From contig NZ_JAAGKM010000016.1 in the NCBI RefSeq assembly GCF_019308355.1, positions 1-58,766 of the forward strand: a stretch of DNA of 58,766 bases. Direction: 5' to 3'. Under the pieces are notes generated by a model, which worked only from the letters and a program-made list of their open reading frames with translations, searched no databases and had not been told where the DNA came from. Shown piece by piece: positions 1-58,766 of this stretch (positions within the stretch are counted from its first letter, which is position 1; the number at the start of each line of letters is the position of its first letter). Source of the stretch: Empedobacter falsenii. Lineage in GTDB: Bacteria > Bacteroidota > Bacteroidia > Flavobacteriales > Weeksellaceae. The translations under genes and the position numbers were made by a program.

Positions 1-125
1 ATTGAAATATGGTAAGGTCAAAAATCCTAATGATTTTCCTACATTTCAAATTAATCAAAATAATAATACAATAATATTAAATAAAAACTCTACTTTTAAG
101 TGTTCTTAACAAGGGGAAGATTACA
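1..125 (+). mobile_element. 3' end of an IS3-like insertion sequence (left copy, cut by window edge)
   Basis: This stretch is repeated, base for base and inverted, at 58641-58765. An open frame enters from the window edge and stops at 107-109, giving about 35 residues (LKYGKVKNPNDFP...), and the element ends 16 bases later at ...GATTACA. Read outward the terminus is TGTAATCTTCCCCTTGTTAA, which resembles the TG...CCCC...GTT terminal repeats of IS3-family elements. The transposase identity is inferred from the end sequence and stop-codon position; the visible peptide has no diagnostic motif. Any other dispersed repeat would look the same at this length. Confidence 0.5.
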
Positions 126-146
126 TCAGAAATTAAAATCTCATAT

Positions 147-551
147 ATGAATGAAGTTGATGAGAAAATCAAAGTAATGGGAAGTAGTGAAGTTTATCAA
201 GTTCTTAAAGCGAATTGGGATTTGGATACAATTGAACTTCAAGAAGAGTTCAAAATATTATTACTAAATCAAGGGAATCAAGTTTTAGGAATTAAAAGCA
301 TGTTTAAGGGCGGAATAAACACTTGTAGCATTGATGTAAGGTTGATTATGGGAATGGCATTAAAAGCTAACGCATCTGCTCTTGTAATAACTCACAACCA
401 CCCAAGTGGAAACCTAAATGCGAGTGAATCAGATAAACGAATAACTTCTAAAATTAAAGAGTGTTGCGAGTTATTTGATATTCGATTGTTAGACCATATC
501 ATTATGGTTAAAAATTCTTACCTTAGTTTTGCAGACGAAGGAATTCTTTGA
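147..551 (+). CDS. RadC/JAB-domain protein, 5' end removed by IS insertion
   Basis: This 134-residue protein carries the RadC-family JAB/MPN metal site HNHPSG (about residues 83-88) followed by SESD, plus the conserved ending SFADEGIL. Short RadC-like proteins of this kind are frequent in Bacteroidota mobile regions; their function is not firmly known. Upstream of the ATG the same frame stays open and reads SEIKISY, which resembles the usual N-terminus of the family, so the original start lay just before position 126, exactly where the IS end abuts. No ATG, GTG or TTG exists in frame between the stop at 78-80 and position 147. The ATG at 147 may act as a replacement start, or the gene may be dead. 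Confidence 0.8.
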   Translation: MNEVDEKIKVMGSSEVYQVLKANWDLDTIELQEEFKILLLNQGNQVLGIKSMFKGGINTCSIDVRLIMGMALKANASALVITHNHPSGNLNASESDKRITSKIKECCELFDIRLLDHIIMVKNSYLSFADEGIL

Positions 552-664
552 TTTAAATAAAATATACGAGTAGGGTTGAAAATGATAATTAGTGGAAATC
601 ATCCCCGATTTCATCCCCTTTAGAAGGTTTTTAGAGCTAAAAGATTGATATGTAGCACATATCT

Positions 665-683
665 TTAATCCCGCCAGCTCCAC
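665..683 (+). other. tmRNA-like 3' end, candidate attachment site
   Basis: The string ATCCCGCCAGCTCCAC matches the T-arm and acceptor 3' strand of tmRNA (ssrA), a classic integration target. The bases before it do not supply the GCGGG partner of the T-arm, and no tmRNA body fits upstream, so this is a fragment and not a gene. A strong terminator follows immediately, as it would after a native ssrA. The simplest reading is the displaced 3' end left at one junction when an element integrated, with the element lying to the left. A tRNA with the same acceptor end is an alternative. Confidence 0.5.
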
Positions 684-687
684 AAAT

Positions 688-720
688 CTCCTTTAAAAAG
701 TTTTAAAGGAGGTTTTTTTA
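688..720 (+). terminator. Terminator following the tmRNA-like end
   Basis: An 11-bp perfect stem, CTCCTTTAAAA pairing with TTTTAAAGGAG, is followed by a run of T. No coding sequence ends close to it on the plus strand, so it probably belonged to the stable RNA gene whose 3' end precedes it. Confidence 0.7.
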
Positions 721-729
721 TTAAGAAAA

Positions 730-1581
730 CTAAGGTTCCCAAATAATACGTGTCATCACATCAAGGTTGGTTCCTGTATGTTTGGTGATAGAAACTCCAG
801 TAACCAAACCAATCATTAAATTGTGTTGAATAGCCAATCTAATTTGAGGTCTTAAAGTATAATGAAATCCATCGCGGTCAATATCCATATTATTTTCAAG
901 TCCAATAAAGTTTTTCGAATTTGGTAAAACATACATCATACTTGCATTTATAGTTGCTCCAACATCTACTTTTTGCTCTTTATAATGATGTTCAAAAATA
1001 GGACCTGTATAGATTAACGTGTTGAAATTTTTAAAATTCTTTGCTCCAATAAAAACAGGATTCATTTTCATACCCGTAAATACAGAACCTTGATGTCCTA
1101 ATTCTTTAAAATTATTAAACTCAAATTCATGAACATAAGCTACAGCCAAAGACATTTTTTGTTTTTCATTTACTAAAAAAGTATATTGAGTTGCTAATTT
1201 TAAACCTTCAATTTTATTGTTCGGAACATAAATAGAGCCATCGTTATTATCGCTTTTGTGATTAAAAGAAAAAGGTACTTCAACCTCCAATCCCAAACGA
1301 TCTGCAACAGCCCATTCATACTCAATAAAACCATTATATTCATTATATCCTTTTTTTGAGGTCACTCCAACCCCTACATTTATCTCAGCTTCTCCTTTTC
1401 TTGCTCCCAGATCGCGCATCAAATCTGTATACAATGGTTCTGCATGATCAACTTTAGGTTTTAATGTTTTTTGTTGTGATTGAATCGTGATGATTGAATC
1501 ATTTTTTGTCTGGGCGTTAGTTGAAATTGTAATGAAAATTGTAATGAAAATTGTTGTCAATATTGTTAAGAAAAACTTCAT
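730..1581 (-). CDS. Putative outer-membrane beta-barrel protein (HAEPL family)
   Basis: The 283-residue product begins MKFFLTILTTIF, a signal peptide ending near TNAQ. The ATG at 1581 is preferred over the in-frame start at 1602 because it gives a normal signal peptide. Next comes HAEPLYTDLMRDLGARKGE (about residues 45-65), a block I recognise from uncharacterised Bacteroidota outer-membrane proteins. The rest is alternating aromatic and polar segments ending in an aromatic-rich strand (TRIIWEP), as in barrels. Ligand unknown. It is transcribed towards the island edge and away from the gene at 1768. Confidence 0.6.
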   Translation of the reverse strand: MKFFLTILTTIFITIFITISTNAQTKNDSIITIQSQQKTLKPKVDHAEPLYTDLMRDLGARKGEAEINVGVGVTSKKGYNEYNGFIEYEWAVADRLGLEVEVPFSFNHKSDNNDGSIYVPNNKIEGLKLATQYTFLVNEKQKMSLAVAYVHEFEFNNFKELGHQGSVFTGMKMNPVFIGAKNFKNFNTLIYTGPIFEHHYKEQKVDVGATINASMMYVLPNSKNFIGLENNMDIDRDGFHYTLRPQIRLAIQHNLMIGLVTGVSITKHTGTNLDVMTRIIWEP

Positions 1582-1767
1582 TTGTTTATTATTTTGAAGC
1601 AAAGGACAAAGAAGATTTAGGAAGAAATTAGGAATTGAAGTTTTACCGCTTTAAAAATCTAACCTATTAAATTTTGAAGTTTTTTGATACTTATCATTTT
1701 AAGAATAATAAAAACTATCTTATCTTAGTCGATGAATTAACACCACATTTAAGAAAATCAAACAATT

Positions 1768-2463
1768 ATGAGTTCCTACGAATATTATAACTTTCCGATA
1801 CAGTTGATAAACGGTTTTTTAGATGATTCTAAAAAAGTTTTGATTGATATTTCACATTATTGTATTTATAGAGTTTTTATAGATAATTTCGAGAAATATT
1901 CGGGTTCTTTTACAGGTTATCAGAAGGCTTGTGATGATTTTGGAATTGAATTTAAAAATGTTGCTGCAGCTTATCAAAATGGTAAAGATTTGTATGAAGC
2001 AACAATAGATAAAAGTCCGATGGTTGGAATGACTTCTGAAATGTATTGGGATTATATGACCAATGAAAAATCGGAATTTGAGAAGGTTTTACTGCTTGGG
2101 GATCTTGCTTTTAAAAGCATTTTAGGTGCAAAATCGTATATAAAATTGGATAATAAATATTGGTTTAGCCGAATGAATGGTTCTGTAAAATCAATTGCGA
2201 AAGAAGAAATTTCTCCAAAACTTCAACGTTATTTGAACGAATATCAAACTAAAAAAATTAAGAATCAATTAATTGCTGGTTGGGGATTAGCTTCGTATTC
2301 AAGATATAATCGCGGGTTTTATGTGAGTTATAAAATGACATTGGATGATTTGGCTTATCATGCAGAAAAGATTCGAAAATCTACTCAAGATAAAAAAATC
2401 AAAAATGATGTAAAATCTGCTCACGAAAAAGCATTAGAGAGATTGGAGAAGGAAGGTCAATAG
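1768..2463 (+). CDS. Hypothetical protein
   Basis: I do not recognise this 231-residue protein. It has no signal peptide or membrane segment, so it is probably cytoplasmic. The N-terminal half is rich in aromatic residues (YEYYNFP, HYCIYRVF), and the C-terminal 50 residues are a Lys/Glu-rich likely helix or coiled coil (about 190-231). It stands alone: a divergent gene lies upstream and a bidirectional terminator follows. Base composition and reading-frame integrity suggest a real gene. Confidence 0.55.
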   Translation: MSSYEYYNFPIQLINGFLDDSKKVLIDISHYCIYRVFIDNFEKYSGSFTGYQKACDDFGIEFKNVAAAYQNGKDLYEATIDKSPMVGMTSEMYWDYMTNEKSEFEKVLLLGDLAFKSILGAKSYIKLDNKYWFSRMNGSVKSIAKEEISPKLQRYLNEYQTKKIKNQLIAGWGLASYSRYNRGFYVSYKMTLDDLAYHAEKIRKSTQDKKIKNDVKSAHEKALERLEKEGQ

Positions 2464-2484
2464 TGTATATATTTTTATCGTACA

Positions 2485-2517
2485 AAAAAACCTGAAGATT
2501 AACTTCAGGTTTTTATT
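2485..2517. terminator. Bidirectional terminator
   Basis: CCTGAAG (2491-2497) pairs with CTTCAGG (2503-2509), with A-run before and T-run after. It serves the plus-strand gene ending at 2463 and the minus-strand export operon ending at 2518. Confidence 0.8.
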
Positions 2518-4896
2518 TTATTTACGTTTAAAAAGATTTTTAAAAAACCTACCTTTATTATGGTTTTTTCCATAACCATAACCATAGCCATAACCTTTTG
2601 TAAAGTCAACATCGTTAACAACCATTGCCATATTTTTAAGACGGTTATCTTGATATAATTCTTTAGGAATAGCCAGCATTCGTTTGTCTAAATAATTAGC
2701 ACGAACAACGTACATTGTAATATCTGCACTGTCAGAAATTAATAAAGTATCAGTAACTAAACTAACAGGGGCAGTATCTATTAATACATAATCATAGTTT
2801 GCTTTTCCATATTTGACAATATCATCAAAACGTCCGTTCATCAATAGCTCTGAAGGATTTGGAGCTACCTGTCCAGAATAAATAACATCAAATTTATAAT
2901 CAGCAGGATTTTTGATGATGATATCACTAATATTAATATCATTTGAAATCAAATATTCTGTAACACCATATTTGTGTCTGTATTGATCGGTAATTCCTAA
3001 ATAATCTAAAACTTTAGGACTTCTAATATCTGCTCCAATTAATAAAACAGATTTACCTGACATTGTTAATATTTGAGCTAAATTAGTTGATATAAATGTT
3101 TTACCTTCTCCGCTTGTAGTAGAAGTTATATAGATAGACTGAGGATCTGTTGAATTTTTAAGTAAAAAATTCATGTTTGTTCTAAGAATTCTAAAAGCTT
3201 CAGCAACACTAGAATTATCATTTTGCTCGATAATAGAAATATCACTTTTAGGTACTTGCCCAGCAATTGGAGCTCCCACAGCATCTTCAACATCCTCCTT
3301 AGAGTTTACATTATTATTCAATAATTTATAAATATATATACATATAAATGGAATAACTAATCCTAGAATTAGAGCTCCTAATAATATAATACTTTTCTTA
3401 GGTGAGACAGGAACCTTAGAACTATAAGCATAGTCAATAACTTTTATATTCTCTGGTGTAGCAGCTGCTTTTATTTCGTTCTCTTCACGTTTTTGTAATA
3501 AGAATAAATATAAAGCTTCAACAATTTGCTGTTGACGAGAAATATCTCTAAAACCTCGTTCTTGGCTTGGTACTTTTTGTATTCTGCTTGTTATTTGATT
3601 TTGTTTGTTCTGAATTGTGCTTAGAGTTGTTTGAGTATTATTTCGGTACAAACGCAAACTATTCTTCAAGTTTCTTTTTACATCATTAATTTGCTCTTGT
3701 AATTTGATCGCGTTAGGGTGATCTTTTGTTACAGATTTTAACATATCTTCTTTAGCGAGAACTAATTCATTGTATGAAGATATTTCTGCTGAGATAGATT
3801 TATCTTCTAACCCAATATTAGAAGGTAGTAAATCAGTCTTAGAAGAATTTAGAGCAGAGTTCATATAATCAACTAATTGTAGTTGAGTAGATGATTCTAA
3901 AAGTTTCTTTTCGTTATCTGCGGCACTTTCTAAAAAGATATTTGCTTCTGAAGTAACATCTGTAATATTATTTTGAACTTTATAACGTTCAAGATTTTTA
4001 TCAACTCCACGTAAATCGTTTGTAACAATTTGTAGGCGATCATCAATAAATTTAGAGGTAGCTTCTGTTAATTTATGATTATCACTTACTAAATCTTCAT
4101 TATAAGTTGTAATAAGATCATTTATTAACTTCTTAGATATATCTGGAACAGGACCAACCAAAGAAAAATTAATAATTTTTGAACTCTTCTCAGTATTTGG
4201 AGAAATACTCAATGAGTTTTGATATGCATTAACAATTCTATCAATAGAATTTAAATTAATTTGATATTCAAAACCAATATGTTTTCCTAAGCTTCCATTT
4301 GGACTAATTATAAAACTTCCAAAGTCTTCTGTAATCTTTTGTCCAAAAGAATATTCCTTTATAACACTTGTTTTTTTATTTTCAAGTTTAAATTTAGTGT
4401 TCGATAATATACTTACAATAAAACTATTATTGTCTAAGCTTTCATTGGCTTTATCGTTCTCATTTAATAAAATGAATTTTATGGGAGATTTTTCTTGTTG
4501 TAATTGAATTTCTGCAACTCGACCTACGCTAAAATATTGTATATTAAAGTTATTTTTTTGAATTACTTTAGTTAATAATCTTCTAGACTTTAGTACATCA
4601 ATTTGATCACCAACTTCTGCGCTTCCTCCAGAACCACCTCCAAGCATAGCTTGATCCATTAAACCAGCTAATTCTCCTGTTGAAGATTCTTTTTCGTTCA
4701 ATAATATTTTAGCTGAAACTTGATATTGTTTTTGTGTGTATTTTACATACAAAAATGCTACTATCAAAGAAATAATAACTCCAAAAACAAACCATTTCCA
4801 ATAGTATAAATATTGTTCTAAAATTTGCCTGATATTAATAGTTTCTTCAGACTCATCGAAGTATTGGTCTTCTACTTTGTTTTTATTTTTACTCAT
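2518..4896 (-). CDS. Polysaccharide co-polymerase with tyrosine autokinase domain (Wzc-like)
   Basis: This 792-residue inner-membrane protein is a chain-length regulator and BY-kinase for capsule or exopolysaccharide export. A Wzz domain opens with a transmembrane helix near residues 33-52, and a second helix lies near 505-525. The long periplasmic part contains coiled-coil segments. The cytoplasmic kinase has Walker A TSGEGKT (about 594-600), Walker A' VLLIGADIRSP (about 618) and Walker B YVLIDTAP. The tail GYGYGYGYG (about 769-777) is the tyrosine cluster that is autophosphorylated in the family. It is the last gene of a three-gene operon, two bases after the Wza-like gene, and is closed by a terminator. 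Confidence 0.92.
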   Translation of the reverse strand: MSKNKNKVEDQYFDESEETINIRQILEQYLYYWKWFVFGVIISLIVAFLYVKYTQKQYQVSAKILLNEKESSTGELAGLMDQAMLGGGSGGSAEVGDQIDVLKSRRLLTKVIQKNNFNIQYFSVGRVAEIQLQQEKSPIKFILLNENDKANESLDNNSFIVSILSNTKFKLENKKTSVIKEYSFGQKITEDFGSFIISPNGSLGKHIGFEYQINLNSIDRIVNAYQNSLSISPNTEKSSKIINFSLVGPVPDISKKLINDLITTYNEDLVSDNHKLTEATSKFIDDRLQIVTNDLRGVDKNLERYKVQNNITDVTSEANIFLESAADNEKKLLESSTQLQLVDYMNSALNSSKTDLLPSNIGLEDKSISAEISSYNELVLAKEDMLKSVTKDHPNAIKLQEQINDVKRNLKNSLRLYRNNTQTTLSTIQNKQNQITSRIQKVPSQERGFRDISRQQQIVEALYLFLLQKREENEIKAAATPENIKVIDYAYSSKVPVSPKKSIILLGALILGLVIPFICIYIYKLLNNNVNSKEDVEDAVGAPIAGQVPKSDISIIEQNDNSSVAEAFRILRTNMNFLLKNSTDPQSIYITSTTSGEGKTFISTNLAQILTMSGKSVLLIGADIRSPKVLDYLGITDQYRHKYGVTEYLISNDINISDIIIKNPADYKFDVIYSGQVAPNPSELLMNGRFDDIVKYGKANYDYVLIDTAPVSLVTDTLLISDSADITMYVVRANYLDKRMLAIPKELYQDNRLKNMAMVVNDVDFTKGYGYGYGYGKNHNKGRFFKNLFKRK

Positions 4897-4898
4897 TT

Positions 4899-5660
4899 TT
4901 ATTTAGAAATAACAGCAATTACAGATATTATAACACCAGCAACAGATATCCATAAAGAATAGTTTGGTGTAAATTTAGATGATGAAATTTTTGCATTATT
5001 TGGTTCTACATAAACAACATCATTTTGTGCTAAATAGTAAACAGGGGAGTTTAGTATTTCTTTAGATGTTAAATCGACATTATAGGTTTGTTTTTGTCCA
5101 TTTTGTTCACGGATAACCATAATATTTTTTCTTACACCATTAATTGTTAAATCTCCTGCCATTCCTAATGCATCAAGAATGCTCACTCTTTCATTTGGAA
5201 TTGTAAAATTACCTGGTTTAGCTACTTCTCCTAAAACCGTGATTCTGAAATTTGTGAAATTTATATTAACACCAGGATTTACAATGTACTTTGATATCTT
5301 AGATTTTAATTCGTTTTCAGCTTCTGTTCTAGTTAATCCTCCAACTTTTACATTACCTATTAAAGGATAGTTGATATACCCATTTTCATCAACAGTATAA
5401 ACTTTTGCATAAGGATTATTTTGCATTCCAGAATTTACTTGATAAATACTTTGTTGATTAAAAGGTTCTGTTGCTTTGATATCAGCAGCACTAACACTAA
5501 TAGCTAATATGTCAGAAGATTGAATTTTAGGGATATACTGTTCGAAATTTGTAGTAGACTGTTGGTCTCCACTTAAATAAACTAATTCCTTTTTTGACGC
5601 ACAAGATGAAATTGTGAGAATAACTATTACAATTAGGAGATTAAAAATTTTATTTTTCAT
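4899..5660 (-). CDS. Polysaccharide export outer-membrane lipoprotein (Wza-like)
   Basis: The 253-residue product starts with a lipoprotein signal ending ISSC (Cys about 20). A Poly_export domain follows (about 45-140; SSDILAISVSA, GYINYPLIGNVKVGG), then an SLBB domain (about 141-200; ITVLGEVAKPGNF). A hydrophobic C-terminal segment (WISVAGVIISVIAVISK) fits the membrane-spanning end of Wza-type channels. It forms the outer-membrane exit pore with the downstream Wzc-like partner. Its ATG overlaps the end of the upstream gene by 11 bases, so the two are translationally coupled. Confidence 0.9.
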   Translation of the reverse strand: MKNKIFNLLIVIVILTISSCASKKELVYLSGDQQSTTNFEQYIPKIQSSDILAISVSAADIKATEPFNQQSIYQVNSGMQNNPYAKVYTVDENGYINYPLIGNVKVGGLTRTEAENELKSKISKYIVNPGVNINFTNFRITVLGEVAKPGNFTIPNERVSILDALGMAGDLTINGVRKNIMVIREQNGQKQTYNVDLTSKEILNSPVYYLAQNDVVYVEPNNAKISSSKFTPNYSLWISVAGVIISVIAVISK

Positions 5661-7590
5661 AAATTAAGTTATCAAGTTTTTCAAATTCAGAGTTTTGAGA
5701 TTTAAATTCTGGTACTATCTCTTTTATTTTAGCCACTAAATGCATGACTTGTTCATGCTTTTCTATAGTTGAAGACATTGAGCATAACTCTTCAATCAAC
5801 TTTTTATTATCTTGACATTTTGAAGTATTTACTTTAGCAATCATTATTTTTTCATGATGTGTTTTAACTGTATTTTCATCATTGGCTAATAATTCTTCAT
5901 AAATTTTTTCACCTGGGCGTAAACCTACAATTTTTATATCAATTTCCTCAGGATATTTAAATCCACTAAGTTTAATCATCCTTTTAGCAAGATCAATAAT
6001 CTTCATAGACTCGCCCATATCAAATACAAAAATCTCGCCACCTTTTCCCATTATTGCTGCTTCAAGTACTAACTGACACGCTTCTGGTATTGTCATAAAA
6101 AAACGTGTAATATCAGGATGAGTTACAGTTAATGGACCTCCGTTTTCCAATTGACGCTTGAATAAAGGTATTACAGATCCATTAGATCCTAACACATTAC
6201 CAAATCGTGTGACAATATAATTAGTTTTAGAAATTTCATTTGTACAATTTACATAAATTTCGGCAACTCGTTTAGTTGCGCCCATCACGTTTGTAGGATT
6301 TACAGCTTTATCAGTAGAAACCATTACAAACTTTTCAGCACCAAATTCATTTGCTAAATCAGCAATTATTTTTGTTCCATAAATATTTGTGTTGATTGCC
6401 TCATAAGGAAATTTTTCCATCAACGGAACATGCTTATATGCAGCTGCATGAAAAATAATTTGCGGATGATATTTATCAAAAAGGCTTAACATTCGTTTTC
6501 GATCTCTTACACTCGAAACGATATAATCTATTCTATTTTGTTTTTCTTCAGAAATTTCATTTTTTAAAGACTGTTGAACATCATATAGAGCCGATTCTGC
6601 CTGATCAATCAAAATTAGTTGAGCAAAATCCATCATAGCAAGTTGCCTTGAAATTTCACTTCCTATAGAACCTGCAGCACCAGTAACAAGTATTACCTTA
6701 CCTTGTACATTTTCATTAATAATAGGGTTTTTCAACTTAATTGATTCACGCCCTAATAAATCTTCAATTTTTAATTGTTTGATTTGAGCAGGCTTGTATG
6801 TACCATCAATCCAATTAGAAATAGGAGGAATTATTTTAATATTAACATTTAAATCTTCTAAAGATTTAGAAAGGTTTAATAACTCATTAGTTTTAATATT
6901 TTGAATAGAAATAATGATTTCTGAAATATCATTTCGTTCAATGAATTTATCATCAACATCATTTATAGAATAAATTTTAGCGCCATCGATAAACGTTCCA
7001 ATTTTAGAAGGTTTGTCATCAATAAAACCTACTACTTTATAGTTAAATTGAGTATCGTTTTGTAAAATATCTCGAGTGATTAATCCTGAATCTCCAGCTC
7101 CGTAAATCAATGTTTTTTGTTGAGCTTTATTTTTAGAAAAAAAATAATCGTAAATCCATTTATAATATAATCTGGCAATAACCATTATTACTGTTGAAAT
7201 AAATAAATGGACAAAGATAACAGAGTAAGACATTCTGAAAACATATGAAACAGGAGTGTTCTCCGAAAGATTAGATTCAATGAATTGTCTATAGATAAAA
7301 GAGATGAAGAAAAGAATCAGAAAAGCGGTCGTATTTGAAACAAAAACATTTTCAGCATCTTTTAACCCCGTTTTTTTTACAATTCCCTTATATGTTTTGA
7401 AGTATAGGAAACATAGAGTATATGCTGCTACAACAAATGGTAATTTAAATAATAATTTTTCTAAACTAAAAGAATTTAGAAAACTATTAAGTATAAAATT
7501 GGTTATTACATAGCTAAAGAAAACTATAAGTATGTCTAGCACTAATACTACCCATCTAGGAGCATTAAAGTGTTGGTTAAAAGGATTCAA
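5650..7590 (-). CDS. Membrane-bound UDP-sugar 4,6-dehydratase/epimerase (PglF/WbpM/CapD family)
   Basis: This 646-residue protein has four N-terminal transmembrane helices (about residues 12-150). A first Rossmann segment has YGAGDSG (about 163). The catalytic SDR domain has TGAAGSIGSE (about 303) and the family signature VSTDKAVNPTN in place of the usual YxxxK. Relatives dehydrate UDP-GlcNAc or similar sugars to make deoxy-amino sugars for glycans. It is the first gene of the export operon. No glycosyltransferase or flippase is near, so the sugar cannot be deduced here. Confidence 0.88.
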   Translation of the reverse strand: MNPFNQHFNAPRWVVLVLDILIVFFSYVITNFILNSFLNSFSLEKLLFKLPFVVAAYTLCFLYFKTYKGIVKKTGLKDAENVFVSNTTAFLILFFISFIYRQFIESNLSENTPVSYVFRMSYSVIFVHLFISTVIMVIARLYYKWIYDYFFSKNKAQQKTLIYGAGDSGLITRDILQNDTQFNYKVVGFIDDKPSKIGTFIDGAKIYSINDVDDKFIERNDISEIIISIQNIKTNELLNLSKSLEDLNVNIKIIPPISNWIDGTYKPAQIKQLKIEDLLGRESIKLKNPIINENVQGKVILVTGAAGSIGSEISRQLAMMDFAQLILIDQAESALYDVQQSLKNEISEEKQNRIDYIVSSVRDRKRMLSLFDKYHPQIIFHAAAYKHVPLMEKFPYEAINTNIYGTKIIADLANEFGAEKFVMVSTDKAVNPTNVMGATKRVAEIYVNCTNEISKTNYIVTRFGNVLGSNGSVIPLFKRQLENGGPLTVTHPDITRFFMTIPEACQLVLEAAIMGKGGEIFVFDMGESMKIIDLAKRMIKLSGFKYPEEIDIKIVGLRPGEKIYEELLANDENTVKTHHEKIMIAKVNTSKCQDNKKLIEELCSMSSTIEKHEQVMHLVAKIKEIVPEFKSQNSEFEKLDNLIYEK

Positions 7591-7621
7591 TATTTTAGTA
7601 ATTTAAGTGGTGGTAAAGATA

Positions 7622-7674
7622 ATAAAAAAATCAGGAATAGAGACTCCAAAAAATGGAAAAATCTATCCCTGATT
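7622..7674 (-). terminator. Terminator of the ompA-like gene
   Basis: On the minus strand AATCAGGGATAGA pairs with TCTATTCCTGATT (one G-U pair) across a 20-base loop, followed by a T-run. It separates the OmpA gene from the downstream polysaccharide operon. Confidence 0.7.
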
Positions 7675-7696
7675 AATATCTTAAATTAAGAGAGAA

Positions 7697-8959
7697 TTAT
7701 TTTACTCTGAAAACAACTCTTCTTGCTAATTGATGAGAAGAAACTTGAGAATTTTTGAATTCTTTATCTTCACCTTCACCAACTGTAGTTAATTGAGAAG
7801 CATTTGCTCCTTGACTAACTAAAATAGCTTTTACATTTTCTGCTCTTCTACGAGATAAATTTTTGTTGTAAGAATCACTTCCAACTGGGTCAGCGTAACC
7901 TAAAATGTCAATTTGAGCATTTGGTTTAGCTTTTAAATATTCAGATACAAATTTAATACCTCCAACAGATTGTTGATATGGTTTATCAGAATTGTAATCA
8001 AAGTATACATTGATGATACCTGAATTAATCATTTGCTCTAAGAAATCAGCATCGTTAACGATAGTTGTATTTCCTCCTGCATTTTGTTTGATGTACTCTT
8101 CAATGTTATCTGGAATACCATTTCCATTGTGGTCAATTGTAACACCGTGAGTGTCAACAACTGCACCTGGAGCTGAATCTGGTTCTTGATCTAAGTAATC
8201 AGCAACACCATCACCATCAGTATCTTTTAACATTTGCTCGATGTTAGCAATACGATCTTCTAAGTCAGAACGAGTTGGTTCGTAAACCCAATCAGCGTGT
8301 TTTTGGTTTTTACCTAAGTAGAAAGTTAAACCTAAAGTAGCATTCCATAATTCACCACCAAAACCAGAACCTGAAATTTCAGAATTTCCATCAAAAGCTA
8401 CGTTTTGACGAATATTTCTTACATAAGAAACGTCTCCTGTTAATACAACACGATCTGTTAATCTTAACTGAGGAGTTAAACCAACCATAACATTTACCAT
8501 GTTATCATTGTCATCGAAAACTTTACCATCAGCACCTTTTGTTGCGTCATTATTCATCCAAGAATAACCTGCACCACCATGCGCTAATAAACCAATTCTA
8601 TTTGTCCATGTTTCAAAATTCATGATTCGTCCTAAGTTCGCAACCCCTTGTAAATCTACACGGTAATAATTAGAACGGAAACGAGCTACATCTTCACCTT
8701 CTTTGATACGATCATATCCACCGTCTAATTTTAAACCAAACTTATTGTTGAACATGTAACGAACTCCAAAATCAGCATGATAGAAACTTGGCGTTTCAGA
8801 ATAGTAACCAGGAGTGAAAGCTTTACGTGCTTTTACAGCACCTCCATTGGCCTCGATAGACCATTTGTTGTAATCGTTGTTAACTGTCTCAGTAGTTTCT
8901 TGCGCTTGAGCAAAAATTCCTAATCCAATTACACTTAATAGGTATGAAATCTTTTTCAT
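7697..8959 (-). CDS. OmpA-family outer-membrane protein
   Basis: The 420-residue protein has a signal peptide (cleavage after AQAQ, about residue 20) and an N-terminal beta-barrel of about 200 residues ending NATLGLTFYLGK. A short calcium-binding thrombospondin-3-like linker follows (DTDGDGVADYLD, DHNGNGIPDN). The C-terminal OmpA domain binds peptidoglycan (VYFDYNSDKP, about 315; ILGYADPVGSDSYNKNLSRR, about 355-375). This is the common major porin-like OmpA layout of Flavobacteriia. It is monocistronic, with its own terminator and a long divergent intergenic region shared with prs. Confidence 0.93.
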   Translation of the reverse strand: MKKISYLLSVIGLGIFAQAQETTETVNNDYNKWSIEANGGAVKARKAFTPGYYSETPSFYHADFGVRYMFNNKFGLKLDGGYDRIKEGEDVARFRSNYYRVDLQGVANLGRIMNFETWTNRIGLLAHGGAGYSWMNNDATKGADGKVFDDNDNMVNVMVGLTPQLRLTDRVVLTGDVSYVRNIRQNVAFDGNSEISGSGFGGELWNATLGLTFYLGKNQKHADWVYEPTRSDLEDRIANIEQMLKDTDGDGVADYLDQEPDSAPGAVVDTHGVTIDHNGNGIPDNIEEYIKQNAGGNTTIVNDADFLEQMINSGIINVYFDYNSDKPYQQSVGGIKFVSEYLKAKPNAQIDILGYADPVGSDSYNKNLSRRRAENVKAILVSQGANASQLTTVGEGEDKEFKNSQVSSHQLARRVVFRVK

Positions 8960-8976
8960 GAGGATATATTTAATTA

Positions 8977-9008
8977 CAAAATAATATAAATACTTAAAAA
9001 CGAATCAA
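8977..9008 (-). promoter_or_regulatory. Candidate promoter of the ompA-like gene
   Basis: On the minus strand a TTG (9006-9008) precedes TATTTTG (8977-8983) by about 22 bases, close to the Bacteroidota -33/-7 pattern (TTTG and TAnnTTTG). The TA and TTTG are one base closer than consensus. Confidence 0.4.
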
Positions 9009-9181
9009 TAAAAAACTGTTAAAAACGCCTATTACTAACGAAAATCATATAATTCTCTTGTTGATTAGTTTAATGAGTTAAAAAGAACTTCAATAATTGT
9101 GCCGAAATTAATTTTTAGTTTTCTTATATCATTTTCAAATCATTTAAATTATTTTTGCACAAATATTTCCCAAAACAAACA

Positions 9182-10117
9182 ATGGAACAATCAGCATTTC
9201 TTTTTTCAACCAGAGGATCATTAGAATTAGCACAAAAAATTGCCGATCAATATGGTCAAGAACTTGGTAAATCTAAAATTGTAGAGTTTAGCGATGGCGA
9301 ATTTGTGCCAGCTTTTGAACAACCAATTCGCGGTGCTCGCGTTTTCTTAATTGGTTCAACAATGCAACCAACAGACAATTTAATGGAATTACTTTTAATG
9401 TGTGATGCTGCAAAACGCGCATCTGCTAAAAGTATTACAGTTGTTATTCCTTATTTTGGTTTTGCTCGTCAAGATCGTAAGGATGCACCACGTGTGCCAA
9501 TTGGAGCAAAATTAGTTGCAAAAATGTTAATGACAGCTGGAGCAACTCGTGTAATGACTATGGATTTACACGCTGATCAAATACAAGGATTTTTTGAAGT
9601 TCCTGTTGATCATTTATTCGCTTCAACAATTTTTGTTGAGTATATCAAAGGTTTAGGTTTAGATAATATTTGTATCGCTTCTCCAGACATGGGTGGTGCT
9701 AAACGTGCAAATACATATGCTAAATACCTTAATGCAGATATCGTAATTTGTCACAAAGAACGTAAAGTTGCAAACCAAGTTGATAGCATGATGTTAATCG
9801 GTGAGGTAGAAGGTAAAAATGTTATTTTAGTAGATGATATGATTGATACAGCGGGTACACTTGCTAAAGCTGCTGAATTGATTATGGAAAAAGGAGCAAA
9901 ATCTGTTCGTGCAATTGCAACGCACGGAGTTTTATCTGGACCAGCTTATGAGCGTCTTGATAACTCTTTGTTAACGGAAATTGCTATAACTGATAGTATT
10001 CCATTAAAAAATACTTCCGTATCTAAAATAAAAGTATTATCTTGCGCTCCGCTTTTTGCTGATGTTATGCATTTAGTACATAGCAATAAATCTATTAGCC
10101 AACGTTTTGTTATCTAA
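9182..10117 (+). CDS. prs: Ribose-phosphate pyrophosphokinase
   Basis: Makes PRPP from ribose 5-phosphate and ATP for purine, pyrimidine, histidine and NAD synthesis. The 311-residue product has the ATP-site region YFGFARQDRK, the divalent-metal site VMTMDLHADQIQGFF, and the PRPP loop VDDMIDTAGT (about 220). The ATG at 9182 is chosen because an in-frame TTG at 9155 lies inside a perfect -7 promoter box, TATTTTTG (9150-9157), and because family members begin with FLFSTRGS soon after the start. It is followed by rplY 45 bases on, a common neighbour in this class. Confidence 0.97.
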   Translation: MEQSAFLFSTRGSLELAQKIADQYGQELGKSKIVEFSDGEFVPAFEQPIRGARVFLIGSTMQPTDNLMELLLMCDAAKRASAKSITVVIPYFGFARQDRKDAPRVPIGAKLVAKMLMTAGATRVMTMDLHADQIQGFFEVPVDHLFASTIFVEYIKGLGLDNICIASPDMGGAKRANTYAKYLNADIVICHKERKVANQVDSMMLIGEVEGKNVILVDDMIDTAGTLAKAAELIMEKGAKSVRAIATHGVLSGPAYERLDNSLLTEIAITDSIPLKNTSVSKIKVLSCAPLFADVMHLVHSNKSISQRFVI

Positions 10118-10162
10118 TGATTTAACTTAAATTTAAATTATTTTTATTATATACATATTATT

Positions 10163-10747
10163 ATGAAGTCAATTACAATTCAAGGTGTAAAAAGAGAAGA
10201 CTTAGGTAAAGTGGCTACACGTAACCTACGTAATGCTGAACAAGTACCTTGTGTGGTTTACGGTTCTGGAGAGCCTATCCACTTTTCAGCTGATGAAAAA
10301 GCATTCAAATCATTAGTTTACACTCCAGATGCTCATACAGCAACTATCGAGTTAGCTGATGGAGCTAAAATTCAAGCAATTTTACAAGACATCCAATTCC
10401 ACCCAGTAACGGATAAAATCTTACACGTAGATTTTTACCAATTAAACGAGGACAAACCAGTAACTATGGAAGTACCAGTTCGTTTAGTAGGACGTGCTCG
10501 TGGTTTAGTAGCTGGTGGAGTTTTACGTTTCAACATGCGTAAATTAAAAGTTCGTGCTATTCCAGCAAACTTACCAGACGAAATCGAAATCGATATCACT
10601 CCAATGAGAATCGGTCACAAAATGTATGTGGAAACATTGAAAAATGATAACTACACATTCGCTCATCCAGATAACGCAGTAGTAGTAGCTATTCGTACTT
10701 CTCGTAACGCTGTTAAGGATGCTGATCAAGACGAAGACGAAGATTAA
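10163..10747 (+). CDS. rplY: 50S ribosomal protein L25 (Ctc form)
   Basis: The 194-residue protein is the long TL5/Ctc form of L25, which binds 5S rRNA. It has an N-terminal L25 domain (about 1-92; [24 protein letters not shown]) and a C-terminal beta domain ending in an acidic tail (DADQDEDED). It follows prs with a 45-base gap and ends at a strong terminator, so the two probably form one transcript. Confidence 0.96.
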
Positions 10748-10772
10748 GAAATTTTCTTTTCAGATAACATTA

Positions 10773-10800
10773 AACCACTCATTTTTGAGTGGTTTTTTTA
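10773..10800 (+). terminator. Terminator of prs-rplY
   Basis: AACCACTCA pairs with TGAGTGGTT around a TTTT loop, followed by a T-run. Confidence 0.85.
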
Positions 10801-10825
10801 TTTTTAAAAATTTAATAAGATAAAT

Positions 10826-10855
10826 TTGTCCGAATTAAAATTAGTTGTATATTTG
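10826..10855 (+). promoter_or_regulatory. Promoter and candidate operator of the Rrf2 gene
   Basis: TTTG ending at 10828 and TATATTTG (10848-10855) are a good Bacteroidota -33/-7 pair, 19 bases apart. Directly between them lies TCCGAATTAAAA (10829-10840), which recurs upstream of the next gene. A repressor bound there would block the promoter, which suggests autoregulation. Confidence 0.5.
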
Positions 10856-10886
10856 TTTCATAATTTATAATGAATAAAAGAAATTA

Positions 10887-11321
10887 ATGTTTTCTAAAGC
10901 GTGCGAATATGGAATTAAGGCTTGTGTGTTTATTGCACAAGAATCTGTAGAAGGAAAGAGAGTCAATTTAAAACAAATTGCAAATTCGATTAATTCTCCA
11001 GAAGCTTACACAGCCAAAATTCTTCAACAATTAGTTAAAGCAAATGTGATTTCATCTGTCAAAGGAAAAATGGGAGGTTTCCAAATGGATGCAGCGCATT
11101 TAGAAGATATCAAATTAGTGAATATCATCAAAGCGATTGATGGAGATGGTCTTTATCACAGTTGCATTTTAGGTTTAGTAGAATGCGATGCTAACAAACC
11201 TTGTGCTTTACATAGCCGTGTTTTTGCAATTCGTAATGATTTGCGAGGAATGCTAGAAAAGACATCGATGTTTAATTTGATTGATGATCTAGAGAAAGGA
11301 ATTGCTTTTCTTAAGCATTAA
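10887..11321 (+). CDS. Rrf2-family transcriptional regulator with three cysteines
   Basis: The 144-residue protein has an N-terminal winged helix (about 1-80; CEYGIKACVFIA, SVKGKMGGFQM) typical of Rrf2. Cys93, Cys100 and Cys106 sit in CILGLVECDANKPC. IscR, NsrR and RirA ligate an Fe-S cluster with three cysteines in this region, so a cluster that senses nitric oxide, iron or redox state is likely. The hemerythrin-like gene 60 bases downstream favours NO or oxygen sensing. I cannot tell NsrR-like from IscR-like by sequence, so no symbol is given. Confidence 0.85.
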   Translation: MFSKACEYGIKACVFIAQESVEGKRVNLKQIANSINSPEAYTAKILQQLVKANVISSVKGKMGGFQMDAAHLEDIKLVNIIKAIDGDGLYHSCILGLVECDANKPCALHSRVFAIRNDLRGMLEKTSMFNLIDDLEKGIAFLKH

Positions 11322-11349
11322 AAAAAATTGATTAAAAATAAGATAAAAA

Positions 11350-11368
11350 TATCCGATTATCCGAATTA
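11350..11368 (+). promoter_or_regulatory. Candidate Rrf2 operator upstream of hemerythrin-like gene
   Basis: ATCCGATTATCCGAATT contains two direct ATCCGA half-sites eight bases apart. The second continues as TCCGAATTAAAA, identical to the motif inside the Rrf2 promoter. It lies 14-32 bases before the ATG at 11382. No convincing -7 box was seen nearby. Confidence 0.45.
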
Positions 11369-11381
11369 AAAAATTACAACA

Positions 11382-11879
11382 ATGAACCTATTAATAGAAC
11401 TTCCTCAAACAACTGCTTCTCATATGAGTTATACTGTAACAGTAAATCTAAATGAAGCGTGCGAAAGACATCATAAGACATTATTTTTTTGTTGGAATAT
11501 TCGTGCTGGAATAGATAAAGGAGTCGATATTCAACGAATTGTTGATTATGTAAATTGGTATGGGGAAAAAGTATTATTCAAAAAATTTGAGATAGAAGAA
11601 AATTACTTGTTTTCGCTTTTAGATGAAGATCATTACTTGGTAAAAAGAGCATTGAAAGAACATAGACGTTTGAGACGCTTGTTCAAAATAGATGCAAAAA
11701 ATCCGATGAAAAGTTTGATTTATATCGAAGAAGAATTGGATTTGCACATCAGATTTGAGGAGAAACAAATGTTTCCTGAATTTGAGAAAAATGCAACACA
11801 AAAAAAGTTAAAAGTAATTAAAGAACAATTTAATTCACTTTTAACTAACACAGATTGGAAAGATCAATTTTGGTTATAG
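11382..11879 (+). CDS. Hemerythrin-like domain protein
   Basis: The 165-residue protein matches the four-helix hemerythrin-like family, which holds a diiron site that binds oxygen or NO or helps repair Fe-S clusters. Visible ligand candidates are His30-His31, Glu70/Glu73, His94 (KEHRRLRRLF) and His122 with Glu126/127 (LHIRFEEKQMFPEF). Where relatives usually have HFEx-EE, this protein has KKFEIEE, so one expected histidine is Lys68. The site may therefore be altered. It follows the Rrf2 regulator and shares its candidate operator motif. Confidence is good for the family and low for the exact metal chemistry. Confidence 0.75.
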   Translation: MNLLIELPQTTASHMSYTVTVNLNEACERHHKTLFFCWNIRAGIDKGVDIQRIVDYVNWYGEKVLFKKFEIEENYLFSLLDEDHYLVKRALKEHRRLRRLFKIDAKNPMKSLIYIEEELDLHIRFEEKQMFPEFEKNATQKKLKVIKEQFNSLLTNTDWKDQFWL

Positions 11880-11936
11880 GATCTTTCATAACCATAAATT
11901 TTTACTTATAATTTTTTAGATGATTTTTGAAAAAGA

Positions 11937-11966
11937 AAAGCTCGATTTTGCAGGTCGAGCTTTTTG
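11937..11966. terminator. Bidirectional terminator
   Basis: AAGCTCGA pairs with TCGAGCTT with flanking A and T runs, between the convergent hemerythrin-like and glutamine cyclotransferase genes. Confidence 0.75.
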
Positions 11967-11987
11967 CTTTTTTATGTGTTAAGGAAA

Positions 11988-13046
11988 TTACTTCTTAATC
12001 TTAATTTCAAAGATTTTGTCCCAAAGCTTTCCAGTAACTAACATATTTCCGTTGTCTTTGAAAGCGATTCCGTTCAATTCTTGCGCTTGTGGATTTCCTT
12101 GTTTTCCTTTCAATTCAGCAAAATTAAACTCAGCTTTTACAGCGCCAGTTTGCGGATCTATTACCACGATATTACTGTTATCTGCGTGTCCAGATTTTAG
12201 GTAAACATTTGCATAAATTAAACCATCGTGATACTCAATTTCATTCAAATAACTATATGGTTGTGTGCTATCAAAAGCTTGAACAGTTCTAAGGTAGTTA
12301 AATTTCTCATCGAAGAAATGAATACGTTGCGAACCTTCTGTTACAGCTAATTCTTTACCAATTGTAGTAATTCCCCAACCTTCGATAATTTGAGCTGGCA
12401 TATCAAATTTTTCAACTTGATTAAAGTTTAAATCATATTTATAAATGACACGATCTTGCCATGTTAATTGATAAATAAAACCATTCAGTTCTGTAATTCC
12501 TTCTCCAAAAACATCGTCTTTGATTTGATATAATTTTGTAGGTTCAGTAGCACCCAATTTATATTCAATCAAACGTGTATTTCCTCCACGAAGTCCAGTT
12601 CCTTCGAAAATATTTCCGTTTTTGAAATAAAAACCTTGCGTAAAATAATCAGGGTTATGTGGATAAGTTCCTACAATTTCATAATTCCATTGCGCAGCCG
12701 GCTCATTTGCATAAACCACAAACGTAAAATCGCGCGAATTTGTTTCTTCTTCTCCTTTGAAGAATTTCAAATTAACCGTATGATTTCCTAATCCAATTGT
12801 TTTTCCGTCAATCGTAAAATCAGCAGGAACTTCTTGTCCATCCACCGAAACAACAACTTTCGTAATTCCATCTAAATTAGTTAAAGGAATATCGATTTTG
12901 TCGCCAATTTTGTATTTATTTTGTTCAATTTTCGAAACAATTTCAGTGATTGCAGTATTGTTTTTTCCAGTCGAATCTTTACAAGAAAATAACACTGAAG
13001 AGAAAACTGTTGCACAAACTGAAGCAGCGATTAAATATTTTTTCAT
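11988..13046 (-). CDS. Glutaminyl-peptide cyclotransferase (plant/bacterial beta-propeller type), lipoprotein
   Basis: The 352-residue protein has a lipoprotein signal (VLFSC, Cys about 22) and an N-terminal Ig-like region to about residue 110. The PF05096-type cyclotransferase propeller follows (FTQGFYFKNGNIFEGTGLRG, about 138-157; GWGITTIG; LNEIEYHDGLIYANVY). Family members convert N-terminal glutamine to pyroglutamate. The lipid anchor places it at the periplasmic or outer membrane face. It lies 54 bases after ruvC with no terminator between them, so it may share the ppc-ruvC transcript. Confidence 0.85.
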   Translation of the reverse strand: MKKYLIAASVCATVFSSVLFSCKDSTGKNNTAITEIVSKIEQNKYKIGDKIDIPLTNLDGITKVVVSVDGQEVPADFTIDGKTIGLGNHTVNLKFFKGEEETNSRDFTFVVYANEPAAQWNYEIVGTYPHNPDYFTQGFYFKNGNIFEGTGLRGGNTRLIEYKLGATEPTKLYQIKDDVFGEGITELNGFIYQLTWQDRVIYKYDLNFNQVEKFDMPAQIIEGWGITTIGKELAVTEGSQRIHFFDEKFNYLRTVQAFDSTQPYSYLNEIEYHDGLIYANVYLKSGHADNSNIVVIDPQTGAVKAEFNFAELKGKQGNPQAQELNGIAFKDNGNMLVTGKLWDKIFEIKIKK

Positions 13047-13100
13047 TTGATGTGTTTTATGTTTTACGAATTAGGTTGCTAATTCTACTACAAATATATT

Positions 13101-13649
13101 TTATTTTGTTCGATTCGGATTATTTTTTACAAAGGCATCCCAACTCGAATATGAATTTGACGTCCCAGTTGTTTTACCCGAATTTAGATAATGACAAACC
13201 GCAACGGCAAGACCATCTGTGGCATCCAAACGTTTTGGAATTTCTTTCAATCCAAGTAAATGTTGTAACATGCCCGCAACTTGCTCCTTCGAGGCATTTC
13301 CGTTTCCGGTAATCGCCATCTTAATTTTTTTTGGCGCATATTCTACCACAGGCATATCGCGATGCAAACAAGCGGCTATACAAACACCTTGCGCACGTCC
13401 AAGTTTTAACATAGACTGAACATTAACGCCAAAAAACTGCGCTTCAATGGCTAATTCATCAGGATGATATTGATCGATAATGGCTAAAGTTTTTTCGAAA
13501 ATCTTTTTCAATTTCGTTTGCTGGTTCGGAAGTTTATGCAACAACAATTCGTCTAAAGTAATCAACTTTATTTTGTTATTTTTGACTTCAATCAAACCAA
13601 AACCCATCACCATTGTTCCAGGATCAATCCCTAAAATAATCTTTTCCAT
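13101..13649 (-). CDS. ruvC: Crossover junction endodeoxyribonuclease RuvC
   Basis: Resolves Holliday junctions together with RuvAB. The 182-residue protein has the expected acidic residues: Asp in GIDPGT (about 8), Glu in ELAIEAQFFG (about 70), and the Asp pair in KRLDATDGLAVAVCH (about 142-145). Length is normal for the family. It sits 30 bases after ppc on the same strand; the two functions are unrelated and the link is probably only positional. Confidence 0.96.
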   Translation of the reverse strand: MEKIILGIDPGTMVMGFGLIEVKNNKIKLITLDELLLHKLPNQQTKLKKIFEKTLAIIDQYHPDELAIEAQFFGVNVQSMLKLGRAQGVCIAACLHRDMPVVEYAPKKIKMAITGNGNASKEQVAGMLQHLLGLKEIPKRLDATDGLAVAVCHYLNSGKTTGTSNSYSSWDAFVKNNPNRTK

Positions 13650-13679
13650 CGTTGCGAAGGTATTAAGATATTCTGAAAA

Positions 13680-16229
13680 TTAAGCCGAATTTCGACTCGC
13701 ATTAATATTTCCGAATAACGAACGCATCACAATTTGCTCATAGATTGATTTGAACTCACTTTCATGATGAATTTTGTTCAACGCAAATTGTTGAATCGTT
13801 AATAATGGTAACACAATTTTTTCGCGCATTTGTACCGAAGATTTGTTCAATGGTTCGTCTTGCATCAATTCTGTGTAACCCGAAATTTCTAAACATAATG
13901 CTTTTGATAATTCAAATTCATCGTGCAAAATATTCCAAAATTCACCATATTCAGGATCATCTTTCATATAAGAAGTTAATGGAAAATAAGTTTTTTCCAT
14001 CGACATCATACTATTCTGGATCAATGTTTTGAAGAAGCTCGAATTCTTGAATAAATCTTTTACATCCTCTAAATGACCTTGTTTTTTCAATTCATTTATA
14101 GCTGTTCCAACACCAAAATATCCCGGAACATTTTGTTTTAATTGACTCCAAGAACCCACAAATGGAATAGCACGCAAATCATCGAACTCTAATTTTTTAT
14201 CACCACCTCGTTTACTCGGACGGCTTCCGATATTCGTTTTTCCATAATAGTTAAGCGTACTCATATTTTCTAAATAAGGTAAAAATGAAGGATGCGCTTT
14301 CAAATCTTCGTATTTCTGATAACTAATTGTGGCTAATTTATCAATCAAAATTCGCTCATCTGGCGAAATCTGACTTGTGCTTGTAGAGAAAACATCCGAA
14401 ATGATACCAGCCGTGTACAATTGTTCAAAATTATATTTTGCCTGCGGCATTGTTCCATAATTCGACGTAATTGTTTGCCCTTGAATCGTAATTTGAATTT
14501 CGTGATTCGCAATTGTTTTCCCTTGAGAAGCATAAAATTCGTGTGTTTTTCCACCGCCACGTGCAGGAGGTCCACCACGACCATCAAAGAAAATAACTTC
14601 GATTTGATTTTTATCCGAAACATTCGAAAGGATTTCTTTGGTACGATAAATTTCCCAATTTGCTTTGATGTAACCACCGTCTTTTGTTCCGTCCGAAAAA
14701 CCTAACATAATTGATTGACGCTGTTTTCTACGTTCTAAATGTTGTGCATAAATTGGTAGATTATACAATTTATTCATCGTATTCTCAGCACCATCTAAAC
14801 CTCTAATCGTCTCGAAAAGTGGCATAATATCAAACTTAATTTCGTCATCTTTGTAACCACAAAATTTGAATAAAGCGTAAACATTTAAGACATCGAAAAT
14901 GGTTTCAGAATTTGAAATAATGTATCGGTTAACACCTAATTCGCCATTTCGTTGCTGAATCGTTTTTAATTGATAAACATTTCTGATTGTATCGACGACA
15001 ATATCATCTTCAAAATCTTCAGGCTTAGCTGTAAAAGAAGGATTTGTTAACAAGTCGATTTGTTCTGCTTCGCTTAAATCTTTCAGATTAATTCCAGTAT
15101 ATTTTTCAACAATTTGGTTAATTACTTTTTGATGAACACGCGAATCTTGACGAATATCCAACGAAGCAAAATGTAACCCGAAAATATCAACACGCGTGAT
15201 AAAATCGTCCAAAATATCTAAGAAAACGCCATTGTGTTGTTCAATCAAAATTGTACGAATAGTCTGTAAACGCATCTTGATTTCATCAATTGTAATTGTT
15301 CCATTTTCATTGAACATATTTTCGTAAATCAAATTACTCAACGCTTTCAAAGGTTCTGTAACATGCTTGAATGTTAATCTACGTTGAACAATTTTAAGAT
15401 GATTGTAATAATTTTTTAAGATACTTGTACGCAATAAACTTGCAACTTTCCATGTAATTTCTGCTGTTACAAACGGATTTCCATCGCGATCGCCTCCAGG
15501 CCAAAAACCTAATTGAATAACAGGAGATTTTAGAGGTTTACTTTCTGTAAAAAACAATTGGTTGATTTCGTTGTATAATCGTCCAATTGTTTGATAATAT
15601 ACATTTCTCAAATAATAAATAATAGAAACAGCTTCATCGTAAGGAGTTGGTTTTTCTTCGTTTATAAAAGGTGTTTTTCCTAATTGTTGCAACAATAAAT
15701 CAATTTTACTTACCGAATCTTGTTGAATTGCGTCGCGTAAATCTTGAATAATTTGTTGAACATTTGTCGGATAAAACTGTGTTGGATGGGCTGTAAAAAC
15801 AACTCTTGTTACAAAATCTTCGATCCTAGTTTTTACTTGTTCCATTTTACCTTGCGCTTGTGCAATATGGTAAATGCTTTCCAAACTTCCTTTTTCATTT
15901 TCGGAATGTAATGACGGAAATGCAGCATCTTCGATACTATCAAACAAAACAACTTGTCGCTCGATGTATTGTATCATTCGAAACATCAAATCGATTTGTT
16001 CTTGTTCGGTTTTTAAATCGGTGTATTTCTCAAAAAAATTGTTGATGATTTCATTTGGCGATTTACCTTCTGGTAAACCTTTTTGACTTTCATCGTACAA
16101 AAACGGAATCAACGATCCAATGTTTTGCATTTTTTCGTAGGGCAGACTCATAAAGAGACTGTTGTAAATTTGAAACTTATTTTCCACAATTTGGTGGAAT
16201 TTAAGTTCAGATAAATTCGTACTTCGCAT
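13680..16229 (-). CDS. ppc: Phosphoenolpyruvate carboxylase
   Basis: Carboxylates PEP to oxaloacetate to refill the TCA cycle. The 849-residue protein has the catalytic histidine motif FTAHPTQ (about 145), the glycine-rich GFWPGGDRDGNPFVT (about 243), GFSDGTKDGG, the FDGRGGPPARGGGKTH loop, SRPSKR and the C-terminal MRSLFGNINASRNSA close to the standard ending. It starts a probable operon with ruvC. A terminator upstream isolates it from the GH3-family gene. Confidence 0.96.
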   Translation of the reverse strand: MRSTNLSELKFHQIVENKFQIYNSLFMSLPYEKMQNIGSLIPFLYDESQKGLPEGKSPNEIINNFFEKYTDLKTEQEQIDLMFRMIQYIERQVVLFDSIEDAAFPSLHSENEKGSLESIYHIAQAQGKMEQVKTRIEDFVTRVVFTAHPTQFYPTNVQQIIQDLRDAIQQDSVSKIDLLLQQLGKTPFINEEKPTPYDEAVSIIYYLRNVYYQTIGRLYNEINQLFFTESKPLKSPVIQLGFWPGGDRDGNPFVTAEITWKVASLLRTSILKNYYNHLKIVQRRLTFKHVTEPLKALSNLIYENMFNENGTITIDEIKMRLQTIRTILIEQHNGVFLDILDDFITRVDIFGLHFASLDIRQDSRVHQKVINQIVEKYTGINLKDLSEAEQIDLLTNPSFTAKPEDFEDDIVVDTIRNVYQLKTIQQRNGELGVNRYIISNSETIFDVLNVYALFKFCGYKDDEIKFDIMPLFETIRGLDGAENTMNKLYNLPIYAQHLERRKQRQSIMLGFSDGTKDGGYIKANWEIYRTKEILSNVSDKNQIEVIFFDGRGGPPARGGGKTHEFYASQGKTIANHEIQITIQGQTITSNYGTMPQAKYNFEQLYTAGIISDVFSTSTSQISPDERILIDKLATISYQKYEDLKAHPSFLPYLENMSTLNYYGKTNIGSRPSKRGGDKKLEFDDLRAIPFVGSWSQLKQNVPGYFGVGTAINELKKQGHLEDVKDLFKNSSFFKTLIQNSMMSMEKTYFPLTSYMKDDPEYGEFWNILHDEFELSKALCLEISGYTELMQDEPLNKSSVQMREKIVLPLLTIQQFALNKIHHESEFKSIYEQIVMRSLFGNINASRNSA

Positions 16230-16299
16230 TAATAGGTATTTTTTCTCTTAATAGTAAATTTACTTGTTTCGAGGTAATTATCCTATTTATTTTAAACCA

Positions 16300-16330
16300 A
16301 AAAAAGAGAATCATATTGATTCTCTTTTTG
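16300..16330 (-). terminator. Terminator of the GH3-family gene
   Basis: AAAGAGAATCA pairs with TGATTCTCTTT around three bases, with T-runs on both strands. It lies between the GH3-family stop and the ppc start. Confidence 0.8.
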
Positions 16331-16334
16331 TTTA

Positions 16335-17846
16335 TTATGATCGATTGTTTAGTTCAATTAATAGTTCTATAAATTCGCGAGTGTTTGCTAGCCTCGGAAC
16401 TTTATTTTGTCCACCTAACTTACCACGAGAAGCCATCCATTCGATGAATAATTTTTTGCGCGCTTTGTGTACAATCGGTCGATTAAGTGTCATATTATTG
16501 TAACGTTTTGCCTCGTAATCTGAATTAACTTCTTGTAAACTTTTGTCTAAACAATCAATAAATTGCTCAAAATTTTCAGGTTCTTTATCAAACTCTATTA
16601 TCCATTCGTGAGCGCCTTTTTCTTTTCCTTGCATAAAAATTGGACCAGCACTATATTCAGAAACAATTGAATTTGTTTGCATACAAGCACGTTTCAAAGC
16701 TTCTTCAGCGTTTTCTATCATCAATTCTTCGCCAAATGCATTGATATAATGTTTTGTTCGTCCAGAAACAACAATTCGATGAGGATTTGTAGATGTAAAG
16801 CGAACCGTATCACCAATGATATAGCGCCACAAACCTCCATTTGTTGTAATCACCATAGCGTAATTTTTACCAACTTCAACTTCTCCAATTGTTAAAAATC
16901 GTTGAGTTTCTGAACCAAATTCTTCCATTGGAATAAATTCGTAAAAGATTCCGTTGTCTAATAATAACAACAACTCTTTACTATTTAATTGATCCTGAAT
17001 TCCAAAAAAACCTTCGGAAGCATTATATAATTCGAAATAATTTAATTTTTTCTGAGTAATTAAATTATAATTTTCTGCATAAGGTTTGAAGCTGATTCCA
17101 CCATGAAAAAACACTTCGAGATTTGGCCATAATTCGTCCAAATAATTCTTTCCAGTTTCGGCTAATAATTTATTCAAAACGACTAACATCCATGAAGGAA
17201 CACCAGTTAAAGAACCAACATCTTCATTTTTTGTTGCATTAATAATAGCATTCATCTTTACATTCCAATCAGACATTAGAGAAATCTCACGATTTGGAAT
17301 GTTTTTCATTTCTGCATAAAAAGGTAAATTATCAATCAGAATAGCTGATAAATCACCAAAACGCGTATCATATTTTTGATAAAGTTCACTACTTCCGCCA
17401 ATTCTTAAGTTTTTGTGCATAAAAATATCCGTTTCGGGATAAGCATTTAAGTACAATGCAAACATTGTTTTTCCTGCTGCGTAATGGCAATCTTCTAAGG
17501 ATTCATTACTAATCGGAATAAATTTACTTTTGGCATTTGTTGTTCCAGAAGATTTCGCAAACCATTTTATTTTTCCATGCCAAGTAACATCTTTTTCACC
17601 TTTTCTTGCTAATTCAATATAAGGTTGAAAATCCTCGTAATGCACTGCAGGGACTTGCTCTTGAAATTTATGTGTCGTTTTGATTTCGTCAAAATGAAAT
17701 TCTTTTCCGTAAATAGTCGATTTGGCTTTTTTGATATTCTCAAATAACACACGTTCTTGCGTACCAACTGGATTTTTGATACTTTCCTCGATGATATTCA
17801 TTCGGCTACGCATCATAATTTCCATAATCTTATTGACTATTCCCAT
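16335..17846 (-). CDS. GH3 auxin-responsive-promoter family protein (acyl-adenylating enzyme)
   Basis: The 503-residue protein belongs to the GH3 branch of the ANL adenylate-forming superfamily. Visible are the ATP loop KSSGTTNAKSKFIP (about 113-126), the SEGFFG motif (about 278) and GGLWRYIIGDTVRF (about 335). Plant members conjugate amino acids to hormones; bacterial members are common in Bacteroidota and their substrates are unknown. It is divergent from the DUF2797 gene with about 50 bases between. Family assignment is firm, function is not. Confidence 0.88.
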   Translation of the reverse strand: MGIVNKIMEIMMRSRMNIIEESIKNPVGTQERVLFENIKKAKSTIYGKEFHFDEIKTTHKFQEQVPAVHYEDFQPYIELARKGEKDVTWHGKIKWFAKSSGTTNAKSKFIPISNESLEDCHYAAGKTMFALYLNAYPETDIFMHKNLRIGGSSELYQKYDTRFGDLSAILIDNLPFYAEMKNIPNREISLMSDWNVKMNAIINATKNEDVGSLTGVPSWMLVVLNKLLAETGKNYLDELWPNLEVFFHGGISFKPYAENYNLITQKKLNYFELYNASEGFFGIQDQLNSKELLLLLDNGIFYEFIPMEEFGSETQRFLTIGEVEVGKNYAMVITTNGGLWRYIIGDTVRFTSTNPHRIVVSGRTKHYINAFGEELMIENAEEALKRACMQTNSIVSEYSAGPIFMQGKEKGAHEWIIEFDKEPENFEQFIDCLDKSLQEVNSDYEAKRYNNMTLNRPIVHKARKKLFIEWMASRGKLGGQNKVPRLANTREFIELLIELNNRS

Positions 17847-17898
17847 CCGCTAAAAGTTTTGTAGATTTACACAAAATTAATTAAACTTTTTTAGCAAG

Positions 17899-18690
17899 AT
17901 GCAGTTTGAAGGACAAATTCGTAAAATGACAACTGAAAATGGAACGCCAATCAATTATTATTGGAATTTCAAGAATGATTTTATTGTTATGAATCAATTG
18001 TTAGGAAAAAAAATCAAGATTAACTTTGATCATTACGAATGTTTAAACTGTCACGAGGACAAAGAGATTTATCAGATGGGATATTGTAAAAATTGTTTTT
18101 TTACAGTTCCAGAAGCTAATCCAAGTATTATCAATCCAGAACTTTCTACAGCACATTTGGGAATTGCGCAACGTGATTTAGAGTTTGAAACGAAATTCGA
18201 ATTGCAACCGCATATTGTGTATTTGGCAAATTCATCAGGAATAAAAGTTGGTGTAACGCGTTTAACGCAAGTGCCGACACGTTGGATCGATCAAGGAGCT
18301 TCAGAAGCTATTATTATTGCGCGAACGGATAATCGTTACGAAGCTGGAATGATAGAGGTTTCGTTGAAAAATGTTATTGCTGATAAAACAAATTGGCAAA
18401 GAATGTTGAAAAACGATGTGCCAGAAATTAATTTGTTCGAAAAGTATCACGAAATCAGAAATGAAGTGAATCCAGATTTTCAAAAATTTTTGGTTGATGA
18501 GCCAGAAGTTTGGAAGTTAGACTATCCAGTTTTATCTTATCCAGAAAAAGTAAAATCATTAAACTTGAAAAAAACGCCAGAAATAAAAGGTGTTTTGAAA
18601 GGAATAAAAGGTCAATACTTGATTTTTGAAGACAATACCGTTTTCAATGTTCGAGGTCACGAAGGTTTTTACGTCAATTTTGAAGTATAA
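17899..18690 (+). CDS. DUF2797 protein
   Basis: The 263-residue protein has a zinc-ribbon-like quartet Cys48, Cys51, Cys63 and Cys66 (CLNC...CKNC). A conserved core follows (IVYLANSSGIKVGVTR, QVPTRWIDQGASEA, about 107-135) that I recognise as DUF2797. The YLANS...KVGVTR pattern resembles a GIY-YIG nuclease-type fold; this is inference only. No signal peptide is present. Role unknown. It is monocistronic and ends at a terminator. Confidence 0.8.
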   Translation: MQFEGQIRKMTTENGTPINYYWNFKNDFIVMNQLLGKKIKINFDHYECLNCHEDKEIYQMGYCKNCFFTVPEANPSIINPELSTAHLGIAQRDLEFETKFELQPHIVYLANSSGIKVGVTRLTQVPTRWIDQGASEAIIIARTDNRYEAGMIEVSLKNVIADKTNWQRMLKNDVPEINLFEKYHEIRNEVNPDFQKFLVDEPEVWKLDYPVLSYPEKVKSLNLKKTPEIKGVLKGIKGQYLIFEDNTVFNVRGHEGFYVNFEV

Positions 18691-18719
18691 AATTTATTTT
18701 ACAATAAGATATATTCAAA

Positions 18720-18751
18720 AGTCGGTTCTGCAACAGAATCGACTTTTTTTG
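18720..18751 (+). terminator. Terminator of the DUF2797 gene
   Basis: AGTCGGTTCTG pairs with CAGAATCGACT (one G-U pair) and is followed by a T-run. Confidence 0.8.
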
Positions 18752-18843
18752 TTTCTATCTATTTGATTTCAATAAAAATACTTGTTTTTTATCTTATTTA
18801 TTTTTACATTAGTTATAATCAATTAACACAAAAAATAGGAATT

Positions 18844-19272
18844 ATGAAAGCAAGTGCATTACTTATGGTTGGCGGTATTTTGGCTTTAACAGCATGTAAT
18901 AAAAAATCAGATTTGCCAGATTATAAGGTGAAAGAAGCAGTTTTAGATGTTTACAAATACAGAGCAGATAAGCCAGATTCACTTTTTTCGAAAGTAGAAG
19001 GCGTAAATGTGGATGATTTGAATGCGGTGGTTAAACAATATGGGCCAGTTGATGTCTACAACTTTGAGAAAATGACGCCTCTTGAAGATGGTGACAAAAC
19101 AGTTTACGAAGCAGTTTATAAAGTATCTTTTAAAGGAGCAGAAGGTACAGAAACTTTTAAAGTACGAAAAATTGATAAACTAGACGGAATTGTTGTTGGC
19201 TATGCAAGTGATGTAAAACCTGTTGCTGAACCAAATGATTCATTGGCTGTAAAAAAGGATTCGGTGAAATAA
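18844..19272 (+). CDS. Putative lipoprotein
   Basis: The 142-residue product starts MKASALLMVGGILALTAC, a lipoprotein signal with lipobox LTAC (Cys18). The ATG at 18844 is chosen over an in-frame start at 18763 because only it yields this signal. The mature part has no motif I recognise. It is rich in charged residues, with a Lys/Asp-rich low-complexity end (NDSLAVKKDSVK). It precedes the thr leader region but has its own spacing, and no functional link is evident. Confidence 0.7.
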   Translation: MKASALLMVGGILALTACNKKSDLPDYKVKEAVLDVYKYRADKPDSLFSKVEGVNVDDLNAVVKQYGPVDVYNFEKMTPLEDGDKTVYEAVYKVSFKGAEGTETFKVRKIDKLDGIVVGYASDVKPVAEPNDSLAVKKDSVK

Positions 19273-19334
19273 ATATAAAAAAATAATAAATACGTAATGA
19301 TTTATTGAAAAAGTTTGTATATTCGTTATCAATA

Positions 19335-19397
19335 ATGAAACAAAACGGATTAAATACAATCATTTCAATTACGACGACTTCTAGTGTTCACACTTAG
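19335..19397 (+). CDS. thrL: Threonine operon leader peptide
   Basis: A 20-codon ORF, MKQNGLNTIISITTTSSVHT, lies 91 bases before thrA. It has five Thr, three of them consecutive, and three Ile, as expected of a ribosome-stalling leader that senses charged threonine and isoleucine tRNA. It sits directly upstream of a terminator hairpin and alternative pairings, so it is part of an attenuator. It was found by reading the leader; the symbol follows the analogous E. coli gene by function, not by homology. Confidence 0.8.
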   Translation: MKQNGLNTIISITTTSSVHT

Positions 19398-19470
19398 AGG
19401 AGTTTTGTTATGTATTTAATTCTAAAAAAATAATGCAAAAGCATCTTCTCAAAAGGAAGATGCTTTTTTT
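19376..19470 (+). promoter_or_regulatory. thr operon transcription attenuator
   Basis: Three mutually exclusive pairings are visible. A pause hairpin joins CTTCTAGTGT to ACACTTAGAGG across the Thr/Ser codons and the leader stop. An antiterminator joins GAGGAG (19397-19402) to CTTCTC (19445-19450). The terminator joins GCATCTTC (19441-19448) to GAAGATGC (19456-19463), followed by seven T. Stalling at Thr codons would free GAGGAG to block the terminator. The transcript then runs into thrA at 19489. Confidence 0.75.
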
Positions 19471-19488
19471 ATGATCAAAATTTAAATT

Positions 19489-21942
19489 ATGAAAGTTTTA
19501 AAATTCGGAGGAACATCAGTCGGATCGGTAGAAGGTATCCGCGCGGTCGTAGAAATTGTTAAACAGGAAAAGCAACAAAATAACTCGATTATTTTGGTTG
19601 TGTCTGCTATTTCTGGTTTGACCAATTTATTAACCAAAATGTCTGAAGAAGCTTCATCAGGAAATTTTGGTGAAAATGATTTAAAACTTTTTCAAGACAA
19701 ACATTTCGAAATTGTAAAAGCTTTAATCGATGTGCCGAATCAAAATCCGATTTTAACAAAATTAAAATTGTTGATGAATGAGTTGGAAGCATTATTAGAA
19801 GGGGTGGAAATTCTGAAAGAATTAAGCCCTCAAACAAAAGATTTGATTTTGAGTTTCGGCGAAAGATGTAGTGCTTTATTAATAGCAAAAGTAATGCAAG
19901 AGCATGTTGGAAATTCATTGGCGATTAATGCATCAGATTATATTTTGACTGATCATAATTTTGGTCAAGCGAATGTTATCGAGGAAAAATCGTTTCAGAA
20001 TATTCAACAATTAGCAAAAGATTATTCGGATAAATTATTAGTTGTAACAGGGTTTATTGCTGCTAATGAAGAAGGACGAGTGACAACTTTGGGAAGAGGA
20101 GGTTCTGATTACACTGCGGCTTTGATTGGTGCGGCTTTACATGCAGAACAAATTGAAATTTGGACAGATGTAAATGGAATGATGACGGCGGATCCTCGTT
20201 TTGTGAACAAAGCTTTTTCGTTAGAAAATTTATCGTATACAGAAGCGATGGAATTGTCGTATTTCGGTGCGAAAGTGATTTATCCGCCAACAATGGCTCC
20301 AGCTTTTAAACTTCGAATTCCGATTTTAATTAAAAACACATTTCAACCGGATTTTGAGGGAACAAAAATTCAGTTCGATTCGCAACCAACAGATTATCCA
20401 ATTAAAGGAATTTCGTCGATCAAAGATATTGCATTAGTCAATATAAAAGGAAGCGGCTTGGTTGGCAAATTGGGCTTTAGTGGAAAACTTTTTTCACTTT
20501 TAGCGCAACATCATATCAACATTGTGTTGATTACGCAATCTTCGTCAGAGCATAGTATCACGCTTGCCATTCATCATAATGAAGTCGAAAAAGCAAAGCA
20601 ATTAATTGAAGAAGAGTTTTGTTTGGAAATTGCAGCAAAATGGTTGGAACCAATTGAAATTGAAGAAAATCTCGGAATTATTGCAATTGTTGGAGAAAAC
20701 ATGAAGAAAATGGTTGGTGTTTCGGGCAAGTTATTTTATGCATTAGGACGAAATGGAATCAATGTCAGAGCGATTGCGCAAGGTTCTTCGGAGTATAATA
20801 TTTCGGTTGTGATTAACGAAAATGATTTGTCAAAAGCTTTAAATGCGGTACATGATGCGTTTTTTAATCATTTGAAAAAAACAATTCATGTTTTCAATGT
20901 TGGAGTAGGAAATATTGGGTCGACATTTTTAAATCAATTAGAAAAACAGAAAGATTTTTTAGCAAAAAATAATGATATCGAAATAAAATTGGTTGGATTA
21001 TCAAATTCAAAAAAAATGATGTTTGATGAAAACGGAATTAATTTATCGAATTGGAAAAATGAATTAGAAAATTCTTCTTCTCCAGCTGATTTGAATGAAT
21101 TTATCCAAAAAATGAAACAGTATAATTTACCAAATTGTGTTTTTGTAGATAATACTGCGAGTTCTGATTTGCCAAATTATTACAAACAAATTTTTGAAAG
21201 CAGTATTTCGGTTGTGACATGTAATAAAATTGCGAATTCATCTTCTTATCAAGAGTATAAAAAATTGAAAGAAACTGCTCGAAAATATGGTATTGATTTT
21301 CTTTACGAAACAAATGTTGGAGCAGGTTTACCAATTATTAGCGTGTTGAAAGATTTAAGAATGAGTGGAGATCAAATCTTAAAAATTGAAGCAATTTTAT
21401 CAGGAACAATTTCGTATATATTTAATCATTTTAAAGGTGAAAATACATTTGCCGAAATTGTAAAAAAAGCGCAAGAATTAGGTTATACAGAACCAGATCC
21501 TCGCGATGATTTGAGTGGAATAGATTTTATGCGAAAAATGTTGATTCTTGCTCGTGACAATGGTTACGAAATTGAAGCGGGAGATGTAAAAATCGATTCT
21601 ATTTTGCCTAAATCTTGTTTAGAAGCTGCAACTGTAGAAGATTTTTATCAAGAATTAGTCAACGAAAATGATTATTTCGAAAAGATAAAACATCAAGCAG
21701 ATGAGGAGCAGAAAGTGATTCGTTACATCGGGATTTTAGAAGATGGAAAAATATCAATTTCGTTAGAATTGGTGGATAATCAACATCCGTTTTATGCCTT
21801 GTCTGGAAGCGATAATATTATTTCCTTTACAACAGCGCGTTACAAGGAACGTCCTTTGGTTGTGAAAGGACCTGGAGCTGGTGCAGAAGTTACAGCAGCT
21901 GGCGTTTTTGCAGATTTAGTTAATATAAGTTCAATACGATAA
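19489..21942 (+). CDS. thrA: Bifunctional aspartokinase / homoserine dehydrogenase
   Basis: Catalyses the first and third steps from aspartate to threonine. The 817-residue fusion has an aspartokinase domain (KFGGTSVG at residue 4; GRGGSDYTAA, about 203), two ACT regulatory repeats (about 310-455; GVSGKLFYALGRNGINVRAIAQ) and a homoserine dehydrogenase domain from about 462 (VGVGNIGSTFLNQL; NVGAGLP; LSGTISYIFN). The ACT repeats imply feedback inhibition by threonine. It is the first gene of thrABC, with three bases to thrB, and is controlled by the leader at 19335. Confidence 0.97.
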   Translation: MKVLKFGGTSVGSVEGIRAVVEIVKQEKQQNNSIILVVSAISGLTNLLTKMSEEASSGNFGENDLKLFQDKHFEIVKALIDVPNQNPILTKLKLLMNELEALLEGVEILKELSPQTKDLILSFGERCSALLIAKVMQEHVGNSLAINASDYILTDHNFGQANVIEEKSFQNIQQLAKDYSDKLLVVTGFIAANEEGRVTTLGRGGSDYTAALIGAALHAEQIEIWTDVNGMMTADPRFVNKAFSLENLSYTEAMELSYFGAKVIYPPTMAPAFKLRIPILIKNTFQPDFEGTKIQFDSQPTDYPIKGISSIKDIALVNIKGSGLVGKLGFSGKLFSLLAQHHINIVLITQSSSEHSITLAIHHNEVEKAKQLIEEEFCLEIAAKWLEPIEIEENLGIIAIVGENMKKMVGVSGKLFYALGRNGINVRAIAQGSSEYNISVVINENDLSKALNAVHDAFFNHLKKTIHVFNVGVGNIGSTFLNQLEKQKDFLAKNNDIEIKLVGLSNSKKMMFDENGINLSNWKNELENSSSPADLNEFIQKMKQYNLPNCVFVDNTASSDLPNYYKQIFESSISVVTCNKIANSSSYQEYKKLKETARKYGIDFLYETNVGAGLPIISVLKDLRMSGDQILKIEAILSGTISYIFNHFKGENTFAEIVKKAQELGYTEPDPRDDLSGIDFMRKMLILARDNGYEIEAGDVKIDSILPKSCLEAATVEDFYQELVNENDYFEKIKHQADEEQKVIRYIGILEDGKISISLELVDNQHPFYALSGSDNIISFTTARYKERPLVVKGPGAGAEVTAAGVFADLVNISSIR

Positions 21943-21945
21943 AAG

Positions 21946-22929
21946 ATGAATCAAATAATCGAAAATAAATATAAGCTTGATCAAGCGAAGTTTTTAGATA
22001 AAGTACATGTTTTTGCTCCTGCAACAGTTGCCAATATGATCTGTGGATATGATATTTTGGGCTTTGCGGTGGATTATCCAGGTGATGAGGTAATCATGAA
22101 AAAGACAGAAAAGTTAGGAATCGAAATTCTGACAATTACAGGTGACGAGGGTAAATTGCCTTTGGATGCGATGAAAAATACAGTCTCTCATTCGGCATGG
22201 AAATTATTTTGTGATTTAGGTCTACAAGATTCTTTTGGATTATCGATAGAATTACACAAGAAAATGCCGATTGGAAGTGGTTTAGGCTCAAGTGCGGCGA
22301 GTACGGTTGCTGGACTTTTTGCATTAAATGAATTATTAGGAAAACCACTTTCTAAAAAAGATCTTTTACCTTATTGTATGGAAGGCGAGCGTTTGGCTTG
22401 TGGCGCTGCTCATGCGGATAATGTTGCGCCATCATTGTTTGGTGGAATTACATTGATTCCTTCTTACGAGCCGCTTTTGGTGCGTTCTTTGCCTGTTCCA
22501 GAAAATTTATATGTCACACTGATTTATTCAAAAGTAGAAGTATCAACAAAGGATGCGCGCAAATTAATTAAAGATAAAGTGCAATTGAGTAAAGCAATAA
22601 AACAATATGGGAATATTGCAAGTTTGGTTGCGGCGCTTTATGAGAATGATTATGAAGAGATTGGTCGTTCCATGCAAGATGATATTATCGAGCCAAATCG
22701 TTCTTTATTGATTCCATATTTTAATGAAATGAAAAGTATTTCGCTCGAAAATAATGCATTAACGTTCGGGATTTCTGGTTCTGGACCAACTGTTATGGCA
22801 TTATCTAAAAGTAAATTGGATGCAGAAAATATCGCACAAAAATTAAATGATTTTTTGACGATAAAAGAAATTGAACATTTATCATTTGTTTCTAAAATTA
22901 ATCAACAAGGACCATACATAAAATACTAA
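21946..22929 (+). CDS. thrB: Homoserine kinase
   Basis: Phosphorylates homoserine for threonine synthase. The 327-residue GHMP kinase has an N-terminal VFAPATVANM segment, the ATP loop PIGSGLGSSAAS (about 109-120) and the C-terminal FGISGSGPTVMAL motif. It starts three bases after thrA and ends two bases before thrC, so it is tightly coupled. Confidence 0.96.
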   Translation: MNQIIENKYKLDQAKFLDKVHVFAPATVANMICGYDILGFAVDYPGDEVIMKKTEKLGIEILTITGDEGKLPLDAMKNTVSHSAWKLFCDLGLQDSFGLSIELHKKMPIGSGLGSSAASTVAGLFALNELLGKPLSKKDLLPYCMEGERLACGAAHADNVAPSLFGGITLIPSYEPLLVRSLPVPENLYVTLIYSKVEVSTKDARKLIKDKVQLSKAIKQYGNIASLVAALYENDYEEIGRSMQDDIIEPNRSLLIPYFNEMKSISLENNALTFGISGSGPTVMALSKSKLDAENIAQKLNDFLTIKEIEHLSFVSKINQQGPYIKY

Positions 22930-22931
22930 AA

Positions 22932-24239
22932 ATGGAATTATACAGTACAAATAATCATAATAATAGAGTCGATTTTAAACAAGCGGTTTTTCAATCTTTG
23001 CCAGAAGATAAAGGTTTGTATATGCCTTTGTCGTTACAAAAATTAGATGAAAATTGGATGAATTCGATCGAGAATTATTCATTTCAAGAGATTGCGAAAA
23101 AGGTTACAAATCATTTATTAAAAGATGATTTTTCTGAAGAAACAATTAATAATTTAATTGATGAGGCAATCAATTTTTCAGCGAATTTGGTATTTTTAGA
23201 AGATGATTTAGCTGTTTTGGAATTGTTTCATGGACCTTCTTTTGCTTTTAAAGATTTTGGAGCGAGATTTATGAGTCGAGTGATGGCACATTATTCGAAA
23301 AAAGATAATCAATTGTTAGATGTTTTGGTCGCAACTTCTGGCGATACAGGAGGCGCTGTAGCACTTGGCTTTCTGGGAGTAGAAGGAACGAGAGTAACTA
23401 TTTTGTATCCAAAAGGAAAAGTGTCGCTGATACAAGAATTGCAATTAACAGCGAATGGAAAAAATATTCGCGCCATAGAAATCGATGGAACTTTTGATGA
23501 TTGTCAAGCATTGGTGAAACACGCGTTTTTAGACAAAGATTTAATGAAAAATCTTAATTTAACCTCAGCAAATTCAATTAATATTGCTCGCTTAATTCCG
23601 CAATCTTTCTATTATTTCGAGGCATTTTCCGAAGCAAAAAGGAAAGGTTTTGAGAAAGTTTCTTTTATTGTTCCGAGTGGAAATTTCGGGAATATTACGG
23701 CAGGTATTTTAGCTTCAAAATTAGGATTAGAAGTAGAACAATTTGTTGCAGCTACAAATGCGAATGATACTGTTCCATCATTTTTAAAAACCGAAAATTA
23801 TCAACCAAAACCTTCTGTACAAACGTTATCGAATGCAATGGATGTTGGAAATCCGAGTAATTGGGTTCGTGTGATGGAATTTTTTGATCAAGATATGGAT
23901 CAATTAAAATCAAAAATGATTTCAAAAGCTTTTTCAGATATTGAAACGACAAATGCAATCGTAGAAATTAATCAAGAATATGATTATATTGCTTGTCCGC
24001 ATACGTCGATTGCGTGGTTGGCGGCGAAGGGATATCAAGCGAAAAAGCAAAAAGAAAAAGAGTTGGTGGTATTTTTATCAACGGCGCATCCATGTAAATT
24101 TTCTGAAGTTTTTCCGAAAGAAATACGAGATAAAATTGTCTATCCAAAAGAAGTCGAAGAATTGAAATTGAAACAATCGAATAAAGTTGAAATGAACAAT
24201 AATTTTGATGAGTTAAAAAATTGGTTGTTGAATAATTAA
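22932..24239 (+). CDS. thrC: Threonine synthase
   Basis: PLP enzyme that converts O-phosphohomoserine to threonine. The 435-residue protein has the PLP lysine motif GPSFAFKDFGARF (about 97-109) and the phosphate-binding ATSGDTGGAV (about 132-141). The size matches the E. coli-type enzyme. It is the last gene of thrABC and is followed by a terminator shared with the convergent ilv operon. Confidence 0.96.
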   Translation: MELYSTNNHNNRVDFKQAVFQSLPEDKGLYMPLSLQKLDENWMNSIENYSFQEIAKKVTNHLLKDDFSEETINNLIDEAINFSANLVFLEDDLAVLELFHGPSFAFKDFGARFMSRVMAHYSKKDNQLLDVLVATSGDTGGAVALGFLGVEGTRVTILYPKGKVSLIQELQLTANGKNIRAIEIDGTFDDCQALVKHAFLDKDLMKNLNLTSANSINIARLIPQSFYYFEAFSEAKRKGFEKVSFIVPSGNFGNITAGILASKLGLEVEQFVAATNANDTVPSFLKTENYQPKPSVQTLSNAMDVGNPSNWVRVMEFFDQDMDQLKSKMISKAFSDIETTNAIVEINQEYDYIACPHTSIAWLAAKGYQAKKQKEKELVVFLSTAHPCKFSEVFPKEIRDKIVYPKEVEELKLKQSNKVEMNNNFDELKNWLLNN

Positions 24240-24247
24240 TAAATTAA

Positions 24248-24287
24248 AAAGCAAAGTTTCTAACTAAATAGAAGCTTTGCTTTTTTT
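24248..24287. terminator. Terminator between convergent thr and ilv operons
   Basis: AGCAAAGTTTCT pairs with AGAAGCTTTGCT (one bulge), with A-run before and T-run after, so it can work in both directions. Confidence 0.8.
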
Positions 24288-24312
24288 GAATAGTATATTA
24301 ATGATGGGAAAA

Positions 24313-25596
24313 TTATCCAATCATTAATGAAAAAAGTTTGTTGTCTGTGTTAAGATATTGATAGTCGAAATGATGATTTTCTAACCTAAAAATTAAACCA
24401 TCTAAATCTTCTTTTTTGTCTAATTCAATGCCAACTACTGCTGGACCTGTTTCTTTGTTGTTTTTTTGCGTGTATTGGAAATAGGTGATGTCATCATTTT
24501 CACCCAAAACTTCGTTCACTAATTCTTTCAAAGCGCCGGCACGTTGAGGAAAATTGATAATGAAATAATGTTTCAAACCTTCATATTGCAAACTTCTTTC
24601 TTTTATTTCCTCCATTCGCGTAATGTCGTTGTTGCTTCCGCTAAGCACACAAACCACATTTTTTCCTTTGATTTCTTCCTTAAAAAAATCTAAAGCCGAA
24701 ACACTCAAAGCGCCTGCTGGTTCTACAACAATTGCATCTTCATTGTACAAACGCAAAATGCTCGAACAAACTTTTCCTTCCGGAACAGCACAAGTTGTTT
24801 CTAAACCTTCTGCACAGATTTTGTAGGTTTTTTCACCTGCTTTTTTTACAGCTGCGCCATCTACAAAAGGGTCAATCTTCGCTAATGCAACAGATTGTTT
24901 TTGTTTGATAGCTTCTGCCATACTTGCTGCGCCACTCGGCTCTACTCCAATAATTTTGGTGTTTGGACTAAGTGTTTTCATCACAGAAATAACGCCAGAT
25001 GCTAAACCTCCACCACCAATTGGCACGAAAATATAATCGATTGGTTGATTGCATTGATTCAAAATTTCTAATGCAACCGTTCCTTGTCCTGCAATTACTT
25101 TTTCATCATCAAAAGGATGAATAAATGTAATATTTCCTTCTTGCGATAATTGATGCGCAAAAGCCGATGCATCATCAAATGTATCACCATGTAAAATGAT
25201 TTCGATTTGATCTTTACCAAACCATTTTACTTGTTTTATTTTTTGTTGAGGTGTCGTTGTAGGCATCACAATTTTGCCTTTAATGTTTAATTGTTGACAC
25301 GAATACGCCACACCTTGTGCGTGATTTCCTGCACTTGCGCAGATCACACCATTATTTTTTTCTTGTTCTGATAACTGAACGATTTTATTATAAGCACCAC
25401 GTAATTTGTACGAACGGACGACTTGTAAATCTTCTCGTTTTAGATAGACATTCGCATCAAATTGACGACTTAAATTTTCATTGAAATCGAAAGGAGTGTT
25501 TTTGGCAACTCCTTTCAAATTCATTTGTGCTAAGTTTACTTCGTCAAGCGAAACGCCTAAGGTCTCAGTTTTCTCACTTCTAAGTCCCTTTGTCAT
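24313..25596 (-). CDS. ilvA: Threonine ammonia-lyase (threonine dehydratase), biosynthetic
   Basis: Deaminates threonine to 2-oxobutanoate, the first step to isoleucine. The 427-residue PLP enzyme has the lysine motif VRSYKLRGAYNK (about 59-70), ASAGNHAQGVA and PIGGGGLASG. A single C-terminal regulatory domain (from about 345; HYFIINFPQRAGALKELV) makes it shorter than the two-domain E. coli enzyme and like the Corynebacterium form. It is the last gene of ilvDBNCA. It draws on the product of the neighbouring thrABC operon. Confidence 0.95.
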   Translation of the reverse strand: MTKGLRSEKTETLGVSLDEVNLAQMNLKGVAKNTPFDFNENLSRQFDANVYLKREDLQVVRSYKLRGAYNKIVQLSEQEKNNGVICASAGNHAQGVAYSCQQLNIKGKIVMPTTTPQQKIKQVKWFGKDQIEIILHGDTFDDASAFAHQLSQEGNITFIHPFDDEKVIAGQGTVALEILNQCNQPIDYIFVPIGGGGLASGVISVMKTLSPNTKIIGVEPSGAASMAEAIKQKQSVALAKIDPFVDGAAVKKAGEKTYKICAEGLETTCAVPEGKVCSSILRLYNEDAIVVEPAGALSVSALDFFKEEIKGKNVVCVLSGSNNDITRMEEIKERSLQYEGLKHYFIINFPQRAGALKELVNEVLGENDDITYFQYTQKNNKETGPAVVGIELDKKEDLDGLIFRLENHHFDYQYLNTDNKLFSLMIG

Positions 25597-25630
25597 AATT
25601 CACTATTTTCTTAGTTATTTTAATATTTGA

Positions 25631-27112
25631 TTATGCCGTTTTTATGGTTTTCATAGCAGTCATTGCTTTACGAAGTTTTTTTCCCACAGTTTCGACAGGA
25701 TGATTACGTAAAACATCATTTATGTGTACCAATGTCGCATTATCAACAGCATTGTCTTTTCCTTCGTTGTAATTTTTCCCAACAACATCTACGTTTACTT
25801 TTGTCATGAAATCTTTTAACAAAGGTTTACAAGCTTGATCGAAAAGATAACAACCGTATTCTGCTGTATCAGAAATCACTCGATTCATTTCGAATAATTT
25901 TTTACGCGCAATTGTATTCGCAATCAATGGTGTTTCATGTAAGGATTCGTAATAAGCAGATTCAGGTTTAATACCGGCTTCTACCATTGTTTCGAAAGCT
26001 AATTCAACTCCAGCACGAACAAAAGCAACCATTAATGTATAGTTGTCAAAATATTCTTGTTCTGTAATATTTGCATCGCCAGCTGGTGTTTTTTCAAAAG
26101 CAGTTTCACCAGTTTCAGCTCTCCATTTTAATAAGTTTTTGTCATCATTCGCCCAATCTTCCATCATTGTTTTACTAAATTCACCCGAAATAATATCGTC
26201 TTGATGTTTTTGGAACAATGGACGCATAATGTCTTTTAATTCTTCTGATAATTCAAAAGCTTTTACTTTAGCAGGATTGCTTAATCTATCCATCATACCG
26301 CTAACTCCGCCATGTTTTAAAGCTTCAGTAATGACTTCCACACCATATTGAACCAATTTTGAAGCGTAACCAGCATCAATTCCGTTTTCAACCATTTTAT
26401 CGAAAGAAAGAATAGAACCTGTTTGTAAAAGACCGCATAAAATGGTTTGTTCTCCCATTAAATCAGACTTTACTTCTGCCACAAAAGATGATTTTAAAAC
26501 GCCTGCTCTATGACCTCCAGTTCCTGCGCAATATGCTTTTGCTTGGTCAAGTCCTTTACCTTCGGGATCATTTTCTGGGTGAACTGCAATTAATGTTGGA
26601 ACTCCAAATCCTCTTAAATATTCTGCTCGAACTTCTGAACCTGGACATTTTGGAGCAACCATGATTACTGTAATATCTTTACGAATTTGTACACCTTCTT
26701 CTACGATATTGAATCCATGAGAATATAAAAGTGTAGCACCTTGTTTAATAAGTGGTTGAACAGTATTGATAACTTGCGTATGTTGTTTATCTGGCGTTAA
26801 ATTCGCAACAACATCAGCATTTGGGATTAATTCCTCGAAAGTACCAACTGTAAAATTATGACTTGTTGCATTTTTCCACGAATCTCTTTGTTGTTCAATC
26901 GCTTCTTTGCGTAATGCATACGAAACATCTAAACCGCTGTCGCGTAGATTTAATCCTTGGTTTAATCCTTGCGCACCGCAACCTACAATCACAATTTTTT
27001 TGCCTTTTAATGCTTCTGTACCTTTTGCGAATTCTGAGTTATTTAGAAATTCTGCTTGTCCTAGTTGATATAATTGGTCTCTTAATGATAGAGAATTAAA
27101 GTAATTAGTCAT
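25631..27112 (-). CDS. ilvC: Ketol-acid reductoisomerase, long (class II) form
   Basis: Isomerises and reduces acetohydroxy acids for valine, leucine and isoleucine. The 493-residue length matches the E. coli-type class II enzyme with a duplicated knotted domain. Visible are the NADPH-binding [17 protein letters not shown] (about 44-60) and the metal-site region [13 protein letters not shown] (about 213). It is the fourth gene of the ilv operon, 42 bases after ilvN. Confidence 0.97.
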
Positions 27113-27154
27113 TTTTGTTTTTTTTAATAAAATTATTTGTTGAATTGTTTGTCT

Positions 27155-27748
27155 TTACATCGTGAAAACTGAGTTTCCTTCGTTTAGGAATTCATTTTCG
27201 ATTACTTCTTTTGATGGCTCGTCTTTTTCGAATTGTAATAATTTTTCATGGAAACCAGCACTTGCTTTTATAATGGCTATTCTAGCTCCACGAACAAATT
27301 CTATTAAGCCATATTTAGTCAGCTCTTGTGTTAGATTATCAATTTCCTCACGATGACCAGCTGTTTCAAAAACTGTATAATCATTACGGATTACGACTGT
27401 GTTTGCACCATATTGACGTAACAAACGTTCTACATATGCCTTCTCTGCAATAATATTGGTTGGAACTTTGTATAAAGCTTGTTCTTGCCAAATTAATTCA
27501 TCATTATTGTTGAAATAAGCTTTAAGAACGTCTATTTGTTTCTCAATTTGCATGCAAAGTTTTCGAACAACTTCTTCAGATTCTTCAATTACAATTGTAA
27601 ATCGGTGTACATTTTCTATTTCTGATGGAGAAGTGCTTAAACTTTCAATATTAATTTTTCGTCGAGTAAAAATTCCTGCAACTCTTCCCAAAATTCCTAT
27701 GGAATTTTCTGTATATAGCGTAATTGTATATTCTTGTTTTGAGTCCAT
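27155..27748 (-). CDS. ilvN: Acetolactate synthase small regulatory subunit
   Basis: Regulatory partner of IlvB that confers valine feedback. The 197-residue protein has an N-terminal ACT domain (about 5-80; TLYTENSIGILGRVAGIFTR) and the C-terminal ALS domain (IAEKAYVERLL, about 100). It starts six bases after ilvB, so translation is coupled. The symbol ilvH would be equally fair. Confidence 0.93.
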   Translation of the reverse strand: MDSKQEYTITLYTENSIGILGRVAGIFTRRKINIESLSTSPSEIENVHRFTIVIEESEEVVRKLCMQIEKQIDVLKAYFNNNDELIWQEQALYKVPTNIIAEKAYVERLLRQYGANTVVIRNDYTVFETAGHREEIDNLTQELTKYGLIEFVRGARIAIIKASAGFHEKLLQFEKDEPSKEVIENEFLNEGNSVFTM

Positions 27749-27754
27749 AATAAT

Positions 27755-29515
27755 TTATTTTAATCTAATTTCAGAAACACTTGTACCTTGTTCTACCATA
27801 GGAAATACATTGTTTTCTTTTCCTACCATAACTTCTAAAAGATAAGAACCATCATGCTCTAACATCTCTTTTAAAGCATTTTTCAAGTCGTTTCTTGCTT
27901 CTATTTTTTGACCTTCTATTTGGTAGGCTTTTGCAAGTGCTACAAAATCTGGACTTGTAATATCTACGAAAGAATAGCGTTTGTCGTTGAATAATTCTTG
28001 CCATTGACGCACCATTCCAAGGAAGCTATTGTTTAGGATTAATATTTTTACTTTAGCTCCAAATTGCATAATCGTTCCCATTTCTTGTAACGTCATTTGG
28101 AAACCACCATCTCCACAAACCATGACAATGTCTTTTTCTGGTGCTCCATACCATGCTCCAATTGCTGCAGGTAAACCAAATCCCATTGTTCCTAATCCTC
28201 CTGATGTAACCAAAAGCTTAGAATCTTTGAATTTCGCGTAACGACAAGCCGACATCTGATGTTGTCCTACGTCTGTCACAATAACGGCTTCTCCTTTAGT
28301 TAATTCATTTAAGGTATTGATAACCTCAGCCATAGATATCACATCAGTTGTTGGATGGAATTCTTTATTAATAACTTCTGTACGTTCTTCTTTTTCGAGA
28401 TCTCTAAATTCTTTTAACCATTGAGAATGATCATTAGGATGAATCAAATTTGTTAATAACAGAAGTGTTTTTTTACAATCTCCCCAAACAGGGACAGCAA
28501 CTTTTACATTTTTACCAATCTCTGCTGGGTCAATATCAAGATGAATCACTTTGGCTTGTTTTGCATATTTGTCTAAGCGTCCAGTTACGCGATCATCAAA
28601 CCTCATTCCTATGGCAATTAATACATCGCAATCATTTGTTTTAACATTAGGTGCATAATTACCATGCATACCTAATAAACCTACATATTGTGGATGATCA
28701 GTATCTAAAGAACTTAATCCCATCAAAGTTGTTGCTACAGGAATTCCAGATTTTTCTAAGAAATCGTTTAATTCTTGTTCAGCTTTTCCAAGTAATATTC
28801 CTTGACCAATAATCGCAAATGGTTTTTTTGCTTGATTAATAAGTTTAGCAGCAGCTTTTATATATTCAGTTCTTATCTCTGGTTCTGGTCTATAACTGCG
28901 AACATGCGTGCATTTCTCATACTTTTTCTTTTCGATAAGTTGTATTTGAGCATTTTTTGTAATGTCAATTAAGACAGGTCCTGGTCTTCCAGAGCGAGCA
29001 ATATGAAATGCTTTTGCTAGAACATCATTTATTTCTTCTGCATCAGTAATTTGATAATTCCATTTCGTGATAGGATTAGTAATATTGATAACGTCAGTTT
29101 CTTGAAAAGCATCCGTTCCTAAAAGAGAAGCGAAAACTTGCCCTGTGATACATACAATAGGATTGCTATCAATCATGGCATCTGCAATTCCAGTGACTAA
29201 ATTCGTTGCGCCTGGACCACTCGTGGCAAAAGCTACACCTACTTTTCCTGAAGTTCTTGCATAACCTTGCGCAGCGTGAATGCCTCCTTGTTCATGACGA
29301 ACTAAAATGTGTTCTAATTTATCTTTGTAATCATACAAAGCATCATATATAGGCATAATTGCGCCACCAGGATAGCCAAAGACTGTTGTAACTCCTTCGG
29401 ACAATAAAGCGTTAATAATCGCTTGTGAACCTGAAATTTGAGTTGGTTTATTGGTCAGTAAGACATCCTTCTGAAGCGTTTCCGACTTGCTTTGCGTATT
29501 TGTATAAGACTCCAT
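27755..29515 (-). CDS. ilvB: Acetolactate synthase large catalytic subunit
   Basis: TPP enzyme that condenses pyruvate with pyruvate or 2-oxobutanoate. The 586-residue protein has the catalytic-glutamate region [16 protein letters not shown] (about 73-88) and the TPP motif from GDGGFQM to NNSFLGM (about 468-500). The start is 68 bases inside the end of ilvD; no other ATG precedes the conserved [16 protein letters not shown], so the overlap looks real. The first 24 residues are an extension absent from most relatives. Confidence 0.95.
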
Positions 29516-31139
29516 TTTTTACTTTTAATGCGGGTTGTTTCCAGTTATTTTTTCGATTTTCTAATGTTTTTTCATCAATCAAAAGGTTTAATTCATTTTT
29601 GTTGATGTCAATTTCGATGAGATCATTATTTTCGACTAATGCGATTGGACCTCCTTCAAAAGCTTCTGGTGTTATGTGACCGACGACAAATCCGTGTGTT
29701 CCTCCGCTAAAACGTCCGTCTGTAATCAAAGCGACTTTATCTCCTAATCCAGCTCCAATAATGGCAGATGTTGGTTTCAACATTTCTGGCATTCCAGGGC
29801 CACCTTTCGGACCTTCGTTTCGGATGACGATAACGCTTCCAGCTTTGATTTGTAAATCTTCAATTGCTTTTAAAACTTCAACTTCGCTATTAAAAACTTG
29901 TGCTTTTCCTTTAAAATAAAAACCTTCTTTTCCAGATATTTTAGATACCGATCCGCCAGGAGCAAGGTTTCCGTAAAGCATTTGTAAGTGTCCAGTTTCT
30001 TTTATGGGATTAGATAATGGACGAATAATATTTTGTTTAGAGAAATCTAAATCAGGAACCGATGCTAAATTTTCGGCTAATGTTTTTCCAGTAACCGTTA
30101 AACAACTTCCATCGATTAAATCTTCTTGTAACATATACTTTAAAACAGCAGGAACTCCACCAACTTTACTCAAATGTTCCATCAAGTATTTTCCACTAGG
30201 TTTTAAGTCTGCTATTACTGATGTTTTATCGTTAATTGCTTGTATATCGTCTAATGATAATTTGATATTCATAGTCGCTGCAATTGCTAATAAGTGCAAA
30301 ACAGCATTTGTGCTTCCGCCTAAAACAACAATTGTTTTGATTGCATTTTCTAAAGAATTCTTCGTGATGATATCACTTGGTTTAATATCTTTTTCTAATA
30401 AAATTCTTAGATAATGTGCCGCAGTTGTACATTCGTTTTTCTTTTCTTGACTAAGAGCAGGGTAAGACGAAGAATAAGGTAAACTCATTCCCATTGCTTC
30501 AATCGCCGCTGCCATTGTGTTTGCTGTATACATTCCGCCACAAGCACCTGGACCAGGACAAGCATTCTGAATGATTCCACAAAAATCTTTGTCATCAAGA
30601 TTTCCGTTTAATTTTTTTCCTAATGCTTCGAAAGCAGAAACAATGTTTAATTCCTCTTCTTTGTAATGTCCCGGAGCAATTGTTCCACCATAAATCATGA
30701 TCGAAGGACGGTTTAAACGTCCCATTGCCATAATCGATCCTGGCATGTTTTTATCACAACCAGGAATAGTAATTACGCCATCGTAAAAGTGTCCTGCACA
30801 AACAGTTTCGATAGAATCTGCAATGATTTCTCTACTTACTAAAGAGTAGCGCATTCCTGAAGTTCCGTTGGTAATTCCATCGCTAATTCCGATAGTGTTG
30901 AACTTCAATCCGATTAGGCTTTCGGCTTTCATTCCATCTTGTACCAACTGTGCAAATTGATTTAGGTGCATATTGCAAGTATTTCCATCGTACCCCATGC
31001 TTGCAATTCCGATTAATGGTTTTTTAAGGTCTTCGTTTGTTAAGCCAATCCCATGTAACATCGCTTGTGACGCGGGTAAAGTGTCATCTTGCGTAACGGT
31101 TCGACTATGTTTGTTTAGTGCTTTGTTGTTGTTTTTCAT
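29448..31139 (-). CDS. ilvD: Dihydroxy-acid dehydratase
   Basis: Fe-S enzyme of branched-chain synthesis. The 563-residue product has cysteine motifs GCDKNMPGS and [18 protein letters not shown], and the C-terminal [17 protein letters not shown]. The ATG at 31139 is preferred over a GTG one codon upstream. It is the first structural gene of the ilv operon and lies behind two attenuators. A ten-codon ORF ([10 protein letters not shown]) sits between the second terminator and ilvD and ends at its start; it may be accidental. Confidence 0.96.
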
Positions 31140-31175
31140 CACTATTTATTTGACATTGTTTGTATTAAAAACATA

Positions 31176-31206
31176 AAAAAAAGCCACCCTGAATAAAGGT
31201 GGCTCA
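31176..31206 (-). terminator. Attenuator terminator 2 of the ilv operon
   Basis: On the minus strand AGCCACC pairs with GGTGGCT and is followed by eight T. The 5' arm AGCCACCTTT (31195-31204) can instead pair with AAAGGTGGTT (31236-31245) at the end of the second leader ORF, which would prevent termination. Confidence 0.8.
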
Positions 31207-31229
31207 TAAAAAATCGTTCAAAAAATTTG

Positions 31230-31304
31230 TCATAAAACCACCTTTCCTAATCGTAAGACCAAGACTAAAATAATAATGATAATAATGACGAAATTGTTTT
31301 GCAT
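31230..31304 (-). CDS. Branched-chain leader peptide 2 (ilv operon)
   Basis: A 24-codon ORF starting MQNNFV and then six consecutive Ile, followed by LVLVLRLGKVVL. Sixteen of the 24 residues are Ile, Leu or Val, as expected of an ilv leader whose translation senses the three amino acids together. The last codons overlap the antiterminator arm AAAGGTGGTT, and terminator 2 follows within 30 bases. It is the promoter-distal of two such leaders in tandem. Confidence 0.82.
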   Translation of the reverse strand: MQNNFVIIIIIILVLVLRLGKVVL

Positions 31305-31331
31305 AATATTGTTTAATTAATTTTTCTCCAT

Positions 31332-31362
31332 AAAAAAAGCCACCTCGTTAAGAAGTGGCTTT
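31332..31362 (-). terminator. Attenuator terminator 1 of the ilv operon
   Basis: On the minus strand AGCCACTTC pairs with GAGGTGGCT (one G-U pair) and is followed by seven T. Its 5' arm CCACTTC (31352-31358) can pair alternatively with GGAGTGG (31394-31400) at the end of the first leader ORF. Confidence 0.78.
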
Positions 31363-31386
31363 AATTGTTATTTTGTACGTACACAA

Positions 31387-31455
31387 CTAATTACCACTCC
31401 CTGGGATAAGAATGACTAAAATAATCAAGTTGATAATGTTGTGAACTAATTTCAT
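31387..31455 (-). CDS. Branched-chain leader peptide 1 (ilv operon)
   Basis: A 22-codon ORF starting MKLVHNIINLIILVILIPG, with six Ile, four Leu and two Val. It ends in sequence that can pair with the 5' arm of terminator 1. It is the promoter-proximal leader; its ATG is about 19 bases downstream of a good -7 box. It resembles leader 2 in length and composition but not in codon order, so the pair is either an old duplication or convergent. Confidence 0.8.
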   Translation of the reverse strand: MKLVHNIINLIILVILIPGSGN

Positions 31456-31473
31456 TTTCTTTTTTTGATAAGC

Positions 31474-31507
31474 CAAAGCTAGGATTAATTTTTTTAACTT
31501 AGCTCAA
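31474..31507 (-). promoter_or_regulatory. Candidate promoter of the ilv leader/operon
   Basis: On the minus strand TTG (31505-31507) and TAGCTTTG (31474-31481, a perfect TAnnTTTG) are 23 bases apart, just upstream of leader peptide 1. It is divergent from the mfd promoter. Confidence 0.5.
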
Positions 31508-31579
31508 CTTTTTTTATAAATTTTCCGAAAAATTTTCATTAATTGAAAATTCGCATTTTAACATTGCTTTTTTTAAAGA

Positions 31580-31614
31580 TTGTTTAAAAATAAGTTTATA
31601 AAATTTTATATTTG
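31580..31614 (+). promoter_or_regulatory. Candidate mfd promoter
   Basis: TTG at 31580-31582 and TATATTTG at 31607-31614 (a perfect TAnnTTTG box), 24 bases apart. Transcription would begin near 31620, only a base or two before the TTG at 31622 that best fits the start of Mfd. Confidence 0.4.
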
Positions 31615-31621
31615 CAAAACT

Positions 31622-34600
31622 TTGGAACAGAAAACTATTCACAACGTTTTTAGCTTATACGATTCTTCAGATTTCGTACAGAAGCTTATTGTCAATTTTA
31701 AAAATAATCCACAGCATAAAGTCAATATCAAAGGTTTTTTAGGTTCAGGATTGAGCATTATAACTGGTCATTTATATGATCGTGTTGCGCGTCCTACGAT
31801 TCTAATTTTTGATGATAAAGAAGAAGCGGCTTATGTGTTAAATGATTTGGAAACTTTGTTTGATAAAGAACAAATTCTATTTTTTCCGTCTTCTTATAAG
31901 CGTCCTTACGAAATTGAGGAAGTAAATAATGCAAATGTTGTTATTAGAACAGAGGTTTTAAATGTATTATCGCATTCGAAACGCCCAAAAATTGTGGTGA
32001 CATATGCGGAAGCCTTGTCTGAAAAAGTAGTGACAAAAAAAGCGCTTTCTACGAATACACTTAAAGTGAAGGTTGGAAATGATTTAGGAATTGATTTCTT
32101 AACGGAGGTTTTATCTTCTTATAATTTTCATCGTGTTGATTTTGTTTCTGAACCGGGAGAATTCTCGATTCGTGGTGGAATTATAGATGTTTTTTCGTTT
32201 TCGAATGAGCATCCTTATCGAATTTCGTTGTTTGGTGATGAGGTGGAAACCATCAGAACGTTTGATATCGAGAATCAATTGTCCATTGCAACGACAAAAG
32301 AAATTACGATTATTCCAAATCTTGAGAGTAAATCGATTAACGAAAAACGAGAAAGTTTCTTAGAATATATTTCGAAAGATAGTTTAGTTATCGCGAAAAA
32401 TATTTCTGTTTTAGCGAAACAAATCACCAAGAATTTTGAACAAGCGGAAGTTGCTTTTTCAGAATTGAAAGGAGAAATTAAACAAGCAGAACCGAATCAT
32501 TTATTTTTGAATGAGAATGCATTTCTTCAACAAATTTCATCTTATGGAGTTATTGAATGTTCCATGAAATCTTATTTTGAAACAGTTGAAGAAATAGAAT
32601 CACCATTCAAACCTCAACCAAGTTTTAATAAGCAATTCGAGTTATTAATTGATGATTTGAATGAGCATAAAGCCGAAGGTTTCAAAAATGCACTGATTTG
32701 TTCCAATGAAAATCAAATCAAACGTTTCGAAGAAATTTTTGATGATATCGGAAAAGAAGTTTCATATATTCCCGTTTTGGGATCTATTTATCAAGGTTTT
32801 ATTGACGAAGAAATCAAATTAACGTGTTATACGGATCACCAGATTTTTGGTCGATATCATAAATTCAATCTTCGAAATTCATTTTCCAAAAAAGAAGCGA
32901 TTACGCTAAAGGAAATCAATTCGTTGCAAGTTGGAGATTTTGTGACGCATATAGATTATGGGATCGGAAAATTTGCAGGTTTGGTACGATTGAATAATAA
33001 TGGCGTAACGCAAGAATCAATCAAATTGATTTATCAAAATAATGATATTCTGTATGTTAATATTCATTCGTTGCATAAAATTGCAAAGTTTAGAGGAAAA
33101 GATGGCGCTGAGCCAAAAATTTCAAAACTTGGATCTCCAGCTTGGAAAAATTTAAAGAATAAAACCAAAGCTAAAGTAAAAGAAATTGCTTTCGATTTGA
33201 TTAAATTATATGCGAAACGCCGTGCCAGAAAAGGTTTTGCGTATTCGCCTGATACGTATTTGCAAAATGAGTTGGAAGCATCTTTTATTTATGAAGATAC
33301 GCCCGATCAGTACAAAGCGACGCAAGATGTAAAAACGGATATGGAATCTGAACGCCCAATGGATCGTTTGGTTTGTGGAGATGTTGGTTTCGGGAAAACA
33401 GAGGTTGCGATTCGTGCGGCGATGAAAGCAGCTGTTGATGGAAAACAAGTTGCTGTTTTAGTGCCAACAACGATTTTAGCTTTTCAACATTTCAAGACAT
33501 TTTCAGAGCGTTTACGAGATTTGCCTGTGAAAGTTGCTTATCTCAATCGATTTGTAACAGGAGCAAAGAAAAAAGCTGTTTTAGATGGTTTAAAATCTGG
33601 TCAAGTTGATATTGTGATAGGAACGCATCAATTGGTTAATCCAAAAATTGAATACAAAGATTTGGGATTATTAATTGTGGATGAGGAACACAAATTTGGT
33701 GTTGGTGTAAAAGATAAATTGAAAACACTTCGCGAAAATATTGATACATTAACCTTGACTGCGACGCCAATTCCGCGTACACTTCAATTCTCGTTGATGG
33801 CTGCGCGTGATTTATCGGTTATCAAAACTCCTCCACCAAATAGACAACCTGTCGATACGCAATTGGTTGGTTTTAATGAAGAGATTTTCCGTGATGCGAT
33901 TATGTATGAAATGCAACGTGGTGGACAAGTTTATATCATTCACAATCGTGTGCAATCGTTAAAAGATATTGCTGGAATGGTACAACGATTAGTTCCTGAT
34001 GCGAGTGTGGCGATTGGTCATGGACAAATGGATGGGAAAGAATTAGAAGCCGTTTTACTCGATTTTATTGATGGTCGATATGATGTTTTTGTGTCAACAA
34101 CTATTATCGAATCTGGTTTAGATGTTCCGAATGCGAATACGATTTTAATTAATGATGCGCAGAATTTCGGTTTGGCAGATTTGCATCAAATGCGTGGACG
34201 TGTTGGTCGTAGTAACCGCAAAGCGTTTTGTTATTTGGTTGCGCCACCACTTTCGGTTTTAACGGACGAAGCGCGTAAACGTTTGCAAGCAATTGAGCAG
34301 TTTTCTGATTTAGGATCAGGATTCAATATTGCGATGAAAGATTTAGAAATTCGTGGAGCTGGAAATCTTTTAGGTGCTGAACAAACAGGATTTATGATGG
34401 ATATCGGTTTCGAAACGTATCAAAAAATCTTGAATGAAGCGATTGAAGAATTGAAAGAAACAGATTTCAAAGATTTGTTCGAAGATCAAAAATCGGAAGA
34501 AGTAAAATCGTATGTATCGGATGTGCAAATTGATTCGGATTTACAAATTATGTTCCCCGACGAATACATTGAAAGTTCGGAAGAGCGTTTATTGTTGTAC

Positions 34601-34990
34601 AAAGAATTAGCTGATGTCGAAACTGAAACAGAATTACAAACGTTTAAAAATAATTTGATTGACCGCTTTGGAAAATTACCAATTGAAGCCGAAAATTTAT
34701 TGGAATCAATTCAACTGAAATGGATCAGTAAAAAATTAGGTTTCGAACGTTTGGTGATGAAAAATGGTGTTTTATTGGCTTATTTTATTAATAAACCACA
34801 AAGCGAATTTTATCAGTCAGATGAATTTAGATTAATTTTAAATTACGTTCAAAATAACCCTAAAAACATCAATTTTAAGGAAAAATCACCCAAAAAAGGA
34901 GAAGAGTATCCAACATTGTTAGTACGATTTGAACATATTAAAACTGTGCATGAAGCACTGCAAAATCTACAAAATTTATTAATTCATTAA
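31622..34990 (+). CDS. mfd: Transcription-repair coupling factor
   Basis: Removes RNA polymerase stalled at lesions and recruits the UvrABC system. About 1122 residues: a UvrB-like N-terminal part, the CarD-like RNA polymerase interaction domain (GDFVTHIDYGIGKFAG), the SF2 motor (GDVGFGKTEVAIRAA; DEEHKFG; TLTATPIPRTL; QMRGRVGRS) and the C-terminal TRCF domain. No ATG exists anywhere near the N-terminus. The TTG at 31622 is preferred to the TTG at 31580 because the latter would put a perfect -7 promoter box inside the gene and add a low-complexity leader. The start remains uncertain. Confidence 0.95.
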   Translation: MEQKTIHNVFSLYDSSDFVQKLIVNFKNNPQHKVNIKGFLGSGLSIITGHLYDRVARPTILIFDDKEEAAYVLNDLETLFDKEQILFFPSSYKRPYEIEEVNNANVVIRTEVLNVLSHSKRPKIVVTYAEALSEKVVTKKALSTNTLKVKVGNDLGIDFLTEVLSSYNFHRVDFVSEPGEFSIRGGIIDVFSFSNEHPYRISLFGDEVETIRTFDIENQLSIATTKEITIIPNLESKSINEKRESFLEYISKDSLVIAKNISVLAKQITKNFEQAEVAFSELKGEIKQAEPNHLFLNENAFLQQISSYGVIECSMKSYFETVEEIESPFKPQPSFNKQFELLIDDLNEHKAEGFKNALICSNENQIKRFEEIFDDIGKEVSYIPVLGSIYQGFIDEEIKLTCYTDHQIFGRYHKFNLRNSFSKKEAITLKEINSLQVGDFVTHIDYGIGKFAGLVRLNNNGVTQESIKLIYQNNDILYVNIHSLHKIAKFRGKDGAEPKISKLGSPAWKNLKNKTKAKVKEIAFDLIKLYAKRRARKGFAYSPDTYLQNELEASFIYEDTPDQYKATQDVKTDMESERPMDRLVCGDVGFGKTEVAIRAAMKAAVDGKQVAVLVPTTILAFQHFKTFSERLRDLPVKVAYLNRFVTGAKKKAVLDGLKSGQVDIVIGTHQLVNPKIEYKDLGLLIVDEEHKFGVGVKDKLKTLRENIDTLTLTATPIPRTLQFSLMAARDLSVIKTPPPNRQPVDTQLVGFNEEIFRDAIMYEMQRGGQVYIIHNRVQSLKDIAGMVQRLVPDASVAIGHGQMDGKELEAVLLDFIDGRYDVFVSTTIIESGLDVPNANTILINDAQNFGLADLHQMRGRVGRSNRKAFCYLVAPPLSVLTDEARKRLQAIEQFSDLGSGFNIAMKDLEIRGAGNLLGAEQTGFMMDIGFETYQKILNEAIEELKETDFKDLFEDQKSEEVKSYVSDVQIDSDLQIMFPDEYIESSEERLLLYKELADVETETELQTFKNNLIDRFGKLPIEAENLLESIQLKWISKKLGFERLVMKNGVLLAYFINKPQSEFYQSDEFRLILNYVQNNPKNINFKEKSPKKGEEYPTLLVRFEHIKTVHEALQNLQNLLIH

Positions 34991-35030
34991 CTTTTTTAAG
35001 TTTTAATTAGTAATCTAATAAAATACATAG

Positions 35031-35065
35031 GGAGAATTGACCAAGTTGTTAGTTCTCCTTTTTTT
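35031..35065 (+). terminator. Terminator of mfd
   Basis: GGAGAA pairs with TTCTCC around a 16-base partly paired loop and is followed by seven T. The 150 bases between here and nuoA are very AT-rich and contain an ATTTTAT...ATAAAAT inverted repeat; no clear promoter box was seen. Confidence 0.65.
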
Positions 35066-35217
35066 ATTCAATCATTAAACTTCCGATATAGATAAATAAT
35101 ATATAATTTATCATATAAAGAACTATAACTAGCTGAAAACTAATTTACATAAATAATATGATATTTTATTATTATTTTTATCGATAAAATATTAGTTGGA
35201 AAAATAGTAAAGTAGTT

Positions 35218-35583
35218 ATGGAAACAGCATCAAGTTATATTCCTATTCTCATTCTTTTTGTGATTGCTTTTGCGTTTGTAGCGGGTACTATCGTTGCGAC
35301 ACATTTTCTTGGGCCATCGAGAAAGACAGACGAAAAATTAGAGAATTTCGAGTCTGGGATTGAGAAAGTTGGAAATGCAAGACAGCCATTTGCAATTAAA
35401 TACTTCTTAGTAGCCATTTTATTCGTGTTATTCGACGTAGAGGTAATCTTCTTTTACCCATATGCAGCGAATTTTAAAGAGTTAGGTTGGGAAGGTTTTG
35501 CAGCAGTTGTAACATTCGTTGGATTATTCTTTGTGATGTACTTGTATGTACGCAAAAAAGGAGCTCTTAATTGGGAAAAATAG
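35218..35583 (+). CDS. nuoA: NADH-quinone oxidoreductase subunit A
   Basis: A 121-residue, three-helix membrane subunit of complex I. Conserved features are YIPILILFVIAFAFV at the start, the loop FESGIEKVGNARQPFAIKYF (about 44-63) carrying the usual E-S-G motif, and FVLFDVEVIFFYPYA. It opens the nuoA-N operon. The gap to nuoB is 29 bases. Confidence 0.96.
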   Translation: METASSYIPILILFVIAFAFVAGTIVATHFLGPSRKTDEKLENFESGIEKVGNARQPFAIKYFLVAILFVLFDVEVIFFYPYAANFKELGWEGFAAVVTFVGLFFVMYLYVRKKGALNWEK

Positions 35584-35612
35584 AGCGATTAAAATTCTAA
35601 AATAATAGTATA

Positions 35613-36185
35613 ATGATTCATAATAAAAGACCAGTAACACACAATACCAATGTGAAGATTGTAGAGTCTCCAGGAGGTTTTGAAGGTGAAGGTTTTATGG
35701 CGATGCAACTATCAAAAGTAGTTGGATTAGCGCGTAAAAACTCTATTTGGCCTTTACCATTTGCGACAAGTTGTTGCGGAATCGAGTTTATGGCGACTAT
35801 GGGTTCGACATACGATTTGGCACGTTTTGGATCTGAGCGTTTGGCTTTTACGCCTCGTCAGTGCGATTTGTTGATGGTAATGGGTACAATTTCTAAAAAA
35901 ATGGCACCAGTTCTGAAGCAAGTTTACATCCAAATGGCAGAACCTCGTTGGGTGATTGCTGTTGGCGCTTGTGCAAGTTCGGGAGGAATTTTTGATACAT
36001 ATTCGGTCTTACAAGGAATTGATGAAGTAATTCCAGTAGACGTATATGTGCCAGGTTGTCCGCCTCGTCCAGAAGCAATTATCGATGGTGTAATGCGTAT
36101 TCAGGAGTTGGTAGAGAGCGAAAGTGTTCGTCGCAGAAGTAGCGAAGAATATCAACAACTTTTAGCAAGTTATGGAATTAAATAA
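35613..36185 (+). CDS. nuoB: NADH-quinone oxidoreductase subunit B
   Basis: The 190-residue peripheral subunit holds cluster N2, the last Fe-S centre before quinone. All ligands are present: the tandem Cys pair in SCCGIEFMA, Cys in VGACASSGG and Cys in VPGCPPRPEA. It sits between nuoA and nuoC with short gaps. Confidence 0.97.
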   Translation: MIHNKRPVTHNTNVKIVESPGGFEGEGFMAMQLSKVVGLARKNSIWPLPFATSCCGIEFMATMGSTYDLARFGSERLAFTPRQCDLLMVMGTISKKMAPVLKQVYIQMAEPRWVIAVGACASSGGIFDTYSVLQGIDEVIPVDVYVPGCPPRPEAIIDGVMRIQELVESESVRRRSSEEYQQLLASYGIK

Positions 36186-36194
36186 GTTGAAATA

Positions 36195-36734
36195 ATGGAC
36201 AATTCATTTATAAAAGACCGTTTGGTTCAGAAGTTTCAAGAAAATATATACGGATACGAAGAGCATTTCGGTGTATTGACTTTATACGCTAACAAAGATT
36301 TCAATCTAAAGATTTTACAATATTTATATGATGATGAGCAATTATCTTTCAAATTTTTGAAGGATTTAACTGCTATTCATTATCCTAATAATGTTGGAGA
36401 AGAATTGGTTGTAACCTATTTAGTTTATAATCTATATGAAGGAGTTGAGGTTCGATTAAAATTTGCTTTACCAATCGAAAAACCTTCGATTTTTACCGCA
36501 ACTAAATTATTCGAAACAGCTAACTGGTTAGAGCGCGAGGCGTATGATTTCTATGGAGTTGATTTTGTAGGACATCCAAATTTAATTCGTGTCATGAATG
36601 TTCCAGAAATGGATTATCATCCGTTACGCAAAGAGTTCCCATTAGAGGATCAAACACGTAAAGACAAAGACGACGATATGTTTGGTCGTGGTGGAGATTT
36701 TAATTACGGAGGTTTTAATGTAAAAGCAAATTAA
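36195..36734 (+). CDS. nuoC: NADH-quinone oxidoreductase subunit C
   Basis: The 179-residue subunit of the hydrophilic arm has the family signature EREAYDFYGVDFVGHPNL...HPLRKEFPL. It is separate from nuoD, unlike the NuoCD fusion of enterobacteria. Two bases separate it from nuoD. Confidence 0.95.
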   Translation: MDNSFIKDRLVQKFQENIYGYEEHFGVLTLYANKDFNLKILQYLYDDEQLSFKFLKDLTAIHYPNNVGEELVVTYLVYNLYEGVEVRLKFALPIEKPSIFTATKLFETANWLEREAYDFYGVDFVGHPNLIRVMNVPEMDYHPLRKEFPLEDQTRKDKDDDMFGRGGDFNYGGFNVKAN

Positions 36735-36736
36735 CC

Positions 36737-37978
36737 ATGGGAAAAGAGAAAACTAAAAAATTAAAGCATCTTGATCTTCCAGATGGTTCGTTAGAAAAAA
36801 GCACAATTACCTTAAACTTAGGACCTACGCATCCTGCAACACATGGGGTATTTCAAAATATTTTAGAGATTGATGGTGAAATCATCAAATCTGCGGTTCC
36901 TACAGTTGGGTATATTCACCGTGCTTTTGAGAAAATTGCTGAACGCAAACCTTTGTACCAAATTACACCTTTAACAGACCGATTGAACTATTGTTCGGCG
37001 CCGTTAAATAACTTAGGTTGGCACATGACAGTTGAGAAATTCGTTGGAATTGAAGTTCCAAAACGTGTTTCTTATTTGCGTGTTATCATTATGGAATTGG
37101 CTCGTATGGCAGATCATATTGTATGTAACTCGATTATGGGTGTTGATACAGGAGCATTTACAGGATTCCTTTATATGATGAAATACCGCGAGTTGATTTA
37201 TGAGATTTACGAAGAAATTTGTGGTTCTCGTTTAACAACAAATATTGGTCGTATCGGTGGTTTCGAACGTGATTTTTCTGAAGTTGCTTGGACAAAAATC
37301 CATCGTTTCGTGAGAGAGTTTCCAGATGTCTTAACAGAGTTTGAAAACTTATTTTTACGTAACCGAATTTTTATGGATCGTACACAAGGAGTAGGAGGAA
37401 TTTCGGCTGAACGTGCATTAAATTATGGTTTCACAGGACCAAATTTACGTGCGGCTGGTGTAGATTATGATGTTCGTGTAGCGAAACCATATTCTCGTTA
37501 CGAAGAATTCGAATTCGATATTCCAGTTGGTACAACGGGAGATTGTTACGATAGATTCTTAGTTCGTGGTCAAGAAATGTGGCAAAGTTTAAGTATCATT
37601 AAACAAGCAATTGCAAAAATTGATGCATTAGAAGGAGAAGAAGCAACGCAATATCATGCTGATGCTCCAGACTTTTATTTACCACTAAAGAAAGATGTTT
37701 ACACAAAAATGGAAGCGTTAATCTATCACTTCAAAATTATTATGGGAGAGGTAGATATGCCAAAAGGAGAAATTTATAATTCAATCGAAGCTGCAAATGG
37801 TGAGTTGGGTTATTATTTCGTTTCTGATGGTGGACGTTCGCCATACCGTTTACATTTCCGTAGACCTTGTTTCATTTATTATCAAGCTTATCCAGAATTG
37901 ATTGAAGGATCAATGATTTCAGATGCCATTATCACAATGAGTAGTTTGAATTTGATTGCTGGAGAATTAGATGCTTAA
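36737..37978 (+). CDS. nuoD: NADH-quinone oxidoreductase subunit D
   Basis: The 413-residue subunit lines the quinone site. Visible are the family signature LGPTHPATHGVF (about 28-39), VGYIHRAFEKIAE and the C-terminal SDGGRSPYRLHFRRPCF. The last is part of the hydrogenase-like fold shared with NiFe enzymes but without its metal ligands. Confidence 0.97.
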   Translation: MGKEKTKKLKHLDLPDGSLEKSTITLNLGPTHPATHGVFQNILEIDGEIIKSAVPTVGYIHRAFEKIAERKPLYQITPLTDRLNYCSAPLNNLGWHMTVEKFVGIEVPKRVSYLRVIIMELARMADHIVCNSIMGVDTGAFTGFLYMMKYRELIYEIYEEICGSRLTTNIGRIGGFERDFSEVAWTKIHRFVREFPDVLTEFENLFLRNRIFMDRTQGVGGISAERALNYGFTGPNLRAAGVDYDVRVAKPYSRYEEFEFDIPVGTTGDCYDRFLVRGQEMWQSLSIIKQAIAKIDALEGEEATQYHADAPDFYLPLKKDVYTKMEALIYHFKIIMGEVDMPKGEIYNSIEAANGELGYYFVSDGGRSPYRLHFRRPCFIYYQAYPELIEGSMISDAIITMSSLNLIAGELDA

Positions 37979-37993
37979 TAAAAATTATTAAAA

Positions 37994-38485
37994 ATGGCAA
38001 TTCAATTTTCAGAAGAAACACAACAAAAAGTAGATAAAATCATTGCACGTTATCCATCGGATAAAAAACAAAGTGCATTGATTCCTTTACTTCATGTCGC
38101 ACAAGCTGAGTTTGGTGGTTGGTTAGACACTCCTCATTTAGATTATGTTGCAGAAGTATTAGAAATTTTACCAGTAGAAGTTTACGAAGTAGCTTCATTT
38201 TATTCGATGTTTAACTTAAATCCTGTAGGGAAATTTGTGTTAGAAGTTTGTCAAACAGGACCTTGTATGTTAAGAGGTTCAGACAAAATTATTGAACACA
38301 TCAAAACAAAATTAAATATTGAAGCTGGTGGAACTTCGGCAGATGGTTTATTTACATTAAAACCAGCCGAATGTTTAGGAGCATGTGGTTACGCGCCAAT
38401 GCTACAGTTAGGAAAAACGTATCGTGAGAATTTAACGATCGAGAAAGTAGACGAATTAATCGAGGAATTGAAAAAATTAGCATAA
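37994..38485 (+). CDS. nuoE: NADH-quinone oxidoreductase subunit E
   Basis: The 163-residue thioredoxin-like [2Fe-2S] subunit (cluster N1a) has all four ligands, in CQTGPC (about 87-92) and CLGAC (about 128-132). Its stop codon overlaps the nuoF start by one base. Confidence 0.96.
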   Translation: MAIQFSEETQQKVDKIIARYPSDKKQSALIPLLHVAQAEFGGWLDTPHLDYVAEVLEILPVEVYEVASFYSMFNLNPVGKFVLEVCQTGPCMLRGSDKIIEHIKTKLNIEAGGTSADGLFTLKPAECLGACGYAPMLQLGKTYRENLTIEKVDELIEELKKLA

Positions 38486-39843
38486 TGGGACAAAAATTAC
38501 TGTTAAAAAATATTGATGTTCCAGGAATTCGTCAGTATCAAGCTTACCGCGAAAACGGTGGTTATGCAAATGCTGAAAAAGCATTTAAAATGACAACTGA
38601 TGAAATCTTAGAAGAAGTAAAAACTTCTGGTTTAAGAGGTCGTGGTGGTGCAGGTTTCCCAACTGGAATGAAATGGAGCTTTTTGGCAAAGCCAGAAGGT
38701 GTTCCAAGACACTTAGTGGTAAATGCAGACGAATCTGAACCAGGAACGTTCAAAGACCGTTTCTTGATGGAATATATTCCTCATTTATTAATTGAAGGAG
38801 TTCTGATTTCATCATTCTGTTTAGGTTCTAATACATCATTTATTTATATCCGTGGAGAATATGCGTGGGTTGCAGAAATTTTAGAAGAAGCAATCGACGA
38901 AGCAAAAGCTGCTGGTTGGTTAGGTAAAAACATTCAAGGAACAGGTTTCGATTGCGAAATTTATGTTCAACGTGGAGGTGGAGCTTATATCTGTGGTGAG
39001 GAAACGGCATTGTTAGAATCGTTAGAGGGTAAACGTGGAAATCCACGTCTAAAACCACCTTTCCCAGCTGTTAAAGGTTTATGGGGAAGACCAACGGTTG
39101 TAAACAATGTAGAAACAATTGCAGCTATTGTTCCAATTATTGAGATTGGAGGAGAAGCATATTCTAAAATTGGAGTTGGACGTTCAACAGGAACAAAATT
39201 AATTTCAGCTTGTGGTAATATTAATAAACCAGGCGTTTATGAAATTGATATGACCATTACGGTTGAAGAATTTATTTATTCAGACGAATATTGTGGAGGT
39301 ATTCCAAATGGAAAACGCCTTAAAGCATGTATTCCTGGAGGAAGTTCTGTGCCAATTGTTCCAGCAAACTTATTGTTAAAAACTGCAGAAGGTAAACCTC
39401 GTTACATGAATTACGAAAGTTTATCAGAAGGAGGTTTCCAAACAGGAACAATGATGGGTTCCGGAGGATTTATTGTTTTAGATGAAGATCAAGATGTTGT
39501 TTACCACACGTATACATTAGCTCGTTTCTATCGTCACGAATCGTGTGGACAATGTTCACCTTGTCGTGAAGGAACAGGTTGGATGGAAAAAATCTTGAAA
39601 CGAATCGATGAAGGAAAAGGAAAAATGTCTGACATCGAATTGTTATGGGATGTTCAACGTAAAATCGAAGGAAATACAATTTGTCCATTAGGAGATGCAG
39701 CGGCTTGGCCAGTAGCAGCGGCAATTCGTCACTTCCGTGATGAGTTTGAATGGCATATTAATAATCCGGAAGAATGTTTGATGCGTAATTTTGGTTTAGC
39801 ACATTATGCTGATCCAATCGAAATTAAAGAAACCGCAAATTAA
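38485..39843 (+). CDS. nuoF: NADH-quinone oxidoreductase subunit F
   Basis: The 452-residue NADH- and FMN-binding subunit. Visible are GLRGRGGAGFPTGMKW (about 50-65, NADH/FMN site), GAYICGEETALLESLEG (about 168-184) and the [4Fe-4S] ligands in ESCGQCSPCREG with the distal Cys in GNTICPLGDAA (cluster N3). Confidence 0.97.
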   Translation: MGQKLLLKNIDVPGIRQYQAYRENGGYANAEKAFKMTTDEILEEVKTSGLRGRGGAGFPTGMKWSFLAKPEGVPRHLVVNADESEPGTFKDRFLMEYIPHLLIEGVLISSFCLGSNTSFIYIRGEYAWVAEILEEAIDEAKAAGWLGKNIQGTGFDCEIYVQRGGGAYICGEETALLESLEGKRGNPRLKPPFPAVKGLWGRPTVVNNVETIAAIVPIIEIGGEAYSKIGVGRSTGTKLISACGNINKPGVYEIDMTITVEEFIYSDEYCGGIPNGKRLKACIPGGSSVPIVPANLLLKTAEGKPRYMNYESLSEGGFQTGTMMGSGGFIVLDEDQDVVYHTYTLARFYRHESCGQCSPCREGTGWMEKILKRIDEGKGKMSDIELLWDVQRKIEGNTICPLGDAAAWPVAAAIRHFRDEFEWHINNPEECLMRNFGLAHYADPIEIKETAN

Positions 39844-39850
39844 TACGAAG

Positions 39851-40933
39851 ATGGCAGAAGAAACACCATTATTTAAAGTTACCATCGATAACGAAACGAT
39901 TGAAGTACCTGCGGGAACAACGATCCTTCAAGCCGCTCGTATGGTTGGTAAAGAAGTAGCACCTCCAGCGATGTGTTACTACGGTAAATTAGAAAATACA
40001 GGAGGAAACTGTAGAACATGTTTGGTAGAAGTATCAAAAGGAAGTGAAGCAGATCCTCGTCCAATGCCAAAATTGGTTCCGTCTTGTCGTACAACAGTTA
40101 TGGACGGAATGGTTGTAGGCAATAAAACGTCTGAGCGTACAGTTGAGGCACGTAAAGGTATTGTTGAATTATTATTAATCAACCATCCTTTAGATTGTCC
40201 AGTATGTGATCAAGCAGGAGAATGTAAATTACAAGATTTAAGTTACGAGCACGGAGCAGAAGCAACACGTTACGAATTTGATCGTCGTACATTCCCAAAA
40301 GAAGATTTAGGTCCAAATATTCAGTTGAACATGAACCGATGCATTTTATGTTATCGTTGTGTAAAAACTGCGGATCAAATCACAGGTTGTCGTGAGCATG
40401 GTGTAATGAATCGTGGAGATCACGCAGAAATTTCAACTCATATCAACAAAAGTTTAGATAACGAATTCATCGGAAATATTATTGATGTTTGTCCAGTTGG
40501 AGCTCTAACAGATAAAACGTTCCGTTTCAAAAATCGTGTTTGGTTCTTGAAACCAGTTGATGCACATCGCGATTGTCCGACTTGTTCTGGTAAAGCACAA
40601 GTGTGGTTCCGTGGAAACGAAGTTTTCCGTGTAACAGCTCGCAAAGATGAATTTAACGAAGTAAAAGATTGGATTTGTAACACATGTCGTTTCGATAAAA
40701 AAGATATCAACGATTGGACGTTAGAAAAACCATCAGAAATTTCTAAAGATTCTGTTGTTCGTCAAGGTCATTACTTTGAGAATAAAGTGGAGCCAAAAGA
40801 AACACTTCCGAAAGTAATCAAACGCGATCCAAAGATTTTATTAGATATTCACTCGGTTTCAGAAGTAAATGAACCAAATCGTGATTTATCTAAAATTGAT
40901 GGACCAGCAACAAGTAAAGATTTTAAAGATTAA
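39851..40933 (+). CDS. nuoG: NADH-quinone oxidoreductase subunit G, short form
   Basis: The 360-residue protein carries the electron-wire clusters. They are [2Fe-2S] N1b (MCYYG...NCRTC...SC), N5 with the His ligand (HPLDCPVCDQAGEC) and N4 (CILCYRC...CPVGA), followed by a small Cys-rich module (CPTC...ICNTC, about 249-286). It then stops, lacking the roughly 400-500-residue molybdopterin-oxidoreductase-like region found in many bacteria. The ATG at 39851 is chosen because the upstream in-frame start overlaps nuoF and adds an unrelated leader. Confidence 0.93.
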   Translation: MAEETPLFKVTIDNETIEVPAGTTILQAARMVGKEVAPPAMCYYGKLENTGGNCRTCLVEVSKGSEADPRPMPKLVPSCRTTVMDGMVVGNKTSERTVEARKGIVELLLINHPLDCPVCDQAGECKLQDLSYEHGAEATRYEFDRRTFPKEDLGPNIQLNMNRCILCYRCVKTADQITGCREHGVMNRGDHAEISTHINKSLDNEFIGNIIDVCPVGALTDKTFRFKNRVWFLKPVDAHRDCPTCSGKAQVWFRGNEVFRVTARKDEFNEVKDWICNTCRFDKKDINDWTLEKPSEISKDSVVRQGHYFENKVEPKETLPKVIKRDPKILLDIHSVSEVNEPNRDLSKIDGPATSKDFKD

Positions 40934-40957
40934 TCATTCGTAAATAAAATTAACAAA

Positions 40958-42007
40958 ATGACAGAAGAATTTATTGCTGATGCATTAGAAAAGTTAGCTT
41001 TAGTAGGCGTAATGATTGGTTTTGCATTAGTTGTTGCCATGTACTCTACTTGGGCTGAGCGTAAAGTTGCAGCATTCTTACAAGATCGTATCGGACCAAA
41101 CCGTGCAGGTATTTTTGGTTTATTACAACCGCTTGCCGATGGTTTAAAATTATTCTCGAAAGAGGAAATTACACCAAAAGATTCGAATAAATTTTTATTC
41201 ATCTTAGGTCCATCTTTGGCAATGATTGTAGCTTGTATGACAGGTGCAGTTATTCCATGGTCGACAGCTTTCGAGATTGGAGATCGTGTAGTTGTTCCTC
41301 AAATTGCAGATGTTAACATCGGATTTTTATACATTTTAGGTGTATTAAGTTTAGGTGTTTATGGAATTATGATTGGTGCTTGGGCATCGAACAACAAATA
41401 CTCTTTAATGGGAGGTTTGCGTGCAGCTTCGCAGATTATTTCGTACGAATTACCGATGGGAATAGTGTTAATCACAATTTTGATGATGACAGGTTCTTTA
41501 AAATTGAGTGATATTGTACATTATCAACAAGAGCATGCGTGGTTTATCTTATTACAACCATTAGGATTTATTATTTTCTTGGTTTGTTCGTTCGCAGAAA
41601 CTAACCGTACTCCGTTCGATTTACCAGAAGCAGAAAATGAGTTAATTGGAGGTTATCACTCAGAATATTCTTCGATGAAGATGGGATTCTTCTTATTCGC
41701 AGAATACATCAACATGTTTATCAGTTCTGTAGTAATTTCTACCATCTATTTTGGTGGATACGATATCCCATTTGTAGACGATGCAACATTAGTAAACTCT
41801 ATCGGAGTGAATGGAACGGCAATTCTTAATTTCCTTTCATTATTCGGTAAAGCTTGTTTCTTCATCTTCTTCTATATGTGGGTGCGTTGGACGATTCCTC
41901 GTTTCAGATATGACCAATTAATGGATTTAGGTTGGAAAAAATTATTGCCTTTAGCATTAATCAATATGTTAATTACAGGCTTAGTGATTTTATTATTAAA
42001 CAAGTAG
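40958..42007 (+). CDS. nuoH: NADH-quinone oxidoreductase subunit H
   Basis: The 349-residue membrane subunit links the quinone site to the pump arm. It has about eight transmembrane helices, the loop AERKVAAFLQDRIGPNRAG (about 32-50) and the acidic quinone-site loop FAETNRTPFDLPEAENELIG (about 212-231). Confidence 0.97.
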   Translation: MTEEFIADALEKLALVGVMIGFALVVAMYSTWAERKVAAFLQDRIGPNRAGIFGLLQPLADGLKLFSKEEITPKDSNKFLFILGPSLAMIVACMTGAVIPWSTAFEIGDRVVVPQIADVNIGFLYILGVLSLGVYGIMIGAWASNNKYSLMGGLRAASQIISYELPMGIVLITILMMTGSLKLSDIVHYQQEHAWFILLQPLGFIIFLVCSFAETNRTPFDLPEAENELIGGYHSEYSSMKMGFFLFAEYINMFISSVVISTIYFGGYDIPFVDDATLVNSIGVNGTAILNFLSLFGKACFFIFFYMWVRWTIPRFRYDQLMDLGWKKLLPLALINMLITGLVILLLNK

Positions 42008-42029
42008 AATCATCAAAATCATTAAAAGT

Positions 42030-42530
42030 ATGAAACCAATTACAAATAGAGTAAAACAAGTAGAACGTAAACCCCTTACTTTTTGGGAAAGTATCTATTT
42101 GATTTCTATCGCAAAAGGGTTGATGATTACATTGAAGCACTTCTTTTCGAAGAAAGCAACAATTAGTTATCCAGAAAAACAAAGACCGTTTAGTCCTGTA
42201 TTTAGAGGATTACACGTTTTGAATAGAGATGAAGAAGATCGCGAAAATTGTACGGCTTGTGGACTTTGTGCTTTGGCTTGTCCAGCAGAAGCGATTACAA
42301 TGGAAGCAGCAGAAAGACTTCCTGGTGAAGAAAATCTTTACCGCGAAGAAAAATATGCAGCGAAATATGAAATTAACATGTTACGTTGTATTTTCTGTGG
42401 ATTCTGTGAAGAAGCTTGTCCAAAAGATGCTGTTTATTTATCGCAAACAGTTCCACCAGCAAGTTTCAAACGTCAAAACTTTATCTATTCGAAAGAAGAT
42501 TTATTAATCCCGAAAAAAGCTACAAATTAA
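42030..42530 (+). CDS. nuoI: NADH-quinone oxidoreductase subunit I
   Basis: The 166-residue subunit has two [4Fe-4S] ferredoxin motifs, CTACGLCALACPAEA (about 74-88) and CIFCGFCEEACPKDA (about 117-131), for clusters N6a and N6b. Its TAA overlaps the nuoJ ATG by one base. Confidence 0.96.
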   Translation: MKPITNRVKQVERKPLTFWESIYLISIAKGLMITLKHFFSKKATISYPEKQRPFSPVFRGLHVLNRDEEDRENCTACGLCALACPAEAITMEAAERLPGEENLYREEKYAAKYEINMLRCIFCGFCEEACPKDAVYLSQTVPPASFKRQNFIYSKEDLLIPKKATN

Positions 42531-43048
42531 TGGAATTACCTATCATTTTATTCTATGTTTTGTCGAGCTTAACGGTGTTAAGTGCGCTACTAATGGTGTT
42601 CAGTAAAAATCCTGTACATTCCATTTTATATTTAATCGTAACATTCTTCTGCATCAGCGGACATTATGTATTGCTAAACGCACAGTTTTTGGCAATTGTA
42701 AATGTCATTGTCTATGCCGGAGCAATTATGGTATTGTTCTTATTCGTGGTGATGTTGATGAACTTGAATAGTGAAAAGAAATCATTTGGTCGACCAGCAA
42801 AAATATTAGCAGCGAGTTTAATCTCTTTGTTATTTGTTGCCTTGACAATTGGTATTTTCTCACAAAATCAAGCTTCTGCAAACACAGCTGTAGAAATGGG
42901 AACAGGTGATTTAGGATTGATTCACAACTTAGGATCATTGTTATATTCAGAATATGTTTTACCATTCGAGTTGAGCAGTATTTTGTTTATTTCTGCAATG
43001 ATTGGAGCGGTGATGTTATCGAAAAAGGACGAAGAATTATTGGATTAA
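42530..43048 (+). CDS. nuoJ: NADH-quinone oxidoreductase subunit J
   Basis: The 172-residue, five-helix membrane subunit begins MELPIILFYVLSSLTV; the characteristic helix is NVIVYAGAIMVLFLFVVML (about 56-74). The start at 42530 overlaps the nuoI stop; an in-frame start at 42416 lies inside nuoI and is not credible. Confidence 0.94.
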   Translation: MELPIILFYVLSSLTVLSALLMVFSKNPVHSILYLIVTFFCISGHYVLLNAQFLAIVNVIVYAGAIMVLFLFVVMLMNLNSEKKSFGRPAKILAASLISLLFVALTIGIFSQNQASANTAVEMGTGDLGLIHNLGSLLYSEYVLPFELSSILFISAMIGAVMLSKKDEELLD

Positions 43049-43064
43049 ATATAAAAAGTAAAAG

Positions 43065-43391
43065 ATGTTACCAATCAGTTATTATATTACTTTATCATTA
43101 ATCCTATTCGGAATAGGAATGGCAGGTGTTATGCTACGTCGTAACGCAATTGTCATTTTTATGTGTATAGAATTGATGTTAAATTCTGTGAATTTGTTGT
43201 TAGTAGCGTTCTCAAAAATGCACTATCATGCAAATCCAGCATTAGAAAAAGGAACAGATGCACAACTTTTAGTATTCTTTATTATGGTTGTGGCTGCGGC
43301 TGAGGTTGCTGTAGGATTATCAGTGATAATTTTATTGTTCCGCAAAGTATACTCGGTAGATATTAATGTGTTAAATCGTTTAAAAGGTTAA
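43065..43391 (+). CDS. nuoK: NADH-quinone oxidoreductase subunit K
   Basis: The 108-residue, three-helix antiporter-like subunit has the conserved membrane Glu in FMCIELMLNSVNLL (about 35) and a second Glu in AAAEVAVGLSVI (about 73). It ends two bases before nuoL. Confidence 0.96.
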   Translation: MLPISYYITLSLILFGIGMAGVMLRRNAIVIFMCIELMLNSVNLLLVAFSKMHYHANPALEKGTDAQLLVFFIMVVAAAEVAVGLSVIILLFRKVYSVDINVLNRLKG

Positions 43392-43393
43392 GA

Positions 43394-45286
43394 ATGGAGC
43401 AGTATATATGGTTAATTCCTTTGATTCCATTCATCGGATTTTTAATTAACGGTTTAGGACGAAATGTACTTTCTAAAAGCTTAGTGACTTTCATCGGAAG
43501 TGGAGCAGTTTTGGCAAGTTTCATTTTATCAATCATGGTTTTTATGTCAGTTCCATCAGGAGCAGATGCACAACCATTAATTTTTAAGGCATTTGATATT
43601 ATCAATATTCCAACTTTACAAGTTCCGTTTGCATTTCAAATTGATGCATTAACGAGTTTGTTTTTGTTAATTATTACAGGAGTTGGATTTTTAATTCACG
43701 TGTACAGCTCGGCTTACATGAGCGAAGACAAAGGATTTGCAAAATTCTTTTCTTACCTAAATTTATTCATCTTCTTCATGTTGATTCTTGTGATGGGAAA
43801 CAATTTCGTAATGATGTTTATTGGATGGGAAGGAGTTGGACTTTGTTCATTCTTATTAATTGGTTTTTGGTTTACAAATCCAGAATATATCAAAGCAGCA
43901 AAGAAAGCTTTCATCATGAACCGTATTGGAGATGTTGGATTCTTATTGGCAATGTTTTGGATTTTCAAAGAATTTGGAACGTTAGAATATGTAAAAGTAT
44001 TCAGCCAATTAGCAATTGATCCATCTGCATTTACAGGTTTTGTATTAACAGGAATCACATTATTGTTATTCTTAGCAGCAACAGGTAAATCGGCTCAATT
44101 ACCATTATTTACTTGGTTACCAGACGCGATGGCAGGACCAACGCCAGTTTCAGCACTTATTCACGCTGCAACAATGGTAACGGCAGGTATCTTTATGATT
44201 ACACGTTGCAACGAATTATTTTCGGCAGCGCCAATCACATTACAAGTTATTCAGTACGTAGGAATTGCAACAGCTTTTGTTACTGCAACGATTGCAATGC
44301 GTCAAAACGATATCAAAAAAGTATTGGCTTATTCTACAGTTTCTCAATTAGGATTAATGTTCGCAGCAATTGGATCTGGAGCGTATATCGCAGCAGTTTT
44401 CCACGTAATGACGCATGCATTTTTCAAAGCATTATTATTCTTAGGGGCAGGTTCTGTAATTCACGGAATGCACCACGAGCAAGATATGCGCAAAATGGGA
44501 GGTTTGAGCAAATACATGAAAATTACACATATCACTTTCTTGATTGGATGTTTGGCAATCGCTGGTATTCCAGGTTTATCAGGTTTCTTCTCGAAAGACG
44601 AAATGTTATTAGGAATGTTTGTTTCTAATCCAGTTGTTTACGGAATCGGATTTATCGTTTCTGTGATGACAGCATTCTATATGTTCCGTTTATATGCAAT
44701 GACTTTCTTAGGAGATTTAAGAGATAAAGAAGCTCATCCGCATGAAAGTCCAGCTGCAATGACAATTCCATTAATCATCTTAGCAGTTCTTTCTGTTTTT
44801 GCAGGTTATATCGGAATTCCAGCGTTGTTTATGCAAGACGGACATAAACTTCAAACTTTCTTAAGTGGAGTTGTATCAATCGGAGAAGCTCATCATGTTT
44901 CTCATGCAACAGAATGGATGATGATGGGAGCTTTATTACTTTGTGTACTTGGTGCAATTTATTATGCAATCAAGAAATACACAAACCATGTAGATGGTGA
45001 AGCAACAGGAATTGCAAAATTCTTTGAAGACAAATGGTACATCGACGAGTTATATGACAATGCAATTGTAAAACCATTGTTCGAGTTGGGTGATGTCTTG
45101 AAAAAATATGTAGAAAAAGCAGGAATTGCAGCTTTTGTTTTAGGAGTTGGAACTGTTTCTGGTCGCGCATCAAAAAATGTACGTCAGCTACAAAACGGAA
45201 ATGTAGGATTCTATATTATGCTAATGGTTGTAGGAATCGTGGCAGGTATCGCAATCTTTTTTATGGGGTATTTAATTTCAAAATAG
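43394..45286 (+). CDS. nuoL: NADH-quinone oxidoreductase subunit L
   Basis: The 630-residue distal proton-pumping subunit has the antiporter core (GWEGVGLCSFLLIGFW, about 141-156; TGKSAQLPLFTWLPDAMAGP; HAATMVTAGIF). The C-terminal region supplies the lateral helix and ends in a last transmembrane segment (IMLMVVGIVAGIAIFFMGY). Confidence 0.97.
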   Translation: MEQYIWLIPLIPFIGFLINGLGRNVLSKSLVTFIGSGAVLASFILSIMVFMSVPSGADAQPLIFKAFDIINIPTLQVPFAFQIDALTSLFLLIITGVGFLIHVYSSAYMSEDKGFAKFFSYLNLFIFFMLILVMGNNFVMMFIGWEGVGLCSFLLIGFWFTNPEYIKAAKKAFIMNRIGDVGFLLAMFWIFKEFGTLEYVKVFSQLAIDPSAFTGFVLTGITLLLFLAATGKSAQLPLFTWLPDAMAGPTPVSALIHAATMVTAGIFMITRCNELFSAAPITLQVIQYVGIATAFVTATIAMRQNDIKKVLAYSTVSQLGLMFAAIGSGAYIAAVFHVMTHAFFKALLFLGAGSVIHGMHHEQDMRKMGGLSKYMKITHITFLIGCLAIAGIPGLSGFFSKDEMLLGMFVSNPVVYGIGFIVSVMTAFYMFRLYAMTFLGDLRDKEAHPHESPAAMTIPLIILAVLSVFAGYIGIPALFMQDGHKLQTFLSGVVSIGEAHHVSHATEWMMMGALLLCVLGAIYYAIKKYTNHVDGEATGIAKFFEDKWYIDELYDNAIVKPLFELGDVLKKYVEKAGIAAFVLGVGTVSGRASKNVRQLQNGNVGFYIMLMVVGIVAGIAIFFMGYLISK

Positions 45287-45293
45287 GTTAGTA

Positions 45294-46712
45294 ATGCTTT
45301 TATCTTTATTTATCATTTTACCATTAATAGTAGGAGTTTTTATGCTATTAATGCAAGGTCAAAAACCACAAAGATGGTTAGGAGCATTCGTTGGTGGAGC
45401 GTTGTTGGCGTTGTACTTGTTTATCACTTGCAAAGGTGGAAACAACGAGTTAACGTTTCAAACACAATGGTTCAATTTCAACAGCGTTAAAACTTATTTC
45501 GCGTTAAATGCTCAAGGTTTGGGAGGATTAATGATTCTATTAACTAACCTTACTTACTTAGCTCTTTTTGTTTATTTATCAACAACAAAACAAAAATATA
45601 GCAATACATTCTATGGATTATTGTTAATCACTTTAGCAGGATTAAACGGAGTTTTCTTAGCAGAAGATTTAATTTTATTCTATTTCTTCTGGGAAGTTGT
45701 CTTAATTCCAGTTTATTTCTTAATCGGATTATTTGGAATTGGAAAAGACAAAATTCGCGCAAATATGACATTCTTCTTATATACGATTTTAGGATCGATG
45801 TTTATGTTAGGAGGAATTATTTACATCGGATTTTTCTTACAACCAGCATCATTTTTATTAACAGATGTTGTACAAGTTACAGGACCGCATTATTCAACAA
45901 ACACAGCGTTGGCATTGTTATTCTTAATCGCTTTTGTGATTAAAATTCCAATCTTTCCATTTCATACATGGCAACCAACAATCTATAAAACATCACCAAC
46001 TCCATTAACAGTTGTACTTTCAGCTTTGATGGCGAAAATGGGATTATTTGCAGTGGTTACTTGGTATTTGGGAATGTTTCCAACGATTTCAGAATTGTTC
46101 AAATACATTACTTATTTAGCAATTTTCGGATTAGTTTATGCCTCGTTAATAGCTTTGAGTGCAAAAAATGTGAAGAAAATTATTGCATATAGCTCGATTG
46201 CTCACTTAGCTTTAATTTTTGTGTCATTATTTTCTGAATTAGCAAATGGTGTAGCAGGAGCTTATTTCCAAATGTTTTCACATGGTTTAGTTGTTTTAGG
46301 ATTATGGTTATGTGTAGATATTATGGAAAGAAAATATGATTTGACAGACATCAAATCGATTGGTGGTTTAGCAAAAGTTGATCCAACATTATCTATCTTA
46401 TTCATGATATTCGGTTTAGCAAACGTAGCATTACCATTGACAAGCTCATTCATCGGAGAGTTTATGATGCTTTCTGCATTATTTACACACAATCCAGTTT
46501 TATGTGTAGTAGCTTGTTTAGGTGTTATTTTATCTGCCGTTTATACGTTGAGATTATCAAGCGCATTATTGTTTGGAGAAGTGAAAAACATCAAACAAAA
46601 AGATGCTCAAAAAGGAGGTTTTGGACCAATTGCAGTTATTTCTGTAATCGCAATCATCGTGATTATTTTAGGAGTTTATCCAACACCAATTTTTAATTTA
46701 TTAGCACATTAA
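45294..46712 (+). CDS. nuoM: NADH-quinone oxidoreductase subunit M
   Basis: The 472-residue pump subunit shows FFWEVVLIPVYFLIGLFG with the key Glu (about 139), KIPIFPFHTWQP and SSIAHLALIFVSL. Seven bases separate it from nuoL and twenty from nuoN. Confidence 0.96.
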   Translation: MLLSLFIILPLIVGVFMLLMQGQKPQRWLGAFVGGALLALYLFITCKGGNNELTFQTQWFNFNSVKTYFALNAQGLGGLMILLTNLTYLALFVYLSTTKQKYSNTFYGLLLITLAGLNGVFLAEDLILFYFFWEVVLIPVYFLIGLFGIGKDKIRANMTFFLYTILGSMFMLGGIIYIGFFLQPASFLLTDVVQVTGPHYSTNTALALLFLIAFVIKIPIFPFHTWQPTIYKTSPTPLTVVLSALMAKMGLFAVVTWYLGMFPTISELFKYITYLAIFGLVYASLIALSAKNVKKIIAYSSIAHLALIFVSLFSELANGVAGAYFQMFSHGLVVLGLWLCVDIMERKYDLTDIKSIGGLAKVDPTLSILFMIFGLANVALPLTSSFIGEFMMLSALFTHNPVLCVVACLGVILSAVYTLRLSSALLFGEVKNIKQKDAQKGGFGPIAVISVIAIIVIILGVYPTPIFNLLAH

Positions 46713-46732
46713 TCATTTTTGAATAAATAGAT

Positions 46733-48121
46733 ATGAATACGATTATTTTATCAGCACTTTCAGGTATTATTTTGATGTTTAGTGGATTCTACATCAAAAA
46801 TAATCGTGCCTTAAATATACTTTCTGTTGTTCTGTTTTTCGGAATGATTGTAGGAGGAATTTTCGACTTGAAAGGTTGCTCAATGTTCGCAGGAAAATTC
46901 GATAATATGATTGGACAATCGCTTTACGGCGTTTCGTTCTTTATCGCATTGGCAGGATTGGCAATTTTTTACTTATTGTTGAACAAAGATTCGTTTGGAA
47001 AAGTAGGAAAACATGTGGCAGAATATTATGCCTTAATTTTCTTCTCTTTTACAGGAATCGCAGTTTTAGCACAATTCCACAACTTAGTAATTATGTTCTT
47101 AGGAATCGAATTAATGTCAATTCCAATGTACATTATTGCAGGAACAAACAAAGAAAGTCTTAGAAGTACAGAAGCTTCTGTAAAATATTTCTTGATGGGA
47201 GCTTTCTCAACAGGAATTTTGATGTTAGGTGTAACATTTTTGTACGGCGCAACAGGAACTTTTATGGTTGATCAATTGGTAAACTATAACAAAGATTTCG
47301 AAACAATTTATTACGCAGGATGGTGTTTAATCATCTTCGCATTTTGTTTCAAAGTTTCTGCAGCACCGTTCCACGCATGGACACCAGACGTTTACGACGG
47401 AACACCAACTGTGTTTACATCGTTTATGTCGACAATCATCAAAGGAGGATCATTTTTAGGATTTATTTTAGTCCTAAAATCATTCCCAACAAATGTAGAA
47501 TATGCCGAATATTACCGTTTATTATTCGCGTCAATTATCATTTTGACGTTATTTATCGGAAACTTCGGAGCAGTTTCTCAAAAATCTGTCAAACGTTTGA
47601 TGGCTTATTCATCAATCGCGCAAGCAGGTTTCATGTTATTTGTTTTGTTCAATATCAATTCAGCTTCTAAAGAGGCTTTGATGTTCTATACGATTGCTTA
47701 TTCAGTTGCGAACTTCATTATTTTCTATGCGATTGATCAATTCAAAAATCCAAAATTTGAGAGTTTCATTGGTTTAGGAAAAGCAAATCCAGTTTTAGCA
47801 GCAGCGATGACAATTTCATTAATTTCATTAGCAGGTATTCCATTAACAGGAGGTTTCTTTGCGAAATTTATGGCGTTGAGTATTGGAGGAACAAACGATA
47901 AAAACCTATTTTTGATTGTAATTGCATTGGTTATGGCAGTTTTGAGTATGTATTATTACTTCAAAATCATCAACTACATGTATTTCAAAAAAGGGAAAAA
48001 CAAATTAAAAACACAAGACGGGTTAACAAATTTCCTTTTAATTATCGGAATGGTAATCTTAATTGTGATGGGAATTTTTCCAGGAATATTATCGTCATTT
48101 TTACAAACGCCAATGTGGTAA
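46733..48121 (+). CDS. nuoN: NADH-quinone oxidoreductase subunit N
   Basis: The 462-residue last subunit of the complex has FLGIELMSIPMYIIAG with the key Glu (about 126), FKVSAAPFHAWTPDVYDGTP and KRLMAYSSIAQAGFM. It closes an intact fourteen-gene nuoA-N operon with all subunits in the standard order, followed by a strong terminator. Confidence 0.96.
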   Translation: MNTIILSALSGIILMFSGFYIKNNRALNILSVVLFFGMIVGGIFDLKGCSMFAGKFDNMIGQSLYGVSFFIALAGLAIFYLLLNKDSFGKVGKHVAEYYALIFFSFTGIAVLAQFHNLVIMFLGIELMSIPMYIIAGTNKESLRSTEASVKYFLMGAFSTGILMLGVTFLYGATGTFMVDQLVNYNKDFETIYYAGWCLIIFAFCFKVSAAPFHAWTPDVYDGTPTVFTSFMSTIIKGGSFLGFILVLKSFPTNVEYAEYYRLLFASIIILTLFIGNFGAVSQKSVKRLMAYSSIAQAGFMLFVLFNINSASKEALMFYTIAYSVANFIIFYAIDQFKNPKFESFIGLGKANPVLAAAMTISLISLAGIPLTGGFFAKFMALSIGGTNDKNLFLIVIALVMAVLSMYYYFKIINYMYFKKGKNKLKTQDGLTNFLLIIGMVILIVMGIFPGILSSFLQTPMW

Positions 48122-48163
48122 TTGGAGAATGATTATTATATAGTTTTTTATTATTTATTATTT

Positions 48164-48201
48164 AAAAGCTCGTGTCAAGTACTTGACACGAGCTTTTTTT
48201 T
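48164..48201 (+). terminator. Terminator of the nuo operon (perfect palindrome)
   Basis: A perfect 17-bp inverted repeat with no loop in the sequence, AAAAGCTCGTGTCAAGT followed by ACTTGACACGAGCTTTT, then a T-run. As RNA it forms a hairpin with a small loop at GTAC. An AT-rich arm in front also allows activity on the other strand. Confidence 0.85.
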
Positions 48202-48219
48202 ATATGGGATTATTTTGCA

Positions 48220-48244
48220 AAGAGTGTAAACCCTAACTTATCAA
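48220..48244. repeat. 25-bp direct repeat, copy 1
   Basis: Starts AAGAGTGTAAACCC and ends TTATCAA; identical over 25 bases to 49847-49871. The two copies bracket the accessory genes between nuoN and the M1 peptidase. A ten-base core of it, AGAGTGTAAA, occurs again at 48779-48788. Confidence 0.8.
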
Positions 48245-48331
48245 CAACACATTATTGATAAATAAAGTTAAAACCCATAAAATCATTTCGATAATCAATT
48301 TATCTTTAGAGTAAATCTTACGATTCTTCAG

Positions 48332-48604
48332 ATGAAAAGTCAAGCGTTTAACTCAGTCAATTAGTTTCAACAATTAGCAGAAGAAATCAATAAAATGCAA
48401 CAAGCATTTGCAGAAGGAAACATTAGTTCTTTAGATTTGTACCTAATGGAAGAGGAGGATGTATTGCAATACCTAAAAATTTGCAAAAGTACATTATACA
48501 ATTACAGAAAGAAAAACCTTTTAAAAGCCTACAATTATTTTGGTCGAAACGTCTACTTAAGACACGAAGTTTACCAAGCAATAATCAATCAATTACTCAA
48601 ATAA
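48332..48604 (+). pseudogene. Small HTH (excisionase/MerR-like) gene with in-frame amber codon
   Basis: An ORF opening MKSQAFNSVN reaches TAG at 48362-48364. The same frame then continues FQQLAEEINKMQQAFAEG into a 69-residue ORF that starts at ATG 48395 and ends at 48604. The C-terminal part (MEEEDVLQYLKICKSTLYNY to YFGRNVYLRHEV) has the pattern of HTH_17 excisionase-like domains that are abundant in Bacteroidota mobile DNA. The read-through protein resembles family N-termini (MxxQxFN...N-F-LxxxI), so the TAG looks like a nonsense mutation at codon 11. The HTH could still be made from 48395. Confidence 0.55.
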
Positions 48605-48607
48605 ATC

Positions 48608-48632
48608 AAGAGGCTTTTAAGCCTCTTTTTAT
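48608..48632 (+). terminator. Terminator of the HTH gene
   Basis: AAGAGGCTT pairs with AAGCCTCTT, with two loop bases, followed by a T-run. Confidence 0.75.
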
Positions 48633-49045
48633 TTATAATAAATTTAATAATACTCAATAAGATCATCATTAAAGATAACAATTAACAACCAATTCTTTTT
48701 TTGAATCCTTTTTTAGACAAAAAAAGAGACAGAAGATTTAACCAAAAAGAAAAACTTCCCCGTTTGAAAGAGGTCAGGAGAGTGTAAATCAAATGTAAAA
48801 CAAAACCACTACAACCACACAAACACCGAACAAACACCGAAGCGCTGCGGTACTTATCAACAGAACAACCACAGCACAACCACAGAAATATACAGACGAA
48901 TACAAATAAGTACATTTCATTCCAAAGCATTGCAAATCATTCCAAATGTTTCCATTTGTATGCAATAATTGAATTAATACGGATATCCATTACGAACTTC
49001 ACCATAGAAATTAAAAATCAAGTAAAACATTTAAAACCAAAAAGT
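48633..49045. other. Non-coding stretch with C/A-rich short repeats
   Basis: No credible gene was seen. From about 48795 to 48880 the plus strand is strongly C/A-rich and built of imperfect tandem copies: ACAAACACCGA twice and ACAACCACAG twice; CATTCCAAA occurs twice slightly further on. The ten-base AGAGTGTAAA lies at 48779. The region may be the long 5' leader of the downstream DUF6266 gene or the debris of an insertion. A minus-strand Cys-rich ORF here is regarded as spurious. Confidence 0.5.
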
Positions 49046-49693
49046 ATGGGTAAAGTTATTGACAGTATCATTTCAGGTACATCCGGTCGTACAGGTCGAA
49101 TAGTAGTCGCAAATGTCAACGGTTACGAAATATCACGCATTCGTCCTAAAAAATTATCAAAAGCACCAACTCCAAAACAAGCATTAATCAAAGAACGTTT
49201 CAACAAATCAGTCTTATTTCTTGCGAGTTACAAAGAATATGCAAAAGCATTTTTCGGAACAAAAGTAGGATTACGTTCCACATACAATTCTGCAATGAGC
49301 AATGTCATGAATGCATTAGTCTGTGATATGGATAATTTACAAATACTACCTAATTATCATCAAATTCAATTTTCAAAAGGAAAAGGAATAGATCTACAAC
49401 CCTTAGCCATCAGTTCTCCAACTCCGTTAACAATTCAGATCGATTGGGAAAACAACTCCATGGGCTCTAATGGCGAAACAGATTACATGGTGGCATTACT
49501 TGCAGAAGACAACGACCTTAATGTAGGAACCCAGTTTTTTCAAACCAATGCAATCCGTGTAGACTTAACATATCAACTAAGTTTATTACCAAGATATCAA
49601 GGTAAAGAATTACATATATGGATTGCCTTTGTCAATCCAGAAAACCTATTTGCATCTAATTCTGTTTACGTAGGAAAAATCATAGTAAACTAA
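49046..49693 (+). CDS. DUF6266 family protein
   Basis: The 215-residue protein begins MGKVIDSIISGTSGRTGRIV, matching the gly-rich start of DUF6266 (compare GxxSGKVGxxV in relatives). It has the conserved RPKKLSKAPTPKQALIKERF (about 32-51). The rest is predicted beta-rich. The ATG at 49046 is chosen because the family starts there; the frame stays open to 48956 but with low-complexity sequence. No signal peptide. Function unknown. It lies in the accessory interval bounded by 25-bp direct repeats. Confidence 0.75.
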   Translation: MGKVIDSIISGTSGRTGRIVVANVNGYEISRIRPKKLSKAPTPKQALIKERFNKSVLFLASYKEYAKAFFGTKVGLRSTYNSAMSNVMNALVCDMDNLQILPNYHQIQFSKGKGIDLQPLAISSPTPLTIQIDWENNSMGSNGETDYMVALLAEDNDLNVGTQFFQTNAIRVDLTYQLSLLPRYQGKELHIWIAFVNPENLFASNSVYVGKIIVN

Positions 49694-49722
49694 CATTGAC
49701 TATGATTCAGAAAAGAGAGAAA

Positions 49723-49787
49723 AAACCGTTTATATCATAACAAATCACATAAGTTGATGTCCAAGATACAAACGGTTTTTCTTTTTT
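49723..49787 (+). terminator. Candidate terminator of the DUF6266 gene
   Basis: AAAACCGTTT and AAACGGTTTT form a ten-base stem across a long loop whose ends (ATATC/GATAC) can extend it, followed by a T-rich run. The long loop makes it less certain than the other terminators. Confidence 0.5.
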
Positions 49788-49846
49788 TATCAAAAGAAAA
49801 AACTTCACCAAAGACACAAAAAAAAATCCCTCTCGAGAGGGCATAG

Positions 49847-49871
49847 AAGAGTGTAAACCCTAACTTATCAA
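49847..49871. repeat. 25-bp direct repeat, copy 2
   Basis: Identical over 25 bases to 48220-48244, in the same orientation, 1.6 kb away. It follows a small perfect palindrome (CCCTCTCGAGAGGG) by five bases. Confidence 0.8.
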
Positions 49872-50061
49872 GCTAAATTCATTTCAGCTTCACATTATTT
49901 TCTAATCAAATTCCAAATCAAAAAATTGGCATTAAATCGATGACGTTAAGAAAATGATTGAAGAGCAGCGTTAAAAAGATTTTAGCTCGTAGAGTTTTTA
50001 AAATCTTTAGCGAAGCGAAAACCATTTTTAGTCCAATCGATTTACAGCCAAGTCTTTTTTG

Positions 50062-50142
50062 GTTACTTTTTTTGACTGTTCCCCGAAGGGCATATGAATA
50101 CCAATTAATTAAAATAGATATTCAATGAATAAAAAAAGTAAC
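50062..50142. repeat. 12-bp inverted repeat with 57-base spacer
   Basis: GTTACTTTTTTT and AAAAAAAGTAAC pair perfectly. Between them lie TTCCCCGAAGGGCAT and an AT-rich tract. The GGTTACTTTTTT tract preceded by AAGTC is of a kind that recurs in intergenic regions of this group; its role is unknown. Confidence 0.5.
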
Positions 50143-50242
50143 AGAAGGTTGTTAACTAAATAAAAACAACCAACCCCCAACCTTCACCTTAATCTCAATC
50201 TTTTTTGTATTTTTGAAGTTAAAGTTTAATGATTAGTTAGAA

Positions 50243-52096
50243 ATGAGAAAATTCACTTTACTAATCTGCTTATGTTTGGTTCAATTAGCTTTTGCACAAC
50301 GTAAAGGATATTGGCAACAAAAGGTAGATTATAAAATAGATGTTGATATGAAAGAAAAATCATATCAATACGATGGAAAAATGCAATTGAAATACACCAA
50401 CAATTCAGGTCAAAGCCTGAATAAAGTTTATTTTCATTTATATTTTAATGCTTTTCAACCAGGAAGTATGATGGATAATCGTTTACAAAACATTTCAGAT
50501 CCTGATAAAAGAATGGCAACAAATATCGGAACAAAAGAAAATCCTAAATATGTTAGCCGTATTTCTGAATTAAAACCAGATCAAATTGGTTATCAAAAAG
50601 TAACATCTCTTAAACAAGATGGTAAAGCCGTTTCATATAAAGTAGACGGAACAATCTTAGAAGTTACATTAGCAAAACCAATTGCAGAAGGACAAACTTC
50701 TACTTTCGATATGGTTTGGAATGCACAAGTTCCCGAACAAATTCGTCGTTCTGGACGTAATTCGAAAGATGGTGTAGAATTTTCTATGGCACAATGGTAT
50801 CCTAAAATGGCAGAATTCGATCCAGAAGGATGGCATTTAGATGAATACATTGGTCGCGAATTTTTTGCGCCTTTTGGTAATTTTGATGTCACAATTAACA
50901 TCGATAAAGATTATGTAATCGGAGCTTCAGGAGAATTACAAGACCCTAATAGTGTAAAAGGTTATGTAAAAAATCCAACAATCAAAACAAAGAATGGAAA
51001 AGTAGCTTGGAATTTCAAAGCTGAAAATATTCACGATTTTGTTTGGGCTGCAGACAAAGAATTTATTGTAGAACATGCAAAATCAAAGCATGGTGTTGAG
51101 GTATATTTAGTTTACCAAGACAATGATAAATCTTCTGCATGGAAACAAGCAATGCCTTACGCATTAGGTTTCTTCGATTATAATTCTGAACACTTTGGCG
51201 AATATCCTTGGAAAACATATTCAATCATTCAAGGTGGTGACGGTGGTATGGAATATGGTACTGCAACTTTAATTGCTGGAGGAAGTAATTTAAATAGCTT
51301 AATCGGAACTATTTTCCACGAAGCAGCTCACTCTTGGTACCAACAATTATTTGGTATCAATGAAACATACAACGAATGGTTCGACGAAGGTTTTACATCA
51401 TATGTAGAGCAAATGGCGCACCTTAATGTTGTAGATAAATTAAAAGTAATGCCTTCTAATCCAAATCCAGATGCCTACAAAGGATATATTAATTTAGCAC
51501 TTTCTGGTAAAGAAGAACCTGCAAGTTTATTAGCAGACTATTATAATACAAACTATGCATACTCTTTAGAAGCATATTACAAAGGTCAAGTTTTAGCAAT
51601 TCAATTAGGATATATTATTGGAAATGATAATTTAAACAAAACATTCCTAGAATTCTATAAACAATGGAAATTCAAACATCCATCAGGGAATGATTTCAAA
51701 CGTGTAGCAGAAGAAGTTTCTGGAATTAATCTTAAATGGTACTTCAATTTATTCTTGAACACAACACGCAAAATTGATTACGCTGTAGAAGCTGTAAACG
51801 GAAACACAATCACAATTGCAAACAAATCAGATTTTGCAATGCCTATCGATTTGTTGGTAGAATATACAGATGGCTCAAAAGAATTATTCTACATTCCTTT
51901 ACGTGAAATGCGTGGAGAAAAACCAGCAGAAAACTTAGTAGAATACCAAGGTGCAAAAAGAATTATTTTAGAAGATTGGTTCTGGACAAAACCTACCTAT
52001 GATGTTAAAGTTTCGAAAGAAGTTAAACAAGTTACCATCGATCCAACAAAACGTTTGGCAGATGTAAACGATAAAAATAACGTATTTACAAAATAA
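50243..52096 (+). CDS. M1-family metallopeptidase, secreted
   Basis: The 617-residue protein has a signal peptide (MRKFTLLICLCLVQLAFAQ). The gluzincin motifs follow: GGMEYGTATL in the substrate-binding position, the zinc site HEAAHSW (about 359-365) and the third ligand in NEWFDEGFTSY 19 residues beyond the motif. Relatives are aminopeptidases that cleave N-terminal residues from peptides. The large C-terminal domain of classical M1 enzymes is reduced. No type IX sorting domain was seen, so it is probably periplasmic. Its stop overlaps the coaX ATG by one base. Confidence 0.92.
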   Translation: MRKFTLLICLCLVQLAFAQRKGYWQQKVDYKIDVDMKEKSYQYDGKMQLKYTNNSGQSLNKVYFHLYFNAFQPGSMMDNRLQNISDPDKRMATNIGTKENPKYVSRISELKPDQIGYQKVTSLKQDGKAVSYKVDGTILEVTLAKPIAEGQTSTFDMVWNAQVPEQIRRSGRNSKDGVEFSMAQWYPKMAEFDPEGWHLDEYIGREFFAPFGNFDVTINIDKDYVIGASGELQDPNSVKGYVKNPTIKTKNGKVAWNFKAENIHDFVWAADKEFIVEHAKSKHGVEVYLVYQDNDKSSAWKQAMPYALGFFDYNSEHFGEYPWKTYSIIQGGDGGMEYGTATLIAGGSNLNSLIGTIFHEAAHSWYQQLFGINETYNEWFDEGFTSYVEQMAHLNVVDKLKVMPSNPNPDAYKGYINLALSGKEEPASLLADYYNTNYAYSLEAYYKGQVLAIQLGYIIGNDNLNKTFLEFYKQWKFKHPSGNDFKRVAEEVSGINLKWYFNLFLNTTRKIDYAVEAVNGNTITIANKSDFAMPIDLLVEYTDGSKELFYIPLREMRGEKPAENLVEYQGAKRIILEDWFWTKPTYDVKVSKEVKQVTIDPTKRLADVNDKNNVFTK

Positions 52097-52869
52097 TGTT
52101 ATTAGCAGTAAATATTGGAAATACTAATCTTCGTTTCGCAGTTTTCAAAAGTGAAACGGAGATTATTACATGGACAATCAATTCAAAACCTTACCGTACC
52201 GAATACGAGTTTTTTGCAAAATTCTCGAACATGTACGAGCCTTTCGGAATTTCGAAAAATGATATTACAGATATTGTGATAGGTTCGGTTGTACCACCAC
52301 TTACAGCAAGCGTTAAGATTGCATTACAAAAGATTCACAAGTTCAAACCAATGGTTGTAGATCGTAATACGCCATCAGCAATCAAGCATAAGTCAAACCA
52401 AATGGGAACAGATTTATATGCGAATGCCGTAGCTGCACATTATCAAAATTATCAAGGCAAAAAAATTGTCATTGATTTTGGAACTGCACTAACTTTCTTA
52501 GGCATAGACGAATCAGCAAATGTCGGTGGAGTAGTAATTGCTCCCGGAATTATTACTGCCTTAAATTCTTTAGTAGGAGAAACAGCTCAATTACCAACAG
52601 TCGAACTAAAAGCACCAAAAACTGTTTTAGGATCAGATACAGAATCTTGCATGCAATCAGGAATGGTTTATGGGTTTTTAAGTATGGTCGAAGGAATGAT
52701 CGATCGTATCAATGCCGAAGAAGGAGAACAATCTTATGTAATTTCAACAGGAGGAGTTGGCGGTGTTTACAAATCATTGACAGATAAAATTGATATCGAT
52801 GATCGTCTACACACAATAAAAGGTCTTAAAATATTATACGAATTGAATAAAGATTCATTTCAGAAATAA
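52096..52869 (+). CDS. coaX: Type III pantothenate kinase
   Basis: First step of coenzyme A synthesis. The 257-residue ASKHA-fold protein has MLLAVNIGNTNLRFAVF at the start, GTDLYANAVAA (about 115), the catalytic-Asp segment VIDFGTALTF (about 131-140) and ISTGGVGGVY. In most type III enzymes the first motif is DxGNT; here the Asp is Asn6. That deserves a check but does not exclude activity. Translationally coupled to the peptidase gene and followed by a terminator. Confidence 0.92.
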   Translation: MLLAVNIGNTNLRFAVFKSETEIITWTINSKPYRTEYEFFAKFSNMYEPFGISKNDITDIVIGSVVPPLTASVKIALQKIHKFKPMVVDRNTPSAIKHKSNQMGTDLYANAVAAHYQNYQGKKIVIDFGTALTFLGIDESANVGGVVIAPGIITALNSLVGETAQLPTVELKAPKTVLGSDTESCMQSGMVYGFLSMVEGMIDRINAEEGEQSYVISTGGVGGVYKSLTDKIDIDDRLHTIKGLKILYELNKDSFQK

Positions 52870-52894
52870 ATCTATTTTTAGATAAAAACAATTA

Positions 52895-52924
52895 AAAAGC
52901 TCGCTCATTGCGAGCTTTTTTCAT
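52895..52924 (+). terminator. Terminator of the M1 peptidase-coaX unit
   Basis: AAAAGCTCGC pairs with GCGAGCTTTT around five bases, followed by T. Confidence 0.85.
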
Positions 52925-53014
52925 TTTATATCAAATCATTTCAAAAAAATGTCTAATTTTCTGTAACCTTTTTACAAACCTTGAGTCTATTAAGTAAGAA
53001 AGCAATTAACACAC

Positions 53015-53590
53015 GTGAAATTATTTGTACTAAATCGAAAAAGTAAAGAAGAAATTTTAGTCGATCGACTAAAAAAGAACGATGCTTTGGCGCAAAAAGA
53101 ACTCTACGAACAAAACTCCAAAAAGATGCTGAGCGTTTGTAGAAGTTACATCGAAGACATGCATTATGCAGAAGATTGTATGATTAACGGTTTTTGTAAA
53201 GTCTTTAATCATATCGAGAAATTTCAAAATAAAGGAAGTTTCGAAGGTTGGATGCGTCGAATTATGGTCAACGAATGTTTAACTTTTTTACGTGCAAATA
53301 AAACATTGATTTATGTTGATGATGTAAGAGTTTCTAATTATGATGAAGCAGATGAAGAAGTAGAAGAAACATGGTTAAATTTTAATGTGCAAGACGTGTT
53401 AGATCAACTTTCAGAACCTTATAGACTGGTGTTTAATCTTCATATTCTCGAAGATTATTCGCATCAAGAAATTGCAGAAATGCTCAATATTTCGGTATCG
53501 ACCAGCAAAACGCAATTGTTTCGAGCAAAGGCAAAACTGAAAGAAATTGTTCTAAGTAAAAAGAAAATGACAAATGAAAAACAACGATAA
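53015..53590 (+). CDS. RNA polymerase ECF-type sigma factor
   Basis: The 191-residue protein has a sigma-70 region 2 (about 18-95; MLSVCRSYIEDMHYAEDCMI, GSFEGWMRRIMVNECLTFLR) and region 4 (about 125-180; EPYRLVFNLHILEDYSHQEI, AEMLNISVSTSKTQLFRAK). It begins at a GTG; an upstream start was not seen. The next gene overlaps it by 17 bases and has an anti-sigma-like layout, followed by an outer-membrane protein. This three-gene layout suggests a cell-envelope signalling unit. Confidence 0.9.
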   Translation: MKLFVLNRKSKEEILVDRLKKNDALAQKELYEQNSKKMLSVCRSYIEDMHYAEDCMINGFCKVFNHIEKFQNKGSFEGWMRRIMVNECLTFLRANKTLIYVDDVRVSNYDEADEEVEETWLNFNVQDVLDQLSEPYRLVFNLHILEDYSHQEIAEMLNISVSTSKTQLFRAKAKLKEIVLSKKKMTNEKQR

Positions 53591-54236
53591 AATATCAAAC
53601 TATATAAAAAACGATTTAGAAAATCGTGAGCTAAAACCTTCGCACGATGCGTGGGACAGAATTCAGGCTCGTATGGATGTCGCTCCATCACCACAAAAAT
53701 CAAACTACAAATGGTGGTTATCTGCTGCGGTTGTGGCGTTATTTACAGTTACTACGTCTGTTTATTTATTTACGAATCAATCTAAAAATGATGAACCAAA
53801 AGAATTGGTAAATCATCAGGAACAAAATAATCCGCAACAAATTCAATCAGATTCTAATACAGTTCATTCTTCAGAATCGATTTTAGCGAATAATGAAAAG
53901 ATTGATTCTTCTAAAAAAGAAGTTGAAATTCAGCCTCAAGAAGAGAAGAAACCAATTCAACATGGTAAAGTTCAAGTGGCGATAAACGAAGAATCTCAAC
54001 AAGTTGAAATGGCTTTTCCAACGAAGAAAGAAGCTATTGCAGAGAAGAAAGAAGAGTTAAAATCAGAAGCTCAACCAAAGAAAAATATTGCAGCTAACAC
54101 AACATTAGATTCTGTAAAAGTGAACAAAAAGAAGAAGAATTTTGTAGATCCAAATATGTTGTTGTATTCGATCGAAAATAAAGAAAATCTAAAGGAGTCA
54201 AACCAATCGCGCGTGGTTTCTATCGGCTTCAAATAA
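53574..54236 (+). CDS. Probable membrane anti-sigma-like protein
   Basis: The 220-residue protein has an N-terminal cytoplasmic segment (ISNYIKNDLENRELKPSHDAW, similar to the short sigma-binding stretches of Bacteroidota anti-sigma proteins). One transmembrane helix follows (WWLSAAVVALFTVTTSVYLF, about 47-66), then a Lys/Glu/Gln-rich low-complexity periplasmic tail. No ligand domain is recognisable. Its overlap with the sigma gene is the main argument for the role, which is inference. Confidence 0.6.
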   Translation: MKNNDKISNYIKNDLENRELKPSHDAWDRIQARMDVAPSPQKSNYKWWLSAAVVALFTVTTSVYLFTNQSKNDEPKELVNHQEQNNPQQIQSDSNTVHSSESILANNEKIDSSKKEVEIQPQEEKKPIQHGKVQVAINEESQQVEMAFPTKKEAIAEKKEELKSEAQPKKNIAANTTLDSVKVNKKKKNFVDPNMLLYSIENKENLKESNQSRVVSIGFK

Positions 54237-54265
54237 AACATTAATATCCCTAAATTAGCAAGATT

Positions 54266-55306
54266 ATGATAAAAAAACTTATCGTAGCAGGATTATTATG
54301 CTTATCAGCTACATCACTATATGCTCAAAAATTTACATTTGATTTGAATGATAAAAATGACGAAAAAATCAGTCCAATTGTAAAAGATCGCATTAGCGAA
54401 TTTACGTTAGTGATTCGTCAAATTGTGCAGGAAGAAAAATCTGCAATGGAAAAGAAAATTGCGGCAGTTGACAAAGAATTAGCAGAAGGAAAACTGAATG
54501 CTTCTGAGGCTACAGCGAAGAAAGAAGCGATTGCAAATGTGTATTCGGGAACGATAAATGATCGTATTCAGGAAGTGAATTTTAACTTAGATGATATCAT
54601 CAAACAACAAGTTGCATTTTCGATTATGAACGGCGAAGATCCAATTACGCCAAAAACGAAACAAGATGTGACGAAACGTTACCGAATTGCGAATCAAATT
54701 AACGGTTATGCTTCTTTTGGATACATGGCGTTTACAGGAAAAAAAGATGAGGAATTGAACAAACACGAGAAGTTTTCGAGCAACATTACAGCGGGTTTAA
54801 TGTACGAAAGACAATTATCGTTAACAAGTCCTGTTAACTTTTTGGCAGGAGCATTATTCTCTTGGAGAACTTACAGAATTGACGATGATATGCGTTTTAA
54901 TCGTGATGAAAATGGAGATGTTGGTTTAATAAAACATGACAAATCGTTAGACAAATCGAAGTTGCGCTCGGCTTATTTTATGGTTCCAGTTGGATTTAAA
55001 TACAATTTTTCGAAAGTCAAAAATATTACCGAAGATTTTGCATATCGTCCGCAAGGAAAACACTATATCGCAGCATATATGTATGGAGGAACGTTGTTAT
55101 CATCGAATAATATTTACAAAGGAGATGGTGTTCGCAGCAAAAATCGTGGAAATTATAATGTGAATAATTTTATCTACGGAGCCGAAGTAACAATTGGTTT
55201 AGGATTGATTGATGTCTTTGTGAGAAAGGATTTTAATAATTATTTTAAAGATAATACATTCGATAATCGTAAAATGATTCAGTTTGGCATAAATCTTGGA
55301 TTATAA
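54266..55306 (+). CDS. Putative outer-membrane beta-barrel protein with coiled-coil N-terminus
   Basis: The 346-residue product has a signal peptide (cleavage after LYAQ, about residue 21). An alpha-helical, coiled-coil-like part follows (about 35-125; EEKSAMEKKIAAVDKELAEG), then a beta-rich part from about 150 with barrel-like strands ending MIQFGINLGL. It is the third gene of the sigma/anti-sigma-like unit and may be its target or its surface sensor. I do not recognise a named family. Confidence 0.6.
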   Translation: MIKKLIVAGLLCLSATSLYAQKFTFDLNDKNDEKISPIVKDRISEFTLVIRQIVQEEKSAMEKKIAAVDKELAEGKLNASEATAKKEAIANVYSGTINDRIQEVNFNLDDIIKQQVAFSIMNGEDPITPKTKQDVTKRYRIANQINGYASFGYMAFTGKKDEELNKHEKFSSNITAGLMYERQLSLTSPVNFLAGALFSWRTYRIDDDMRFNRDENGDVGLIKHDKSLDKSKLRSAYFMVPVGFKYNFSKVKNITEDFAYRPQGKHYIAAYMYGGTLLSSNNIYKGDGVRSKNRGNYNVNNFIYGAEVTIGLGLIDVFVRKDFNNYFKDNTFDNRKMIQFGINLGL

Positions 55307-55370
55307 CAATTATCTCAATCATAGTTTTAGTATTGAAATTTTATAACATAACATTTTTTTTAATATAATG

Positions 55371-55397
55371 AACCTCAGATTTATCTGAGGTTTTTTA
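55371..55397 (+). terminator. Terminator of the sigma-factor unit
   Basis: AACCTCAGAT pairs with ATCTGAGGTT around two bases, followed by T. Confidence 0.85.
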
Positions 55398-55460
55398 TTT
55401 GTAGAAAAATTTTCTAAACCTGTTCAAAAAAATTGTAAATTAGTACAAATCCAATGAGAG

Positions 55461-55910
55461 ATGGTAAAATCTAAACTTAGTTGGCAAACACTTCTTCTCG
55501 TCATCATTTTTCTATTATTAATGATGGTTAACTTCACGTTTGTCAAAGCTTTTTGGTTTGGAGGAAATTTTTGGATAGACGAACCTTTTTTACGCATTGG
55601 CGTTTTCATGATTTCTTTGCTTGCTTCGATGTCAATTTTATATGATTTAACGTTTAATTTGACCTTATTTACGTTAAAAGAAGAAACGTTCGAAATCAGA
55701 ACAATTTTCAAAAAAGATGAAATTCCATATCGAGCAATTTATTATTTGTACGAAGAAGAAGATATTTTTCGTTTGAATCGTAATCAAATTCTAACTATTC
55801 AAACCAAAAAATCAAAGTTCAGATTACGTAGTTTTTTTGATTCAAATTATGATGAAGTAAAAACTAAATTGACCGAAAAAGCACAGCAATACGTTAATTT
55901 ATTGGCTTAA
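55461..55910 (+). CDS. Hypothetical two-helix membrane protein
   Basis: The 149-residue protein has two transmembrane helices (about 8-28 and 48-72) followed by a cytoplasmic beta-rich domain of about 75 residues (TLKEETFEIRTIFKKDEIPY to KSKFRLRSF). That layout resembles small bacterial PH-like-domain membrane proteins. No firm family. Monocistronic, with a terminator on each side. Confidence 0.55.
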   Translation: MVKSKLSWQTLLLVIIFLLLMMVNFTFVKAFWFGGNFWIDEPFLRIGVFMISLLASMSILYDLTFNLTLFTLKEETFEIRTIFKKDEIPYRAIYYLYEEEDIFRLNRNQILTIQTKKSKFRLRSFFDSNYDEVKTKLTEKAQQYVNLLA

Positions 55911-55920
55911 TGATATTAAA

Positions 55921-55949
55921 AAAAACGTCGCTCTATGAGCGACGTTTTT
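55921..55949. terminator. Bidirectional terminator
   Basis: AAAAACGTCGCTC pairs with GAGCGACGTTTTT around three bases, serving the convergent genes ending at 55910 and 55949. Confidence 0.88.
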
Positions 55950-56236
55950 TAATTATTACTATTGTTTTTTAAGTAAATCAGAATGTTTTGTATTAGCACT
56001 AAAATGGCGACCGACGTAAAAAACATAAAGCCAACATAAATGGCAACTTGCTTGTCTTGACCAATTTTTATGAAGATAAAATAAGCCAAAAGCGTTCCCA
56101 TGATTTGCATTAAGACAGCGCGCCAAGCAACTTTTTTTACAACAGCAGCATCTTTGGTTCTAAATCCCGCAATTCCCTGATAAATTGTCGGAAATATCAA
56201 CATACTAAATGCGATTATTTTTAGAGGTGTTTCCAT
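55949..56236 (-). CDS. Hypothetical small membrane protein
   Basis: The 95-residue protein has three predicted transmembrane helices (about 7-23, 40-57 and 66-87) and no recognisable motif. Its start follows the stop of the YkgJ-like gene directly, so it belongs to the same minus-strand operon as its last member. Function unknown. Confidence 0.6.
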   Translation of the reverse strand: METPLKIIAFSMLIFPTIYQGIAGFRTKDAAVVKKVAWRAVLMQIMGTLLAYFIFIKIGQDKQVAIYVGFMFFTSVAILVLIQNILIYLKNNSNN

Positions 56237-56734
56237 TTATACTTTTATTTCTTTCTGCATTTGTTCCACAACTTCATAAGTTGCAGGACAAATTAGCGTG
56301 TTTTTTATGGTAAGATGATTAATCTGATAAAACTTTTTGCGATCTGTATGTGGATATTCACGGCAAGCTTTTGGACGATCTTCATAAACCAAACAATAAT
56401 TTTCACTATCCAAAAACGGACAAGGAACTTGCTGCAAAACGTAGTCGTTATCCTCATCAATTCGTAAATATTTATCAATAAATTGACTTGGTTTGATACG
56501 AAAAACATGTGCTAAACGCTCAATATCTTTTTGTGTAAAAAGCGGACCCGTTGTTTTGCAACAATTCGCACAAGAAAGACAATCGATGCGATTGAAAACA
56601 TCTTCATGAATTTCTTCCATTTTTTGATCCAAGTTTTTAGGTGGTTTTTTCTTCAACTTCTCCAAAAACTTTTTGTGTTCGCGTTGTTTTTCTTTTGCTT
56701 TCGCAAAATATTCTTCTAAGAAATGATCTCCCAT
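56237..56734 (-). CDS. YkgJ-family cysteine cluster protein
   Basis: The 165-residue protein has the clustered cysteines CLSCANCCKTTGP (about 53-65), then CPFLDSENYCLVYEDRP (about 104) and CREYP. This pattern defines the YkgJ/CxxCxxCC family, thought to bind Zn or an Fe-S cluster. Its role is unknown. It overlaps the upstream endonuclease-V-like gene by 19 bases, so the pair is translationally coupled. Confidence 0.85.
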   Translation of the reverse strand: MGDHFLEEYFAKAKEKQREHKKFLEKLKKKPPKNLDQKMEEIHEDVFNRIDCLSCANCCKTTGPLFTQKDIERLAHVFRIKPSQFIDKYLRIDEDNDYVLQQVPCPFLDSENYCLVYEDRPKACREYPHTDRKKFYQINHLTIKNTLICPATYEVVEQMQKEIKV

Positions 56735-57147
56735 TTTTCTATTTCTCCTTCTTTTACTTCAAAAATCTCCGCGCAATCAACCATTTTAAGGTTTTCAAAT
56801 TGTTTGAATCGCTCAGGATCTCTTTGTTCTAACTTCTTTAATAAATGGTTGAATTCATATTGCATTTGACCTGTTGTAACCTCAATTTTAATCTTTGTAA
56901 AATCAGAATCAATTTTATTTCGGTCAAAATTATATCCTCGTCTTGTGGCTTCGTCCCAAACTTTTGCTAAATATTGATTAATCGCTTCAAGCGGTTTTTC
57001 AATTGCTTTGAAACGAGTTAATTGCGGATGATTTTTATAACCTTTTGTATTGCCTTCCAAAACATTTTTTGCCAAAAGCGTTTCGCGCCAAAGTGCTACA
57101 ATTCCTTTTGCATCGAGATATTTCGGATGAACAGACCAAATTCGCAT
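56716..57147 (-). CDS. Pyrimidine dimer DNA glycosylase / endonuclease V-like protein
   Basis: The 143-residue protein starts MRIWSVHPKYLDAKGIVALW and continues RETLLAKNVL...GYKNHPQLTRF, the signature of the Pyr_excise (T4 DenV-like) family. Phage T4 DenV cuts at UV-induced pyrimidine dimers; many bacterial members are annotated by similarity only. It begins nine bases after the HMG-CoA reductase stop and overlaps the YkgJ-like gene. The DNA-repair role is a family inference. Confidence 0.8.
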   Translation of the reverse strand: MRIWSVHPKYLDAKGIVALWRETLLAKNVLEGNTKGYKNHPQLTRFKAIEKPLEAINQYLAKVWDEATRRGYNFDRNKIDSDFTKIKIEVTTGQMQYEFNHLLKKLEQRDPERFKQFENLKMVDCAEIFEVKEGEIEKWEIIS

Positions 57148-57155
57148 TTGTTAGA

Positions 57156-58511
57156 TTACTTCTCTTTTTTGATCTCTTCTACATTTTTTACACCACGTAA
57201 TCTGCAAAACTCTTCGATAACATTGTGATGAGAAACCGTTTTATCTTTAAAATAATTGACAAAATATTTCTTTTCTTCTTCAGTTGCTTCTAACTGATTC
57301 AAGATATTCATTAAGTGCATTTTCATGTGACCTTTCTGAATTCCAGTTGTAACCAAAGAACGTAATGCACCAAAGTTTTGCGCTAAACCAGCAACAGCAA
57401 CAAATCCCATCAATTCTTTAGCATTCGGTTTCCCAAGAATTCCCATTGCTAATTTTACTAACGGATGCAAAGCTGTCAATCCACCAATTGTACCAAGAGC
57501 AGTTGGTAAATCAATCCAAAAACGAAAAACTCCATCTTTCACTTCACAGTGTGTTAACGAAGAATACTGCCCATCTTTCGCCGCATATGTATGCGCACAA
57601 GCTTCTACAGCACGGAAATCGTTACCTGTTGCAATCACAACCGCATCAATTCCGTTCATAATTCCTTTGTTATGTGTTGTTGCACGATATGGTTCTATTT
57701 CTGCAATGCGAACAGCGCACAAAAACTTTTCTACAAACTCTTCTGAGGTTACATTTCCTTCTGCCAATTGCTCAACAGGACAAGAAACCTCTGCACGAAC
57801 AATACAATCTGGCGTATAATTCGATAAAATACACATCACGATTTGAACTGAATCTTTTTCATCATCTGTAAAAGTAGAATCAGCTTCTATCTCGTTGCGT
57901 AATGTTTTGGCAAATTGCTCTAAACAAGAATTGATAAAGTTTGCACCCATCGAATCCATTGTTTCGAAAGACGCTTTTATTTGATAATAGTTTTCTAAAT
58001 CGGCAGTTTTATCAATTAATTCCAAAGCTAAAATACCACCACCACGCGCACGCATGTTTTTTGTGATATCATTTGTCGTTTCGATTAATTGATTTTTAAT
58101 CGTTGTTTCAAATGCATTTTGTAACTTTTCTTTGTCGCCTTCGTACATAAAATGAACGTGACCCAATTTTGTTGTGGATAAAATAGTTGTTTTGAAACCA
58201 CCACGTGTTTGCCAAAACTTCGCAGCTTTAGAAGCCGCAGCAACAACAGACGACTCTTCAACAGCCATTGGAATGGCATATAATTCGTCGTTGATTAAAA
58301 AGTTTGGTGCTAAACCAAACGGCATATAGAAATTAGAAACTGTATTTTCTGAAAATTCGTCGTGCAGTTTTTGTAAATCTGCATCATCATTCCAATATTG
58401 TTTCATGATTTGAATTGCTTTTTCATCGCCATTCAAATATTCATTGACAACCCATTCAATTTTTCCTTCTTTCGATAATTTCGAAAAACCTTCTACTGCT
58501 TGATGCTTCAT
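57156..58511 (-). CDS. mvaA: Hydroxymethylglutaryl-CoA reductase, class II-like
   Basis: Key enzyme of the mevalonate pathway. About 451 residues, with the catalytic Glu region AVEESSVVAAASKAAKFW (about 84), SMGANFINSC (about 186), and the C-terminal LGTIGGLTALHPLVKLAM and catalytic His in GHMKMH (about 375). Size and motifs fit the class II bacterial enzyme. The ATG at 58511 is preferred because the upstream in-frame TTG at 58535 overlaps a TACTTTTG -7 box (58533-58540). It heads a four-gene operon whose other members have no obvious link to isoprenoids. Confidence 0.9.
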   Translation of the reverse strand: MKHQAVEGFSKLSKEGKIEWVVNEYLNGDEKAIQIMKQYWNDDADLQKLHDEFSENTVSNFYMPFGLAPNFLINDELYAIPMAVEESSVVAAASKAAKFWQTRGGFKTTILSTTKLGHVHFMYEGDKEKLQNAFETTIKNQLIETTNDITKNMRARGGGILALELIDKTADLENYYQIKASFETMDSMGANFINSCLEQFAKTLRNEIEADSTFTDDEKDSVQIVMCILSNYTPDCIVRAEVSCPVEQLAEGNVTSEEFVEKFLCAVRIAEIEPYRATTHNKGIMNGIDAVVIATGNDFRAVEACAHTYAAKDGQYSSLTHCEVKDGVFRFWIDLPTALGTIGGLTALHPLVKLAMGILGKPNAKELMGFVAVAGLAQNFGALRSLVTTGIQKGHMKMHLMNILNQLEATEEEKKYFVNYFKDKTVSHHNVIEEFCRLRGVKNVEEIKKEK

Positions 58512-58640
58512 ATTGGATATTTTTTTATAAGACAAAAGTACAAACGTTTTGAATGTTATAAGATACTTCTTCTGTTTTTTGATTAATTTTTAACGATTTA
58601 GTAGAGTAGTGGATTTGGTTAAACACAATAAATGTAGAAT

Positions 58641-58766
58641 TGTAATCTTCCCCTTGTTAAGAACACTTAAAAGTAGAGTTTTTATTTAATATTATTGTAT
58701 TATTATTTTGATTAATTTGAAATGTAGGAAAATCATTAGGATTTTTGACCTTACCATATTTCAATA
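58641..58766 (-). mobile_element. 3' end of an IS3-like insertion sequence (right copy, cut by window edge)
   Basis: Exact reverse complement of 1-125, plus one further base at the window end. The same 35-codon open frame enters from the right edge and stops at 58657-58659. The terminus at 58641 is TGTAATCTTCCCC. The two copies therefore face each other with their 3' ends turned towards the window. The 105 bases between here and the HMG-CoA reductase promoter contain no gene. Confidence 0.5.

Follow-up and report, generated by a model that had tools for sequence, protein, structure and literature searches.

A predicted double leader-peptide attenuator before the ilvDBNCA operon of Empedobacter, and tandem leaders in related Flavobacteriales

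In the stretch of Empedobacter falsenii DNA analyzed here (58,766 bases, hereafter the window, part of a 3.1 Mb genome), the ilvDBNCA operon is preceded by two short ORFs rich in isoleucine, leucine and valine codons, each followed by a terminator. Judged from sequence, the arrangement is very probably a double attenuator, in which translating ribosomes would control transcription of the operon at two gates in series. The original prediction of two attenuators in series is supported by conservation of both units in 7/7 genus genomes with a close IlvD, by a single upstream promoter motif with none between the units, and by the retention of alternative helices. Related Flavobacteriales carry other tandem pairs before branched-chain genes.

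Organization of the leader

Direct reading of the minus strand places the two short ORFs and two terminators between ilvD and an mfd-like gene on the far side of the leader (Table 1). This reading confirmed the branched-chain codon counts originally given for the two ORFs, and the terminator with a T-run claimed after each ORF was found as a predicted hairpin in both cases, with 7 and 8 T. The statement that leader 2 opens with six isoleucine codons needed correction, since the run occupies codons 7-12.

Table 1. Features of the tandem leader, its operon and neighboring genes in the window
Feature	Position	Strand	Sequence or basis
Promoter motif	31474..31481	-	TAGCTTTG; matches Bacteroidota -7 consensus TAnnTTTG; predicted single start for both units
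mfd-like ORF	31580..34990	+	Named by sight
Leader ORF 1	31387..31455	-	MKLVHNIINLIILVILIPGSGN; 22 codons, 12 Ile/Leu/Val
Unit 1 region 1	31432..31446	-	GTTCACAACATTATC; partner region 2
Unit 1 region 2	31379..31400	-	GGAGTGGTAATTAGTTGTGTAC; partner region 1 or region 3
Unit 1 region 3	31352..31362	-	AAAGCCACTTC; terminator 5' arm
Unit 1 region 4 and T-run (terminator 1)	31332..31346	-	GAGGTGGC
Terminator 1, arms	31362..31336	-	AAAGCCACTTC/GAGGTGGCTTT; 7 T
Leader ORF 2	31230..31304	-	MQNNFVIIIIIILVLVLRLGKVVL; 24 codons, 16 Ile/Leu/Val
Unit 2 region 1	31274..31293	-	Parts TTTCGTCAT and ATCATT; partner region 2
Unit 2 region 2	31225..31247	-	GGAAAGGTGG through ATGACAAAT; partner region 1 or region 3
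Unit 2 region 3	31196..31205	-	GAGCCACCTT; terminator 5' arm
Unit 2 region 4 and T-run (terminator 2)	31175..31190	-	AGGGTGGC
Terminator 2, arms	31205..31181	-	GAGCCACCTT/AGGGTGGCTT; 8 T
ilvD	29463..31139	-	First operon gene; NCBIfam TIGR00110, above cut-off
ilvB	27758..29515	-	NCBIfam TIGR00118, above cut-off
ilvN	27158..27748	-	NCBIfam TIGR00119, above cut-off
ilvC	25634..27112	-	NCBIfam NF003557, above cut-off
ilvA	24316..25596	-	NCBIfam NF006390, above cut-off
Threonine-type leader ORF	19335..19397	+	MKQNGLNTIISITTTSSVHT
Terminator of threonine-type leader	19439..19465	+	
Bifunctional aspartate kinase/homoserine dehydrogenase gene	19489..21942	+	

Both units were recovered by a detector with three requirements: an ATG-initiated ORF no longer than 45 codons, with 6 or more Ile/Leu/Val codons in 8; a terminator beginning no more than 70 nt downstream; and a pairing in competition with that terminator. 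With the same detector, not even a single unit appeared in 2000 dinucleotide-preserving shuffles of 31130..31560, in which terminators averaged 0.01 and ILV-rich ORFs 0.075 per shuffle. Run over both strands of the whole window, it returned the two units and one extra match (48050..48121), the end of a 462-codon ORF. A search of the genome with the 295-base leader gave no second match at E 0.001, and a scan of the whole window against Rfam gave no match at gathering scores. A further tiny ORF in unit 2, MTNFLNDFL, was dropped after inspection by eye, its frame continuing in G002 and ending at an early stop in G003. Elsewhere in the window, a single leader of the threonine type precedes a bifunctional aspartate kinase/homoserine dehydrogenase gene (Table 1).

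Conservation within the genus

We compared 14 genomes of the genus, including that of the window. IlvD was found in eight of them, and in seven (the window included), with IlvD 89-100% identical, both units stand before ilvD. The comparison of these seven is based on their IlvD. Among the named species retrieved, Empedobacter sedimenti and E. tilapiae stand closest to the window, with IlvD identities of 98% and 96%. The presence of both ORFs in close relatives, which had been proposed as a check, holds in 7/7. In each unit all seven leaders retain an ORF with an Ile/Leu/Val run, ORF 2 ending earlier in two of them, and the six-isoleucine run of unit 2 is present throughout. Mean column identity in the leader alignment is 80%. 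The window and G004 have an exact 120-mer before ilvD in common, and because these two are very close the seven sequences are not fully independent.

The eighth genome with IlvD (G009, 65% identical) has a different leader pair, located before ilvE (named by an NCBIfam model) and ~0.9-1.2 kb upstream of ilvD. In the other six (G001, G005, G006, G008, G011 and G013), IlvD was without a match at E 0.001; these may be auxotrophs for branched-chain amino acids. In a genome from another genus of the family (G314), a single unit with AGCCAC-type arms lies directly before ilvD.

Alternative helices

Folding of the leaders gave a 1:2 helix in both units, a feature absent from the original prediction. 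The unit 1 helix joins GTTCACAACATTATC, close to the start of the ORF, to GGTAAT-TA-GTTGTGTAC; that of unit 2 is formed by TTTCGTCAT and ATCATT with ATGACAAAT and GGTGGT. These helices overlap region 2, for which the alternative partner is the terminator 5' arm (2:3), a pairing that excludes the terminator (3:4). The terminator-excluding pairings that had been proposed do form in the predicted folds of both units, and each unit has, as predicted helices, the full set of four segments (1:2, 2:3 and 3:4). Predicted energies in the window for 1:2, 2:3 and 3:4 are -14.1, -17.2 and -15.2 kcal/mol in unit 1 and -13.9, -17.3 and -13.4 kcal/mol in unit 2.

Across the seven leaders, the named pairs are formed in 96.9% (1:2), 89.6% (2:3) and 98.6% (3:4) of cells. 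Shifting the partners by 1-3 columns gives 37.1-60.3%, 40.5-58.1% and 27.8-65.2%, a comparison biased in favor of the actual structures because the window and G004 folds were their source. In the 1:2 helix of unit 1, 97.6% of cells are paired and 15 of the 18 pairs are invariant; the inner part of this fold is partly different in 3/7. In the 1:2 helix of unit 2, one C is bulged in the window and one pair lost, and eight pairs are kept in G004, G007 and G012. Cells of the 2:3 helices are paired in 94.1% and 85.7% in the two units.

The search for compensatory pairing in relatives, also proposed as a check, gave a few two-sided changes, and in these seven similar leaders they do not exceed the shuffle control. 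Columns 296/358 in the 1:2 helix of unit 2 hold C-G in three leaders and U-A in three, and are unpaired in the window. In the 2:3 helix of unit 2, two-sided changes occur in one leader each as A-U/G-C (E. sedimenti) and A-U/U-G. For 1:2, 65 of 500 shuffles of the seven similar sequences score as high for pairing and covariation and 328 of 500 for two-sided pairs; for 2:3, 134-221 of 500 score as high. The 3:4 control carries no information, with 500 of 500 as high, and the 3:4 covariation score is 0.086 for a slide of +1 vs 0.057 for the actual structure. Most helix pairs are invariant across the seven leaders. With so few and such close sequences, and with the shuffle control not exceeded, we do not take covariation as proof of the helices.

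Proposed mechanism and the signal read by each gate

The anatomy, the conservation and the mutually exclusive predicted helices are read from sequence; from them we infer promoter use, ribosome stalling, termination and the shape of the response. Transcription would begin at a single start near 31470, shortly before leader 1. A ribosome that passes the Ile/Leu/Val codons and reaches the stop would cover region 2, leaving 3:4 to pair and RNA polymerase to terminate. When charged Ile, Leu or Val tRNA is short, the ribosome would instead stall in the run and mask region 1, in which case region 2 could pair with region 3 and the polymerase would read on. The same test would be repeated at unit 2 before ilvD, and both gates would have to open. 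If the gates act independently, readthrough would multiply, giving tighter repression and a steeper rise on starvation.

To place the ribosome, we modeled a footprint of our own choosing, from -18 to +12 nt relative to the first base of the A-site codon. Relative to the start of the region 2 core, the stop is found 10 nt downstream in 11 of the 14 species-unit cases. The exceptions are unit 1 of G003 (5 nt upstream) and unit 2 of both G002 and G003 (7 nt upstream). In 14/14 the modeled ribosome at the stop covers the region 2 core. The C-terminal end of the peptide varies among species while the modeled geometry persists.

The original prediction allowed each gate to respond to a different amino acid, a reading that our analysis does not support. 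In this reading, unit 2 would respond mainly to isoleucine and unit 1 to general branched-chain supply, with AND logic between the two signals. The six-isoleucine run, kept in unit 2 in 7/7, and the more mixed composition of unit 1 point in this direction, as does the precedent of a two-signal leader in Salmonella mgtCBR (PMC3641672). However, in all seven species each leader has four or more Ile codons, two or more Val codons and one or more Leu codon at which a modeled stall would free region 2. We therefore consider it unlikely that the gates differ in signal, and for the same reason we set aside unit 2 as an isoleucine-specific gate. Under the ribosome model, two gates reading the same signal are a better fit than a separate gate for each amino acid. 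Because both gates could read the same amino acids, repression would be tighter when these are plentiful and switch-on steeper when they are scarce, which makes a sharper response from two gates plausible.

The two units also resemble duplicates. Aligned with each other, they score 49-81 in the seven species, where the maxima of 500 shuffled pairs in each species are 40-45. This suggests that they arose by duplication; shared constraint or function could add to the likeness. One unit might then be the working one and the other a decaying duplicate, and the weak unit 2 terminator of G003 (-5.8 kcal/mol) would be in keeping with decay. Yet both units retain their ORF, regions 1 and 2 and the terminator in 7/7, and where stops are displaced they still put the modeled ribosome on region 2 in both units, all of which makes decay of either unit quite improbable.

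If there were two promoters, unit 2 alone would act on part of the transcripts. TAnnTTTG, the Bacteroidota -7 promoter consensus (PMC7366714), is matched upstream of unit 1 by TAGCTTTG, identical in 7/7 genus leaders and ending 18-20 nt before ORF 1, and a possible -33 TTG was seen by eye at 31505-31507. Between the ORF starts of the seven genus leaders no TAnnTTTG occurs. In the wider survey described below, 35 of 42 tandem loci likewise have none there, and the seven that do are without exception tandem pairs before ilvE, found in other genera of the family. This motif search covered the TAnnTTTG type of promoter alone; on the evidence from the genus leaders, a second promoter seems very improbable.

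Least credible of all is a reading in which the leader ORFs specify small, hydrophobic peptides of the membrane and the terminators have no role: with 17-24 residues and many I/L/V the peptides do resemble membrane segments, but their C-terminal ends and stops vary while the RNA remains alike (unit 1 has an invariant GAGTGG, unit 2 an invariant TTAGGA and GGTGG), the genome has no second copy of the leader, and comparable ORF-terminator units stand before other ilv genes.

Tandem leaders in other Flavobacteriales

We surveyed 275 regions upstream of ilvD, of which 92 belong to the family, 24 to a second family of the order (f2) and 159 to other groups. The sample is uneven, consisting of best matches and hand-picked lists. 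To count tandem pairs, we relaxed the detector and applied an adjacency rule to the units. By this count 42 of the 275 regions have two adjacent units: 39/92 in the family, 3/24 in f2 and 0/159 in the others. At least one unit, possibly by chance in some, was found in 81/92, 7/24 and 71/159, respectively. Strict settings gave one unit in 94 regions, several in 20 and none in 123, out of 237 regions that include duplicates.

Two duplicates (L010 and L011, of L005 and L004) were excluded from the 275, which still contain a likely double without tandem units (L082/L149), some very close genomes, and four short regions kept in the denominators (L057, L097, L078 and L124, with 2, 115, 245 and 535 bases). 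L062 was discarded as a multi-unit locus by the adjacency rule, its units being >1 kb apart. The settings used with that rule miss the first unit of L172 and the second of L200, both of which were found at other settings. The detector also fires on other ILV-rich ORFs; at its loosest setting several matches look like 3' ends of an upstream gene (by eye, for example, in Sphingobacterium loci), so numbers from that setting are not used as counts. In G205 (L130 and L132), an intact ilvD is accompanied by another ilvD-like sequence that is split into two adjacent fragments, both with one internal stop.

TAnnTTTG occurs within 70 nt before ORF 1 in 40/42 tandem loci, against a background of 0.047 per 70 nt. 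The loci comprise at least three different tandem pairs, the first being the ilvD kind of Empedobacter. A second kind precedes ilvE and has AGCCTCCC and AGCCTTTCTC arms (G009, L115, L116, L118, L119, L121, L125 and L126); L157 and L172 are similar to it. Another ilvE kind is present in 24 of 56 regions of group g6, probably Chryseobacterium (L140, L141 and 22 of L242-L281). NCBIfam models name the first gene as ilvE in L009, L115, L140, L172 and L179. L179 and L200 appear to represent further kinds, L200 at looser settings only.

Many of the g6 pairs have a promoter motif that ends 4 nt ahead of the first ATG, and leader 1 may be leaderless there. In the 24 g6 leaders, the terminators exceed the shuffle control, being 99.4% paired, with 0 of 500 shuffles as high and two-sided changes in two pairs. 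Their antiterminators give a borderline result, matched by 54 of 500 shuffles in pairing and by 49 of 500 in covariation. L172 (genome G573) has three branched-chain units in series before ilvE-ilvD, and the near-identity of its second and third units suggests a recent duplication. Taken across the Flavobacteriia, we lean somewhat towards seeing same-signal attenuators, two or three deep, as a recurrent design for branched-chain operons, assembled repeatedly out of different units and acting as a multi-stage filter that would steepen the starvation response beyond that of a single attenuator.

Comparison with known systems

Single leader-peptide attenuators of ilv operons, such as enteric ilvGMEDA and ilvBN, are textbook examples, and leader-peptide attenuation usually provides one gate per operon. 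The enteric ilv attenuators have one unit, in contrast to the two complete serial units found here. Leaders of this class, including that of ilvBNC in Corynebacterium glutamicum, are like the present ones in having a short Ile/Leu/Val-rich peptide, alternative hairpins and control of ilv genes. For the C. glutamicum operon, the text available to us describes a leader-peptide attenuator (PMC11857589).

The closest precedent is Salmonella mgtCBR, whose single leader also contains two short ORFs and alternative hairpins. There, according to the accessible part of the report, ATP and proline are separate signals with additive effects, and the stem-loops are unlike intrinsic terminators (PMC3641672). 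In the leader described here, both units have intrinsic terminators and the same amino acids would be readable by both. Two leader ORFs also precede one gene in ermB; in the excerpt at hand, erm control is translational attenuation by antibiotic (PMC8274638), unlike the serial transcription termination by amino-acid supply proposed here. Tandem T-boxes and riboswitches likewise place two serial sensing modules before one operon, and as summarized in the available text they bind tRNA or metabolite directly (PMC7583486, PMC12452182), whereas here the proposed sensor is translation of a leader ORF.

Within Bacteroidota, clues for leader-peptide attenuation before amino-acid operons have been presented for Flavobacterium psychrophilum, and the available part of that report makes no mention of tandem units (PMC9723704), in contrast to the two seen here. 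Leader-like short ORFs are described in the accessible text on Bacteroides thetaiotaomicron (PMC7366714). A 2010 survey of premature terminators, again as excerpted, noted a second, tandem terminator in some rimP leaders, and its authors stated that before their Firmicutes case no leader peptide system was known outside Proteobacteria and Actinobacteria (PMC2965389). Our literature search, which covered mainly the main texts of open papers, returned no same-signal tandem leader-peptide attenuators before an amino acid operon.

The leader described here differs from the textbook single attenuator in that the proposed same-signal gates are placed in series. This raises the question of why these bacteria keep a second gate for the same signal. 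With such a series conserved in one genus and different pairs in its relatives, the contribution of the second gate to leakiness, steepness and noise becomes testable, and nature supplies one-, two- and three-unit leaders for the comparison.
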